This document shows, piece after piece, positions 1 to 51,597 of a DNA stretch of 51,597 nt. The notes beneath the pieces were generated by a model. It searched no databases. It was not told the origin of the DNA and saw only the letters and a program-made list of their open reading frames with translations. Position numbers and translations under genes: made by a program. Within the stretch, counting starts at the first letter, position 1. The number at the start of each line of letters is the position of its first letter. Source of the stretch: Pseudomonadales bacterium (GTDB taxonomy: Bacteria > Pseudomonadota > Gammaproteobacteria > Pseudomonadales > Pseudohongiellaceae); assembly GCA_022822865.1 (NCBI GenBank), contig JAJDYJ010000105.1:1-51597 (forward strand), read 5' to 3'.

Positions 1-189
1 CGATCGGGAATGGATGGATCGAGCCGCGCCAACGTCAGTTTGAAAGCACTGGCCGAAGCAGTAGCAACAGGAGAAAAACAGCGCCTTGACAACATGGATA
101 CTTCGCGTTCGGCATCCATGCCTCACACGCCCGCTGCAAACCGCCCGCCAGACGGCGACTCACAGCGTGCAGATACGGTTGAGGGTAGA

Positions 190-1317
190 ATGCGGCGTCT
201 TTTGATTTCGGTGGGATTGGTGGACGTTTACAGTCTCTACATGCAAGCCGTTCGTGAGGGCGCTGTTTCGCATGATGCGATGCAGGGGCGGGTGGCTTTG
301 CGGTTGCGGGACCTGGGGCGGGAGATTGCGCCGCGCTGGTGCCGTAGGCCATCGCGGCTGGCGATGCGGCTTGGGCTGGCTCGGCGCGGGGATCCGCCTG
401 CGGGGATGTACCTTTGGGGCGGGGTCGGGCGCGGCAAGACGTTCTTGATGGATTTGTTCTTTGCGAGTTTGCCGGGTTCATACAAGATGCGCGTGCATTT
501 TCATGCTTTTATGCAGCGGGTTCACCGGCGTCTCGCGGCCTTGCAGGGAGTGCAGGACCCGCTGGAGGAAGTGGCGGCGGAAATTGCGGCCGAGGCGGGG
601 GTGATCTGTTTCGATGAGTTTTTCGTTTCGGATATCGGCGATGCGATGTTGCTCGGCGGGCTGCTCGACGCCTTGTTCCGGCGCAAGGTGATCCTGGTCG
701 CCACCTCGAATATTCCACCCGGCAAGTTGTACGAAAACGGCCTGCAGCGCGAGCGCTTCCTGCCCGCTATTGCCTTGCTGGAGGAAAATTGCGCGGTCGT
801 CGAACTCGATTCGCCGGTGGACTATCGCCTGCGCAGTCTTGAGCAGGCCACCTTGTATCACTCTCCGGTGACGGCGGGCACCGGGAAATTGCTAGAACGG
901 AATTTCAACGAACTCGCTACCGGCGGCGCGAGTGCCAAAGCAGGCGGTTCCATCGATATCCAGGATCGCGAAATCGAGGTGCTGTATCTGGATCAGGACG
1001 TGGTCTGGTTCGAATTCGGCGCAATTTGCGAAGGGCCGCGCAGTGCGGCGGACTATGTGCAGATCGCGAAAATGTTTCACGCCGTGATCATCAGCGACGT
1101 GCCGCGGCTGAGCGACGCCGCGCTCGACGCCGCCCGGCGATTCGTCAATCTGATCGACGCGTTTTACGACTGCCGGGTGAAGCTGATACTCAGCGCGGAT
1201 GCGCCGATCCAGAGTCTTTATGCCGGTACGCGGCTCGCCGCGGAGTTTGAGCGTACGCGCTCACGTTTGCTTGAGATGCAATCGAGGGATTATCTCGGTC
1301 TCGAACATCGGGCCTGA
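190..1317 (+). CDS. zapE: cell division ATPase ZapE (AFG1-like)
   Basis: AFG1/ZapE-family P-loop ATPase, a Z-ring-associated division protein in gammaproteobacteria. Visible family signatures are the Walker A stretch WGGVGRGKTFLMDLF, the HFHAFM segment, the Walker B stretch CFDEFFVSDIGDAMLL, and VATSNIPP followed by NGLQRERFLPAI. The end, RLLEMQSRDYL, matches the conserved ZapE C-terminus. The frame is open from base 10, but homologues begin close to the YSLYMQAVREG segment. I prefer ATG 190, which has a GAGGG ribosome site 4 bases upstream; ATGs at 10 and 94 are possible but would add a low-complexity N-terminus. In E. coli and Pseudomonas zapE lies near rplM-rpsI. Here about 17 kb separates them. 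The identity is firm and the start is moderately sure. Confidence 0.92.
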   Translation: MRRLLISVGLVDVYSLYMQAVREGAVSHDAMQGRVALRLRDLGREIAPRWCRRPSRLAMRLGLARRGDPPAGMYLWGGVGRGKTFLMDLFFASLPGSYKMRVHFHAFMQRVHRRLAALQGVQDPLEEVAAEIAAEAGVICFDEFFVSDIGDAMLLGGLLDALFRRKVILVATSNIPPGKLYENGLQRERFLPAIALLEENCAVVELDSPVDYRLRSLEQATLYHSPVTAGTGKLLERNFNELATGGASAKAGGSIDIQDREIEVLYLDQDVVWFEFGAICEGPRSAADYVQIAKMFHAVIISDVPRLSDAALDAARRFVNLIDAFYDCRVKLILSADAPIQSLYAGTRLAAEFERTRSRLLEMQSRDYLGLEHRA

Positions 1318-1327
1318 GGAGGATGGC

Positions 1328-1347
1328 CGCGAACGTCCCTGTTCGCG
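1328..1347. terminator. candidate bidirectional terminator hairpin between convergent genes
   Basis: A perfect 7-bp stem (CGCGAAC / GTTCGCG) with a 6-base loop sits between the convergent ends of zapE and the DUF4097 gene. A second short stem (CCCGG / CCGGG) follows near 1367-1380, overlapping the end of the reverse-strand gene. There is no T-run, so the terminator role is inferred from position only. Confidence 0.35.
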
Positions 1348-1370
1348 TGTCCATGCACGGATGTCCCGGC

Positions 1371-2333
1371 TCATTCCGGGCGCAGAATCCTGACGGAGCC
1401 GCCCATGGTGCGGAGTACGAGTTCCGGGCCGCCGCCGTTCAAGCTCAGGTCGAGGCTGTTGCGGCCTGAAGAACGGCGCGTATCGGCGCCTTCGAATTCC
1501 GAGGAAACTCCGCCGCCCATGGCGTTCGCGTCGATTTCGACTTGCGCGTCCGCAGGCAGATACACAGTCACATCGCCTCCCATCGTGCGCAATTCGCCGC
1601 CGGCGTCTGCCGACCCGGCGAACGTGACTTCGATGTCCCCGCCCGCGGTGCGGGCATCGAGCGATCCCATCGCGTTGCCGATCTCGATGTCGCCGCCGGA
1701 AGTTCCCGCGGAGACGGCGCCGCCGGCCTGATCCAGGCTGATATCACCGCCCGAAGTCCGCATCTCTGTCTCGCCGGAGACGGCGCCGATTTCGATATCG
1801 CCGCCTGAGGTGCCGATCTCCGCGGAACCCGTGATCGAGCCGATCTCGATGTCGCCGCCGGAGGTATGCGCATCCGCCGGGCCGTCGATTTCATCGACGT
1901 CGATATCCCCGCCCGATGTGCGGGCGTTGAATTCGCCTTGCAGGCGGTCGAGATCGATATCGCCGCCGGAAGTCCGCAGGTCGAGATGCTGCCGGTAAGG
2001 CACGTTCATGGTGACGACCGCGGAACGCCGGTTGGAAAACCCGCCGAACAGGAAGTTCGGCCTGTCGTATTCGCCGTTGATGGTTACCACGCCGTCTTCC
2101 TGGCTGAAGTCGAATTCGTACCTTTCGGTATTGTTGCTGACGCTGAAACTGACTTCGGAACGATCCCAGGCGGTGATGTTCAAATTCGCGCGTTCGACAT
2201 CGACGACCACCCGGTCGCCTTCGGCCACGGTGAAACTGCGCTCGATATCCTGGCCGTGGGCGGTCCAGGAATATGCCCCCAGCGCCACGGTGACGATGCA
2301 GGCGAGTATGGTCTTGGATGTGGACTGATACAT
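1371..2333 (-). CDS. exported DUF4097-type beta-solenoid repeat protein
   Basis: The product is 320 aa. ATG 2333 is chosen because GAAGGAG lies 8 bases upstream, and it gives an N-terminal signal peptide (hydrophobic residues about 8-24, likely cleavage after AHG). After a globular part (about 30-118) come seven 18-residue repeats built on TSGGDI, starting exactly at residues 121, 139, 157, 175, 193, 211 and 229 (the last reads TAGGDI). A looser TMGGDV copy is at 250 and a GGG-rich end follows. This pattern fits the DUF4097 putative-adhesin family, predicted to fold as a right-handed beta-solenoid. The likely location is periplasm or cell surface; ligand and role are unknown. It stands alone on the reverse strand, with about 190 bp to the upstream gene, so it probably has its own promoter. 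Confidence 0.8.
   Translation of the reverse strand: MYQSTSKTILACIVTVALGAYSWTAHGQDIERSFTVAEGDRVVVDVERANLNITAWDRSEVSFSVSNNTERYEFDFSQEDGVVTINGEYDRPNFLFGGFSNRRSAVVTMNVPYRQHLDLRTSGGDIDLDRLQGEFNARTSGGDIDVDEIDGPADAHTSGGDIEIGSITGSAEIGTSGGDIEIGAVSGETEMRTSGGDISLDQAGGAVSAGTSGGDIEIGNAMGSLDARTAGGDIEVTFAGSADAGGELRTMGGDVTVYLPADAQVEIDANAMGGGVSSEFEGADTRRSSGRNSLDLSLNGGGPELVLRTMGGSVRILRPE
1596..1973 (-). repeat. seven tandem 54-bp coding repeats (TSGGDI units)
   Basis: Seven in-frame units of exactly 54 bp encode the TSGGDI solenoid rungs. The GGCGGCGATATC-type core recurs at fixed spacing while the rest of each unit diverges, so the array is old, but the conserved cores could still allow slippage or recombination that changes repeat number. 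Confidence 0.85.
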
Positions 2334-2522
2334 GTAAGGCTCCTTCAGGCGACGAATGCTCATGTCTGTCTCCGAGCAATCCCCGTGCCAATGTTCCGTA
2401 TTTTCTACAACGCTCGTACGCACAAACAGTTACAGCGTTCCGAAGATTTCGGATCACTCAGGCAGGGGTGGGAAAGTTCGCCGAATGTTGGCGTAAATGC
2501 CCGCTCCAGGGCGGCACCTCGA

Positions 2523-4022
2523 TCATCTCACCCGGATGATTCCGACGTTTCCTTCGATATCTATCTGCGTACCCCACTGATCCGACAGGCGTTCCACGCG
2601 CCGCAGGATCTGCTGCGCATGTTGCAAACCTGCCATGCGCGGTATGCCGAGGCGAGAATCGGGTTCGTCGATGCCCAGTTCCGTCGGGTACAGGCGCACT
2701 TCCGCAAGTTCGCCGTCTTCGAACAGGCTGACGGCAACCAGGCTCTCCAGGGATTGGGTGGAGCCGCCGAAGTTTCTGGCGAATTGCTGCATTCTCCTGC
2801 TCGCGTCGGAATCGGTGTTGCCCGTCGACAATTCCAGTTCCCATTGCGCTTCCCGGAAGAATTCGCCGAGACCGTAAAAAATCGGTTTGCCATTGTAGAT
2901 TTCGATGCCGCGCAAGGTCTGGACACCGGTGCCGAGAAAGGCGTCGGCGCCTGCATCAATGGCGCGATGCGCCAGTTCGACATAGAACGCCGGGGGCCGC
3001 GTACTCAGGTGCTGCATTTCCAGAACCGACTGGCTCTGATGAATATGAGCGGCGGCGATGACGAAATCTCCCAACTGGCGCGCGTTCCGTATGCTGCGCA
3101 AGATCCGGTCGAGGTCGCCCGTGTCCATCCGATATATGACGGTTCCCGGGATTTCTCCTGCTTGCGCGACGCGATAGGTCGGATCGTTGCGCCCGGAACT
3201 CGAAGCCGGGAAGCTGATTCCCTGCACCGGAGATCCAGCCGCGACGGGTCTCGGATTGTCGTAATTGCCGCTGAATCGTTGAAATTCATCACGCACTTGC
3301 TGAAGAGCGGAGAATTGTTCATCGGATACCAGTATGGTTTCGCGGAGATTGAGCATGTTCAGACCGGGCCTGCCGCCCAGATTGCCGATTTGTGGCGTGG
3401 CGGCAAGTCGATTGTGCTCGGGAAAGATCGGCGCGTGCATGCCGATCAGCGCGGCGCGGCCATTTGCCAATTCGAGAAAGGCCGGCGCCGCGGCTTCCTG
3501 CAGATTTTTGCCCGAGCCCGCATGCACGATTCCGGCCTCGTCCAGCAAGGCATTGGTCGAGAACATGCCTTCGAATTCGGCGTCCAGCAGGTGGTTCTGG
3601 GCGCGGTTGACCATGTCGAAACCCATCGACCTGAGATCCGCGGCAACTTCATGGGTTCCGACGAATCCGTTCAGCGGGCCTTCGAACGCCTTCAGGTCGG
3701 CCAGTTCCCCTTCCATGTTTCCCACGGCCAGATCGGCGTCCCGCACGAGTTCCAGCACCGCTTGCACTTCCGGGTCCGCAAGTCGGGACGCCGGCCTTCT
3801 GATCATCAGGTCCCCGACACTGGCCAGGGTAAATTCTCCGCGCATGGTCATCGCCCGGTCCCTCTCGTCGAGGGGCGGCGAGTCATTCTGAGCCAAAGCG
3901 ATCGGAGCGGCGGCCGGACCGTACGCCAGGACAAGCGCCAAGCCGGCGAAAACAGGGCCGGCCCATGCAGGCGGCTTCGAGAGAAACCTCGAACGAATCT
4001 CTGTCGTCTTGAATTTCTTCAT
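2523..4022 (-). CDS. CapA-family exported metallophosphatase-like protein
   Basis: The product is 499 aa from ATG 4022; an in-frame extension to 4097 is less likely because the signal sequence starts after this Met. A basic N-terminus and hydrophobic segment (about residues 18-45, ending near ALA) suggest export. The body matches the CapA / poly-gamma-glutamate-synthesis fold: ASVGDLM near the start, VGNMEGEL, an NRAQNHLLD segment, AAHIHQS, and a C-terminal GADAFLGTGVQTLRGIEIYN followed by GKPIFYGLGEFF. Typical CapA proteins carry GHHPH where this one has GTGVQ, so one pair of metal-site histidines appears to be lost. It could act on an exopolymer or as a diverged phosphoesterase. No capsule genes are nearby, so a direct role in polyglutamate synthesis is unsupported. 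The family call is good; the function is unknown. Confidence 0.75.
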   Translation of the reverse strand: MKKFKTTEIRSRFLSKPPAWAGPVFAGLALVLAYGPAAAPIALAQNDSPPLDERDRAMTMRGEFTLASVGDLMIRRPASRLADPEVQAVLELVRDADLAVGNMEGELADLKAFEGPLNGFVGTHEVAADLRSMGFDMVNRAQNHLLDAEFEGMFSTNALLDEAGIVHAGSGKNLQEAAAPAFLELANGRAALIGMHAPIFPEHNRLAATPQIGNLGGRPGLNMLNLRETILVSDEQFSALQQVRDEFQRFSGNYDNPRPVAAGSPVQGISFPASSSGRNDPTYRVAQAGEIPGTVIYRMDTGDLDRILRSIRNARQLGDFVIAAAHIHQSQSVLEMQHLSTRPPAFYVELAHRAIDAGADAFLGTGVQTLRGIEIYNGKPIFYGLGEFFREAQWELELSTGNTDSDASRRMQQFARNFGGSTQSLESLVAVSLFEDGELAEVRLYPTELGIDEPDSRLGIPRMAGLQHAQQILRRVERLSDQWGTQIDIEGNVGIIRVR

Positions 4023-4240
4023 GTCTTTTCTTTGAACGACTCTCCCGCTCAGGCCGATACTTCTTCGGACAGTACAAGGCCATGATCGGAAAAACAATAA
4101 CGGGAGACTTCGGACCCTGAGGCTGGTGATCGCTTTGCTCTGTCAGTGCGGCCTGATTCCCCAATCTTCCCTGCATTCTGGCATTTGTCCGCCAGCCGCA
4201 ATACCATTCAACCGGCTTCGAGACGTGAAACAGGGGAGAG

Positions 4241-7200
4241 ATGCAGTTGGACGATCAGTTCTTCGAAAAACCAATTCTCAACTCGCCTTATAAGAAACCC
4301 TCCCGGCATTGGGAACTGGACGAAGCAGGCCAGCCTACGCAGAAGATCGTAGAGAATCGCAGACGCGCCGACTTCGTAACACCCATCCCCAAGCCCAGGA
4401 AAAGGCGAGGGGCGCCCCAGGAGATCGGTTTGCTGTTAGACGAAGGACTTGGGCTGTCCACGCAGGAACAGAAATACGACCACACCGCGCTCATAACCAG
4501 TGTTCGCGAACAGGTGGACGCCTGGCGTCAACTCCCAAATCCAAACCAGTGGCGCGTAACTCCCGAATCTGCCCGGCTTCTTCAGCACTGGCGAAATCAC
4601 CGGTTCAGCGGAATCCGCCCCTTTTTCTGTCAGGTGGAAGCGGCCGAGACCGCGATCTGGCTGACCGAAGTCGCGCCGCAGGCGGGCAGCAAGGGCAAGG
4701 AAATACTCGAACACCTCTCCAACGCCAACAAAGAGGCAAATCCCGAGTTAATGCGTCTTGCCCTCAAGCTGGCTACCGGGGCGGGAAAGACCACGGTCAT
4801 GGCCATGTTGATCGCCTGGCAGACCGTCAACGCGGTGCGGCATCCGCAAAGCAATAAATTTTCACGCGGATTCCTGATCGTCACGCCGGGCATTACGATC
4901 CGCGACCGTCTTCGGGTGCTTAAGCCCAGCGATCTGGACAGCTACTACCAGCACTGTGAACTCGTGCCGCAGGACATGATGCCGGAAATCAAGCAGGCAA
5001 AGATCGTTATCACGAATTTCCACGCGTTCAAGCCGCGAGAGCGACTTGAACTCTCCAAGGGCGGCCGCTCGTTACTTCAAGGCAGGGGCGAGGAACTGAA
5101 AACCGTCGAAACCGACGGACAGATGTTGCAGCGAGTAATGCCCGAACTCATGGGGCTGAAGAACATCCTTGCGATCAACGACGAGGCCCACCATTGCTAT
5201 AGAGAAAAGCCGGGCGAGGATCTCGAAGAGGACTTGAAGGGTGACGACAGAAAGGAAGCCGAAAAGAACAAGGAAGCAGCCCGGCTCTGGATTTCCGGCC
5301 TGGAAGCGGTGAATCGGAAGCTGAAGCTGTCCCGTGTGATCGATCTGTCGGCTACGCCGTTTTTCCTTAGCGGTTCTGGGTACGCCGAAGGAACCTTGTT
5401 CCCCTGGACCATGAGTGATTTCTCGCTGATGGACGCCATCGAATGCGGAATCGTAAAGCTCCCGAGAGTTCCGGTGTCAGATAATATTCCGGGCGCCGAC
5501 ATGCCGATTTTTCGCAGCCTGTGGCAGCACATCCGCGCGAAAATGCCCAAAAAAGGGCGCGGCAAGGCAAAGGGCCTGGACCCGCGTCAACTTCCGACGC
5601 AGTTGCTTACTGCGCTAGATGCCCTTTACGACCATTACGAGAAAACGTATGAGTACTGGCAGGAGGAAGGCATCAAGGTTCCACCTTGCTTCATCATCGT
5701 ATGCAACAACACGTCTACGTCAAAGCTCGTTTATGACTACATTTCCGGATTCCATCGCGAAAACGACGATGGCACGACAACGCTGGAAAACGGTCGCCTG
5801 CGTTTGTTTAGGAATTTTGACGAACACGGCAATCAATTTTCCCGTCCGCACACGCTATTGATCGATAGTGAACAACTTGAATCAGGTGACGCGCTGGACG
5901 CCAACTTTCGAAAAATGGCTGCCGATGAAATCAAACGCTTCCGCCGCGAGATCGTCGAGCGCACCGGCGACCGCTTGCAAGCCGAAAAACTCACCGATCA
6001 GGATCTACTCCGTGAGGTCATGAACACTGTCGGAAAGCCTGGGCGGCTGGGTGATTCGATTCGTTGCGTCGTATCGGTTTCGATGCTTTCCGAAGGTTGG
6101 GACGCGAACACCGTGACGCATGTTCTCGGCGTGCGCGCTTTCGGTACGCAGCTACTTTGTGAACAAGTCGTCGGGAGGGCGCTACGCCGGCAATCCTACG
6201 AGTTGAACGACGAAGGGCTATTCGATGTTGAATATGCCGACGTGTTGGGTATCCCATTCGACTTCACCGCGAAACCCGTTGTGGCGCCGCCCCAGCGTCC
6301 GCGGGAAACCGTTCAGGTAAAGGCCGTGCGGCCCGAGCGTAACGCGTTGGAGATTCGCTTTCCGCGTGTGGCGGGCTACCGGGTGGAACTGCAAAAAGAG
6401 GAACTTACCGCAAGGTTCAATCCGGATTCGAAACTCCGACTTACGCCGGAAGACGTGGGACCGACCATAACGAGAAATGCGGGAATCATTGGAGAAAATG
6501 TCGAACTTGGAGTGAAAGACCTGAAAAACCGGAGACATTCGGAATTGCTTTTCCATCTCACGAGGCATTTGCTCTATACCAAATGGCTGGACCCCGACGA
6601 AAACCCCAAACTGCACCTGTTCGGCCCCCTGAAGCGCATAACCAGGCAATGGCTGGACGAATGCGTGGTCTGCGAAGGCGGGACATATCCGGGACAACTG
6701 ATGTATCAGGTGCTTGCCGACATGGCGTGCGAGCGCATCAACGCCGCGATATTGCACTCCCACATCGGGGATAAGCCGGTCATGGCGGTGCTCGACCCCT
6801 ATAATCCGGTCGGCTCGACCGCGAACGTCAGTTTCAGCACGAGCAGATTGAATCGCTATGAAACCGATTCGCGCCGATGCCATGTCAACTGGGCCATTCT
6901 CGACAGCGACTGGGAGGCCGAGTTCTGCCGTGTCGCCGAAGCGCATCCGCGCGTGTTGGCGTACGTGAAAAACCATAATATGGGCTTCGAGGTTCCGTAC
7001 CGCTATCGTTTCGAGACTCGAAGATATATTCCCGATTTCATCGTCCTTGTCGACGATGGCCGCGGTGAGGCCGACGCATTGCATCTTGTTGTTGAAATCA
7101 AGGGCTATCGCGGTGAAGACGCCAAGGACAAGAAGAACACGATGGACGCCTACTGGGTTCCGGGAGTAAACAACCATGGCGGCTTCGGCCGCTGGGCCTT

Positions 7201-7294
7201 CGCCGAATTCACCGACGTATTCGAGATGGGTGCGGATTTCGAGTCCGTTATCGCCGCCCGCTTCGATGACCTGACGAGAGGACTGGCCGCATGA
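4241..7294 (+). CDS. type III-like restriction enzyme subunit (SF2 helicase plus PD-(D/E)XK nuclease)
   Basis: The product is 1017 aa, starting at ATG 4241 behind a GGGGAGAG ribosome site. Helicase motifs are clear: Walker A TGAGKTT (residues 179-185), DEAH box NDEAHHCY (D314-H317), motif III-like DLSATPFF, and motif VI-like EQVVGRALRRQSY preceded by SMLSEGWDANTVTHV. The C-terminal domain has a PD-(D/E)XK nuclease site: YIPDF with D932, then VVEIKG with E952 and K954. This is the ATP-dependent cleavage subunit expected to work with the methyltransferase at 8648. It resembles a family I remember under the name BPTD_3080 rather than classical EcoP15I Res; I could not check this. Its stop overlaps the next gene by 4 bases. 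All catalytic motifs are intact, so it is probably active. Confidence 0.88.
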   Translation: MQLDDQFFEKPILNSPYKKPSRHWELDEAGQPTQKIVENRRRADFVTPIPKPRKRRGAPQEIGLLLDEGLGLSTQEQKYDHTALITSVREQVDAWRQLPNPNQWRVTPESARLLQHWRNHRFSGIRPFFCQVEAAETAIWLTEVAPQAGSKGKEILEHLSNANKEANPELMRLALKLATGAGKTTVMAMLIAWQTVNAVRHPQSNKFSRGFLIVTPGITIRDRLRVLKPSDLDSYYQHCELVPQDMMPEIKQAKIVITNFHAFKPRERLELSKGGRSLLQGRGEELKTVETDGQMLQRVMPELMGLKNILAINDEAHHCYREKPGEDLEEDLKGDDRKEAEKNKEAARLWISGLEAVNRKLKLSRVIDLSATPFFLSGSGYAEGTLFPWTMSDFSLMDAIECGIVKLPRVPVSDNIPGADMPIFRSLWQHIRAKMPKKGRGKAKGLDPRQLPTQLLTALDALYDHYEKTYEYWQEEGIKVPPCFIIVCNNTSTSKLVYDYISGFHRENDDGTTTLENGRLRLFRNFDEHGNQFSRPHTLLIDSEQLESGDALDANFRKMAADEIKRFRREIVERTGDRLQAEKLTDQDLLREVMNTVGKPGRLGDSIRCVVSVSMLSEGWDANTVTHVLGVRAFGTQLLCEQVVGRALRRQSYELNDEGLFDVEYADVLGIPFDFTAKPVVAPPQRPRETVQVKAVRPERNALEIRFPRVAGYRVELQKEELTARFNPDSKLRLTPEDVGPTITRNAGIIGENVELGVKDLKNRRHSELLFHLTRHLLYTKWLDPDENPKLHLFGPLKRITRQWLDECVVCEGGTYPGQLMYQVLADMACERINAAILHSHIGDKPVMAVLDPYNPVGSTANVSFSTSRLNRYETDSRRCHVNWAILDSDWEAEFCRVAEAHPRVLAYVKNHNMGFEVPYRYRFETRRYIPDFIVLVDDGRGEADALHLVVEIKGYRGEDAKDKKNTMDAYWVPGVNNHGGFGRWAFAEFTDVFEMGADFESVIAARFDDLTRGLAA

Positions 7295-7776
7295 TGGAAA
7301 CCAGGCTTTATACCGACGCGGAACTCAATACGCTTCGTTCCATGCCGAAAAAAGTAAAGAATCCCGGCGCTCACTGGACTACCAAGCCGAAGGCAAGGCC
7401 AGTTCACCTGCAGCGCAATTTTCAGGTCGTGGATGTCGTGGATGGCAAGGGTGCGCAGAACCGCTTCATGATTTACCAAAGACAAAATCTGGCGGACGAG
7501 AATGACTTTTCCTGCGGCATCGCCTATCTGCCCAAGGGAGCTTCGCAGTTGACGCTGGCTCGCTACAACGGTCCGAGCCATCTGCACGGCGAGATCGTCT
7601 ATAAACCTCATATCCACAGCGCCACGGAAAAAGCGATTTCGCTGGGTAAACGAGCCGAATCCTTTGCGATCGCGACTGACCGGTTCGAGACGCTGGAGGG
7701 CGCGTTGGCGTGTTTGTTGAAGGATTTCGCGGTGACGGGGCTGAACGCGCTGCACGACCAACCGAGGCTGTTCTGA
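7291..7776 (+). CDS. small conserved-looking protein of unknown function in the restriction module
   Basis: The product is 161 aa and I do not recognise it as a named family. ATG 7291 overlaps the nuclease stop (ATGA), so the two are translationally coupled. Visible features are a basic N-terminal third rich in K and P, a beta-rich centre (RNFQVVDVVDG, FMIYQRQN), a conserved-looking CGIAYLP segment, and a histidine cluster (GPSHLHGE, then KPHIHSATEKA). The end, TLEGALACLLKDF, looks helical. The His-rich centre could bind metal, but no catalytic motif can be named. Its position between the nuclease and methyltransferase genes argues for an accessory role in this module, such as regulation, immunity or assembly. 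That is inference from gene order. Confidence 0.7.
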   Translation: MMETRLYTDAELNTLRSMPKKVKNPGAHWTTKPKARPVHLQRNFQVVDVVDGKGAQNRFMIYQRQNLADENDFSCGIAYLPKGASQLTLARYNGPSHLHGEIVYKPHIHSATEKAISLGKRAESFAIATDRFETLEGALACLLKDFAVTGLNALHDQPRLF

Positions 7777-8564
7777 TGACAATCGATTCTCAAGCACTTC
7801 AAAGACTCCTGTGCGAACGTCTTTGCTCGGAAGTGGGAATTGAACGTCGGCCCGATGGTTCCTTGATGTTGCGCACACATTTCCGATTTCCCGATGGCGA
7901 CAGTTTTCCGATTCATCTTTCCGAGACCGCTTCGGGTGGCTTGTGCCTTTCCGATCAGGGCCACACGCTCATGCACATCAGCTATGACCACGATGTCGAT
8001 TCGTTCATGGATGGGACAAGGGGAGCGTTGCTCGAACGCATTGTGCAAGAGGAAGGTTTGGCTTGGAAGGGCGACAGCGGAGCGCTTTGTCTCGATACCT
8101 CGCCGGAGAACCTGTCGCAGTCGGTTTTCAATTTCGGTCAAGCCTTGACCAGAGTGTACGATCTGACGATGCTTTCGCGCTCCAACGTTGGCTCCACGTT
8201 TTATGACGATCTTGCCGACCTGCTGCTGAGTGTGGTTGACGAAGCCAAGATCAAACGCGACTATCAGCCCGAAATCGTAAATGCGCAACATTACCCGGTG
8301 GATTATCGAATTGAGGGCAAGGACGAGATCCCGCTGTTTCTTTACGGTATTCCGAACCGTGACAAAGCGCGGCTTACAACGATCATGTTGTCGCACTTTC
8401 ATCGTAGCGACTTGCGTTTCGAGTCAATTCTCGTATTCGAGAATCAATCCGAAATACCGCGCGTCGACTTGGCGAGATTGTCTGACGTGGGTGGGGACAT
8501 GATTTCCTCCTTGGCCTCCCACGACGATTTCAACCGTAAACTATTGCAGCGTGTGGCGGCTTGA
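7776..8564 (+). CDS. DUF1828/DUF1829-type protein
   Basis: The product is 262 aa from ATG 7776, which overlaps the preceding stop by one base (TGATG). The N-terminal part, with HLSETASGGLCLSDQGHTL near residue 55, matches my memory of DUF1828. The C-terminal half, with YPVDYRIEGKDEIPLFLYGI and a HFHRSDLRFES segment, matches DUF1829. No enzymatic function is established for these domains, to my knowledge. They turn up in mobile and defense contexts, and here the gene is fixed between the restriction subunit and the methyltransferase. The first three genes of the module form one overlapping unit; an 83-bp gap then precedes the methyltransferase. The domain call is from memory; the gene itself is firm. 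Confidence 0.75.
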   Translation: MTIDSQALQRLLCERLCSEVGIERRPDGSLMLRTHFRFPDGDSFPIHLSETASGGLCLSDQGHTLMHISYDHDVDSFMDGTRGALLERIVQEEGLAWKGDSGALCLDTSPENLSQSVFNFGQALTRVYDLTMLSRSNVGSTFYDDLADLLLSVVDEAKIKRDYQPEIVNAQHYPVDYRIEGKDEIPLFLYGIPNRDKARLTTIMLSHFHRSDLRFESILVFENQSEIPRVDLARLSDVGGDMISSLASHDDFNRKLLQRVAA

Positions 8565-8647
8565 ACTGTTGGAAATCACTTGTCGATCTTGAGTAGATTC
8601 TCTATTCGGACGGCGAGTCAGGAGTTATCGGGCGTCAGGATTGGAAA

Positions 8648-11458
8648 ATGGCCAAACGAACAAGAAAACCGAAGCTGAAGTCAGTGGAGTCGCTCACTCA
8701 CGATGAGGCGAGGCGCACAAATATTCCGACCGCGGAATACCAGTCCGTGGTGCAAAAGGAACAGCAGTCCCCAGTAAAAGTCGCATACGAACGCCGCAAT
8801 CGCGATCTGGACCCGCAACTGGTTTGGCGCGGCAAGGACGAGCAGGACTGGTCGGACCTGGTGGTCAATGCGCCTCCGCTTTACATCCAGGAAAAAGTGC
8901 ATCCGAAAGCGCTTGTCGACGATCTGCTGCGCCGCACTCAAGCCGAAGAGCAGGCCGGCGATCCTCAGATCGACTTGTTCGCGGATTTCAATGGTCTGCC
9001 CGAAGACAGCACGAAGACCGAGTTTTACCAACACGACGCCAATTGGACCAACCGCATGATTCTCGGCGACAGTCTGCGGGTAATGGCGTCGCTGGCTGAA
9101 CGCGAAGGACTGCGCGGCAAGGTGCAGTGTATTTACATCGACCCGCCTTATGGCATCAGGTTCAACTCCAACTTCCAATGGTCAACGACTAGCCGCGACG
9201 TTAAGGACGGCAAGGCTGAGCACATTACCCGCGAGCCGGAACAGGTGAAGGCGTTTCGGGATACATGGCGGGATGGGATTCATTCGTATCTGACGTATCT
9301 GCGGGAACGCTTGACCGTTGCGCACGATTTGCTCACTGAAAGTGGGTCTGTATTTGTGCAGATAGGGGATGAGAATGTGCATCGGGTTAGAGCGTTGATG
9401 GATGAGGTTTTTGGGGAACAGAATTTTGTATCCCAAATCTCCTTTTCTAAGACAACCGGATTCTCCAGTAGAAATTTGTCCAATGTCGTTGACCATCTAC
9501 TTTGGTATGCAAAAAAAACCAATGCCGTTAAGTTCCGCCAGTTGAGTAGGCGAAAGCAACAAGGTGAACCCGGGGCTACCGCCTACAAATCTTTGGGAGA
9601 GTTGGTACGAAATGTAGGAGGGTTTGAGCCGACGCGCCTTGCGACGTCTGCTGATCTGACGTCGCAAGGCGCGTCGGCTCATTCACTCCAGCGTTTTGAT
9701 TACCAAAAGAAATCGTTTGTTCCGCCAAAAGGACTTCACTGGAAAGCAACGGTGCCTGGTATGGAGCGAATTGACAAAAGTGGTCGGGTCTTCTTGGTTG
9801 GCAAAACCTTGCGGTATCTTCGTTTTCTTGATGACTTTCCGGTTGTACCTTTTACCAACAACTGGACTGATACCGGTATAGCGGGTTTCACGGCCGACAA
9901 ACTTTATGTTGTGCAGACGCTTCCGAAGGTCATAGAACGATGTATTCTCATGACAACCGACCCCGGCGACCTCGTTCTCGACCCAACCTGCGGTTCCGGT
10001 ACAGCCGCATACGTCGCCGAGCAATGGGGCCGCCGCTGGATAACCATAGACACTTCTCGCGTTGCCCTCGCGTTAGCCCGGTCTCGCGTCATGGGTGCTC
10101 GTTATCCGTTTTTCCTGCTGGCGGACAGCAAGCAGGGACAATTGAAGGAAGCCGAGATCTCACGCAAGGCCCCGTCGGATACGCCCGCTTACAACAACAT
10201 CCGCCAGGGCTTCGTCTATGAGCGCGTCCCCCACATCACACTCAAATCCATCGCTAACAACGCCGAAATCGATGTGATCTGGGAGAAATTCCAGGAAACG
10301 CTGGAACCGTTGCGAAAGAAACTGAATCAAGCACTCGATGAATCCTGGGAAGAATGGGAAATTCCGCGGGAAGCCGCAGACGCTTGGCCCGAGAATGCAA
10401 AAAAGGCGCACGCGCACTGGTGGGAACAGCGCATTGCACGGCAAAAGGAAATCGACGCCTCCATCGCGGCCAAGGCGGATTACGAGTATCTATACGATAA
10501 GCCGTATGAGGACAAGAGCATCGCTCGAGTGGCCGGGCCGTTCACGGTAGAAAGCCTGTCGCCGCATCGCGAACTTGAAGTCGACGAAAATGATGAGTTG
10601 ATCGACAAGGTCGCGGATATGCGTTCCCGGTATGGGGTCGGCGCGGATTTCGCCGAGACGATTCTCGAAAATCTCAAGGTCGCCGGAGTCCAGCAGGCGC
10701 GAAAGGAAGACAAGATCAACTTCATCAGATTGACGCCATGGCCGGGAGAAATGATTTGCGCGGAGGGGCACTATCTCGAAGGCCGTGGAATGAGCGGCGA
10801 AAGCGATTCTGACTCCAGTGTGGATTCCGGCGCCGGTATCGAGAAACGCGCCGGAATTTTCATTGGGCCCGAGTTTGGCAGCGTCGCCCGGCCCGACTTG
10901 GTTGCTGCGGCCAGGGAAGCAGGCGATGCAGACTTCGACGTGCTCATCGCCTGCGCCTTCAATTTCGACGCCCACTCATCCGAATTCGACAAACTGGGCC
11001 GCATCCCCGTACTAAAGGCCCGTATGAACGCCGACTTGCACATGGCCGACGATCTCAAGAACACCGGCAAAGGCAACCTGTTCGTAATTTTCGGCGAGCC
11101 CGACATCGACATCCTCGACGCTGACGACGGTCAGATACAAGTAAAGGTCAACGGAGTGGACGTTTTCCATCCCCAGTCCGGAGAAATCCATTCCGACGGC
11201 CCCGATGGCATCGCCTGCTGGTTCATCGACACAGACTACAATGAGGAGAGCTTCTTCGTCCGCCACGCCTACTTCCTAGGCGCCAACGACCCCTACAAGG
11301 CGCTCAAGACCACATTGAAGGCCGAAATCAATCAGGAAGCCTGGGAAACCTTGCGCAGCGACACCTCGCGCCCGTTCCCCAAGCCATCTACGGGCCGAAT
11401 CGCCGTAAAGGTTATCAACCACCTCGGCGATGAAGTCTTGAAGGTCTATAAGGCGTAG
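8648..11458 (+). CDS. type III-like DNA methyltransferase (Mod), beta-class adenine methylase
   Basis: The product is 936 aa, longer than classical Mod subunits (about 650). Motif IV DPPY starts at D165 (YIDPPYG) and motif I, DPTCGSG, follows at D445; this IV-before-I order defines beta-class N6-adenine methylases. Residues between them, about 240-400, are the expected target-recognition region. They are encoded by visibly AT-richer DNA (about 9360-9960), a common sign of exchange of recognition domains. A perfect 24-bp inverted repeat lies inside it (9625-9681). After the methylase core comes a long C-terminal part with helical (QETLEPLRKKLNQAL) and acidic stretches. It should protect host sites from, and give specificity to, the nuclease at 4241. 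The gene is intact in frame. Confidence 0.9.
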   Translation: MAKRTRKPKLKSVESLTHDEARRTNIPTAEYQSVVQKEQQSPVKVAYERRNRDLDPQLVWRGKDEQDWSDLVVNAPPLYIQEKVHPKALVDDLLRRTQAEEQAGDPQIDLFADFNGLPEDSTKTEFYQHDANWTNRMILGDSLRVMASLAEREGLRGKVQCIYIDPPYGIRFNSNFQWSTTSRDVKDGKAEHITREPEQVKAFRDTWRDGIHSYLTYLRERLTVAHDLLTESGSVFVQIGDENVHRVRALMDEVFGEQNFVSQISFSKTTGFSSRNLSNVVDHLLWYAKKTNAVKFRQLSRRKQQGEPGATAYKSLGELVRNVGGFEPTRLATSADLTSQGASAHSLQRFDYQKKSFVPPKGLHWKATVPGMERIDKSGRVFLVGKTLRYLRFLDDFPVVPFTNNWTDTGIAGFTADKLYVVQTLPKVIERCILMTTDPGDLVLDPTCGSGTAAYVAEQWGRRWITIDTSRVALALARSRVMGARYPFFLLADSKQGQLKEAEISRKAPSDTPAYNNIRQGFVYERVPHITLKSIANNAEIDVIWEKFQETLEPLRKKLNQALDESWEEWEIPREAADAWPENAKKAHAHWWEQRIARQKEIDASIAAKADYEYLYDKPYEDKSIARVAGPFTVESLSPHRELEVDENDELIDKVADMRSRYGVGADFAETILENLKVAGVQQARKEDKINFIRLTPWPGEMICAEGHYLEGRGMSGESDSDSSVDSGAGIEKRAGIFIGPEFGSVARPDLVAAAREAGDADFDVLIACAFNFDAHSSEFDKLGRIPVLKARMNADLHMADDLKNTGKGNLFVIFGEPDIDILDADDGQIQVKVNGVDVFHPQSGEIHSDGPDGIACWFIDTDYNEESFFVRHAYFLGANDPYKALKTTLKAEINQEAWETLRSDTSRPFPKPSTGRIAVKVINHLGDEVLKVYKA
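9625..9681. repeat. perfect 24-bp inverted repeat with 9-base loop inside the mod gene
   Basis: The left arm 9625-9648 and right arm 9658-9681 are exact reverse complements, separated by 9 bases. The whole is 57 bp (19 codons) and keeps the reading frame, encoding residues 326-345 of the methyltransferase. The arms are GC-rich within an AT-richer region. No comparable perfect repeat was noticed elsewhere in coding DNA of the window. Confidence 0.95.
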
Positions 11459-11467
11459 GTGTACGCA

Positions 11468-12559
11468 ATGTCCCAGATTCGCGACATCACCATCGAAGGC
11501 TTTAGGAGCATCAAGTCCGTAGACCTGGAACTGCGCCCGCTCAATATCATGATCGGCGCTAACGGCTCGGGCAAGTCAAATTTATTGATTGCCATAAAGA
11601 TGTTACGGCTAGCTGTGATGAACCGGCGCTTTTTCTTCGATTTCGTTGAGAAATCTGGCGGAGCAAATCGATTATTGCATTTCGGATCGAAGTCTACACC
11701 GGCAATTAAGTTTAAAGTGAAATTTCTGGGCGATACAGCCGAATTCTTCGCAGAGTTGCGCTATGGATCTGATGACAAGTTGTTTCCTCGGCTAACGATG
11801 GATGAAAGAGATGTGCCATCCAGCTATATGGAAAGCCTATATGAAGCTCCTGGTGTTTCGCCAGCCTTACAGTTTATTGGTACCAGGGTAGGGCGTTGGC
11901 GGCACTTTCACTTCAATGACACCAGCGAAAAATCTCCGATGAAACAGGTTTCTGAGATTTTCAATAATCGCGAGATTGACGCCAATGGTTCAAATCTCGC
12001 CTCTGTTCTATACCTGCTGCGCGAAAAGTATAAAACTGAGTACGCAAGTATTCGGCACACAGTACAACAGGTGGCGCCTTTTTTCGAAGATTTCGAGTTA
12101 AAACCTTCAGCTCTGAACGAAGAAATGATTCGGCTTGAATGGAAGCACCGAGAATCAGAAGGATATTTCAACGCTTCTTCTTTATCCGACGGAACCCTAA
12201 GATTCATGGCGCTAGCGACTTTGTTGCTCCACCCTGTTTCACTTCGTCCCCCCGTAATTCTCCTCGACGAGCCCGAACTTGGTTTGCACCCCTATGCGAT
12301 CCACCTTCTAGCGGCCATGCTCAAGCAGGCGTCCGCCGACTCTCAAATAATCGTGGCTACCCAGTCGCCCATATTGCTGGACCATTTCGAACCGGAAGAC
12401 GTACTTGTCGCCGAACGGGTAAACGGCGCCACCGAGTTCAATCGACCGGACGCTGAGCGGTTGAAAGTTTGGCTTGAGGATTACAGCCTGGGTCAGCTAT
12501 GGGAAAAAAATGAACTGGGCGGCCGACCTGGGCCGGAGACTGTACGAAGGTCAAGTTAG
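11468..12559 (+). CDS. OLD/AAA_21-type ABC ATPase
   Basis: The product is 363 aa from ATG 11468; GTG 11459 is an alternative start. RecF/SMC-like ABC ATPase motifs are all present: the N-terminal IRDITIEGFRSIKSVDLEL, Walker A GANGSGKSN, signature LSDGTLRFMAL, Walker B VILLDEPELGLHP, and the switch segment ATQSPILLDHF. No coiled-coil or TOPRIM domain is fused, unlike full-length OLD proteins. The gene follows the methyltransferase stop by a few bases and is followed 2 bases later by a DUF4276 gene, a pairing I recall from many genomes. By analogy with OLD and PARIS-type systems, the ATPase would sense or gate and the partner would act. The central part (about 11600-12200) is clearly AT-richer than the backbone, consistent with transfer. 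Confidence 0.85.
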   Translation: MSQIRDITIEGFRSIKSVDLELRPLNIMIGANGSGKSNLLIAIKMLRLAVMNRRFFFDFVEKSGGANRLLHFGSKSTPAIKFKVKFLGDTAEFFAELRYGSDDKLFPRLTMDERDVPSSYMESLYEAPGVSPALQFIGTRVGRWRHFHFNDTSEKSPMKQVSEIFNNREIDANGSNLASVLYLLREKYKTEYASIRHTVQQVAPFFEDFELKPSALNEEMIRLEWKHRESEGYFNASSLSDGTLRFMALATLLLHPVSLRPPVILLDEPELGLHPYAIHLLAAMLKQASADSQIIVATQSPILLDHFEPEDVLVAERVNGATEFNRPDAERLKVWLEDYSLGQLWEKNELGGRPGPETVRRSS

Positions 12560-12561
12560 GA

Positions 12562-13260
12562 ATGACACGACTGATAGTCCATGTGGAAGGTCAAACCGAG
12601 GAAGAATTCGTTAACCAAGTGTTGGCGCCCCATCTCCGGCCATACGCCATATGGTCGAGAGTCACGCTGTTGGGTAACTCACGACGCCACCGCGGCGGCA
12701 TAACAGGTTGGACAAGTGCAAGAAATGAAATTGTTCGTCACCTCAAACAAGACCGGAATTGTATTGTCACGACCATGGTCGACTTTTATGGACTTCCAGA
12801 CGAAGGCGGAAAAGCCTGGCCAAGCCGTAAAGAGGCATCGGAGCGGCATGCCTCTGCTTTGGAGCGAGCCAGAATCGTCGAAAACGCCCTGTTAGAAGAT
12901 GTTCGCGAGCAGATGGGCGGTGGCTTTGACGGCCGCCGATTTATTCCTTACCTGATGATGCATGAGTTCGAAGCCATGCTGTTTAGCGATTGCAAAAAGT
13001 TCAGCGCGGCCATTGGTCAGCCGAGCCTGGCAACATCGTTCCAGGACATCCGAAATGGATTTTCAACCCCGGAAGAGATCAACGACACTCCAGATGGGGC
13101 GCCGTCAAAGCGAATTGAGCAACTGGTCGGGCCCCGCCGTTACCAGAAACCGTTGAGGGGAGTTCAAGGTGTCAAGGCTATCGGCTTAACTGGAATCCGC
13201 GCTGAATGCCCCAATTTTTCCTGCTGGCTCAGTCGACTGGAAAACTTGTCGGCAAACTGA
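12562..13260 (+). CDS. DUF4276 family protein (possible TOPRIM-type effector)
   Basis: The product is 232 aa and starts 2 bases after the ATPase stop. Family hallmarks are readable: VEGQTEEEFV at the N-terminus, MVDFYGLPDEG, YLMMHEFEAMLFSD, EEINDTPDGAPSKRI, then IGLTGIRAECPNF with WLSRLE at the end. The early acidic Glu in VEGQTE and the Asp in MVDFYG sit where TOPRIM folds carry metal-binding acids, so a nuclease-like activity is plausible. I know of no proven reaction for the family. Tight coupling to the ATPase suggests a two-component complex. It could belong with the restriction module or be an independent defense unit. Confidence 0.82.
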   Translation: MTRLIVHVEGQTEEEFVNQVLAPHLRPYAIWSRVTLLGNSRRHRGGITGWTSARNEIVRHLKQDRNCIVTTMVDFYGLPDEGGKAWPSRKEASERHASALERARIVENALLEDVREQMGGGFDGRRFIPYLMMHEFEAMLFSDCKKFSAAIGQPSLATSFQDIRNGFSTPEEINDTPDGAPSKRIEQLVGPRRYQKPLRGVQGVKAIGLTGIRAECPNFSCWLSRLENLSAN

Positions 13261-13285
13261 TGGATTGAATTGGCGCCTTATAAGA

Positions 13286-15376
13286 ATGAACGTCCTGATC
13301 TCAAATACGTTTACGGCAAGTCTGGCCAGACTGACAAATCAGGAACAAAAAGCGGTCAAGTTCACAGTCTTCGATCTGCAAGTAGACCCGTCCAGGCCGA
13401 GCTTGCGCTATCACAAGCTTGGGTCCGTTCGAGATCCGAAATTTTCTTCGGTCCGAGTTAGCCGCGACATCAGGATCATTGTCCATCGCGACTCTGAAAG
13501 TTTGCTGCTTTGCTATGTGGACCATCACGACAAGGCCTACGAATGGGCAGGCCGGCGAAAACTCGAAACCCATCCTGCAACTGGCGCCGCGCAATTCGTT
13601 GAAATAGCAGAGACGGTGCTACAGGTTGTTGAACCTGAGGTGCCTTACGGGACAGATTTTGAGTGCGAGGAACCTTTACTGTTTGCGGAAGTATCCGATG
13701 AGGAGCTTCTGGCTTATGGAGTGCCGCAAGACTGGATCATCGAAGTCCGCAAGGTTCGGAGCGATGACGAAGCGCTGGATGTCGCTGCACACCTGCCGGA
13801 GGAAGCTTCGGAAGCCCTGCTAAAAATCGCGACCGGAGAGAAACCGCCCATTCCCGCTCGCGTGGCGGAAGACGTTGATCCGTTCGAACACCCGGATGCG
13901 AAACGTCGCTTCCGAGTCGTGGCGAACGAAGATGAACTCGAGCAAGCCTTGGACTATCCGTGGGAGAAGTGGACGATATTTCTCCACCCGGCCCAACGCG
14001 AGATAGTCGAAAAAGACTTCAGCGGCCCCGCCCGGGTGTCGGGTTCGGCGGGCACGGGGAAAACCATCGTTGCGCTCCATAGGGCGGTTTTTCTGGCGCG
14101 AAAGCACGAAGAAGCGCGCGTGTTACTGACAACTTTTTCTGAAACACTCGCGAACTCCCTGCGAATCAAGTTGAGACGGCTCATCAGTAACGAGCCGAAA
14201 CTGGCGGAAAGGCTGGAAGTCCACGCGATAAATGAAATCGGCAGGCGACTGTATGAAGCGAAATTCGGAAAGATCAGTCTGGTCACGCCCGAGGAACTGA
14301 CGGAAGTAATACGGGAAGTCAGCGAGCGCGAGCCTGAACAAGGTTTCGCGCACCGGTTTCTGCTAAGTGAATGGAGAGAAGTGGTCGATGCCTGGCAGTT
14401 GCAAACCTGGGAAGAGTATCGCGACATCAGGAGGCTGGGGCGCAAAACCCGTCTGCCGGAACAACATCGCACGGCGCTGTGGTCGGTCTTTGAAGCTGTC
14501 AAGCGGGAACTGCGGGAACGCGAACTGCTGACAAAGGCGGGCATGTTCAATGCCGTCGCCGAGTCGCTCCGCGAAAGACGCAATCCGCCATTTGAATTCG
14601 CCGTCGTGGACGAGGCCCAGGATATCGATGTTCCACAACTGAAGTTCCTGGCTGCGTTGGGCGGTGACAGGCCCAACAGTCTTTTCTTCGCCGGCGACCT
14701 CGGCCAGCGAATTTTCCAGCAGCCGTTCTCATGGAAGTCGCTTGGGGTCGAAATCAGAGGCCGTTCCCAAACTCTTCGAACCAACTACCGGACCTCGCAC
14801 CAGATCAGGATGCAAACGGACCGATTGCTTGGCCCCAAGGTTGCCGATGTTGACGGCAACGTGGAGAGCCGCACGGGCACGGTCTCGGTGTTCAATGGTC
14901 CCCGACCGGAAATCTGTGAGCTTGAGTCGAAGGAGGAAGAGCGCGACTTGGTTGGCCTTTGGATTTCGGACCGATTGGAAGAGGGAATCTCGCCGCACGA
15001 GATCGGCGTCTTTGCGCGGTCAACAACCGAACTGGAGCGAGCGAAAGAAGCCGTTCGGCAAAGCGGCGCGGAATTCAATGTACTCGACGAATCGGTAGAG
15101 ACTTCTCCCGGCAAAATCTCGATAAGCACCATGCATCTGGCCAAGGGGCTTGAATTTCGAGCCGTGGCGGTAATGGCCTGTGACGACGAAGTGATTCCGC
15201 TACAGGACCGAATCGAGAACGTGGCCGACGACGCCGACCTCGAAGAGGTCTACAACACCGAACGCCATTTGCTTTACGTCGCCTGCACGCGGGCAAGAGA
15301 TCGCCTGCTGGTAACCGGCATCGACCCCGTATCCGAATTTCTGGACGACTTGTCACTAACCCCACTCGCAATATAA
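13286..15376 (+). CDS. UvrD-like SF1 helicase with N-terminal RelE/ParE-like domain
   Basis: The product is 696 aa from ATG 13286; the frame opens 21 bases earlier with a poor TTG. Residues about 1-90 look like a RelE/YafQ-type fold: LRYHKLGSVRDPKFSSVRV, then DIRIIVHRDS, and a CYVDHHDKAYEWA end. A roughly 140-residue linker follows. The helicase then shows Walker A GSAGTGKT (253-260), DEAQD Walker B (VDEAQD, D442-E443), FAGDLGQRI, LRTNYRTSHQ, the motif V region ISTMHLAKGLEFR, and motif VI LLYVACTRARDRLL. All core motifs are intact. I recall proteins of this architecture annotated simply as UvrD helicases. The toxin-like domain could contact ribosomes or DNA, or be a structural relic. The gene follows DUF4276 within 25 bases. 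Confidence 0.87.
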   Translation: MNVLISNTFTASLARLTNQEQKAVKFTVFDLQVDPSRPSLRYHKLGSVRDPKFSSVRVSRDIRIIVHRDSESLLLCYVDHHDKAYEWAGRRKLETHPATGAAQFVEIAETVLQVVEPEVPYGTDFECEEPLLFAEVSDEELLAYGVPQDWIIEVRKVRSDDEALDVAAHLPEEASEALLKIATGEKPPIPARVAEDVDPFEHPDAKRRFRVVANEDELEQALDYPWEKWTIFLHPAQREIVEKDFSGPARVSGSAGTGKTIVALHRAVFLARKHEEARVLLTTFSETLANSLRIKLRRLISNEPKLAERLEVHAINEIGRRLYEAKFGKISLVTPEELTEVIREVSEREPEQGFAHRFLLSEWREVVDAWQLQTWEEYRDIRRLGRKTRLPEQHRTALWSVFEAVKRELRERELLTKAGMFNAVAESLRERRNPPFEFAVVDEAQDIDVPQLKFLAALGGDRPNSLFFAGDLGQRIFQQPFSWKSLGVEIRGRSQTLRTNYRTSHQIRMQTDRLLGPKVADVDGNVESRTGTVSVFNGPRPEICELESKEEERDLVGLWISDRLEEGISPHEIGVFARSTTELERAKEAVRQSGAEFNVLDESVETSPGKISISTMHLAKGLEFRAVAVMACDDEVIPLQDRIENVADDADLEEVYNTERHLLYVACTRARDRLLVTGIDPVSEFLDDLSLTPLAI

Positions 15377-15381
15377 CAAAA

Positions 15382-15413
15382 TTGTTGACAACAAAAACGT
15401 TATTTGCCAATAT
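15382..15413 (+). promoter_or_regulatory. promoter with palindromic operator for the twin ATPase genes
   Basis: A perfect -35 box TTGACA (15385-15390) is followed after 17 bases by CAATAT (15408-15413). The -35 lies inside the palindrome TTGTTG-A-CAACAA (15382-15394), a layout typical of repressor operators. It sits just after the helicase stop in an AT-rich spacer, so the next two genes probably form their own transcription unit. Confidence 0.6.
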
Positions 15414-15446
15414 CACATCCTTTCCATGAAAAAGGAGTGAGTAAAG

Positions 15447-16673
15447 GTGGAGTCCTCTACAGGGCGATGGGTGAGCGGGGAGAATTTTTTCGGTCGGGAA
15501 CCCGAGTTGGGAATTCTCGAGCGGCGGGTTCTCGACGGCAACCACATTCTGCTGACAGGTCAGCGGCGCATGGGCAAAACAAGCATTGTCCGGGAACTGG
15601 GACAAAGGCTTGAAGCCAAGGGCTGGATTTTCCTGTTTGCCGATGTCGAAGGCGCCGCCAGTGCGGAGGATTTGATCGCCGATCTCGCCCAGGCAACGCA
15701 TCCGGTCCAACCGATCTCCTCGCGCTTGCGGACTGGAATGCGGCACTTGTTCAATGAAACGGTCGAAGAAGTTGGCGCACTGGATTTTCGGGTGAAGATT
15801 CGCGCTGGCTTGAATCCCGCCAACTGGCGCAGGCATGGGGAACAACTCCTGCGGGACTGCGCCGGGCAGGATCAGAAAGTGCTGCTCGTTATTGATGAGT
15901 TACCGATTTTCCTCAACCGTCTGCTTGCAAGTGAAGACGGGGCGAAACGTGCAGATGAATTTCTGAGTTGGTTGCGCGCTGTATTTCAGGGATTCGAATC
16001 CCGTTCTCCGATTCTCATCGTTTCCGGCAGCATAGGCCTCCAACCGCTCGTGCAGCGGCTTGGCATTCCCGACCGCATAAACTACCTGGATCCTTTTCGC
16101 CTAGGCCCCTGGAATCGCGATACGTGCATCGCCTGTTTCAATCTGCTGGCGGAGAATTACCAGTTAATGATCGAAGATGGAGTTGCCGCCGCCGCTTACG
16201 ACGCGCTTGGACTGGGAATACCGCACCATGTGCAGTCCTTCTTCGCAAGGCTGCGTGAGTTCGCCATCATGAACGAACGGGACATCTTGACGGAGAATGA
16301 TGTGGGCACCGTATTCCGCACAATGCTTCTTGGACCGCCTGGACAGAATGACCTGGTGCACTACGAATCACGGCTTAAGGATACGTTGGAGTACGACAAC
16401 TACAATATTGCAATGGAGATACTCGCGGAAGCCGCGACGCAGGGATCGTTTTCGCATTCGGCGAAGATTTGCCTCGAAGGCTTGTACGCTCACATGATTT
16501 CGGGCGTAGCGAGCCACATTTCGGATGTGCTGGAAGTGCTCGTACACGATGGTTATCTTGAATCAACGGACTCCGGATCCAGCTTTCCATCCCGGTTGCT
16601 GAAAGAATGGTGGGCAGCCCGCTTCCGGGATCATTACACTCCTTTGGAGGAGCGCGGGAATGAACACGACTAA
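15447..16673 (+). CDS. P-loop ATPase, first gene of a twin ATPase operon
   Basis: The product is 408 aa from GTG 15447, 10 bases after AAGGAG. The N-terminus NFFGREPELGILERRVL is the GRExEL entry motif of AAA_16/archaeal-ATPase-type (STAND/Orc1-like) NTPases. It is followed by Walker A GQRRMGKTS (38-46) and Walker B LLVIDELP (D150, E151). A LIVSGSIGL segment fits sensor 1. The C-terminal third (from about 300) looks like a winged-helix region (ILAEAATQGSFS, VLEVLVHDGYLES). STAND and Orc-like ATPases act as switches in signalling, defense or DNA binding. No effector domain is visible within this protein. Its last 14 bases overlap the next ATPase gene, so the pair is translated together. I do not recognise a named system. 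Confidence 0.78.
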   Translation: MESSTGRWVSGENFFGREPELGILERRVLDGNHILLTGQRRMGKTSIVRELGQRLEAKGWIFLFADVEGAASAEDLIADLAQATHPVQPISSRLRTGMRHLFNETVEEVGALDFRVKIRAGLNPANWRRHGEQLLRDCAGQDQKVLLVIDELPIFLNRLLASEDGAKRADEFLSWLRAVFQGFESRSPILIVSGSIGLQPLVQRLGIPDRINYLDPFRLGPWNRDTCIACFNLLAENYQLMIEDGVAAAAYDALGLGIPHHVQSFFARLREFAIMNERDILTENDVGTVFRTMLLGPPGQNDLVHYESRLKDTLEYDNYNIAMEILAEAATQGSFSHSAKICLEGLYAHMISGVASHISDVLEVLVHDGYLESTDSGSSFPSRLLKEWWAARFRDHYTPLEERGNEHD

Positions 16674-18597
16674 GCCGTCGATACGCAAGTTCAATCCGGG
16701 CACTTTCCAGTCGGACGATGAGTTAATAAGGCAATTCGTGGTTCGAAAACACGAACTGCAAATTGTATTGGAGGTATTGAGCGAGAACATCGATGCAAAG
16801 TCTTGCCAGCACATCTTGGTAGCCGGGCCGAGGGGGCGTGGGAAAACCATGTTGCTTGCGCGAGTGTGCGCGGAATTGCGAAAAAACGAAGCGCTCTCGC
16901 AACATTTATTGCCCGTGCGATTCATGGAGGAGAGCCAGGAGGTCACCAACTTGGCGGATTTCTGGCTGGAGGCGCTTTTCCACCTTGCCAAGACGACTGC
17001 GGCCGTTAATCCCGAGTTTTCGGAGGAATTGCTGGTAACGCACAAGGACTTGGCGGTGCGCTGGCAAGACTCGAACTTCGAGGAAATGGCGCGCGCCGCC
17101 GTGTTAGGGGCGGCGGACCGAATCGGCAGGAAACTGGTCCTCATGGTCGAGAATTTGCAGTCCCTCAGTGCCGACCTCGACTCCGATTTCGGCTGGAAGC
17201 TTCGCAAAACGCTACAGTCGGAGCCCCAGATCATTCTGCTTGCCACCGCGACCAGCCAGTTCAAGGAGTTGAGGGACGCGGATGAGCCATTCTTCGAGTT
17301 GTTTCGAATCGTACATCTCGAACCGCTTAGCGTCGCCGAATGCGCGGAACTTTGGCGTATGGCAAGCGGCGAGGAAAGAGATAGCCGGGAAATCAAGCCG
17401 TTGCGCATTCTGACCGGCGGCAGTCCAAGACTCCTGGTCATTGTAGCCACCTACGCCGAACATCGGTCCTTGCGCCAACTGTTGGAAGAGTTGGTGGCGC
17501 TGGTAGACGATCACACCGAGTACTTTCGCGGTCATCTGGAAACGATCGCCAAGACTGAGCGCCGCGTATACCTCGCGGTGCTTGACCTCTGGCAAGCATC
17601 CAGCCCGGCAGAAATCGCCTCGCGAGCCCGCATGGACGTGCGATCCGTGTCGGCCTTGCTTGCCAGATTGGCGGACCGCGGCATTGTTCTGGTCGAAGGG
17701 TCGGGAAGAAAGCGCCTTTACGCTGCCGCGGAACGTCTTTACAGCATCTACTACAAACTGCGGCGCGAACGCGACGAAGCCACTTTAGTGCAGAATTTCA
17801 TTCAGTTCATGACCGTATTCTACAGCAGCCAAAAACTGGATGAAATTTTCGATGTAATACGCTTGGAGGCGGTGCAATCGCCCGCCATCCGAGAGGGATT
17901 TCAACGAGCCATGGCCTCCGATATCGCGGATACGAAAGGAGTCTACCGAAAAACAGCACTGGCCATCGATTTGGACACAGCCGATAAACACTTCAGCAAA
18001 GTCTACGAGCACATACAGAATGGCGAACAGCAGATGGCTATCGAAGTGTGCGAGCAGTTGGTGGAATACTTCGGCGGAAAAGACTCATCCGAATCCAAAT
18101 CGATATTGGCCTTTGCGCTCAAGCTTCTGGCGGAACTACAAGAACTACTTGGCCGCGGGGAAAATGTTCTTCGCACCTGTGAAGATTTTGAAACTCGATA
18201 TCGAAAACCTGGTCAGGATAGGCGCATCACATTTCGATTGTGTCACAATAGTCTGGCAAAGGCTGGGACTCTGTTTGTACTCAATAGAAGGCCAGCTGCC
18301 CTCGAAGCATTTCGGACCGCGTGTTTCGACTTCGACCCGGATGACCCTGGAATGGTTGATCTCTTGATAGCAATAACGATAAGGATAGTTGCAGCCGGTG
18401 CCCCGGCGGGTGAATTGGCGGAAATATTGTCAGCGCAAGGAAAGGGAGGCGGTGTAATGGAGACATTCGTTATCGCACTTCGAATGCACGCGGGTGAGTC
18501 CGTGCGGGCTCCGGCCGAGGTGCTGGAGGTAGCCGAAGACATCCTTGAGCAGATTGAGAATGATGTCCCGATGTTAGGTCCAAAGGATGGCCAGTGA
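16660..18597 (+). CDS. P-loop ATPase with winged helix and TPR-like C-terminus, second gene of the pair
   Basis: The product is 645 aa from ATG 16660 with a strong GGAGGAG ribosome site inside the preceding gene. The N-terminal ATPase has FVVRKHELQIVLEVL, Walker A GPRGRGKTM (56-64), a Walker B-like LVLMVENLQSL in which Glu-Asn replaces the usual Asp-Glu, and a sensor-1-like LLATATSQF. A winged-helix-like stretch (EIASRARMDVRSVSALL, then LADRGIVLVEG) follows at about 310-350. From about 400 the protein is helical and repeat-like (VYEHIQNGEQQMAIEVCEQL), suggesting TPRs for partner binding. The altered Walker B may mean weak hydrolysis, with this subunit acting as a sensor. No nuclease or other toxic domain is seen. 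It is the last island gene before the rplM promoter. Confidence 0.76.
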   Translation: MNTTKPSIRKFNPGTFQSDDELIRQFVVRKHELQIVLEVLSENIDAKSCQHILVAGPRGRGKTMLLARVCAELRKNEALSQHLLPVRFMEESQEVTNLADFWLEALFHLAKTTAAVNPEFSEELLVTHKDLAVRWQDSNFEEMARAAVLGAADRIGRKLVLMVENLQSLSADLDSDFGWKLRKTLQSEPQIILLATATSQFKELRDADEPFFELFRIVHLEPLSVAECAELWRMASGEERDSREIKPLRILTGGSPRLLVIVATYAEHRSLRQLLEELVALVDDHTEYFRGHLETIAKTERRVYLAVLDLWQASSPAEIASRARMDVRSVSALLARLADRGIVLVEGSGRKRLYAAAERLYSIYYKLRRERDEATLVQNFIQFMTVFYSSQKLDEIFDVIRLEAVQSPAIREGFQRAMASDIADTKGVYRKTALAIDLDTADKHFSKVYEHIQNGEQQMAIEVCEQLVEYFGGKDSSESKSILAFALKLLAELQELLGRGENVLRTCEDFETRYRKPGQDRRITFRLCHNSLAKAGTLFVLNRRPAALEAFRTACFDFDPDDPGMVDLLIAITIRIVAAGAPAGELAEILSAQGKGGGVMETFVIALRMHAGESVRAPAEVLEVAEDILEQIENDVPMLGPKDGQ

Positions 18598-18645
18598 TTG
18601 ATGGACCTTTTGCGTCGCCAAAGCTGGTTTCGGGCCCAAATTCAT

Positions 18646-18674
18646 TTGCGTCAAGCGTGTCGCTCAGGTAACAT
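18646..18674 (+). promoter_or_regulatory. promoter of rplM-rpsI
   Basis: TTGCGT (18646-18651) and TAACAT (18669-18674) are separated by 17 bases, 36 bases before the rplM start. This shows the ribosomal genes keep their own promoter next to the island end. Confidence 0.55.
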
Positions 18675-18710
18675 CCGCGCTCCCTCGAAATAGCGTGATT
18701 CGAACGAGCG

Positions 18711-19139
18711 ATGAAGACCTATAGCGCACATCCGGGCGAAGTGCCTCGCAACTGGCTGCTGGTGGACGCCGAAGGGCAGACTCTGGGGCATATGGCGAGC
18801 GCAATCGCCACGCGCCTGCGCGGCAAGCACAAGGCGGAATATACGCCGCATGTCGATACCGGCGACTTCGTCGTGGTCATCAACGCGGACAAGGTTCGGG
18901 TCACGGGCAAGAAGGCCACCGGCAAGATCTATCGTTCCCATTCGGGCTATCCCGGCGGGCTGAAATCGCTTTCCTTCGAACAGTTGCTCGAGAGGTCGCC
19001 CGAACGGGTGGTTCGTCTGGCGGTGCGGGGCATGATGCCGCGCAACCGGCTCGGCCGGGCCATGTTGAAGAAACTGAAGATCTACGCCGGCGGCGAGCAT
19101 CCGCATTCGGCGCAGCAGCCGCAAACCCTGGAACTGTAA
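18711..19139 (+). CDS. rplM: 50S ribosomal protein L13
   Basis: The product is 142 aa, the normal length. Family landmarks are [39 protein letters not shown], and [18 protein letters not shown] with the [15 protein letters not shown] end. It is one of the early assembly proteins of the large subunit. rpsI follows after 12 bases in the same operon, as in nearly all bacteria. zapE is its normal upstream neighbour in related species, but the island now lies upstream. Confidence 0.98.
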
Positions 19140-19151
19140 GCGCGAGACGAA

Positions 19152-19544
19152 ATGGCAACCGAACAGTATTACGGCACCGGCCGCCGCAAGACCTCCGCCG
19201 CCAGAGTGTATCTGACTCGCGGCAGCGGCAACATCGTCGTCAACCGGCGTCCGCTGGAAAATTACTTCGGCCGCGAAGTGGCGCGCATGATCGTGCGCCA
19301 GCCGCTTGAAGTCGTCGACATGAACGAACGGTTCGACATCACGGTCAGCGTTCGCGGCGGCGGCAGTTTCGGCCAGGCCGGGGCGATCCGGCATGGCATC
19401 ACCCGGGCGCTGATCGACTACGACAGCGAACTCAAGCCGACCTTGCGCAAGGCCGGATTCGTGTCCCGGGACGCGCGCGAAGTCGAGCGCAAGAAAGTCG
19501 GTCTGCGCAAGGCGCGCAAGCGGCCGCAATATTCCAAGCGCTGA
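19152..19544 (+). CDS. rpsI: 30S ribosomal protein S9
   Basis: The product is 130 aa. It shows the S9 start [14 protein letters not shown], the [11 protein letters not shown] segment, the glycine-rich [18 protein letters not shown] core, and the basic tail ending [11 protein letters not shown] that reaches into the P site of the 30S subunit. It is in an operon with rplM. The 146 bp that follow contain the petA promoter and no recognisable strong terminator. Confidence 0.98.
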
Positions 19545-19595
19545 GAAATTTTTCTTTTAATTCAGTAGCCTGGCATGAATCAGGCGGAAACTCGC

Positions 19596-19624
19596 TTGAT
19601 ATTTTCCGGCGGATTCATTAGCAT
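19596..19624 (+). promoter_or_regulatory. promoter of the bc1 operon
   Basis: TTGATA (19596-19601) and TAGCAT (19619-19624) are separated by 17 bases, about 67 bases before the petA start. The spacing is ideal and the boxes match the consensus reasonably. Confidence 0.5.
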
Positions 19625-19690
19625 CCGCCCGGCTTGCCCGCGCGCGTGGGATTAGCGGAATATTTCATTCGATCAGGAGATAAACCGAAG

Positions 19691-20293
19691 GTGGCTGACG
19701 ACAGTACCAAGACCGCGCGCAGGCGCTTTCTGGTAGGCGCGACATCCTTGCTCGGAACCGCCGGCGTAGCCGGCGCGGCGGTACCCTTTATCGGGTCCTG
19801 GAATCCGAGCGCCGAGGCCCGGGCGGCGGGGGCGCCGGTCCGCATCGACATAAGCAATCTGCTCGAGGGCGAGTTGCTCGGGCCGATTCCCGCCTGGCGC
19901 GGCCGGCCCATTTTCGTGGTGCGGCGCGGCCCCGAGGCTCTCGAAGCCCTGAACCGCGACCCGGACCGACTCGCCGATCCCGATTCGGAAGAGCCCGAGC
20001 AGCCGGAGTATGCCCAGAACGAATTTCGCTCGCGCACTCCCGAACTGATGGTGCTCGTCGGACTCTGCCCCCACCTGTTCTGCTCGCCGACTCCACATAT
20101 CGAGCTGCGGCCCCAGCCTTTCGACGCCGAATGGAACGGCGGCTTCTTCTGCCCCTGTCACGGATCGCGCTTCGACCTCGCGGGCCGTGTCTACAGCGGC
20201 TCGCCGGCCTCCCGCAACATGGAAGTGCCACCGTATTCCTACGAAGGCGACAATATTCTCGTCATCGGCATCGACGAGGAGAACACGGCATGA
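19691..20293 (+). CDS. petA: ubiquinol-cytochrome c reductase Rieske iron-sulfur subunit
   Basis: The product is 200 aa from GTG 19691; a TTG at 19634 would add an atypical extension. The Rieske protein moves electrons from ubiquinol at the Qo site to cytochrome c1. A twin-arginine-like RRRFLVGAT and a hydrophobic anchor (about 18-35) lead to the periplasmic domain. The cluster ligands are present: C126, H128, C154 and H157, with the disulfide pair C131-C156 (second motif CPCHGSRFDLAGRVY). The first motif reads CPHLFC instead of the near-universal CTHLGC, so two loop residues next to the cluster are changed. The gene overlaps petBC by 4 bases. Confidence 0.95.
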   Translation: MADDSTKTARRRFLVGATSLLGTAGVAGAAVPFIGSWNPSAEARAAGAPVRIDISNLLEGELLGPIPAWRGRPIFVVRRGPEALEALNRDPDRLADPDSEEPEQPEYAQNEFRSRTPELMVLVGLCPHLFCSPTPHIELRPQPFDAEWNGGFFCPCHGSRFDLAGRVYSGSPASRNMEVPPYSYEGDNILVIGIDEENTA

Positions 20294-22398
20294 ACGGCAC
20301 GGACGGGCAAGGAACCGATGCGGTGAACGTAGCGCCGAATCCCGCGGCCGCCGACGGTGCCGCCGCGGCAAAGCCGCCCGGCCGGTTAACGGCGGCATTC
20401 ACGGGCCTGGTGGGCTGGCTCGACGCAAGACTTCCCGTGGTCGAGGCCTGGGAAACGCACATGTCGAAGTACCATGCCCCGTCCAATTTCAATTTCTGGT
20501 ACTTTTTCGGCGTGCTGTCCCTGGCGGTGCTGGTCATCCAGATCCTTTCCGGCATCTGGCTGACGATGAACTACACCGCGAGCGCCGAGGGGGCCTTCGC
20601 CTCCATCGAATACATCATGCGCGACGTGGAATGGGGCTGGCTGCTGCGTTACGTCCATTCGACCGGGGCTTCGGCGTTCTTCTTCGTGGTCTATGTGCAC
20701 ATGTTCCGGGGCCTGATGTACGGCTCCTACCAGCGGCCGCGCGAACTCATCTGGATTTTCGGCATGGCCATCTACCTGATCCTGGTGATGGAAGGCTTTC
20801 TCGGCTATGTGCTGCCCTGGGGCCAGATGTCCTACTGGGGCGCCAACGTGATCGTGTCGCTGATCGGCGCCATTCCCGTCATCGGCGAGGATCTGCTGAT
20901 CTGGGTGCGCGGCGACTATCTCATATCCGGGGCGACGCTGAACCGGTTCTTCGCCCTGCACGTGGTGGCCCTGCCGCTGGTGCTCATCGCCCTGGTGGTG
21001 CTGCACATCCTGGCGCTGCACGAAGTGGGCTCCAACAACCCCGACGGCATCGAGATCAAGCGGCACAAGGGGCCTGACGGGGTGCCCCTGGACAGCGTAC
21101 CCTTCCACCCCTACTACACCCTGTTCCACGACCTTGGCGGCGTGGTGCTGTTTCTCATCGTGTTCTTCGCGGTGGTCTTTTTCGCGCCGGAGATGGGCGG
21201 CTATTTCCTGGAAGTGGCGAATTTCCAGGAGGCGGATTCGCTGAGGACGCCGGAACACGTGCCCCCGGTCTGGTATTACACGCCTTTCTACTCGATGTTG
21301 CGCGCGGTGACGGTTCCGCTATTCGGCATCGACGCGAAATTCTGGGGCCTGCTGATCATGTTCGGCGCCATCGCGATCCTGTTCTTTCTGCCCTGGCTCG
21401 ACCGGAGCCCGGTGCGCTCGATGCGCTACAAGGGCTGGTACAGCCGCGTCGCCCTGATGCTGTTCGTGGTCAGTTTCTTCATCCTCGGCGTGCTTGGCGT
21501 CCAGGCGGTCAGTCCCGCCAAGATCTTGCTGGCGCAGATCATGACCGTGGTCTACTTCCTCTATTTCATTCTGATGCCCTGGTACACCCGTGTCGAAAAG
21601 ACTTCGCAGCCGCCGGACCGCCTGACCGGGCGCTGGATCAGCATCCCGCAACTGATTGGCAGCATCGTGCTCATCGCCTTGCTCGTGGTGCTGCCGTTGA
21701 TGCTCGTTTCGGAACGGGCGGAAGCGGCGGAAGCCGGCAATCTCGAACTCGATCGCGTCGAGACCGACTTCATGGACAAGGACTCGCTGCAACGCGGCTT
21801 CAATTCCTACATGAACTATTGCGTCTCCTGCCACGCGCTGGGCTACGCGCGCTATGAACGCACCGCCGACGACCTGGAGATTCCCCACGAACTCGTGCTC
21901 GAGAACCTGATTTTCGACGATTCGCTGATCGGCGATCTGATCGGGAATTCGATGTCCGAGGACGACGCCAACGAGTGGTTCGGCGTGGCGCCGCCGGACC
22001 TGACGCTGATATCGAGAGTGCGCGGCCCGGATTGGCTCTATACCTATCTGCGTTCCTTCTACAACGATCCGCTGCGGCCTTTCGGGACGAACAACAGCAT
22101 CTTTCCCAATGTGGGCATGCCCAATGTGCTTCACGAATTGCAGGGCGACGTGATGTGCGACGATCATGGCACGGACGATCCCGCCCAATGCGATCTCAGC
22201 CTGGTCGAAGGCTCCGGCAGCATGAGCGAAGCCGAGTTCGACGCCATGGTCGGGGATATGGTCAATTTCCTGCACTATATCGGCGAGCCGATCCGTTACC
22301 GGCGCCAGCAGATCGGAATCCGGGTATTGCTCTTCCTGGGACTGCTCTACGTTTCCATCGCTCTCATGAGCCGCGAGTTCCGCAAGGACTATCACTGA
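20290..22398 (+). CDS. fused cytochrome b / cytochrome c1 of the bc1 complex
   Basis: One 702-aa frame joins petB and petC. ATG 20290 overlaps the petA stop. After an Ala-rich extension of about 45 residues, cytochrome b shows the paired haem histidines in [19 protein letters not shown] and [17 protein letters not shown], and the Qo motif as PVWY (P326-Y329) rather than PEWY. The b part ends near residue 440. A hydrophobic segment ending [12 protein letters not shown] then resembles the c1 signal peptide with an Ala-X-Ala site. Cytochrome c1 has its haem motif CVSCH (C511, C514, H515), a GMPNVL segment for the Met ligand, and a C-terminal membrane anchor ([14 protein letters not shown]). A precursor of this type is cleaved after export in Bradyrhizobium (fbcH); separate genes are usual in gammaproteobacteria. 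Confidence 0.93.
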
Positions 22399-22430
22399 CG
22401 GGCGACGGCCGTCCGCTAACGGGGAAAAAT

Positions 22431-23066
22431 ATGGGAGTTATCGCGAAACGGTCGTCCATGACCTTTTATTCGGATCCGGTCAGCCATTACAGCCATCGCG
22501 TACGCATCGTTCTCGCCGAAAAGCAGGTGACCGTCGACCTGATCGACGTCGATTCGGAAAATCTGCCCGAAGACCTGGTGGACCTGAATCCCTATAACAG
22601 CCTGCCGACCCTCGTCGACCGCGACCTCGTGCTCTATGAAGCCGACATCATCATGGAATATCTCGATGAACGCTTCCCCCATCCGCCCCTGTTTCCGGTT
22701 TATCCGGTCGCCCGCGCGCAAAGCCGACTCTGGATGTATCGCGTGCGGCGCGAATGGTGTACGCTGGTGGATCCCCTGCTGGCGGGCGAGGGTACCGAAG
22801 ACGAGTTGGAAGGCATCCGGGAGAAGCTGCGCGACAGCCTGGTCGCCACTGCGCCGATATTCGGCGAAAAACCCTTCTTCATGAGCGACGAGTTCACGAT
22901 CGTCGATTGCTGTGTGACGCCGATCCTCTGGCGCCTGCCGGTGATGGGAATCGAATTGCCGGAGACCCGCGCCACCAAACCGCTGCTCGAATATCGCGAC
23001 CGCCTGTTCAATCGCGATTCGGTAAAGGCCAGTCTTTCGGAACTCGAGCGCGAGATGACCGCCTGA
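22431..23066 (+). CDS. sspA: stringent starvation protein A
   Basis: The product is 211 aa, a GST-fold protein that binds RNA polymerase in gammaproteobacteria and alters transcription in stationary phase. The thioredoxin-like N-terminus reads [22 protein letters not shown], followed by [19 protein letters not shown] and [15 protein letters not shown]. The helical C-terminal domain has [20 protein letters not shown]. It follows petBC by 32 bases, the usual place in Pseudomonas-like genomes. An adjacent sspB, common downstream in relatives, is absent; the next genes are on the other strand. Confidence 0.94.
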
Positions 23067-23092
23067 TCCGGCGGCCGGCGCATTCCGCTGGC

Positions 23093-24303
<1,211 letters not shown>

Positions 24304-24318
24304 TTATTTTAGCGGGTA

Positions 24319-24702
24319 TCAACAGCCTTCAAACGCATTTCGAATCCATTCGATTCGATCTTCTCCAGCGGGGCCGCCGCCGGTAATCGCGACCACGTCG
24401 AAGCGGCAGGACTTGTGCTGCCAGTTCCTCGATTTCAGGAACCAGGCTGCCGCCAGACGCAATTTTCGCTGCTTCGCCGGCCCCACGGTTTCGAGCGCGC
24501 TGCCATAGCGGTCGCTCTTGCGGTAGCGCACTTCGACGAAGACCACGTATCCCTGCCGATCGCGCATGATCAGGTCGATCTCGCCGACCCGGCAATTGAA
24601 ATTGCCTTGCACCAGCGAAAGGCCGTGACCGCCCAGGTAACGAAGGGCCCGCTGCTCCTGCAAGCTTCCCAGTTTACGGTGATCGATCGGGCGTCCTGCC
24701 AT
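24319..24702 (-). CDS. yraN: UPF0102 family protein YraN
   Basis: The product is 127 aa, an endonuclease-like fold of unproven function. ATG 24702 is chosen because the family begins close to LGSLQEQRALRYL. The restriction-enzyme-like core is readable as CRVGEIDLIMRD and VVFVEVRYRKSD (Glu, Asp and Glu of a PD-(D/E)XK-type site, with Arg near the Lys position), followed by KQRKLRLAAAWFL. It lies between lpoA and diaA as in most gammaproteobacteria. The identity is firm; the biochemical role remains uncertain for the whole family. Confidence 0.93.
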   Translation of the reverse strand: MAGRPIDHRKLGSLQEQRALRYLGGHGLSLVQGNFNCRVGEIDLIMRDRQGYVVFVEVRYRKSDRYGSALETVGPAKQRKLRLAAAWFLKSRNWQHKSCRFDVVAITGGGPAGEDRIEWIRNAFEGC

Positions 24703-24713
24703 CGCGATCTTTC

Positions 24714-26534
24714 TCAGTCCCCGGGTTCGGCGAGAGGTACGGCAACGCCGTTTTCGAAACGCCCCGGAGTGAGCCGGCGATGAATGCGCCGATTCTCTTC
24801 CATGTGCAACTCGCCGGTGGCGCCGCGCAAGCTGGTAACCTGCCGCCGGAGAAACTGTTGCAGCCGCGGGTAAAGGCGGAAGCTGTCGATGCCCATGGCC
24901 TGCAATCTGCGTTCGGTTCCGCCGCTGGCGAGAGGAACGCCGGGATCCAGCCACATCAGCGGCGCGTCGGCGAAAATGACGCCTTCGAGATCCCGGTTCA
25001 GGTCCGGATTGTCGGAGCCGTCGTAGATCGACGGCAGGGCGAATACCGGCAGATCGTCGGCGAAATAGAAATCGAGCGCGGGCTTGATCTGGCGCCCCAC
25101 CTGCGGGTTCGCCATCAGGAAAATAAAATCGATGTCGCGGCGCCGGCGCGGCGTGAATGCGACGTTGGAGCGCGGCAACACATCGAGCAGGCGTTGCAGC
25201 CGCGCCTCGCTGGCGTCGATGTCGAGTACGCTTTTGACTACATCGGTGAAATCTCCCGCTCCGAGATACGCCGCGCGCGATACGAAACTGCCGCCGCGCG
25301 CCTGCCAGCGTTCGGCGAAGATGTTCTGCAGACGCAGAAATACGTCGTTGGCGGGATAGATCGCCGCCGCGTTGCGATGTCCGGCCCGCCAGGCGAGGTC
25401 GATGATGGCGTCGATCTCGTCTTCCGGCGCCAGGGCGAACTGGAACAGCCGTCCGTCGCCGGGCGGCGGTTCGGCATCGGTGTAATTCAGCGCCAGCGTG
25501 GGAGTCGGCAGCTCGCCGGCATCCAGCAACTGGTTGACGAGATCCTTGAACAGCGGCCCTACGATCAGATCCGCGCCGGCAGCCACCGCGCGCTGGTAGA
25601 TCGGCAGGATATCGGCGGCGCCCGAACTGTCGAACAACGAGATGTGCGGCACCTCGCGCGAAACCGCCAGCGCCTCATAGTATCCGGCGAAGAAACCTTG
25701 TTGAATCGCCGCGCCCGCGGCTTCCCGCAAGGGCAGTATGAGGGCGATATGGCGTGGCCGTTCGCCCCAGGCGGCCTCAAGTTGCCGTAATTGTTCGGGT
25801 AACTGGCGCGCGGCCGAATGCTGCTCCCAGGACCGGCGCCAACTCACCAGGGATTCGAGTTGCCGCGGGACGCTGTATTGGCCCGAGTCCACGACCCGGG
25901 CCAGTTCGACCCAGCCGCGCAATTCGTAACTCGTGCTTGAAGCGGCCAGCTCTTCAAGTTCGCGTCCGGAAAGCGCTTCCAGCGTGGCCCAGATCTTGCG
26001 GCGCACATCTTCGCCGCCCGCGCCGTCGAGCAGGCCGCTGACTTCGGTCCAGGCGCCGACCGCCTGCCGCGGCTGCTCAAGGGAGTTGTTGATATCTCCC
26101 AGAAGCTGGTAATAGTCGACGAAATAATCAGCCGAGCGGCCCGGTACGGCGATCTCGCGCAGCCGCGCCATGGCCGCCGCGCCGTCGTCCGCCGCCAGAC
26201 TTACGCGGCTGCGCAGCAAGGCGAGCCGGATTTCAAGTCCCGGTGGCGCCGGCACGACGGCTTCGGCTACTTCCGCGGCCTCGGACAGGCGTCCTTCCGC
26301 AAGCAGGCGTTCTCCCGCTTCCAGCCGCAGCAGCGCGGCCTCGGCTCCCGCCGCGGTCCCGGCCCGCGCGAGCAGGACGGCGATCGAATCTTCCGCCGGA
26401 TCGACAGCCGCCGGTTCGCGTACGCCCGGCGACGCGCCGCAGCCGGCAAGCACGATCAGCCAGAGCAGGATATACAGACGTATGGATGACAAACTAGAAT
26501 CCGTTGACCGCAAGTCTGAAATCGGCGCGGCCAA
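24714..26534 (-). CDS. lpoA: penicillin-binding protein activator LpoA (LppC family)
   Basis: The product is up to 606 aa. LpoA is an outer-membrane lipoprotein that activates the peptidoglycan synthase PBP1a. A signal peptide ends in VLAGC (lipobox). An Ala/Leu/Glu-rich helical, TPR-like half follows (LRLEAGERLLAEGRLSEAAE). The C-terminal half is a periplasmic-binding-like domain with HIALILPL, ADLIVGPLFKDLVNQLL, and FIFLMANPQVGRQIKPAL. The only start giving the complete signal is TTG 26534; a second TTG about 50 bases in is also possible. No ATG fits. It is divergent from rsmI across 69 bp. Confidence 0.88.
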   Translation of the reverse strand: MAAPISDLRSTDSSLSSIRLYILLWLIVLAGCGASPGVREPAAVDPAEDSIAVLLARAGTAAGAEAALLRLEAGERLLAEGRLSEAAEVAEAVVPAPPGLEIRLALLRSRVSLAADDGAAAMARLREIAVPGRSADYFVDYYQLLGDINNSLEQPRQAVGAWTEVSGLLDGAGGEDVRRKIWATLEALSGRELEELAASSTSYELRGWVELARVVDSGQYSVPRQLESLVSWRRSWEQHSAARQLPEQLRQLEAAWGERPRHIALILPLREAAGAAIQQGFFAGYYEALAVSREVPHISLFDSSGAADILPIYQRAVAAGADLIVGPLFKDLVNQLLDAGELPTPTLALNYTDAEPPPGDGRLFQFALAPEDEIDAIIDLAWRAGHRNAAAIYPANDVFLRLQNIFAERWQARGGSFVSRAAYLGAGDFTDVVKSVLDIDASEARLQRLLDVLPRSNVAFTPRRRRDIDFIFLMANPQVGRQIKPALDFYFADDLPVFALPSIYDGSDNPDLNRDLEGVIFADAPLMWLDPGVPLASGGTERRLQAMGIDSFRLYPRLQQFLRRQVTSLRGATGELHMEENRRIHRRLTPGRFENGVAVPLAEPGD

Positions 26535-26603
26535 TGCCTTGCCGATGCAGATAGACTAATACAGCTCGCGGCCTTTCACCAATTACGGGGAGAAATTTCC
26601 ACC

Positions 26604-27443
26604 GTGCCGAAAACAGGCTGTCTTTACGTGGTGGCGACCCCCATCGGCAATCTGGCGGATTTTTCGGAACGCGGCCGTGAAGCGCTCGCCGCCGCCGATT
26701 GCATCGCCGCCGAGGACACCCGCCACAGCGGCAAACTGCTCGCGCATTTCGGCATCAAACAACCGCTGATCTCCTATCACGACCACAGCGGCGGACGCAC
26801 CCGGGAAAAACTGCTGCAAATGTTGCGCGACGGCGCCAGCGTCGCGCTGATCTCGGACGCCGGCACGCCAACGATCTCGGACCCGGGATACGCGCTCGTG
26901 AAAGCCGCCCGCGAAGAGGGCATCGAAGTCCTGCCCATACCCGGACCGAGCGCCCTGATCGCCGCGCTGAGCGTTTCGGGATTGCCGACCGACCGCTTTG
27001 CGTTCGCCGGTTTTCTTCCCGCCGCGCAATCCGCGCGAAGGAAGCGCATCGAAGAACTCAGGGACGAAGCGGCCACTTGGATACTATACGAATCCAGTCA
27101 TCGCGTTCTTGACTGCGTCGACGACCTGATCGCGGTCCTTGGCGAGGAACGCCGAATTTTCATCGCCCGCGAAATGACCAAGCAATTCGAATCCCATTTC
27201 CTCGGCAGCCTGGACCAGGCGGCTTCCTGGCTGCGCGCCGACGCAAACCACCTCAAGGGCGAGTTCGTCCTCGTCCTGGCCGGCCACCAGGCAAAGCCAG
27301 GCGAGGACGAACGCCTGCCCGAAGCCCTGCGCATCGTCACGCTGCTCAAAGATGACCTGCCGCTCAAAAAGTCGGCGGCCATAGCCGCCAAAATCACCGG
27401 CCTGCGCAAAAACGACATATACCGCGCCGCAGTACAGAAGTGA
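26604..27443 (+). CDS. rsmI: 16S rRNA (cytidine1402-2'-O)-methyltransferase RsmI
   Basis: The product is 279 aa from GTG 26604 behind GGGGAGA. This SAM-dependent enzyme 2'-O-methylates C1402 in the decoding centre of 16S rRNA. Family landmarks are LYVVATPIGNLADFSERG, CIAAEDTRHSGKLL, ALISDAGTPTISDPGY, PIPGPSALIAALSVSG, and the mid-protein ILYESSHRV and IAREMTKQFE. Length and order are normal. It is divergent from lpoA and just upstream of rnpB, as in Pseudomonas. Confidence 0.96.
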   Translation: MPKTGCLYVVATPIGNLADFSERGREALAAADCIAAEDTRHSGKLLAHFGIKQPLISYHDHSGGRTREKLLQMLRDGASVALISDAGTPTISDPGYALVKAAREEGIEVLPIPGPSALIAALSVSGLPTDRFAFAGFLPAAQSARRKRIEELRDEAATWILYESSHRVLDCVDDLIAVLGEERRIFIAREMTKQFESHFLGSLDQAASWLRADANHLKGEFVLVLAGHQAKPGEDERLPEALRIVTLLKDDLPLKKSAAIAAKITGLRKNDIYRAAVQK

Positions 27444-27484
27444 GTCGCTGTCGGATAGAAGCCACTTTGAATAGATCGAAAATG

Positions 27485-27513
27485 TTGTCAACGATAAGGA
27501 ACTTCATTAGTCT
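27485..27513 (+). promoter_or_regulatory. promoter of rnpB
   Basis: TTGTCA (27485-27490) and TAGTCT (27508-27513) are 17 bases apart. Transcription would begin near 27520, in agreement with the 5' strand of the RNase P outer helix. Confidence 0.55.
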
Positions 27514-27871
27514 GGAAGTCCGAGTCAGCCGGGCAATCGCTGTTCGTGTCTTTCGGCGCGGACGGAGGAAAGTCCGGGCTCCATAGAGCAGGGCGCCAGG
27601 TAACCCCTGGGGGGCGCGAGCCTACGGCAAGTGCAACAGAAAGCATACCGCCAGACAGCCGTCTGGTAAGGGTGAAATGGTGCGGTAAGAGCGCACCGCG
27701 CGGCTGGTAACAGTCCGTGGCAAGGTAAACCCCGCCCGGAGCAAGGCCAAATAGGAATCCCATGGTGCGGCTCGCACCGGATTCGGGTAGGCCGCTACAG
27801 GTTCGCGGCGACGCGGGCCGCAGATGAATGATTGCCCTCGACAGAACCCGGCTTACAGGCTGACTCGGCCT
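27514..27871 (+). ncRNA. rnpB: RNase P RNA, class A
   Basis: Catalytic RNA of the tRNA 5'-processing ribozyme. The 5' strand of helix P1 (CCGAGTCAGCC, 27520-27530) pairs perfectly with the 3' strand (GGCTGACTCGG, 27858-27868). Universal core elements are present in order: GAGGAAAGTCCGGGCTCCAT, GGGCGCCAGGTAAC, the GGGTGAAA segment, TAAGAGCGCACCG, GGCAAGGTAAACCCC, and the P4 partner ACAGAACCCGGCTTA before the end. The size, about 355 nt, is normal for class A. Ends are set by P1 and may be off by a few bases. Confidence 0.97.
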
Positions 27872-27890
27872 TTTCTGCGCAGTTCGACGC

Positions 27891-27910
27891 GGGCGAGGCA
27901 TGCCTCGCCC
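27891..27910. repeat. 20-bp perfect palindrome after rnpB
   Basis: GGGCGAGGCA joins TGCCTCGCCC directly with no loop, 20 bases after the RNase P end, and CTACA follows. It could serve as a transcription stop for rnpB or be part of a dispersed intergenic repeat; neither can be decided here. Confidence 0.7.
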
Positions 27911-27965
27911 CTACAGTTCTCCCGAACGTCGGTTCACCGGCAAGTGCCATGCGGCTGCGGGTTTG

Positions 27966-28090
27966 CCCCCACCAAAACCGCTGCGCGATTTTGACTCCCC
28001 CGGAGGGGGAGTATCGCGTTTGGTTCCGGCGCTGCGCTTTTTCACTCCCCCTTTGGGGGAGTCGAATCCGCGCAGCGGATTCGGTGGGGG
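27966..28090. repeat. composite inverted-repeat element (MITE/REP-like) between rnpB and mraZ
   Basis: Arms of 36 bases (27966-28001 and 28055-28090) are imperfect reverse complements. Both contain CCGCTGCGCG and run between CCCCCACC and GACTCCCCC. Each arm's inner end is also half of its own 8-bp hairpin with a 3-base loop (27994-28012 and 28044-28062, ACTCCCCC / GGGGGAGT). The nested symmetry is typical of small non-autonomous mobile or REP-type elements. No coding potential is seen. It occupies most of the 382-bp rnpB-mraZ spacer. Confidence 0.75.
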
Positions 28091-28189
28091 TTCTTCGCAT
28101 TCAGCCAACCGGCGCCAAAACTCCAAACCTCCGCCAGGACTCTCATACGCCCCCTCTCTCAGCCACAAAGCAATCGCAATGTTGAAAAG

Positions 28190-28233
28190 TGGAAAATGTT
28201 GGTAATTTGTGGGCGAATGTGGTTTATTTGGGG
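28190..28233 (+). promoter_or_regulatory. MraZ operator: TGG repeats at 10-bp spacing
   Basis: TGG triplets start at 28190, 28200, 28210 and 28220, and GGGG at 28230, directly upstream of mraZ. MraZ is known to bind direct TGGG-type repeats with a 10-bp period in front of its own operon. Autorepression of the dcw cluster is therefore likely. A weak TTGAAA / TAATTT promoter overlaps the repeats. Confidence 0.75.
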
Positions 28234-28253
28234 GAAATCCCGAAGGAAGCGCC

Positions 28254-28715
28254 ATGTTTCGCGGAATGAACACCGTCAGCCTCGACGCCAAGGGGCGTCT
28301 GGCCATGCCGGCCCGCTATCGCGAACGCCTGTCGAACGACCATGGCGGCCGCCTTGTCGTGACCATCGATCTCGATACCAGGCATCGCTGCCTGTCGCTG
28401 TATCTCCCGGCCGAATGGGAAAAGATCGAACGGCAGATCGACGGCATGTCCGGACTCAACGAACACGTGCGCCGCATGAAGCATCTGCTCATCGGCCACG
28501 CGAACGATCTCGAGCTGGACAGTAACGGCCGCGTATTGCTGCCGCAGGAACTACGCCGCTACGCCGGACTGGAAAAACAGGTCTGTCTGGTCGGCCAGTG
28601 CAAGAAACTGGAAATCTGGAGCCAGGAAAACTGGCTGACCAAGCGCGACGTGTGGCTGGAAGAGGTACACGAACAGGGAGAGTTGCCCGAAGAGCTCACG
28701 AATCTGGCTCTGTAA
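28254..28715 (+). CDS. mraZ: transcriptional regulator MraZ
   Basis: The product is 153 aa from ATG 28254 (AAGGAAG upstream). An in-frame GTG at 28209 would start inside the operator and is rejected. Two AbrB-like halves are visible: MFRGMNTVSLDAKGRLAMP with RYRERL, and GHANDLELDSNGRVLLPQEL with VCLVGQCKKLEIW. MraZ forms ring-shaped oligomers and represses the dcw operon. It is the first gene of the cluster; rsmH starts 12 bases after the stop. Confidence 0.97.
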   Translation: MFRGMNTVSLDAKGRLAMPARYRERLSNDHGGRLVVTIDLDTRHRCLSLYLPAEWEKIERQIDGMSGLNEHVRRMKHLLIGHANDLELDSNGRVLLPQELRRYAGLEKQVCLVGQCKKLEIWSQENWLTKRDVWLEEVHEQGELPEELTNLAL

Positions 28716-28727
28716 AGGCGCACGGCG

Positions 28728-29663
28728 ATGAATGGCGCGGTCGGGCATCAGCCGGTAATGAGGGCAGCGGTGGTGGAAGCATTGAATCTTCGACAGGACG
28801 GAGTCTATCTCGACGCCACCTTCGGCCGCGGCGGACATAGCGCCGCGATCCTTCGGCAACTCGGAACCGGCGGCCGCCTGCTGGCCATGGACCGGGATCC
28901 GGAGGCCATAGCCGCGGCCCGGAAAATGGCGGCCGGGGATCCGCGCCTCGAAGTCATCGACCGGCGCTTCGGCGATCTGCGATCCGAACTCAGCGGGCGA
29001 AGACTCGAAGGCGCGGTCGACGGCATCCTGTTCGATCTCGGCCTGTCTTCACCGCAAGTCGACGACAGCAGCCGGGGCTTCAGTTTCTTAAGCGACGGCC
29101 CGCTCGACATGCGCATGGATCCGCGCACCGGCGTCAGCGCGGCAGAATGGATCGATACCGTGTCCGAACGCGAGCTGGCGGACGCGATTTTCCGTTATGG
29201 AGAGGAAAGACATTCCCGTCGCATCGCCGCGCGCATAATAAAGGAGAGGAAAAGCGAACCGATCGCGACCACCGGCCGGCTTGCGGCGATCGTCGCCGCC
29301 GCCCTGCCGGGCCGCGAGCGCGGCAAGCATCCCGCCACCCGCGCCTTCCAGGGCATTCGCATCCACGTCAACGAGGAACTCGACGAACTCCACAAGGGTC
29401 TGGCGGGCGCGCTGGAAGCGCTGCGCAAAGGAGGCCGGCTCGCGGTGATCAGTTTCCATTCGCTGGAAGATCGTATCGTCAAACGCTTCATTCTCGAACA
29501 GTCCCGGGGCGATGATTTTCCCCGTGATTTACCGGTGACGAAAGCGCAACTGCGGGAGCGAATTCGGCCGATAGGTAAGTCAAGACGCGCCACCGCCGCC
29601 GAAGTGGCGCGGAACCCGCGCGCCCGCAGCGCGGTATTGCGCGTGGCGGAGAAGTTGCAATGA
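28728..29663 (+). CDS. rsmH: 16S rRNA (cytosine1402-N4)-methyltransferase RsmH
   Basis: The product is 311 aa. It methylates N4 of C1402 in 16S rRNA, the same nucleotide that RsmI modifies on the ribose. Landmarks are HQPVMRAAVVEAL, GVYLDATFGRGGHSAAIL (SAM site), GILFDLGLSSPQVDDSSRGF, DGPLDMRMDP, TRAFQGIRIHVNEELDEL and ISFHSLEDRIVKRF. Its stop overlaps ftsL by 4 bases. Confidence 0.97.
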   Translation: MNGAVGHQPVMRAAVVEALNLRQDGVYLDATFGRGGHSAAILRQLGTGGRLLAMDRDPEAIAAARKMAAGDPRLEVIDRRFGDLRSELSGRRLEGAVDGILFDLGLSSPQVDDSSRGFSFLSDGPLDMRMDPRTGVSAAEWIDTVSERELADAIFRYGEERHSRRIAARIIKERKSEPIATTGRLAAIVAAALPGRERGKHPATRAFQGIRIHVNEELDELHKGLAGALEALRKGGRLAVISFHSLEDRIVKRFILEQSRGDDFPRDLPVTKAQLRERIRPIGKSRRATAAEVARNPRARSAVLRVAEKLQ

Positions 29664-30019
29664 AGACAACAACCGGAACCCGGCGCCGTCAGGCCCGGCC
29701 AGGCGGAATCGATGGCCGTCCTTCACCCTGGATCTGGGCCGGACTGGACCAGGCTTCCACCTGGGTCCTGCTGGTGATTCTGCTGGCGATTTTTCTGACC
29801 GGACTGGCCATGGTCAATGTCACCCAGCAACACCGGCAGATGTCGCGGGAACTACAGGATCTGCGGGAGCGGGTTTATCTGCAGGAAGAGGAACGAGGGC
29901 GCCTGTTGCTGGAAATAAGCACATTCGGCCTTGCCGACAGAATTGAGCGCGTCGCCCGTGAAGAATTGCAGATGCGCGCGCCTGAACCGGAAGAAATCGT
30001 GGTGGTTCGCAATGATTGA
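29660..30019 (+). CDS. ftsL: cell division protein FtsL
   Basis: The product is 119 aa and bitopic. A short basic cytoplasmic N-terminus, one membrane segment (about 35-55, STWVLLVILLAIFLTGLAMV), then a leucine-zipper-like coiled coil (QMSRELQDLRERVYLQEEE) in the periplasm. FtsL pairs with FtsB and FtsQ to activate FtsWI. Sequence conservation in this family is low, but size, topology and place between rsmH and ftsI make the call safe. It overlaps both neighbours. Confidence 0.92.
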   Translation: MKTTTGTRRRQARPGGIDGRPSPWIWAGLDQASTWVLLVILLAIFLTGLAMVNVTQQHRQMSRELQDLRERVYLQEEERGRLLLEISTFGLADRIERVAREELQMRAPEPEEIVVVRND

Positions 30020-31769
30020 CAAGCGGAAACCGAAACCCGCCGATGCCTGGCGGCCGATGCTGCTGCTTTTGTCGATGGCGCTATGTGTCGGCGCCGCGGC
30101 CTGGAAGGCGGTGGCCCTGCACGTACTGGAGCGCGATTTTCTGCAGGAAGAAGGCGATGCGCGCACCGTTCGCACGGTGCCGCTGGTGGCCAATCGCGGT
30201 CTGATCACCGACCGCAACGGCGAACCTCTTGCCGTCAGCACGCCGGTCATGTCGCTCTGGGCCGACCCTTCCGAAATCAATCCGCGAGGGGAGGGAATCG
30301 GCGAACTCGCGCGCCTGCTCGAACTCGACGCCGGGGATTTGCGCGCACGCCTTGAAGAGAATCGCAATCGCCGGTTCATGTATCTGCAGCGCCATCTGGC
30401 GCCGTTCGAGGCCGAACGGGTGCTCGCGCTGGGCATTCCCGGCGTCTACGAGCAGCAGGAATATCGCCGGTTCTATCCCCATGGCGAGGTGACCGCTCAT
30501 CTGATCGGGTTCAACGATATCGACAACAACGGCCAGGAAGGCATGGAGCGTGCATACAACGCCTGGCTCAAGGGCGTTCCCGGAAGCCGCCGCGTGATCA
30601 AGGACCGCCGCGGCAACGTCATCGAGGCGCTCAACACGATCGAACTGGCCCAGCCCGGCAAGGATCTGCGGTTAAGCATCGATGTCCGCCTGCAGAATCT
30701 CGTCTATCGGGAACTGAAATCCGCCTATCTCGAACGCAGGGCCACAGCCGCGACGGCGGTCGTGCTCGACGTGGAAACCGGCGAAGTGCTCGCGGCCGCC
30801 AATCAGCCATCCTACAACCCTCACAACAAGACCTTGATCGAAGATCACAGCGTGACTCGCAATCGCGCTTTCACGGACATCTACGAACCCGGCTCGACCA
30901 TGAAGCCCTTCACCATCGCGGCCGCGCTGGAATCCGGACGTTTCACTCCCGACACCGTCATCGAAACCGGCAATGGCTGGATGGTCGTAGGCGGCCGCAC
31001 GGTACAGGATCTGTTCGCATACGGCGCCTTGACCACCACCGGCGTCATTACCAAATCGAGCAATGTGGGCACCAGCCTGATCGCCGCCGAGATCGGCGCC
31101 GGCCCGATCGTCGACGTGCTCGAACGATTCGGTTTCGGCCGGGCGCCGGAAACGGGATTTCCCGGCGAGCAGGCCGGCGTCGTCCCCGATCCCGGCCGCT
31201 TGGGCCAACACGCCACAGCGGTGCTTTCCTTCGGTTACGGCGTCTCGGCCACCGCGGTGCATCTGGCCCAGGCCTATTCGATCTTCGCCGACGAAGGCCG
31301 CCACAAGCCGGTTTCCCTGCTCGGCCTGAACGAGAGAGAGATCGCCGAATTGCCGCGGGAGCGCGTGATCAGCCCGATCATCGCCGCGCAGATCCTGGAA
31401 ATGCTCGAAACCGTGGTTGACCGCTCGCGGGGAGGCGCGGTCACCGGTGCGCGCATACCCTTGTACCAGGTAGCCGGAAAGACGGGCACCTCGCATGTGG
31501 TCGGCGCTTCGGGTTACGAGGAGAACCTGCACAATTCGCTGTTCGTCGGACTGGCGCCGGCAACGAACCCCGAGATCGTGGTCGTGGTCATCGTCAACGA
31601 GCCCAGGGGCGACGAGCATCTCGGCGGCCAGGTGGCGGCGCCGGTGTTTTCCGGCATTGCCGCGGGCGCAATGCGAATCCTGAATGTGCCGCCGGACGCC
31701 GCGCCGCGGCCCGAACCCGCCCCCCGGAGTTCCGTGCAAACCGGCGCCGAGGGCCTGCCCGAACTATGA
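30012..31769 (+). CDS. ftsI: peptidoglycan D,D-transpeptidase FtsI (PBP3)
   Basis: The product is 585 aa from ATG 30012, overlapping ftsL by 8 bases. Septal transpeptidase. An N-terminal membrane anchor (about 15-35) is followed by the pedestal domain (VANRGLITDRNGEPLA). The transpeptidase has its three active-site motifs: STMK (catalytic S295, K298) in YEPGSTMKPFT, SSN (349-351) in KSSNVGTS, and KTG (490-492) in AGKTGTSHVV. It works with FtsW, encoded downstream. The murE start overlaps the stop by 4 bases. Confidence 0.97.
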   Translation: MIDKRKPKPADAWRPMLLLLSMALCVGAAAWKAVALHVLERDFLQEEGDARTVRTVPLVANRGLITDRNGEPLAVSTPVMSLWADPSEINPRGEGIGELARLLELDAGDLRARLEENRNRRFMYLQRHLAPFEAERVLALGIPGVYEQQEYRRFYPHGEVTAHLIGFNDIDNNGQEGMERAYNAWLKGVPGSRRVIKDRRGNVIEALNTIELAQPGKDLRLSIDVRLQNLVYRELKSAYLERRATAATAVVLDVETGEVLAAANQPSYNPHNKTLIEDHSVTRNRAFTDIYEPGSTMKPFTIAAALESGRFTPDTVIETGNGWMVVGGRTVQDLFAYGALTTTGVITKSSNVGTSLIAAEIGAGPIVDVLERFGFGRAPETGFPGEQAGVVPDPGRLGQHATAVLSFGYGVSATAVHLAQAYSIFADEGRHKPVSLLGLNEREIAELPRERVISPIIAAQILEMLETVVDRSRGGAVTGARIPLYQVAGKTGTSHVVGASGYEENLHNSLFVGLAPATNPEIVVVVIVNEPRGDEHLGGQVAAPVFSGIAAGAMRILNVPPDAAPRPEPAPRSSVQTGAEGLPEL

Positions 31770-33319
31770 ACTCCGCCGAACCGCTGCCAGTCAATGCCAG
31801 TCTCCCGGAACTGCTTCACGGGCTGGTGGACTTCGGGCAGGGGGCGGACGAACTCGATATCGAAGTCGGCGGGGTGCAACTCGACAGCCGCAAGGTAAGG
31901 CCGGGAGAGCTGTTCATGGCGACCTTCGGCCGAACGCATGACGCCCGCGAATTCATAGGTGCGGCGATCAGCCGCGGGGCAGCCGCGGTGCTCGCCGAAT
32001 CCGGACGCGACTGGCATGGCGTGCGCCGGCTTGGCGACGTTCCGGTGATCGCGGTCGATCACCTGATGGCCAAGACCAGTGAAATCGCCGGCCGATTCTA
32101 CCGGGAGCCCTCCAGGCGCTTGTCGGTCATCGGCATCACCGGCACAAACGGCAAGACCACCTGTTCCCAATACATCGCCCGCCTGCTCGAACGGACGGGC
32201 TGTCCGGCGGGAGTCATCGGCACCCTCGGCTATGGCGTTCCCGGCAAACTCGCCGAAAGTCCCCTGACCACGCCGGACGCCGTCTTTACGCAAAAGGCGC
32301 TGGCGGAGATGGCTCATGCCGGCCTGGGCGCCGTAGCGATGGAAGTCTCCTCCGTGGGCCTGCATCAGCGGCGCGTGCAAGGCGTGCATTTCGAAACCGC
32401 CGTTTTCACCAATCTGACCCGGGACCATCTCGATTACCACGACAGCATGGAAGCCTATGGCGCCAGCAAACGCAGGCTGTTCTCCGGCCCCGGACTGCGC
32501 CATGCGGTTATCAATCTCGACGATCCTTATGGCATCAGGGTCGTCAACGACCTGAACTCCTCAATGGAAGTAACCACCTTCGGCATCGGCAATCGGCAGG
32601 CAACGATCAGGGCGGAAGACGTGGCTATCACGAAACAGGGATTTCGCGCGGAGATTCACACGCCGGCGGGCGCCGGCCTCATCGACTGCAAGTTGCTCGG
32701 CAGATTCAACGTCAGCAACATACTCGCGGCAATCGGCGCCTTGCTCGCCGGTCATGGCAAGCTCGGTGACGTGGATATCGAACGAATCTGCGAACTCGTC
32801 TCGGACCTGCGTTCGGTCGACGGCCGCATGGAAGTCTGGGGAAGCGACGACGATGTCGCCGCCGTAGTCGATTACTCCCATACTCCCGATGGACTCGAAG
32901 GCGCCTTGCGCGCCCTGCGGGAGCATTTTGCCGGCCGATTGTGGTGCGTATTCGGCTGCGGCGGCAATCGGGACAGGGGCAAGCGGCCGATCATGGGCGC
33001 CCTGGCCGAAAAACTCGCCGACCTTACCGTGATTACCGACGACAATCCGAGACTGGAAGACGGCGATGCGATCGTGAGCGAGATTCTCAGCGGCATGGCG
33101 GCGCCCGCGGCGACGCATGTCGATCGGGATCGGGAACGGGCGATCCGCCATGCCGTCTCCGAGGCCGAGCCAGGCGATGTAGTGCTCATCGCCGGCAAGG
33201 GGCACGAGGATTACCAGGAAATCGGCGCGAAGCGAAGCCGTTTCAGTGACGCCGGCGTAGTGAGAAAAGCACTGCTGGAGCGCGTTTCCGCATCGCAGGA
33301 AGCGCAGCCGGGAACGTGA
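31766..33319 (+). CDS. murE: UDP-MurNAc-tripeptide synthetase MurE (m-DAP adding)
   Basis: The product is 517 aa. It adds meso-diaminopimelate to UDP-MurNAc-Ala-Glu. Mur ligase motifs are ITGTNGKTTCSQYIA (ATP site), VAMEVSSVGLHQRRV, FTNLTRDHLDYH, and the specificity sequence TDDNPRLEDGDAI, whose DNPR marks m-DAP rather than lysine. The C-terminal domain has VVDYSHTPDGLEGAL and LIAGKGHEDYQE. The substrate call follows from this motif and fits a Gram-negative wall. Confidence 0.97.
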   Translation: MNSAEPLPVNASLPELLHGLVDFGQGADELDIEVGGVQLDSRKVRPGELFMATFGRTHDAREFIGAAISRGAAAVLAESGRDWHGVRRLGDVPVIAVDHLMAKTSEIAGRFYREPSRRLSVIGITGTNGKTTCSQYIARLLERTGCPAGVIGTLGYGVPGKLAESPLTTPDAVFTQKALAEMAHAGLGAVAMEVSSVGLHQRRVQGVHFETAVFTNLTRDHLDYHDSMEAYGASKRRLFSGPGLRHAVINLDDPYGIRVVNDLNSSMEVTTFGIGNRQATIRAEDVAITKQGFRAEIHTPAGAGLIDCKLLGRFNVSNILAAIGALLAGHGKLGDVDIERICELVSDLRSVDGRMEVWGSDDDVAAVVDYSHTPDGLEGALRALREHFAGRLWCVFGCGGNRDRGKRPIMGALAEKLADLTVITDDNPRLEDGDAIVSEILSGMAAPAATHVDRDRERAIRHAVSEAEPGDVVLIAGKGHEDYQEIGAKRSRFSDAGVVRKALLERVSASQEAQPGT

Positions 33320-34689
33320 GAATGATAGGTGCAATGATGCTGGATGCGCTGGCCGCGGAGTTGAACGGAGAACTCACCGGCCCCAACGCCGGCTTTGAAG
33401 CGGTATCCACCGACACCCGCAATTTGCGTGCAGGCGAGTTGTTCGTCGCGCTCAGCGGCGAAAATTTCGACGGCAACGAGTTCGTTCCCGAGGCGCGCCG
33501 GCGCGGCGCCGCGGGTGCGGTGGTAAGCCGTCTTTGCGGCGAAGATTTGCCGCAGTTGCTCGTCACCGATACCGGCCTGGCCCTGGCGCGGATCGCGCGC
33601 ATGAATCGTGAGCGTTCCCCGGCCCGGGTGCTTGCGGTTACCGGCAGCCAGGGCAAGACCACGGTCAAGGAGATGCTGCGCGCGATTCTGTCTCTTGAAG
33701 GCGAATGCCTGGCGACCCGCGCCAATCTGAACAATACCGTCGGCGTGCCCTTGACCCTGTTGCAACTCGAAACCCGACACCGCTTCGCGGTAATCGAAAT
33801 GGGCGCCGATCGGGCGGAGGAAATAGCTTTCAGCACGGCCGCAACGCAGCCCGATATCGCGCTGATTACCAATGCCTCCATGGCCCACACCGAAGGTTTC
33901 GGCGGCTTGCAGGGCGTAGTCCGGGCCAAGGGCGAAATCATCGAAGGCTTGCGTCCGGGCGGAACCTTGCTGCTGAACGCCGCCGATCCCAATGTCGACC
34001 AATGGCGTCGGCGCGGCGCCGCGTTCCGCCTGCGGCAGTTCAGCCTGCATGAAGTTTCCGGCCAGTCGGATTACTACGCCGTGGATATCGACCTCAACGA
34101 GAATGGTCAGCCCGCTTTCACGCTGGCCGGTCCCCATGGGCGGCTGGGTATCCGCTTGCAACTGCTCGGCGAGCATAACATCGCCAATGCCGTGGCGGCG
34201 GCGGCGGCGGCATTCGAGGCCGGCGCCGCCCCGGAAGCGGTGCGGCGAGGTCTTGAGTCGGCGGAGCCGGTTCCCGGCAGACTCTGCCCGGTAGCGGGCC
34301 GCGGCGGCTTGCGCATCATCGACGACAGCTACAATGCGGGTCCGGGCTCGTTCCGCGCCGCCATAGACCTGCTCGCGGCGCTTCCGGGTCCGCACATGCT
34401 GGTGGCGGGCGATATGCTCGAACTCGGCGATTGCGCGGAAGCCATGCACCATGAAGTCGGGAGTTATGCGGCGAGCCGAGGCATCGAAAGACTCTGGGCC
34501 GCAGGCGAACTTTGCCGCCGGATGACTCTGGGTTTCGGCGCCAACGGCAGGCACTTCCCCGGTCGGGAGGAACTGATCGCAGCGCTCGCCGGCTCGCTTG
34601 AGCCGGATTGCGTCATACTCGTAAAGGGTTCCCGGGGCGCCCGCATGGACGAGGTCGTCGCGGCGCTGCGGAATGGAGGTACAGGCTGA
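33316..34689 (+). CDS. murF: UDP-MurNAc-tripeptide--D-Ala-D-Ala ligase MurF
   Basis: The product is 457 aa. It adds the D-Ala-D-Ala dipeptide to complete the pentapeptide precursor. Motifs are [74 protein letters not shown] and [17 protein letters not shown]. Two starts are possible: GTG 33316, overlapping the murE stop by 4 bases, and ATG 33322; they differ by two residues. The GTG is listed because four-base overlaps are the rule in this cluster. Confidence 0.96.
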
Positions 34690-35771
34690 TGATTTACTGG
34701 CTATCCGAATACCTGATGTCGATCGACAGCAGTTTCGCGGTATTGCAATACATTACCGTGCGCGCGGCTTTCAGCGTCATCACCGCGCTGATCGTTTCGC
34801 TTATCTTCGGCCCGATCATCATCGATCGTCTGAACGTGGCCCAGGTCGGCCAGGTCGTGCGAACGGACGGGCCCCAGACGCATTTCGAGAAAGCCGGCAC
34901 TCCCACCATGGGCGGCGCCCTGATCCTGCTCAGCATAACAATCAGCACGATCCTGTGGTCGGACTGGAACAATCATTACGTCTGGATCGTGCTTGCCGTG
35001 ACCTTGTTGTTCGGCGCGGTGGGTTTCGTCGACGACTACCGCAAGCTCGTCAAGCGCGACCCGGCGGGGTTGCCCGCGCGCTGGAAATATTTCTGGCAGT
35101 CGGTATTCGGTCTGGCCGGCGCGGTCGTCCTTTATATCTCCGTTCCCGGAAACATCGAACTCGAATACATCGTGCCCTTTTTCAAGGATGTCGCCCTCAA
35201 CCTTGGAATCGTCTACATCGTCATCAGTTATTTCATGATCGTCGGCTTCAGCAACGCGGTGAATCTTACCGACGGCCTCGACGGGCTGGCTATTTTGCCG
35301 ACCGTGCTGGTCGGCGGCGCGCTGGGCGTGATCGCCTATCTCGCGGGGCACAGCGAGTTTTCCGCCTATCTCAATATTCCCTATGTCGCGGGTTCCGGGG
35401 AAATTTCGATCTTCGCGGGCGCGCTGCTGGGCGCCGGTCTCGGTTTTCTCTGGTTCAACACCTATCCGGCCCAGGTTTTCATGGGCGACATCGGTGCGCT
35501 GGCGCTCGGCGCTGCGCTCGGCGTCATGGCGATCATATCCCGGCACGAGATCGTACTGTTCATCATGGGCGGGGTATTCGTCGTGGAAACGGCTTCGGTG
35601 ATCATCCAGGTGGCCTCGTTCAAGCTGACCGGCAGGCGCATCTTTCGCATGGCGCCCCTGCACCATCATTTCGAACTGAAGGGATGGCCCGAGCCGCGGG
35701 TGATCGTGCGTTTCTGGATCATAACCCTGATGCTGGTCCTGTTCGGACTGGTGACCCTCAAATTGCGCTGA
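34689..35771 (+). CDS. mraY: phospho-MurNAc-pentapeptide transferase MraY
   Basis: The product is 360 aa from ATG 34689, sharing one base with the murF stop. This membrane enzyme makes lipid I from UDP-MurNAc-pentapeptide and undecaprenyl phosphate. About ten membrane segments are readable. Conserved parts are [27 protein letters not shown] with the catalytic aspartates, [29 protein letters not shown] and [16 protein letters not shown]. Confidence 0.97.
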
Positions 35772-35787
35772 GGAGACGTAACGGAAG

Positions 35788-37149
35788 ATGAATGGCTGTT
35801 CGCAGCAAATTCCGGCCAGCGTCATCGTCGGTCTCGGCGATACCGGGTTCTCCTGCGCGCGTTACTTCATCCGGCACAGTCGGCAGTTCAAGGTCGTGGA
35901 CACTCGCCCGCGGCCGCCGCGGCTGGCGGATCTGGCAAATCTGAAGCCGGACGTCGAAGTCGAGCTCGGGGAGTTTCGCGCCGAACGTTTGCTCGGAGCG
36001 CGCGAACTCGTCGTCAGTCCCGGGGTCGATCTGCGCACGCCGGCGCTGGCGGCCGCGGCCCGCGCCGGCGTGCCGATAACGGGTGATATCGACATCTTCT
36101 CGCGTGAGGCCCGGAGCCCGATCGTCGCCGTCACCGGCTCCAACGGCAAGAGCACCGTGGTCGCCATGTTGGCCGGGATTCTCGATGAGGCCAATGTCGA
36201 TTACGGGCTCGGCGGCAATCTGGACGGGCGCCGTTTCTGCCCGGCGCTGGACCTGCTCGAAGAAGAGAAAGACTGGTATTTGCTCGAGATTTCGAGTTTC
36301 CAGCTCGAAACGACGCGGCAATTGAACGCCGACGTTGCGTTGATACTCAACCTCAGTCCCGACCACCTCGATCGCTATGACAGTCTCGATGACTATACCC
36401 GCGCCAAACAGCGCATTTTTCGCGGCTGCAGCCGGATCGTGCTGAATCGCGACGAGCCTTGCAGCCGGCCGCCGGATTCCGCAGTTGCTCCGGTGATCAG
36501 TTACGGACTCGATGCGCCGGCGCCGGGCCAGGCCGGATTGCTGCCCTGTGACGGCGAACGCTGGCTCGCTGCGGGCAATGAACGCTACCTGTCCGTGAAC
36601 GCATTGAAGATGCCAGGCGACCACAATGTCTCCAACGCTCTGGCGGCCATGGCGCTGGCGCTTGCCATGGGCGTGGAAAGGGAGCATATCGTTGCCGGGC
36701 TCACTGCGTTCGCCGGCCTGCCGCATCGTTGCCAGTGGGTCGCGAACATCGCTGCCGTGGACTATTACAACGATTCCAAGGCTACCAATGTGGGCGCCGC
36801 GGCCGCGGCCGTGGGAAACCTGGCGGCCGCCCGCGCCGGCCGGGTATTGCTGATCGCAGGCGGAGTCTGCAAAGACGCCGATTTTGCCCCTCTCGCGTCC
36901 GCCTTGCGCGAATCGGCTCGCATGGCGGTGCTGATAGGCCGTGACGCGAGCCGGATTGCCGCCGCACTGAAACCGGAAATTCCATTGCTCTTTGCCGATA
37001 CTCTGGATGAAGCGGTAGATATGGCCCGGGCGCAAGCGTTGCCGGGAGATGCGGTGCTGCTGTCGCCGGCCTGCGCCAGCTTCGACATGTTCGAGAATTT
37101 TCAGCATCGCGGCGAGTCATTCATTCGCTGCGTGGAGGGTTTGCAATGA
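35788..37149 (+). CDS. murD: UDP-MurNAc-L-alanine--D-glutamate ligase MurD
   Basis: The product is 453 aa. It adds D-glutamate to UDP-MurNAc-L-Ala. Motifs are VIVGLGDTGFSCARYF at the N-terminal nucleotide-sugar fold, VAVTGSNGKSTVVAMLAG, LLEISSFQLETTRQL, LILNLSPDHLDRYDS, GLPHRCQWVA and YYNDSKATNVGAAAAAV. It follows mraY by 16 bases and overlaps ftsW by 4. Confidence 0.97.
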   Translation: MNGCSQQIPASVIVGLGDTGFSCARYFIRHSRQFKVVDTRPRPPRLADLANLKPDVEVELGEFRAERLLGARELVVSPGVDLRTPALAAAARAGVPITGDIDIFSREARSPIVAVTGSNGKSTVVAMLAGILDEANVDYGLGGNLDGRRFCPALDLLEEEKDWYLLEISSFQLETTRQLNADVALILNLSPDHLDRYDSLDDYTRAKQRIFRGCSRIVLNRDEPCSRPPDSAVAPVISYGLDAPAPGQAGLLPCDGERWLAAGNERYLSVNALKMPGDHNVSNALAAMALALAMGVEREHIVAGLTAFAGLPHRCQWVANIAAVDYYNDSKATNVGAAAAAVGNLAAARAGRVLLIAGGVCKDADFAPLASALRESARMAVLIGRDASRIAAALKPEIPLLFADTLDEAVDMARAQALPGDAVLLSPACASFDMFENFQHRGESFIRCVEGLQ

Positions 37150-38342
37150 CAGTCTCCGCCGTCCCGGCAGGACGTCCGCGGCCCGGTGCGGCACAGTTCC
37201 GGGAGCCGCGGCCAAGCGCCGTGCTGCTGGTGACCATGCTGCTGCTGACGTTCGGCTTGCTGATGATGACCTCGGCGTCGGTCGAGATCGCCGCAAGCCG
37301 CTACGGCGACCCGCTGTATTTTCTCAAACGGCAATCGATTTTCTCCGGCATCGGCGTGGGGCTCATGCTCATGCTCATGCTCGTGCCGATAAACGTCTGG
37401 AACCGGCTCAGCTGGTTGTTGCTGTTCGGCGCCTACGCCATGCTGATCATCGTGTTGCTGCCGGGAATCGGCCGGGAAGTCAACGGTTCGACACGCTGGA
37501 TCGATCTCGGCTTCTTTGCCTTGCAGCCTTCAGAGCCGGCCAAGGTGCTGCTGGTGATCTACCTGGCTTCGTATCTCGAACGCCACCGGGAACGCGTCGG
37601 GACGACCTGGCTGGGATTTCTCGTGCCCCTGTTCCTGGTCGGGATCGCGGTGGTGTTGCTGCAAATGGAACCGGATCACGGCGCCATGGCAATCCTGGCC
37701 CTGACGGCGCTTTGCATGGTATTCCTGGCCGGCGCGGGAATCTGGCGAGTATTGTCCCTGCTGCTGCTTTCGGCGGGCTCGATCGCCTTTCTGGCGTATA
37801 CCCAGCCCTATGTAGTGAGGCGATTCACCGCGTTTCTCGATCCCTGGGCGCCGGAAAACATCTATGGCGCGGGCTATCAACTCGGCCAGGCCCAGATCGC
37901 CTTCGGTCGCGGCGGGCTGTTCGGCGCCGGGGTCGGCAACAGCATTCAGAAACTCGATTTTCTGCCGGAAGCGCACAACGATTTCCTGCTCGCTGTCATC
38001 GGCGAGGAACTCGGTCTGACCGGGGTGGCGCTGATGGTTCTGCTGTTTTGCGTTCTGGTCTGGTACTGCTTTTCGATAGCTCGCGAAGCGCATCTGCGCC
38101 GGCGCTTTTTCCCGGCCTATCTCGCCTGGGGACTGGGCCTGCTGCTGGCCGGCCAGACCATGATCAACATCGGCGTCAATCTGGGATTGCTGCCCACCAA
38201 GGGCCTGACCTTGCCGTTCATGAGCTACGGCGGCGCAAGTCTCATCGTGTGTTGCGGGATGATCGGACTGCTGTTGCGCATTCAATACGAAACCGAATGC
38301 ATATCCGCGCCGCGCACCGCCCGGCGTCGGAGGCTGCCATGA
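37146..38342 (+). CDS. ftsW: septal peptidoglycan glycosyltransferase FtsW
   Basis: The product is 398 aa, a SEDS-family polymerase that builds septal glycan from lipid II with FtsI. About ten membrane segments are visible. Landmarks are GREVNGSTRWIDLG, QPSEPAKVLLVIYLASYL, QMEPDHGAMAIL, GYQLGQAQIAFGRGGLFGAG, FLPEAHNDFLLAVIGEELG and LPFMSYGGASLI. The EAHNDF motif separates FtsW from RodA-like paralogues less clearly than gene position does; the dcw location settles it. Confidence 0.96.
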   Translation: MTVSAVPAGRPRPGAAQFREPRPSAVLLVTMLLLTFGLLMMTSASVEIAASRYGDPLYFLKRQSIFSGIGVGLMLMLMLVPINVWNRLSWLLLFGAYAMLIIVLLPGIGREVNGSTRWIDLGFFALQPSEPAKVLLVIYLASYLERHRERVGTTWLGFLVPLFLVGIAVVLLQMEPDHGAMAILALTALCMVFLAGAGIWRVLSLLLLSAGSIAFLAYTQPYVVRRFTAFLDPWAPENIYGAGYQLGQAQIAFGRGGLFGAGVGNSIQKLDFLPEAHNDFLLAVIGEELGLTGVALMVLLFCVLVWYCFSIAREAHLRRRFFPAYLAWGLGLLLAGQTMINIGVNLGLLPTKGLTLPFMSYGGASLIVCCGMIGLLLRIQYETECISAPRTARRRRLP

Positions 38343-39439
38343 AAGCGAAACGCGCTCCGACCGTGCTCATCATGGCCGCCGGCACGGGCGGCCATGTGTT
38401 TCCGGCGATCTGTATCGCCCGGGAACTGCAGCGCGCGGGCGCCCGCATCCATTGGCTCGGCACCCGGACAGGCATGGAAAACAAGTTGTTGCAGGAAGAG
38501 AGGTATCCCTTCCACGCCATCACCGCTACCGGACTGCGCGGCAAAAGCCTCCGCCAGCGCCTGCGGGCTCCTTCGATGCTGTTGCGCTCGCTCTGGCAGG
38601 CGCTGCGAATATTGCGGCGGGTCAAGCCCGACTGCCTGCTGGGCATGGGCGGCTATGTTTCGGGACCCGGCGCGCTTGCCGCGCGCCTGTTGCAGATTCC
38701 TGTTCTGATTCACGAACAGAACGCGGTGCCAGGCTACTCCAATCAACTTATCAGCCGCTGGGCGAACCGCATTTTCGAGGCGTTTCCCGGAACTTTTCCG
38801 GCCGATGACAGGGTAGAGTTCACCGGCAACCCGGTGCGCGACGAAATCGTCAAGGTCGGTCGCGAACGCCGCTATCTGCCGCGCAAGGGCCCCATGCGTC
38901 TGCTCGTGCTTGGCGGAAGCCAGGGCGCCCAGGCGCTGAATGTGCTGATTCCCGAGTTGATCGCGACCTGGTCCGGCAAACAGCCGCCCGAGGTGCTGCA
39001 TCAATGCGGCGCCGCCACGATGTCCGCAACCATGCGGCGCTATCACGAACTCGACGTCGATCTCTCCGGCGCTCACCGGCTGGTGGGATTTATCCGTGAA
39101 ATAGCCGACGCCTACGCCTGGGCCGATCTCGCGTTATGCCGCTCCGGCGCCAGCACCGTCGCCGAGATCGCTGCCTGTGGCTTGCCGGCCATATTCGTGC
39201 CTTACCCGCATCACGAGGATCGGCAGCAATTGCTCAACGCGCGCTGGCTCGCGGCCAGACAGGCAGCGGAAATCGTCGAACAGTCCGATCTTTCCGTCGA
39301 GCGTCTGCGGGAGATTCTCGAAAGGCTCGACGGCAACCGCGAGTGGGTGGCGGAGATGGCCCGGCGCGCCCGGGATCTGGCAGTTACGGACGCGGCCCGA
39401 CGCGTGGCGCGGTCCTGCCTGGAGGTGGTCGATGGCTGA
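38339..39439 (+). CDS. murG: UDP-GlcNAc--lipid I transferase MurG
   Basis: The product is 366 aa from ATG 38339, in an ATGA overlap with ftsW; the longer open frame to 37049 only shadows ftsW. This peripheral membrane glycosyltransferase makes lipid II. Motifs are [79 protein letters not shown] and [16 protein letters not shown]. Confidence 0.97.
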
Positions 39440-40892
39440 CCCCGCCTTGCGTGAGTTTCCGCCCGAAATGCGCCGCATCAGGACGATTCATTTCATCGGC
39501 ATCGGCGGCGCCGGCATGTGCGGCATCGCGGAAGTGTTGTTCAATCAGGGTTATGAAGTAACCGGTTCGGACCTGCGTCCATCCGCCGTCACTGAAAGAC
39601 TTGGGCGCATGGGCGTGCGGATTTTCGCCGGACATGAAGCCGGCAACGTGGACGCGGCCGACGTGGTGGTCCATTCCTCGGCGGTGCCCGAAGACAACGT
39701 CGAGTTGCTGGCCGCGATGCGGGCCGGTAAACCCCTGATTCCCCGGGCTGAAATGCTGGCCGAACTGATGCGCTATCGTCACGCCGTGGCCGTCGCGGGA
39801 ACGCATGGCAAGACCACGACCACGAGTCTGGTCGCCTCGGTGCTGGCGGAGGGCGGTCTGGACCCCACTTTCATCATCGGCGGCGTGTTGAACGGCGCCG
39901 GAAGCAATGCCCGTCTGGGGGAAAGCCGCTACCTGGTCGCCGAAGCCGATGAGAGCGACGCTTCCTTCCTGCACTTGCAGCCGCTGGTGGCGGTGGTGAC
40001 CAATATAGAAGCCGACCATATGGCCACCTATGGCGGCGACTTCGAGAGTCTGAAACAGTACTTCGTGAAATTCCTGCACAACCTGCCATTCCATGGCCTG
40101 GCCGTGCTATGCATCGACGATCCCGCCGTGCGCGAAATCCTGCCGCGAATTTCCCGGCCGGTGATCACATACGGCTTCGGCGAACAGGCGGACTACCGCA
40201 TTACCCGGCTGCAGCAGGATCGGCACCGGATCGAATTCGAAGTCAGCCGTCCCGACGGACGCGAGCCCTTGTCGCTGGAATTGCAGATGCCGGGCCGTCA
40301 CAATGCCCTGAACGCAACCGCCGCGGTGGCGGTCGCCAGCGACGAAGGCCTGGCCGACGCCGGCATCCGTGCCGGTATTGCGGGTTTCTCCGGCGTCGGC
40401 AGACGCTTTCAGCAACTCGGAGAATTCGCCGTGCCCGGTGGTGTCGTCAACCTGATCGACGACTACGGCCATCATCCGACCGAGCTTGAAGTGACCATAG
40501 CCGCCTTGCGGGCCGGTTGGCCCGGCCGCCGTCTCGTGATGGTTTTCCAGCCTCACCGGTACAGCCGTACGCGGGATCTGTTCGATGACTTTGTCAGTGT
40601 GCTGTCCGGCGTCGACGCCCTCTTGCTGCTCGAAGTCTATAGCGCCGGCGAAAAGCCGTTGCCTGGCGCGGATTCGCGGTCGCTATGCGGATCGATCCGG
40701 CTGCAGGGCAGGGTCGATCCGGTTTACCTGGCCGAAGACGACCAGTTGCACGGCGTTCTCACCGGCTTGTTGCGTCCCGGCGATATCGTGCTCACCCAGG
40801 GCGCCGGTAACGTAGGCGCCCTGGCGCAGAACCTGGCGCGGGATCTGGCGGACAGGGGCCGCGCCCGCGGCAATGGAGAGAGCGGACCATGA
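39432..40892 (+). CDS. murC: UDP-N-acetylmuramate--L-alanine ligase MurC
   Basis: The product is 486 aa from ATG 39432, overlapping murG by 8 bases. First amino-acid-adding step of the muropeptide pathway. Motifs are [84 protein letters not shown] and [17 protein letters not shown]. The murB gene that follows murC in E. coli is missing here, as in Pseudomonas, and ddl follows directly with a 4-base overlap. Confidence 0.97.
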
Positions 40893-41833
40893 ACGGGCGG
40901 AAGCTTCCGGACAGCATAAGCGGACTCGGGCGGATCGCGGTGCTCATGGGCGGCGATTCGCCTGAGCGCGAAATCTCCCTGCTTAGCGGCAATGCGGCCT
41001 GGAACAGTCTGCAACGTCTGGGGCTGGAGGCTGCCGCGATCGACGCTGGCCGGGACGTCGCCGAAAAGCTGGCCGCCGAGCAGGCCGAGTTCGTGATCGT
41101 CATGCTCCATGGCCGCGGCGGCGAGGACGGTTCGGTCCAGGGCTTGCTGGAAACAATGGGTTTGCCGTTCAGCGGCAGCGGGGTGCTCGCCTCGGCGCTG
41201 GCCATGGACAAGGTCAAGAGCAAACTCATCTGGCGGCAACTTGGCCTGGCCACCGCGGACTTCATCGAACTTTCGGCCGATACCGACTGGGGTGCGGCGA
41301 TTGCCCGGCTCGGTCCGGCGGTGGTCAAGCCGGTCTCCGGCGGGTCCAGTCTGGGGGTAGGCATCGTGCACGACGCCGCCGGACTCGAGCGCCAGTTTTC
41401 AGCCGCGCTGGCTTTCGATTCGCCGGTAATGGCCGAGACATACATTCAAGGCAGGGAGTTTTCCGTCGGCATATTGCAGGACGAAAAGCTGCCGGCGGTC
41501 GAACTTCGCACCCGGCGCAAGTTTTTCGATTACCGGGCGAAGTACGAGGATCAGGATACCGAATACATCTGCCCACCCGAACTCGCGGAGGAAAAGCACG
41601 ATCAACTGCTGAATCTGGCTCACGACGCCTATCGCGCTCTCGGCTGCCGGGGTCTGGCCAGGGTGGACCTGATGCAGGATCGGGAAGGCAAGTTTTTCCT
41701 GCTCGAAGTGAACACGGTGCCTGGCATGACCGGCCATAGCATTATTCCCATGGCGGCCAGTCGGCTGGGCAGAAGTTACGACGATCTGATGCTGCAGATC
41801 CTTGCCTGTGAGGCGGAGGCGCCCCGATCATGA
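40889..41833 (+). CDS. ddl: D-alanine--D-alanine ligase
   Basis: The product is 314 aa, an ATP-grasp enzyme joining two D-alanines for MurF. Landmarks are [104 protein letters not shown] and [17 protein letters not shown]. The location between murC and ftsQ indicates the DdlB type. It overlaps ftsQ by 4 bases. Confidence 0.97.
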
Positions 41834-42555
41834 GGCACATGCTTTTACTGCTGTTGCTGGCGACTTCCGGAGCGAGTGCGATCCTGCTGACCTGGCGGCA
41901 TTGGAACGAACTCGAGACGCGGTTCAATCCGTCGCTGATCCGGATTGAACTCGAAGGCGAGTTGCGGCGTTTGTCTCCGGAAGAAATCAGAACGGTATTG
42001 GCGCCTTTTGCCGGGCAGGGATTCTTCGACCTCGATCTGGATCGGGCGCGCGAACAGGTCGAAAGCCTGCAATGGGTCGAATCCGCGGCGGTCGGGCGGC
42101 GCTGGCCGGATACGCTCAGCGTGCGGATCACCGAGGAAACCGTAATCGCCCGCTGGGGTGAGAACCAGTTGATCACCCAGCGCGGCGGAATAATCAGTCC
42201 GGCCATTGCCGAAACCGATCAGTCGCTGCCGCTTCTCGGCGGCCCGCCGGATTCGCATTTCGACGTAATGCGGCAATACCAGAGATTGAACCAGATTCTA
42301 TATCCCGCCGGCCTGCGCCTGAGCGGATTGAACGCAAGCCCGCGGCGCAGTTGGCGGCTGCAGTTGAACGGCGTCACCGAAGTCGTGCTGGGAAGCGAAG
42401 ACCTGGTCAACCGGCTGCAGCGCTATGTCGACTTCTACCGCCGACAACCGGAACACGAGCGGCTCCGCCATGAAGTGGCGGATCTGCGTTATGGCAGCCA
42501 GTTCAGTATCAGATTACGGGAAACGGATTCCGGCGCCGGGCTGGCGCGGCGTTGA
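41830..42555 (+). CDS. ftsQ: cell division protein FtsQ
   Basis: The product is 241 aa. Short N-terminus, one membrane segment (about 3-22, LLLLLLATSGASAILL), then a POTRA domain (FDLDLDRAREQVESLQWVES with the RRWPDTLSVRITEETVIARW stretch), then the FtsQ domain. FtsQ links FtsA/FtsZ-side assembly to FtsBL. The cytoplasmic N-terminus is very short compared with E. coli FtsQ (about 25 residues before its membrane segment). The ftsA frame begins right after. Confidence 0.93.
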   Translation: MRHMLLLLLLATSGASAILLTWRHWNELETRFNPSLIRIELEGELRRLSPEEIRTVLAPFAGQGFFDLDLDRAREQVESLQWVESAAVGRRWPDTLSVRITEETVIARWGENQLITQRGGIISPAIAETDQSLPLLGGPPDSHFDVMRQYQRLNQILYPAGLRLSGLNASPRRSWRLQLNGVTEVVLGSEDLVNRLQRYVDFYRRQPEHERLRHEVADLRYGSQFSIRLRETDSGAGLARR

Positions 42556-42569
42556 CACGGGTAGCGGAA

Positions 42570-43820
42570 ATGAATGACACAGCAGAGAAAAACGGCAACG
42601 TCATCGTCGGTCTCGACATCGGCACGACCAAGGTAGTCGCGCTGGTCGGCGAGATTTCGGACAAGGGCGAACTGAATGTCGTCGGCATGGGCAGCCATCC
42701 CTCGCTCGGCATGAAAAAGGGCGTCGTCGTCGACATCGAATCCACGGTGCTGTCGATCAAGCGTGCGATCGGGGAGGCGGAAAAGGACACCGGCTACAAG
42801 ATCGCCTCGGTCTATGCGGGCATTGCCGGCAGCCACGTCAAGAGCATGAATTCCAGCGGCGCGGTGTCGATTCGCGACGGTGAAGTGACCAGGGCCGATG
42901 TCGACCGCGTAATCGATTCGGCGCGAGCTATCGCCATTCCGCCGGACGAACGCATTCTGCACGTCGTGCCCCAGGAATACACGATCAATTCACAGAACGG
43001 CGTCAAGGAGCCCCTTGGCATGTCGGGAATGCGGCTCGAAGCCAGGGCGCATCTGGTCACATGCGCCGTGAACGCCATGCAGGACATCGAGAAATGCATT
43101 CGGCGCTGCGGTCTGAAGATCGAACAACTCGTGCTGGAACAGCTCGCTTCCAGCGAAGCGGTGCTGACCCCCGATGAGAGGGAACTCGGCGTATGCCTGG
43201 TGGACGTCGGCGGCGGCACCACGGATATCGCCATCTTTACCCAGGACGCGTTGCAGTATACCGGCGTCATTCCCGTCGCCGGCGACCAGGTCACAAGCGA
43301 CATCGCGACCGCCTTGCGCACGCCCCGCAAGAACGCCGACGAGCTCAAGATCAAGCATGGCTGCGCCCTGGTGCAATTGACCAATCCGGAAGAAAACATC
43401 GAAGTTCCCAGCGTCGGCGACCGCGACCCGCGGAACTTGTCGCTGCAAAACCTGGCCGAAGTCGTCGAGCCCAGGTATGAGGAATTGTTTCATCTGATCC
43501 AGCAGGCGCTCGTGAGCAGCGGAATGAAAAACCTGCTCGCGGCGGGCATCGTCATGACCGGAGGTTCGAGCAAGATGCTCGGCGCGGTGGAGTTGGCCGA
43601 AGAGGTTTTTCATGAGCCCGTTCGCGTCGGAGCGCCTCAGAATGTCAAGGGACGTGCCGATATAACTAGCAATCCGATCTACTCCACGGGCGTTGGATTA
43701 TTGCTGTACGGATTGAAGGATTTCGAGGAAAAGGGCGGCCTGGTTTCGCAGAAAGAAGAAAAAATGGCGAAAACCGATTTTCTTGGCCCCGCCCGGCGGT
43801 TTTTCAGGCGATTCATGTAA
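42570..43820 (+). CDS. ftsA: cell division protein FtsA
   Basis: The product is 416 aa from ATG 42570; an in-frame TTG at 42552 is less likely. This actin-like ATPase tethers FtsZ to the membrane. Motifs are VIVGLDIGTTKVVALVGE, the 1C subdomain (GYKIASVYAGIAGSHVKSMN), VDVGGGTTDIAIFT, IVMTGGSSKMLGAVELAE, and the C-terminal amphipathic membrane helix, basic and Phe-rich (ARRFFRRFM). It is followed by 88 bp before ftsZ, enough for an internal promoter though none stands out. Confidence 0.97.
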   Translation: MNDTAEKNGNVIVGLDIGTTKVVALVGEISDKGELNVVGMGSHPSLGMKKGVVVDIESTVLSIKRAIGEAEKDTGYKIASVYAGIAGSHVKSMNSSGAVSIRDGEVTRADVDRVIDSARAIAIPPDERILHVVPQEYTINSQNGVKEPLGMSGMRLEARAHLVTCAVNAMQDIEKCIRRCGLKIEQLVLEQLASSEAVLTPDERELGVCLVDVGGGTTDIAIFTQDALQYTGVIPVAGDQVTSDIATALRTPRKNADELKIKHGCALVQLTNPEENIEVPSVGDRDPRNLSLQNLAEVVEPRYEELFHLIQQALVSSGMKNLLAAGIVMTGGSSKMLGAVELAEEVFHEPVRVGAPQNVKGRADITSNPIYSTGVGLLLYGLKDFEEKGGLVSQKEEKMAKTDFLGPARRFFRRFM

Positions 43821-43908
43821 TCGCCGGCAACGGTATGCCGGCGTGGGTTGGCCGGTAAGCAAAAGAGATGCGCGGGCTGAGCGCGATTTCACAGTCAGGA
43901 GTATGGCA

Positions 43909-45204
43909 ATGGCAGAAAGAACAGAAACATTCGAGATTCTCGAAAGCCCGATTCTCGCGGCGAAAATCAAGGTCATCGGCGTCGGAGGAGCGGGCGGCAA
44001 TGCGGTGGAACACATGATCAACCGCAAGGTTACCGGCATCGAATACTATTGCGCCAACACCGACGCCCAGGCGCTTGGTCTCCTCAGCGTGACCAACAAG
44101 TTTCAACTCGGCAGCAAGATCACCCGCGGTCTCGGCGCCGGAGCGGATCCGGATGTCGGCCGCGCCGCCGCGCTGGAAGACCGCGAACAGATTGTCGAAA
44201 TCCTGCAAGGCGCCGACATGGTTTTCATCGCCGCCGGCATGGGCGGCGGCACCGGCACCGGCGCGGCGCCGGTGATCGCCGAGGTCGCCAGGGATATGGG
44301 TGTGCTGACGGTCGCCATCGTCAATCGGCCGTTTCCCTTCGAGCAAAAGAAGCGCATCTCCGTGGCCGAAAAAGGCGTCCTCGACCTCGCCGGTCACGTG
44401 GATTCCCTGATTATCGTGCCCAACGCGAAACTGCTCGAAGTGCTGCCGCCGGATACGACCATCGTCAAGGCTTTCGAGGCCGCCAACGATGTCCTGCACG
44501 ATGCGGTGAAGAGCATTTCCGACATTATCACCAAACCCGGCCATATCAATGTCGATTTCGCCGATGTGAAAACCGTCATGTCGAAGCGCGGCATGGCCAT
44601 GATGGGAACCGGCATCGCCTCGCGCGACGATTCCAATCCCGGCGGCGCCGCCGCGCGCGCGGCCATTTCCAGCCCGCTGCTGGAGAATATCGACATCGGC
44701 AGCGCCGGCGGCATTCTGATCAACGTTTCCGGCGGCGAGCATCTGACTCTCAATGACCTGACCGCGGTAGGCGAGGTAACCAGGGAAGTCTGCGATCTTG
44801 ACGACGACATGCTGATTTCCGGCATGGTGGTCGATCCCGAACTCGGCGACAAGGTGCAGGTCACGCTCGTTGCAACGGGTCTGTGGGGCAAGGCGTTCCA
44901 GGCGCATGGCCTTGGAGAAGCCGAGTCCGAACGGTCGCCGCGAAACGAACGGCCGCAAGAGCCGCAACGTCCGGGAAGGCGGCCGTCCGCGCAGGGGCGA
45001 ACCGGCGCCGGTATGCGACAGGGCGCCAGGGAACAGGAGAAATCCCGGAGCCCGCGCGGCAAGAGTACGGAACGCCAGAGGGAGGCTGCGTCCGCGGAGC
45101 CGGTTACCCTGGACCGGGCGAAAGCGAAGAAGGCAGCCAATGAAGGTCCGGCCAATCTGGACTATCTGGACATTCCGGCTTTCCTTCGCTGGAATGTGGA
45201 CTGA
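43909..45204 (+). CDS. ftsZ: cell division GTPase FtsZ
   Basis: The product is 431 aa. ATG 43909 lies 8 bases after AGGAG; ATG 43903 is only 2 bases away from it and is disfavoured. Tubulin-like GTPase of the Z-ring: KVIGVGGAGGNAVEHMI, the tubulin signature GGGTGTGAAPVIAEVA, NRPFPFEQKKR and the T7 loop region NVDFADVKTVM. The globular part ends near residue 320. A charged linker of about 95 residues, rich in Arg, Glu, Gln and Pro, is longer than the roughly 50 in E. coli. The conserved tail LDYLDIPAFLRWNVD binds FtsA and ZipA. Confidence 0.97.
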   Translation: MAERTETFEILESPILAAKIKVIGVGGAGGNAVEHMINRKVTGIEYYCANTDAQALGLLSVTNKFQLGSKITRGLGAGADPDVGRAAALEDREQIVEILQGADMVFIAAGMGGGTGTGAAPVIAEVARDMGVLTVAIVNRPFPFEQKKRISVAEKGVLDLAGHVDSLIIVPNAKLLEVLPPDTTIVKAFEAANDVLHDAVKSISDIITKPGHINVDFADVKTVMSKRGMAMMGTGIASRDDSNPGGAAARAAISSPLLENIDIGSAGGILINVSGGEHLTLNDLTAVGEVTREVCDLDDDMLISGMVVDPELGDKVQVTLVATGLWGKAFQAHGLGEAESERSPRNERPQEPQRPGRRPSAQGRTGAGMRQGAREQEKSRSPRGKSTERQREAASAEPVTLDRAKAKKAANEGPANLDYLDIPAFLRWNVD

Positions 45205-45277
45205 CCCCCGGAACCTGGACTTCGGCGGAACTGGATTGAGAACTTTTCTCATTTCCATCGGTCTCAAGTAAGAATGC

Positions 45278-45286
45278 TGCTAAAAT
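45278..45286 (+). promoter_or_regulatory. extended -10 promoter candidate for lpxC
   Basis: TGCTAAAAT is a near-consensus extended -10 element in the 168-bp ftsZ-lpxC gap. No good -35 is present at normal spacing, which extended -10 promoters do not strictly need. Confidence 0.45.
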
Positions 45287-45295
45287 AACAACGCT

Positions 45296-45326
45296 CGCGG
45301 CTGACCCCGAATCTTGGGAAGCCGCG
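45296..45326 (+). other. leader hairpin upstream of lpxC
   Basis: A 7-bp stem (CGCGGCT / AGCCGCG) encloses a 17-base loop in what would be the 5' untranslated region of lpxC. There is no T-run after it, so it is not an obvious terminator; it may affect lpxC mRNA stability or translation, or be chance. Confidence 0.35.
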
Positions 45327-45372
45327 CATAGTCTGGTAGCATTTCGACAATTTGAGGCTGGGCGCCAATCCC

Positions 45373-46284
45373 ATGCTGAAACAGCGAACCCTGAAGAATT
45401 CGATTCACGCCACCGGCGTGGGTCTGCATACGGGTAACAAGGTCACCTTGAACCTGCGTCCGGCGCCGGTCAATTCAGGTATCGTATTCCGCCGGGTGGA
45501 TCTGGACCCGGTCGTCGAAATTGCTGCCCGGGCGGGAAATGTCGGCGACACCACGCTTTCGACGACTTTGATCAAGGATGGCGTGCGCGTAGCCACCATT
45601 GAGCATCTCATGTCGGCGCTTTGCGGCCTTGGCATCGACAACGCCGTCATCGAGGTCGATGCCGCCGAGATTCCGATCATGGACGGCAGCGCCGGGCCGT
45701 TCGTGTTTCTGATCCAGTCCGCCGGCATCGAAGAACAGCGGGCGAGCAAGAGTTTTATCCGCATAACGAAACCGGTTTATCTGCGGCAGGGCGACAAGTC
45801 AGTCAGCCTCGAGCCGTTCAACGGTTTCAAGGTCAGTTACACCCTGCTCTACGATCATCCCGTCTATCGCAAATACACCAAGTCCGCCACCGTGGATTTC
45901 TCCAGCACTTCCTTCGTCAAGGAGGTGTCCCGCGCCCGCACTTTCGGCTTCATGCACGAGTTCGAGGAGTTGCGCAATCGCAATCTCGCTCTCGGCGCGA
46001 GCATGGACAACGCCATTGCCGTAGGCGATTACAAGGTGTTGAACGAAGACGGATTGCGATACGAAGACGAATTCGTCAAGCACAAGATTCTCGACTCGAT
46101 CGGCGATCTCTATCTGCTCGGGCGAAGCCTGATCGGCGCATTCAAGGGCTACAAGTCGGGACATGCCCTGAACAACGCGCTGTTGCGGACGCTCGAGGTA
46201 AACGACGACGCCTGGGAAATCGTCCACTTTGAAAAGGAAGCCAGCGTCCCCATTTCCTACGTCAGGCCCGTGCTCGCGGCATGA
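45373..46284 (+). CDS. lpxC: UDP-3-O-acyl-N-acetylglucosamine deacetylase LpxC
   Basis: The product is 303 aa from ATG 45373; an upstream TTG at 45352 is rejected because family members start with the [10 protein letters not shown] segment. Zinc deacetylase, the first committed step of lipid A synthesis. Motifs are [29 protein letters not shown] (zinc His), [31 protein letters not shown] (zinc His and Asp) and [16 protein letters not shown] (catalytic His). It shows that the organism makes LPS. Confidence 0.97.
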
Positions 46285-46303
46285 GCTAAGTACGCTTCCA
46301 GAC

Positions 46304-46309
46304 TATAAT
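46304..46309 (+). promoter_or_regulatory. -10 box candidate for secA
   Basis: A perfect TATAAT lies 72 bases before the secA start in the lpxC-secA gap. No convincing -35 is found at 16-18 bases upstream. No secM-like arrest peptide gene fits in the 96-bp gap. Confidence 0.4.
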
Positions 46310-46380
46310 CAGCCATTGCTCCACTACTGGCGGCCGATACGCCTGGTTTCGGTCAATTTGCGATTGAACGCGGAAGGCAG

Positions 46381-49203
46381 ATGAAGTTATTCAGCAAGAT
46401 CCTTGGCAGCAGCAATTCGCGCAAGCTGAAGCGGATGGGCAGGACCGTGGCCGCGATCAATCGGCTTGAGCCGGAATACGAGGCCATGACCGACGAGGAG
46501 ATCCGCGCGGGAACCGGGAAACTGCGCGACCGGCTGAATCAGGGCGAAACGCTCGAGAAACTGTTGCCCGAGGCCTTTGCCGCCGTACGCGAGGCGAGCA
46601 AGCGAACGCTGGAACTGCGTCATTTCGACGTGCAGATGATCGGCGGTATCGTGCTGCACGAAGGTTCGATCGCCGAGATGCGCACCGGGGAAGGCAAGAC
46701 CCTGGTGGCGACCTTGCCGGCCTACCTGAACGCGCTTTCGGGCGAGGGCGTGCATATCGTCACCGTGAACGAGTATCTGGCCGAGCGCGACGCCAACTGG
46801 ATGCGGCCGATCTACGAGTTTCTGGGACTTGATGTGGGCGTGGTCAAGGCCGGCGCGACAGTGGCGGAAAAACAGGCCGCCTACGGCTGTTCCATCACCT
46901 ATGGCACGAATAACGAGTTCGGCTTCGATTTTCTGCGCGACAACATGGCCTTCCGGCTCGAAGATCGCATGCAGAAGCCGCTCAATTTCGCCATCGTCGA
47001 CGAAGTCGACTCGATTCTCATCGACGAAGCGCGCACCCCGCTGATCATTTCCGGCGCCGCGGAAGACAGTTCCCAGCTTTATCAGGACATCAACAAGCTC
47101 ATTCCGCGACTCAGGCAAGGCAAGCGGGTGGAGAAATCCAAACTGGAAATGATGGACCGAAACTATGTCGCCGAGGAAAGCGGCCATTTCACCGTAGACG
47201 AAAAGACCCGGCAGGTCGAGCTTACCGAATCAGGTCATGCCTTTGTCGAGGAACTGCTGACAGCCCGCAATTTGCTGAATCCGGGCGAATCGCTTTACGC
47301 GGCGACCAATCTGACCTTGCTGCATCACGTTCAGGCCGCGCTGAAAGCGCATCATCTGTTCCAGAAGGACGTGCAATACATCGTGCAGGACCAGCGCATC
47401 GTTTTGATCGATGAGCATACCGGCCGCACCATGGAGGGCAGGCGCCTGTCCGAAGGCCTGCACCAGGCGCTGGAAGCCAAGGAAAGATTGCCGATCCAGA
47501 GCGAAAGCCAGACCCTGGCCTCGACCACTTTTCAGAACTATTTCCGCATCTATCGCAAACTCGCCGGCATGACCGGCACGGCGGACACGGAAGCCTTTGA
47601 ATTCAATCAGATCTACGGACTCGATGTCGTCGTCATTCCGACCAACGTGCCGATGATCCGAATCGACGACAACGACCTGATCTATCTGACCATGGAGGAG
47701 AAGTTCGAAGCCGTGGTCGGGGATATCACCGAGATCAGCGGCAAGGGCGCGCCGGTGCTTGTGGGCACCGCCTCGATCGAGAATTCGGAACTGCTTTCGA
47801 ACTTCCTGAAAAAGAACGGCATCCGGCACGAAGTGCTCAATGCCAAGTTTCACGAAAAGGAAGCGCACATCATCGCCCAGGCCGGCCGCCCCGGCGCAGT
47901 GACCATCGCCACCAATATGGCGGGCCGTGGTACGGACATCGTGCTCGGCGGCAAGTGGGAGGCCGAAGTCGAAGCGCTTGAGGCGCCTGACGAGGCGCGG
48001 ATCCGGCGGATTCGCGACGATTGGCAGCAACGGCACGACCAGGTGGTGGCGGCCGGCGGCTTGCATATCGTCGGCACCGAACGCCACGAATCGCGCCGCA
48101 TCGACAATCAGCTACGCGGACGCGCCGGACGCCAGGGCGATCCGGGTCATTCGCGTTTCTATCTGTCGATGGAAGACGACCTGATGCGGATTTTCGCCGG
48201 TGAAGGCGTGAAGAACTTCATGCGCCGACTCGGCATGCAGCGCGGCGAAGCGATCGAGGCCGGCATGGTCACGCGCTCGATCGAAAAGGCCCAGCGCAAG
48301 GTGGAAGGCCGCAATTTCGATATAAGAAAGCAATTGCTTGAATATGACAACGTCGCCAACGACCAGCGCACGATCATCTATCGGCAGCGCAACGAACTGA
48401 TGAGCAACGAGGACGTCACCGAGATGCTCGACGGCATGCGGGACGAGGTGACTTCCGAGATCGTCGATCGCTTCATTCCGCCGCAAAGCATCCCGGAACA
48501 ATGGGATCTCGAAGGCCTGGAGCAGTCCATCCAGGCCGAATTCCGTTCGGATCTGCCGATTCGCGAATGGCTGGACAAAGACGAATCGCTGCATGAACGC
48601 CTGCTCAAGGAAAAGATGAACTCGGTCCTCAAGGAGGAGTACATCGCCAAGTGCGCCGCCGTGGGCGAGAAGATGCGTTTGTTTGAGAAGCAGATCATGC
48701 TGCAGATTCTCGACACCTTGTGGAAGGAGCATCTGGCCACCATGGATCATCTTCGCCAGGGTATCTTCCTGCGCAGTTACGGCGGCAGAAATCCCCGCCA
48801 GGAATACAAGCGCGAAGCCTTCGCCCTGTTTCAGGATCTGCTGTCGAATTTTCAGTTCGAAGTGGTCAAGATGCTGAGCCAGGTGACCATCCGCCAGGAA
48901 GACGAGGCGGCCGCCATCGAGCGGAGGCGGCAGCAGGAAGCGGCGCGGGAGCGGATGAATTTCCAGCATCAGAGCGTATCCGCCCTCGGTGGGGCGACCG
49001 CTGCTGCCGGGGTTCCACAAGATGCCTCGCAACAGGCCCGGCAGCCCCGGCAACTTTCGCAATCCCAGCAGCCGCAGCATGCGTCGGGACAGCAATTGCG
49101 GCCGCAACCGTTCGTCCGCGAAGTGCCGAAGGTAGGACGCAACGCGCCTTGCCCCTGTGGTTCCGGCAGAAAATACAAGGTCTGTTGTGGCCGCATCCGC
49201 TGA
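46381..49203 (+). CDS. secA: preprotein translocase ATPase SecA
   Basis: The product is 940 aa, of normal length. Motor of Sec protein export at the inner membrane. Motifs are [18 protein letters not shown] (Walker A), [34 protein letters not shown] (Walker B), [27 protein letters not shown], and [18 protein letters not shown]. After a Gln/Pro-rich linker the C-terminus carries the zinc-binding [13 protein letters not shown] that contacts SecB. The ribosome site is GGAAGG. Its last 17 bases overlap argJ. Confidence 0.98.
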
Positions 49204-50410
49204 CGGCGGCTTGCCGCCGGAGCCCGTCAGAATCGTTCCGGGCGTGCGCCTGGCGGCGGTAAGCGCGAATATCCGCTACCGGAACCGACCCGATCTGGTC
49301 GCCATGGAACTTGCCTCGGGCAGCGAAACTTGTGCGGTGTTTACGCGCAACGCATTTTGCGCAGCGCCGGTGGAGATCGCCCGGAAGCATCTGGCCGCGG
49401 CCCCGCCCCGCTATCTCCTCATCAATGCCGGCAACGCAAATGCGGGAACCGGGGCCGCGGGCCGCAACGCGGCGCTGGCGTGTTGCGAGGCACTGGCGCG
49501 GCGTTGCGGCGTGGCGGTGGAGCAGGTGCTGCCGTTTTCCACCGGCATCATCGGCGAGGCGCTGCCGGTCGACCGGATAACGGACGCGCTGCCGCAATTG
49601 ACGGCGCGGCTCGATACCGGCGCCTGGCCGGAGGCGGCAAGGGGCATTCTCACCACCGACACCCGGCCGAAAACCGCTTACGCCGAACTCGAACTCGGTA
49701 GCAAGACCGTGCGTATTGCCGGCATCGCCAAGGGCTCCGGCATGATCCGGCCCGACATGGCGACGATGCTGGCCTTCGTTTTCACCGACGCGAAACTCAA
49801 CCGGGCCCAGGTGGATTCGCTCTTGCGCGAGCAGGTGGAAAACAGTTTCAATCGCATTACCGTGGACGGCGATACTTCGACCAATGACGCCTGTGTATTG
49901 ACCGCAACCGGCGCCGGGACGGCCTTGGGCGAACAGGACGGCGCCGGCTGGGAGAGTTTCCGCTCCGCACTGGCTGAAGTATTCCGGCGGCTGGCCCAGG
50001 CGATCATCCGCGACGCCGAAGGCGCGGGCAAGTTCGTTACCGTGCGCGTGAGCGAAGGCGCCACTTCCGGCGAATGCCTGCAGGTCGCCTATGCGGTGGC
50101 GGAATCGCCGCTGGTAAAAACCGCCTGTTTTGCCTCGGATCCGAACTGGGGCCGCATACTTGCCGCCGTCGGCAGGGCGGGGCTAGCGGACCTCGACCTC
50201 GCGGGACTGCGGATTTTCCTCGGCGGCGCACCGGTCGTCGCCGGCGGAGAACCGCATCCGGATTATTCCGAAGAGGCTGGTCTGGCCGCCATGGCCGGAA
50301 CCGATATCGACATCGATATTCGTCTCGGCCGCGGTGATTGCGAAGAAACCGTCTGGACCTCCGATCTGAGCCACGACTACGTGCGCATCAATGCCGAATA
50401 TCGCAGTTGA
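49187..50410 (+). CDS. argJ: bifunctional ornithine acetyltransferase / N-acetylglutamate synthase ArgJ
   Basis: The product is 407 aa from GTG 49187, with AAGG 6 bases upstream inside secA; a GTG at 49157 is an alternative. It recycles the acetyl group in arginine synthesis and can also make N-acetylglutamate. Motifs are [66 protein letters not shown] with the self-cleavage Ala-Thr and Thr nucleophile, [16 protein letters not shown], and [13 protein letters not shown]. The secA-argJ-mutT order matches Pseudomonas. Confidence 0.96.
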
Positions 50411-51371
50411 AGCCGCAAAAGCGAAGGCCGTTCCGTCTGTCCACGTCATGGTGGCCGTGATTTTCAATCAACGGAACGAAGTGCTGGTCGCCCTGCGAAA
50501 ATCACATAGCCATCAGGGCGGTCTGTGGGAATTCCCGGGCGGCAAGCGCGAACCGGGGGAGCCGCGTTTGCAGGCGCTGCATCGCGAAATTCAGGAAGAA
50601 ACGGGACTGTGGCTGCTTGCCAGCCATCCGCTATGCCGAGTGGAACATCGCTATGCCGACAAACACGTGCTGCTCGACGTCCACCTGGTAAGCCGCCATG
50701 TCGGCGAGCCTTCGGGCAGGGAAGGGCAACGGATCGAATGGCGGGCGCGGCAGGACTTGCTGGCAGCTGACTTCCCGGCAGCCAACAAGCGCATTGTCGA
50801 ACTGCTGCGGTTGCCGGAAACGATCACGATAACGCCCGAAGCGAATAGCAAAAGCGAGTTCCTCGAACTGATGCGAAAGCTGATCGCCGCGGGCCGCGAA
50901 CTGATCCAGGTGCGCCAGCCGAATTTGCCTCCGGACCGATACCGGGAATGGTTTCTGAAGGCAATGGACCTGGCCGCTGGGAGCCAGACGCGGCTGCTAT
51001 TCAATAACCCACCCAAATACTTTGACCTTGATTCGCCAAATTGCGGATTACACGCCCCAAGCCGCATCCTCGCCGAGCTAAAAGCGCGCCCGGTTCCCCC
51101 GGAACAATTGTTCAGCGCTTCCTGCCACTCGCTGGAGGAATTACGCCGCGCCGAAACTCTAGGCGCCGATTTCGCCCTGCTTTCACCAGTGCGCGCAACC
51201 GGCAAATACCAGACTTCGCAATTACTCGGCTGGAACGGCTTCCGCCGCCTCGCGGACCAGGTAAGCCTGCCCATATATGCCCTCGGCGGCATGCGCCCCG
51301 AGATGGCGCGTCCAGCGCGGACTTACGGCGCCTTCGGCGTTGCCGGAATTAGTGGTTTCATACCCCGATAA
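50391..51371 (+). CDS. Nudix hydrolase (MutT) fused to ThiE/TenI-like domain
   Basis: The product is 326 aa, overlapping argJ by 20 bases. The N-terminal Nudix domain carries the full box (GGKREPGEPRLQALHREIQEETGL, split here by rule: GGKREPGE, then REIQEETGL), as in MutT, which removes 8-oxo-dGTP. From about residue 145 a thiamine-phosphate-synthase-like barrel follows (LIAAGRELIQVRQPNL, CGLHAPSRIL, SASCHSLEELRRAETLGAD, FALLSPV, YALGGM). Such fusions are common next to argJ in gammaproteobacteria. Whether the barrel makes thiamine phosphate is unproven; many TenI/ThiE-like fusion domains lack clear function. Confidence 0.9.
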   Translation: MPNIAVEAAKAKAVPSVHVMVAVIFNQRNEVLVALRKSHSHQGGLWEFPGGKREPGEPRLQALHREIQEETGLWLLASHPLCRVEHRYADKHVLLDVHLVSRHVGEPSGREGQRIEWRARQDLLAADFPAANKRIVELLRLPETITITPEANSKSEFLELMRKLIAAGRELIQVRQPNLPPDRYREWFLKAMDLAAGSQTRLLFNNPPKYFDLDSPNCGLHAPSRILAELKARPVPPEQLFSASCHSLEELRRAETLGADFALLSPVRATGKYQTSQLLGWNGFRRLADQVSLPIYALGGMRPEMARPARTYGAFGVAGISGFIPR

Positions 51372-51597
51372 GACCTATCGCTGCAGCAATTCTCAGTTTG
51401 GCGTCAAGTAACCCCTCGGGATCGTGGCTTCGATCCGTCGGCGCCGGGTGGCGGGCAGCGGCGGACGCCGTAAATACATCCCTGTAGGCTTCTCTGTTTA
51501 ACTTTCCGATAAGCTGTGATCGTGGGCCTTCATGAGGGTCCACCCCTCGGCGCCCTGCGGGACGCCGGGGGTGGCGGTGGTCGGACCGTCTGTAGGC
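51372..51597. repeat. gene-free tail with hairpin and repeat-like sequence
   Basis: No gene is supported here. A near-perfect hairpin joins CCACCCCTCGGCG (51540-51552) to CGCCGGGGGTGG (about 51563-51574). GTAAATACATCCCTGTAGGC lies at 51470-51489 and TGTAGGC recurs at the last bases. From memory, similar strings form dispersed intergenic repeats in other gammaproteobacteria; this is unverified. Confidence 0.4.

What the first reader, a model, noticed from the sequence alone, without database searches (positions are those of the whole stretch)
9625..9681. Perfect 24-bp inverted repeat in the methyltransferase target-recognition region
Two exact 24-base reverse-complement arms flank a 9-base loop, in frame, between motifs IV and I. 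A perfect match of this length in coding DNA is very unlikely by chance. The encoded residues (DLTSQGAS within the right half) resemble, from memory, a conserved stretch of such Mod proteins, so one arm may be ancestral and the other copied from it by template switching. Other options are a recombination site for swapping recognition domains, an inverting switch, or a structure that limits mod translation.
Basis: partly seen in the sequence, partly recalled or inferred. Interest (0 to 1): 0.7.

Follow-up and report, generated by a model that had tools for sequence, protein, structure and literature searches.

The report
Five-base flip switch in methyltransferase gene
A bacterial DNA-methylating enzyme's gene contains a perfect DNA hairpin whose five-base tip occurs in both orientations among related genes, so it likely flips back and forth and would swap two amino acids in the part of the enzyme predicted to read DNA.

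Summary
The 24-bp inverted repeat (9625-9648 / 9658-9681) is real, single-copy in its genome and in frame in a Type III mod gene. Five mod loci, four of them from different phyla, share the hairpin. Its 37-nt core is identical apart from one silent base in the window and the central 5 nt, which are CTGAT in two loci and the exact reverse complement ATCAG in three. The flip turns Ala-Asp into Asp-Gln. Of 273 homologous proteins, 117 read xD, 154 read DQ and 2 neither. Three protein pairs identical outside the hairpin sit in opposite states; 12 of 25 disjoint pairs at >=90% identity differ. The arms covary at amino-acid level. Only one coding of RLATS is complementary to LTSQG: four loci use it exactly, the window with one silent change. 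Best reading: a coding hairpin kept perfect by template switching, whose loop flips recurrently and toggles two residues in the target-recognition domain. Flipping within one culture and any effect on DNA specificity are inferred, not shown. Loop inversion by template switching is known from yeast coding DNA; our literature searches found no account of this long-conserved two-state switch in a methyltransferase.

The parts
8648..11458 (+). mod gene, 936-aa Type III DNA methyltransferase (P0001)
9625..9648 (+). left arm of the perfect inverted repeat (encodes E-P-T-R-L-A-T and the first two bases of S)
9649..9657 (+). 9-nt loop TGCTGATCT; T9649 and T9657 do not pair, G9650-C9656 can
9651..9655 (+). 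5-nt invertible core CTGAT (state A, Ala-Asp, residues 335-336); its reverse complement ATCAG gives Asp-Gln (state B)
   Evidence: both orientations in related loci; flip of this core gives exactly the residues of P0002
9658..9681 (+). right arm (encodes T-S-Q-G-A-S-A), conserved LTSQGAS stretch
9610..9696 (+). imperfect outward extension of the hairpin, 39-nt arms 85% complementary
9140..9151 (+). catalytic motif IV DPPY, upstream border of the recognition region
   Evidence: residues 165-168
9980..10003 (+). motif I DPTCGSGT, downstream border of the recognition region
   Evidence: residues 445-452
4241..7294 (+). res gene (ResIII helicase; endonuclease domain below its cut-off), the likely restriction partner
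   Evidence: PF04851 E 1e-9; an equivalent gene lies in the mod cluster of L191, L193 and L194

Best explanation
The mod gene carries a perfect in-frame DNA hairpin whose 5-nt loop core is found in both orientations in related genes, and it likely inverts again and again by replication template switching, which would toggle two residues (Ala-Asp or Asp-Gln) in the predicted DNA-recognition domain of a Type III methyltransferase. Shown: the hairpin, its presence in five mod loci, the exact loop inversion between loci at DNA level, the mix of the two states in 271 proteins, opposite states in proteins identical elsewhere, and amino-acid covariation of the arms. Inferred: that the inversion goes by template switching (a nascent strand copies an arm, hops to the other strand, copies the loop backwards, and returns), that the same process keeps the arms complementary, that the left arm arose as a copy of the ancestral LTSQG arm, and that the two states differ in DNA target recognition.
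For: DNA: window and L154 have CTGAT, L018, L025 and L181 have ATCAG, between the same arms; perfect arms run 16 (L154), 22 (L018), 24 (L181) and 35 nt (L025). Outer arms differ between lineages yet pair within each. Of 3456 codings of RLATS only CGCCTTGCGACGTCAG has a reverse complement that encodes LTSQG; 4 of 5 loci have it exactly, the window with one silent change (T for A at 9649). Only GCT GAT of 8 Ala-Asp codon pairs inverts to DQ, and only GAT CAG of 4 inverts to AD; none of 275 proteins shows any of the other residue pairs that silent changes would give. Proteins: 117 state A, 154 state B, 2 other among the 273 of 275 that fit the motif. Disjoint close pairs: 5 of 10 at >=95% and 12 of 25 at >=90% identity differ in state. 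P0001/P0002, P0046/P0056 and P0238/P0260 are identical outside the hairpin and opposite in state. At least 47 changes of state on a tree with 158 labelled proteins. Coupled variants as the inversion predicts: Ser-Asp only with Leu (7 of 117 in state A) and Met at the fourth position only with Asp-Gln (8 of 154). Arm covariation: possible perfect run 22.8 nt against 18.3 (sd 0.24) for swapped arms, 0 of 2000 shuffles, n=110 after thinning. Among 162 Mod segments scanned (a few loci counted twice) only these five loci had a perfect inverted repeat over 12 nt. Spacer inversion in perfect coding repeats with spacers of 2-5 bp is reported in yeast (PMC8604942, section on spacer inversions read). 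Position: predicted model with block means of 85, 95 and 84 pLDDT for residues 321-350; a low-confidence profile alignment, counted by hand, puts the pair at EcoP15I residues 319-320, the start of the distal lobe whose loops track the major groove (PMC4490356, passages).
Against: No raw reads, no clonal culture and no DNA of P0002 were seen, so a flip inside one population is not shown directly. The window's own loop has an unpaired T-T beside the core, so its hairpin is not ideal. Some relatives keep the peptide or the DQ residues without any inverted repeat (L221, L197), so the repeat is not essential. An apparent asymmetry at the fourth position (p 0.003, 234 of 276 proteins) vanished in the fuller count (p 0.19, 273 of 275) because four SADI proteins appear in state A. 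The outer-arm test on the second protein set alone, thinned to 9 proteins, was not significant (155 of 2000). One of 36 control columns (Ile/Leu) changes as often for its minor state (0.675) as the loop (0.644; median 0.37). Nothing here shows that the two states recognise different DNA.
Confidence: 0.66

Rival explanations
1. Neutral hot spot: the loop flips by template switching, but Ala-Asp and Asp-Gln are equivalent and the flip has no function; the hairpin persists only because the process repairs itself.
For: Yeast coding repeats flip between two residues without any adaptive claim (PMC8604942). State is almost unlinked to the tree (47 changes against 52.6, sd 3.4, for shuffled labels; 35 of 500 shuffles as low), as expected for a saturated neutral flip.
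Against: Loop residues are DQ (154), AD (103), SD, TD, GD or AQ and never GQ, DR, DP, DL, VD or AG in 273 proteins, although most synonymous codon pairs of one state would invert to those. This suggests that both read-outs are constrained; slow change at the loop itself is not excluded. The hairpin has lasted across phyla in a recognition domain.
Confidence: 0.33
2. Assembly artefact: the hairpin is real but assemblers place its loop in a random orientation, which mimics a polymorphism.
For: Near 50:50 states even between identical proteins is what random placement would give. P0002 comes from a contig of similar length (51,425) to the window and, like it, bears no outside source; it could be a second assembly of similar reads.
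Against: Proteins whose longest listed contig exceeds 1 Mb, probably long-read assemblies (inference), are 22 state A and 22 state B; in the 33 of them that are single-member clusters 13 A and 20 B (lists copied by hand). A graph assembler confuses the loop only if the arm is about as long as its word (general knowledge); arms are 16-35 nt. The window's 9-nt loop inverted as a whole would give SDQQ, but P0002 reads SDQL.
Confidence: 0.07
3. Programmed inversion by a site-specific recombinase that binds the arms, as in classical invertons.
For: A long perfect palindrome with an asymmetric core looks like a recombinase site; core conserved across phyla.
Against: No site-specific recombinase among the neighbours scanned with Pfam in the window, L191, L192, L193 and L194 (not every ORF was scanned and several have no family); the arms vary outside the core; a 5-nt segment is too short for the usual two-site inversion (general knowledge).
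Confidence: 0.09
4. RNA-level function: the mRNA hairpin limits translation or is cut by RNase III, and the loop orientation is irrelevant.
For: Very stable predicted RNA stem: -69.4 kcal/mol, z -11.7 in the window; z -13.3 in L025 and -10.7 in L018. Arm covariation also fits selection on RNA pairing.
Against: Does not explain two alternating loops of fixed residues; perfect stem length varies from 16 to 35 bp; no Rfam match at gathering scores in 8000-12000.
Confidence: 0.1
5. A mobile palindromic element inserted in frame (as Rickettsia palindromic elements or REP sequences).
For: Palindrome inside a coding gene, present in distant bacteria.
Against: Single copy in the window's genome; in the L018 and L025 genomes the exact 15-base arm piece also occurs only as the two arms (where L025's genome has one more hit with a mismatch); always at the same place in the same gene family.
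Confidence: 0.02

Closest known systems
Template-switch arm homogenisation and spacer inversion in coding inverted repeats (Abraham and Hazkani-Covo 2021, PMC8604942; abstract and one section read)
   Same: Perfect in-frame repeat, short spacer inverted as a unit, recurrent flips between two amino-acid forms (e.g. SPO75), arms made identical
   Different: Yeast strains of one species, arms of 10-16 bp in its table of inversions; here arms of 16-35 bp, conserved across phyla in one gene family, with both states kept and codon choice fitting both
Loop inversion and compensatory change by template switching in RNA genes (Monttinen and Loytynoja 2022, PMC8794818; abstract and passages seen)
   Same: Loop inversion and concerted change of both stem halves
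   Different: RNA genes; no protein read-out
Coding palindromes of Nematomorpha mitochondria (PMC6649704; abstract seen)
   Same: Perfect inverted repeats in which both arms encode conserved protein
   Different: Genes of one animal group; no two-state loop described in the abstract
Phase-variable Type III mod and inverting Type I hsdS genes, phasevarions (review PMC11868660, passages seen; otherwise recalled)
   Same: Reversible DNA change in a methyltransferase recognition or expression unit
   Different: Those use simple repeats, allele exchange or recombinase inversions of large segments (recalled); no such repeat tract lies in this mod gene
EcoP15I Mod (PDB 4zcf)
   Same: Beta-class Type III Mod fold, recognition domain between motifs IV and I
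   Different: About 20% identity over the aligned part; this protein is longer (936 against 644 residues); no such hairpin motif mentioned in the passages read

Membership tests
Type III restriction-modification Mod subunit | N6/N4 methyltransferase domain with beta-class motif order (IV, recognition domain, I) | tested here: met
   PF01555; DPPY 165-168 before DPTCGSGT 445-452
Type III restriction-modification Mod subunit | Profile and fold of known Type III Mod | tested here: met
Type III restriction-modification Mod subunit | Res helicase-nuclease gene in the same cluster | tested here: met
   ResIII in window, L191, L193, L194, 4 of 4 loci with both flanks of mod; in L192 mod runs off the contig end and no Res is seen
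Type III restriction-modification Mod subunit | Methylates one strand of an asymmetric site | not testable with these tools
   needs a methylome
Template-switch spacer inversion in a coding inverted repeat | Perfect arms over 9 bp with a short spacer | tested here: met
   arms 16-35 nt, loop 5 nt (9 nt in the window)
Template-switch spacer inversion in a coding inverted repeat | Spacer exactly inverted between relatives that share the arms | tested here: met
   CTGAT in 2 and ATCAG in 3 of 5 loci; protein pairs identical outside the hairpin
Template-switch spacer inversion in a coding inverted repeat | Concerted change of both arms | tested here: met
   covariation 0 of 2000 shuffles in sets of 89, 47 and 110 thinned proteins
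Template-switch spacer inversion in a coding inverted repeat | Switching seen during replication | not testable with these tools
   no reads or cultures
Recombinase-driven inverton | Two orientations of one segment between inverted repeats | tested here: met
Recombinase-driven inverton | Dedicated recombinase gene nearby | tested here: inconclusive
   none among the neighbours scanned in window, L191, L192, L193, L194; some ORFs unscanned or without a family; an IS605 OrfB in L194 only; a distant enzyme is not excluded
Simple-repeat phase-variable mod | Long short-unit repeat tract in the gene or its promoter | tested here: not met
   only a 2.1-copy, 11-nt repeat at 10056-10079 within 8400-11600
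Mobile palindromic element | Several dispersed copies in the genome | tested here: not met
   one locus at up to 3 mismatches

The most novel reading that the evidence does not exclude
This is the smallest natural invertible genetic switch: a recombinase-free, 5-bp inversion held in a self-repairing coding palindrome, kept across at least four phyla because both orientations encode a working Type III Mod with different DNA target specificity, so one flip re-writes the methylome and the restriction barrier of the cell.
Probability: 0.33. Interest if true: 0.92.

Novelty: new variant of a known kind. Interest (0 to 1): 0.78.

Why it matters
Template switching is usually seen as a source of rare scars. 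Here it appears to be built into a gene as a lasting two-state device: arms, loop and codon choice fit each other so that either orientation gives a sensible protein, in bacteria of several phyla. If the two states read different DNA, bacteria could change their methylation pattern and phage barrier by turning five bases, with no recombinase and no repeat tract, and scans built for longer invertible segments would probably miss it. Even if neutral, the site is a natural reporter for template-switch rates in bacteria.

Tried and rejected
Rejected: domain-swapping site and mobile palindrome (single copy). Simple-repeat phase variation. Known RNA family (none at gathering scores). Classical inverton: judged unlikely, not excluded.

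Led nowhere: the recognition-domain peptide found nothing in phages and 19 plasmid records at under 60% identity; two DNA patterns found nothing in viral contigs; L025 DNA found nothing in E. coli genomes. The first structure (18 rows, pLDDT 55) was dropped for the deeper one (131 rows). Among 97 genomes near the window's own, 17 (itself included) had any match to the protein; besides the window itself, in the genus one gene had another recognition region and others were fragments or distant. Sampling for further carriers was poor. Genomes searched with the recognition-domain query, and carriers among the loci that were fetched: own phylum 397, the window alone; family of L018 299, L018 alone; 295 genomes, one new (L154; 20 of 30 matches fetched); family of L025 150, L025 alone; 77 genomes, one new (L181); 331 and 326 genomes, none among the fetched loci (20 and 20 listed with a locus, of 32 and 23 matches).

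Results against me: the fourth-position asymmetry (p 0.003 with a filter that dropped 42 of 276 proteins) became p 0.19 with 273 of 275. Among 36 balanced control columns one Ile/Leu column had a higher ratio of changes to minor state (0.675) than the loop (0.644); the median was 0.37. Set 2 alone thinned to 9 proteins was not significant for the outer arms. Rows dropped: P0159 (the protein of P0161, from L025) from the counts; P0212 (extra codon, SADQL) and P0224 (TSHG) do not fit the motif; two 'AQ' proteins left out. The covariation test used only the 234 proteins of the alignment (104 of set 2) before thinning. The 162 segments count a few loci twice and leave out loci fetched later. Proteins come from the 120 best hits of each of three searches, 8000 scored in each, out of a database clustered at 90%, so they are the closest, not a random sample.

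Full report
The observation. None of 100 shuffles of the window held the arm, and the 3.2-Mb genome has it only here. Pairing resumes inside the loop (G9650-C9656) behind one T-T mismatch, leaving a 5-nt core, CTGAT, at 9651-9655.

Homologues. The first protein search showed that the residues of both arms are conserved (TRLATS..LTSQGAS), and that the two residues between them come in two forms. The window reads S-A-D-L. P0002 is identical in all other 934 residues but reads S-D-Q-L. Inverting the 5-nt core of the window gives exactly that: TCT GCT GAT CTG becomes TCT GAT CAG CTG (codon logic). Inverting the whole 9-nt loop would give SDQQ instead.

DNA of relatives. Only a few carriers could be fetched as DNA: L018 (Giesbergeria MAG), L025 (Spirosoma fluviale), L154 (a genome of the same phylum as a Nitrospira locus) and L181 (a genome of the same phylum as a Nitrospinia locus). 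With the window that makes five. All carry CGCCTTGCGACGTCAG - 5 nt - CTGACGTCGCAAGGCG, the window with one silent change (T for A at 9649). The 5 nt are CTGAT in the window and L154, and ATCAG in L018, L025 and L181. Perfect arms measure 16 nt in L154, 22 in L018, 24 in L181, 35 in L025 and 24 (with the 9-nt loop) in the window. Among 162 Mod segments of the loci then held (a few loci counted twice), only these five loci had a perfect repeat over 12 nt; one unrelated segment had 12.

Why the DNA is fixed. In this frame the third base of each codon in one arm pairs with the middle base of a codon in the other. Of 3456 codings of RLATS exactly one, CGCCTTGCGACGTCAG, has a reverse complement that encodes LTSQG, and that is what four of the five loci have, the window with one silent change. 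The peptide alone does not force it. L221 encodes LATSQSLTSQG and L197 encodes RLAVLDQVTSQG with other codons and no repeat; L197 uses GAC CAA for Asp-Gln, where the hairpin genes use GAT CAG. Within the loop, only GCT GAT among 8 Ala-Asp codon pairs inverts to Asp-Gln, and only GAT CAG among 4 inverts to Ala-Asp. In the five loci, then, the silent positions of each state are those that keep the other state's residues.

Protein statistics. Three searches listed 120 proteins each. With P0160 (L018) and without P0159 (the protein of P0161) this gives 275 proteins, of which 273 fit the motif: 117 in state A (103 Ala-Asp, 7 Ser-Asp, 6 Thr-Asp, 1 Gly-Asp), 154 in state B (Asp-Gln), 2 Ala-Gln. No other residue pair occurs. 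Met as fourth residue occurs 8 times, with Asp-Gln only; Ser-Asp occurs 7 times, with Leu only. The inversion predicts this pairing (TCA TCT GAT CTG to TCA GAT CAG ATG). Other changes at the fourth residue do not sort as cleanly: four state-A proteins have Ile.

Flip rate. Of disjoint pairs of closest proteins, 5 of 10 at 95% identity or more, 12 of 25 at 90% or more and 21 of 55 at 85% or more differ in state. Three pairs identical over 885-906 aligned residues outside the hairpin are in opposite states (P0001/P0002, P0046/P0056, P0238/P0260); a fourth identical pair shares its state (P0139/P0147). On a quick tree without the hairpin columns the states need at least 47 changes among 158 labelled proteins of the first set; shuffled labels need 52.6 (sd 3.4), and 35 of 500 shuffles need 47 or fewer. 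The state is thus nearly unlinked to descent.

Arm covariation. For each protein I asked how long a perfect stem its two arm peptides could form with any codons. In 110 proteins thinned at 80% identity (from 234) the mean is 22.8 nt; with arms swapped between proteins it is 18.3 (sd 0.24), and no shuffle of 2000 reached the real value. The second set alone (n=47) gives 21.2 against 18.9, again 0 of 2000; the first set alone (n=89) gives 23.7 against 17.8, 0 of 2000. The outer codons alone (7-11) covary too in the full set (0 of 2000), though not in the 9-protein subset of set 2 (155 of 2000). Both arms have therefore evolved together.

Is the flip an assembly error? Random loop placement would also give equal states. 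Against it: 44 proteins whose longest listed contig exceeds 1 Mb are 22 A and 22 B; since that contig may belong to another member of a cluster, I also counted the 33 single-member clusters, 13 A and 20 B (lists copied by hand). Such contigs are probably long-read assemblies (inference). Arms of 16-35 nt are shorter than the words that end common assemblies (general knowledge), and P0002 is not what a whole-loop error would give. Reads were not available.

Mechanism. The pattern of homogenised arms, a loop inverted as a unit and recurrent two-state flips is that described for template switching in yeast coding repeats (PMC8604942, abstract and the spacer-inversion section read) and for loops of RNA genes (PMC8794818, abstract and passages). 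No site-specific recombinase was among the neighbours scanned, though not every ORF was. I therefore commit to template switching, as inference. LTSQ and close variants are common in Mod proteins with other recognition regions that lack the left arm and the repeat, so the right arm is likely ancestral and the left arm its copy.

Function. That the two states read different DNA is a prediction from position and from codon constraint. A neutral hot spot remains the strongest rival. An RNA role is possible, since the predicted stem is very stable.

Novelty. Searches of the open-licence library for the peptides (none), for template switching with hairpins, methyltransferases or spacer inversion, for invertons, for flip-flop hairpin loops and for type III or phase-variable mod with inversion listed no description of this switch. 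Listings and starts of abstracts were seen, not whole papers, and subscription journals are not held. The process is of a known kind; its long conservation as a two-state coding device in a methyltransferase recognition domain is the new part.

Noticed in passing
window 27966-28090: 47-nt inverted repeat, 85% complementary, 31-nt spacer, with runs of CCCCC and GGGGG; longer than the mod hairpin but imperfect.
   Followed up: no
window 11459-15376: Downstream of mod: an AAA ATPase and DUF4276 pair that match PADLOC HEC-01A/HEC-01B, then a UvrD helicase with GajB-like matches; the locus looks like a defence island.
   Followed up: partly
window 7291-8564: Between res and mod lie a 161-aa ORF without a Pfam family and a DUF1828 protein that matches PADLOC candidate PDC-M24B.
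   Followed up: no
P0212 (protein, 822 aa): Reads RLATSADQLTSQG, one codon longer; with the usual codons this would be a perfect palindrome holding both states (inferred from residues, DNA not seen).
   Followed up: no
L197, L221: Relatives that keep DQ or LATS..LTSQG but have lost, or never had, the inverted repeat; natural controls with other codons.
   Followed up: partly
P0013 and P0118: Two Mod proteins listed with longest contigs of the same length (4,910,959), one in state B and one in state A; perhaps paralogues in one genome.
   Followed up: no
L194 10412-11701: IS605 OrfB (TnpB-like) gene just downstream of the Giesbergeria mod gene.
   Followed up: no
L057 4756: 23-nt perfect inverted repeat GTAGGAGCGGGCTTGCCCGCGAT with 12-nt loop, REP-like (the name is recalled).
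   Followed up: no
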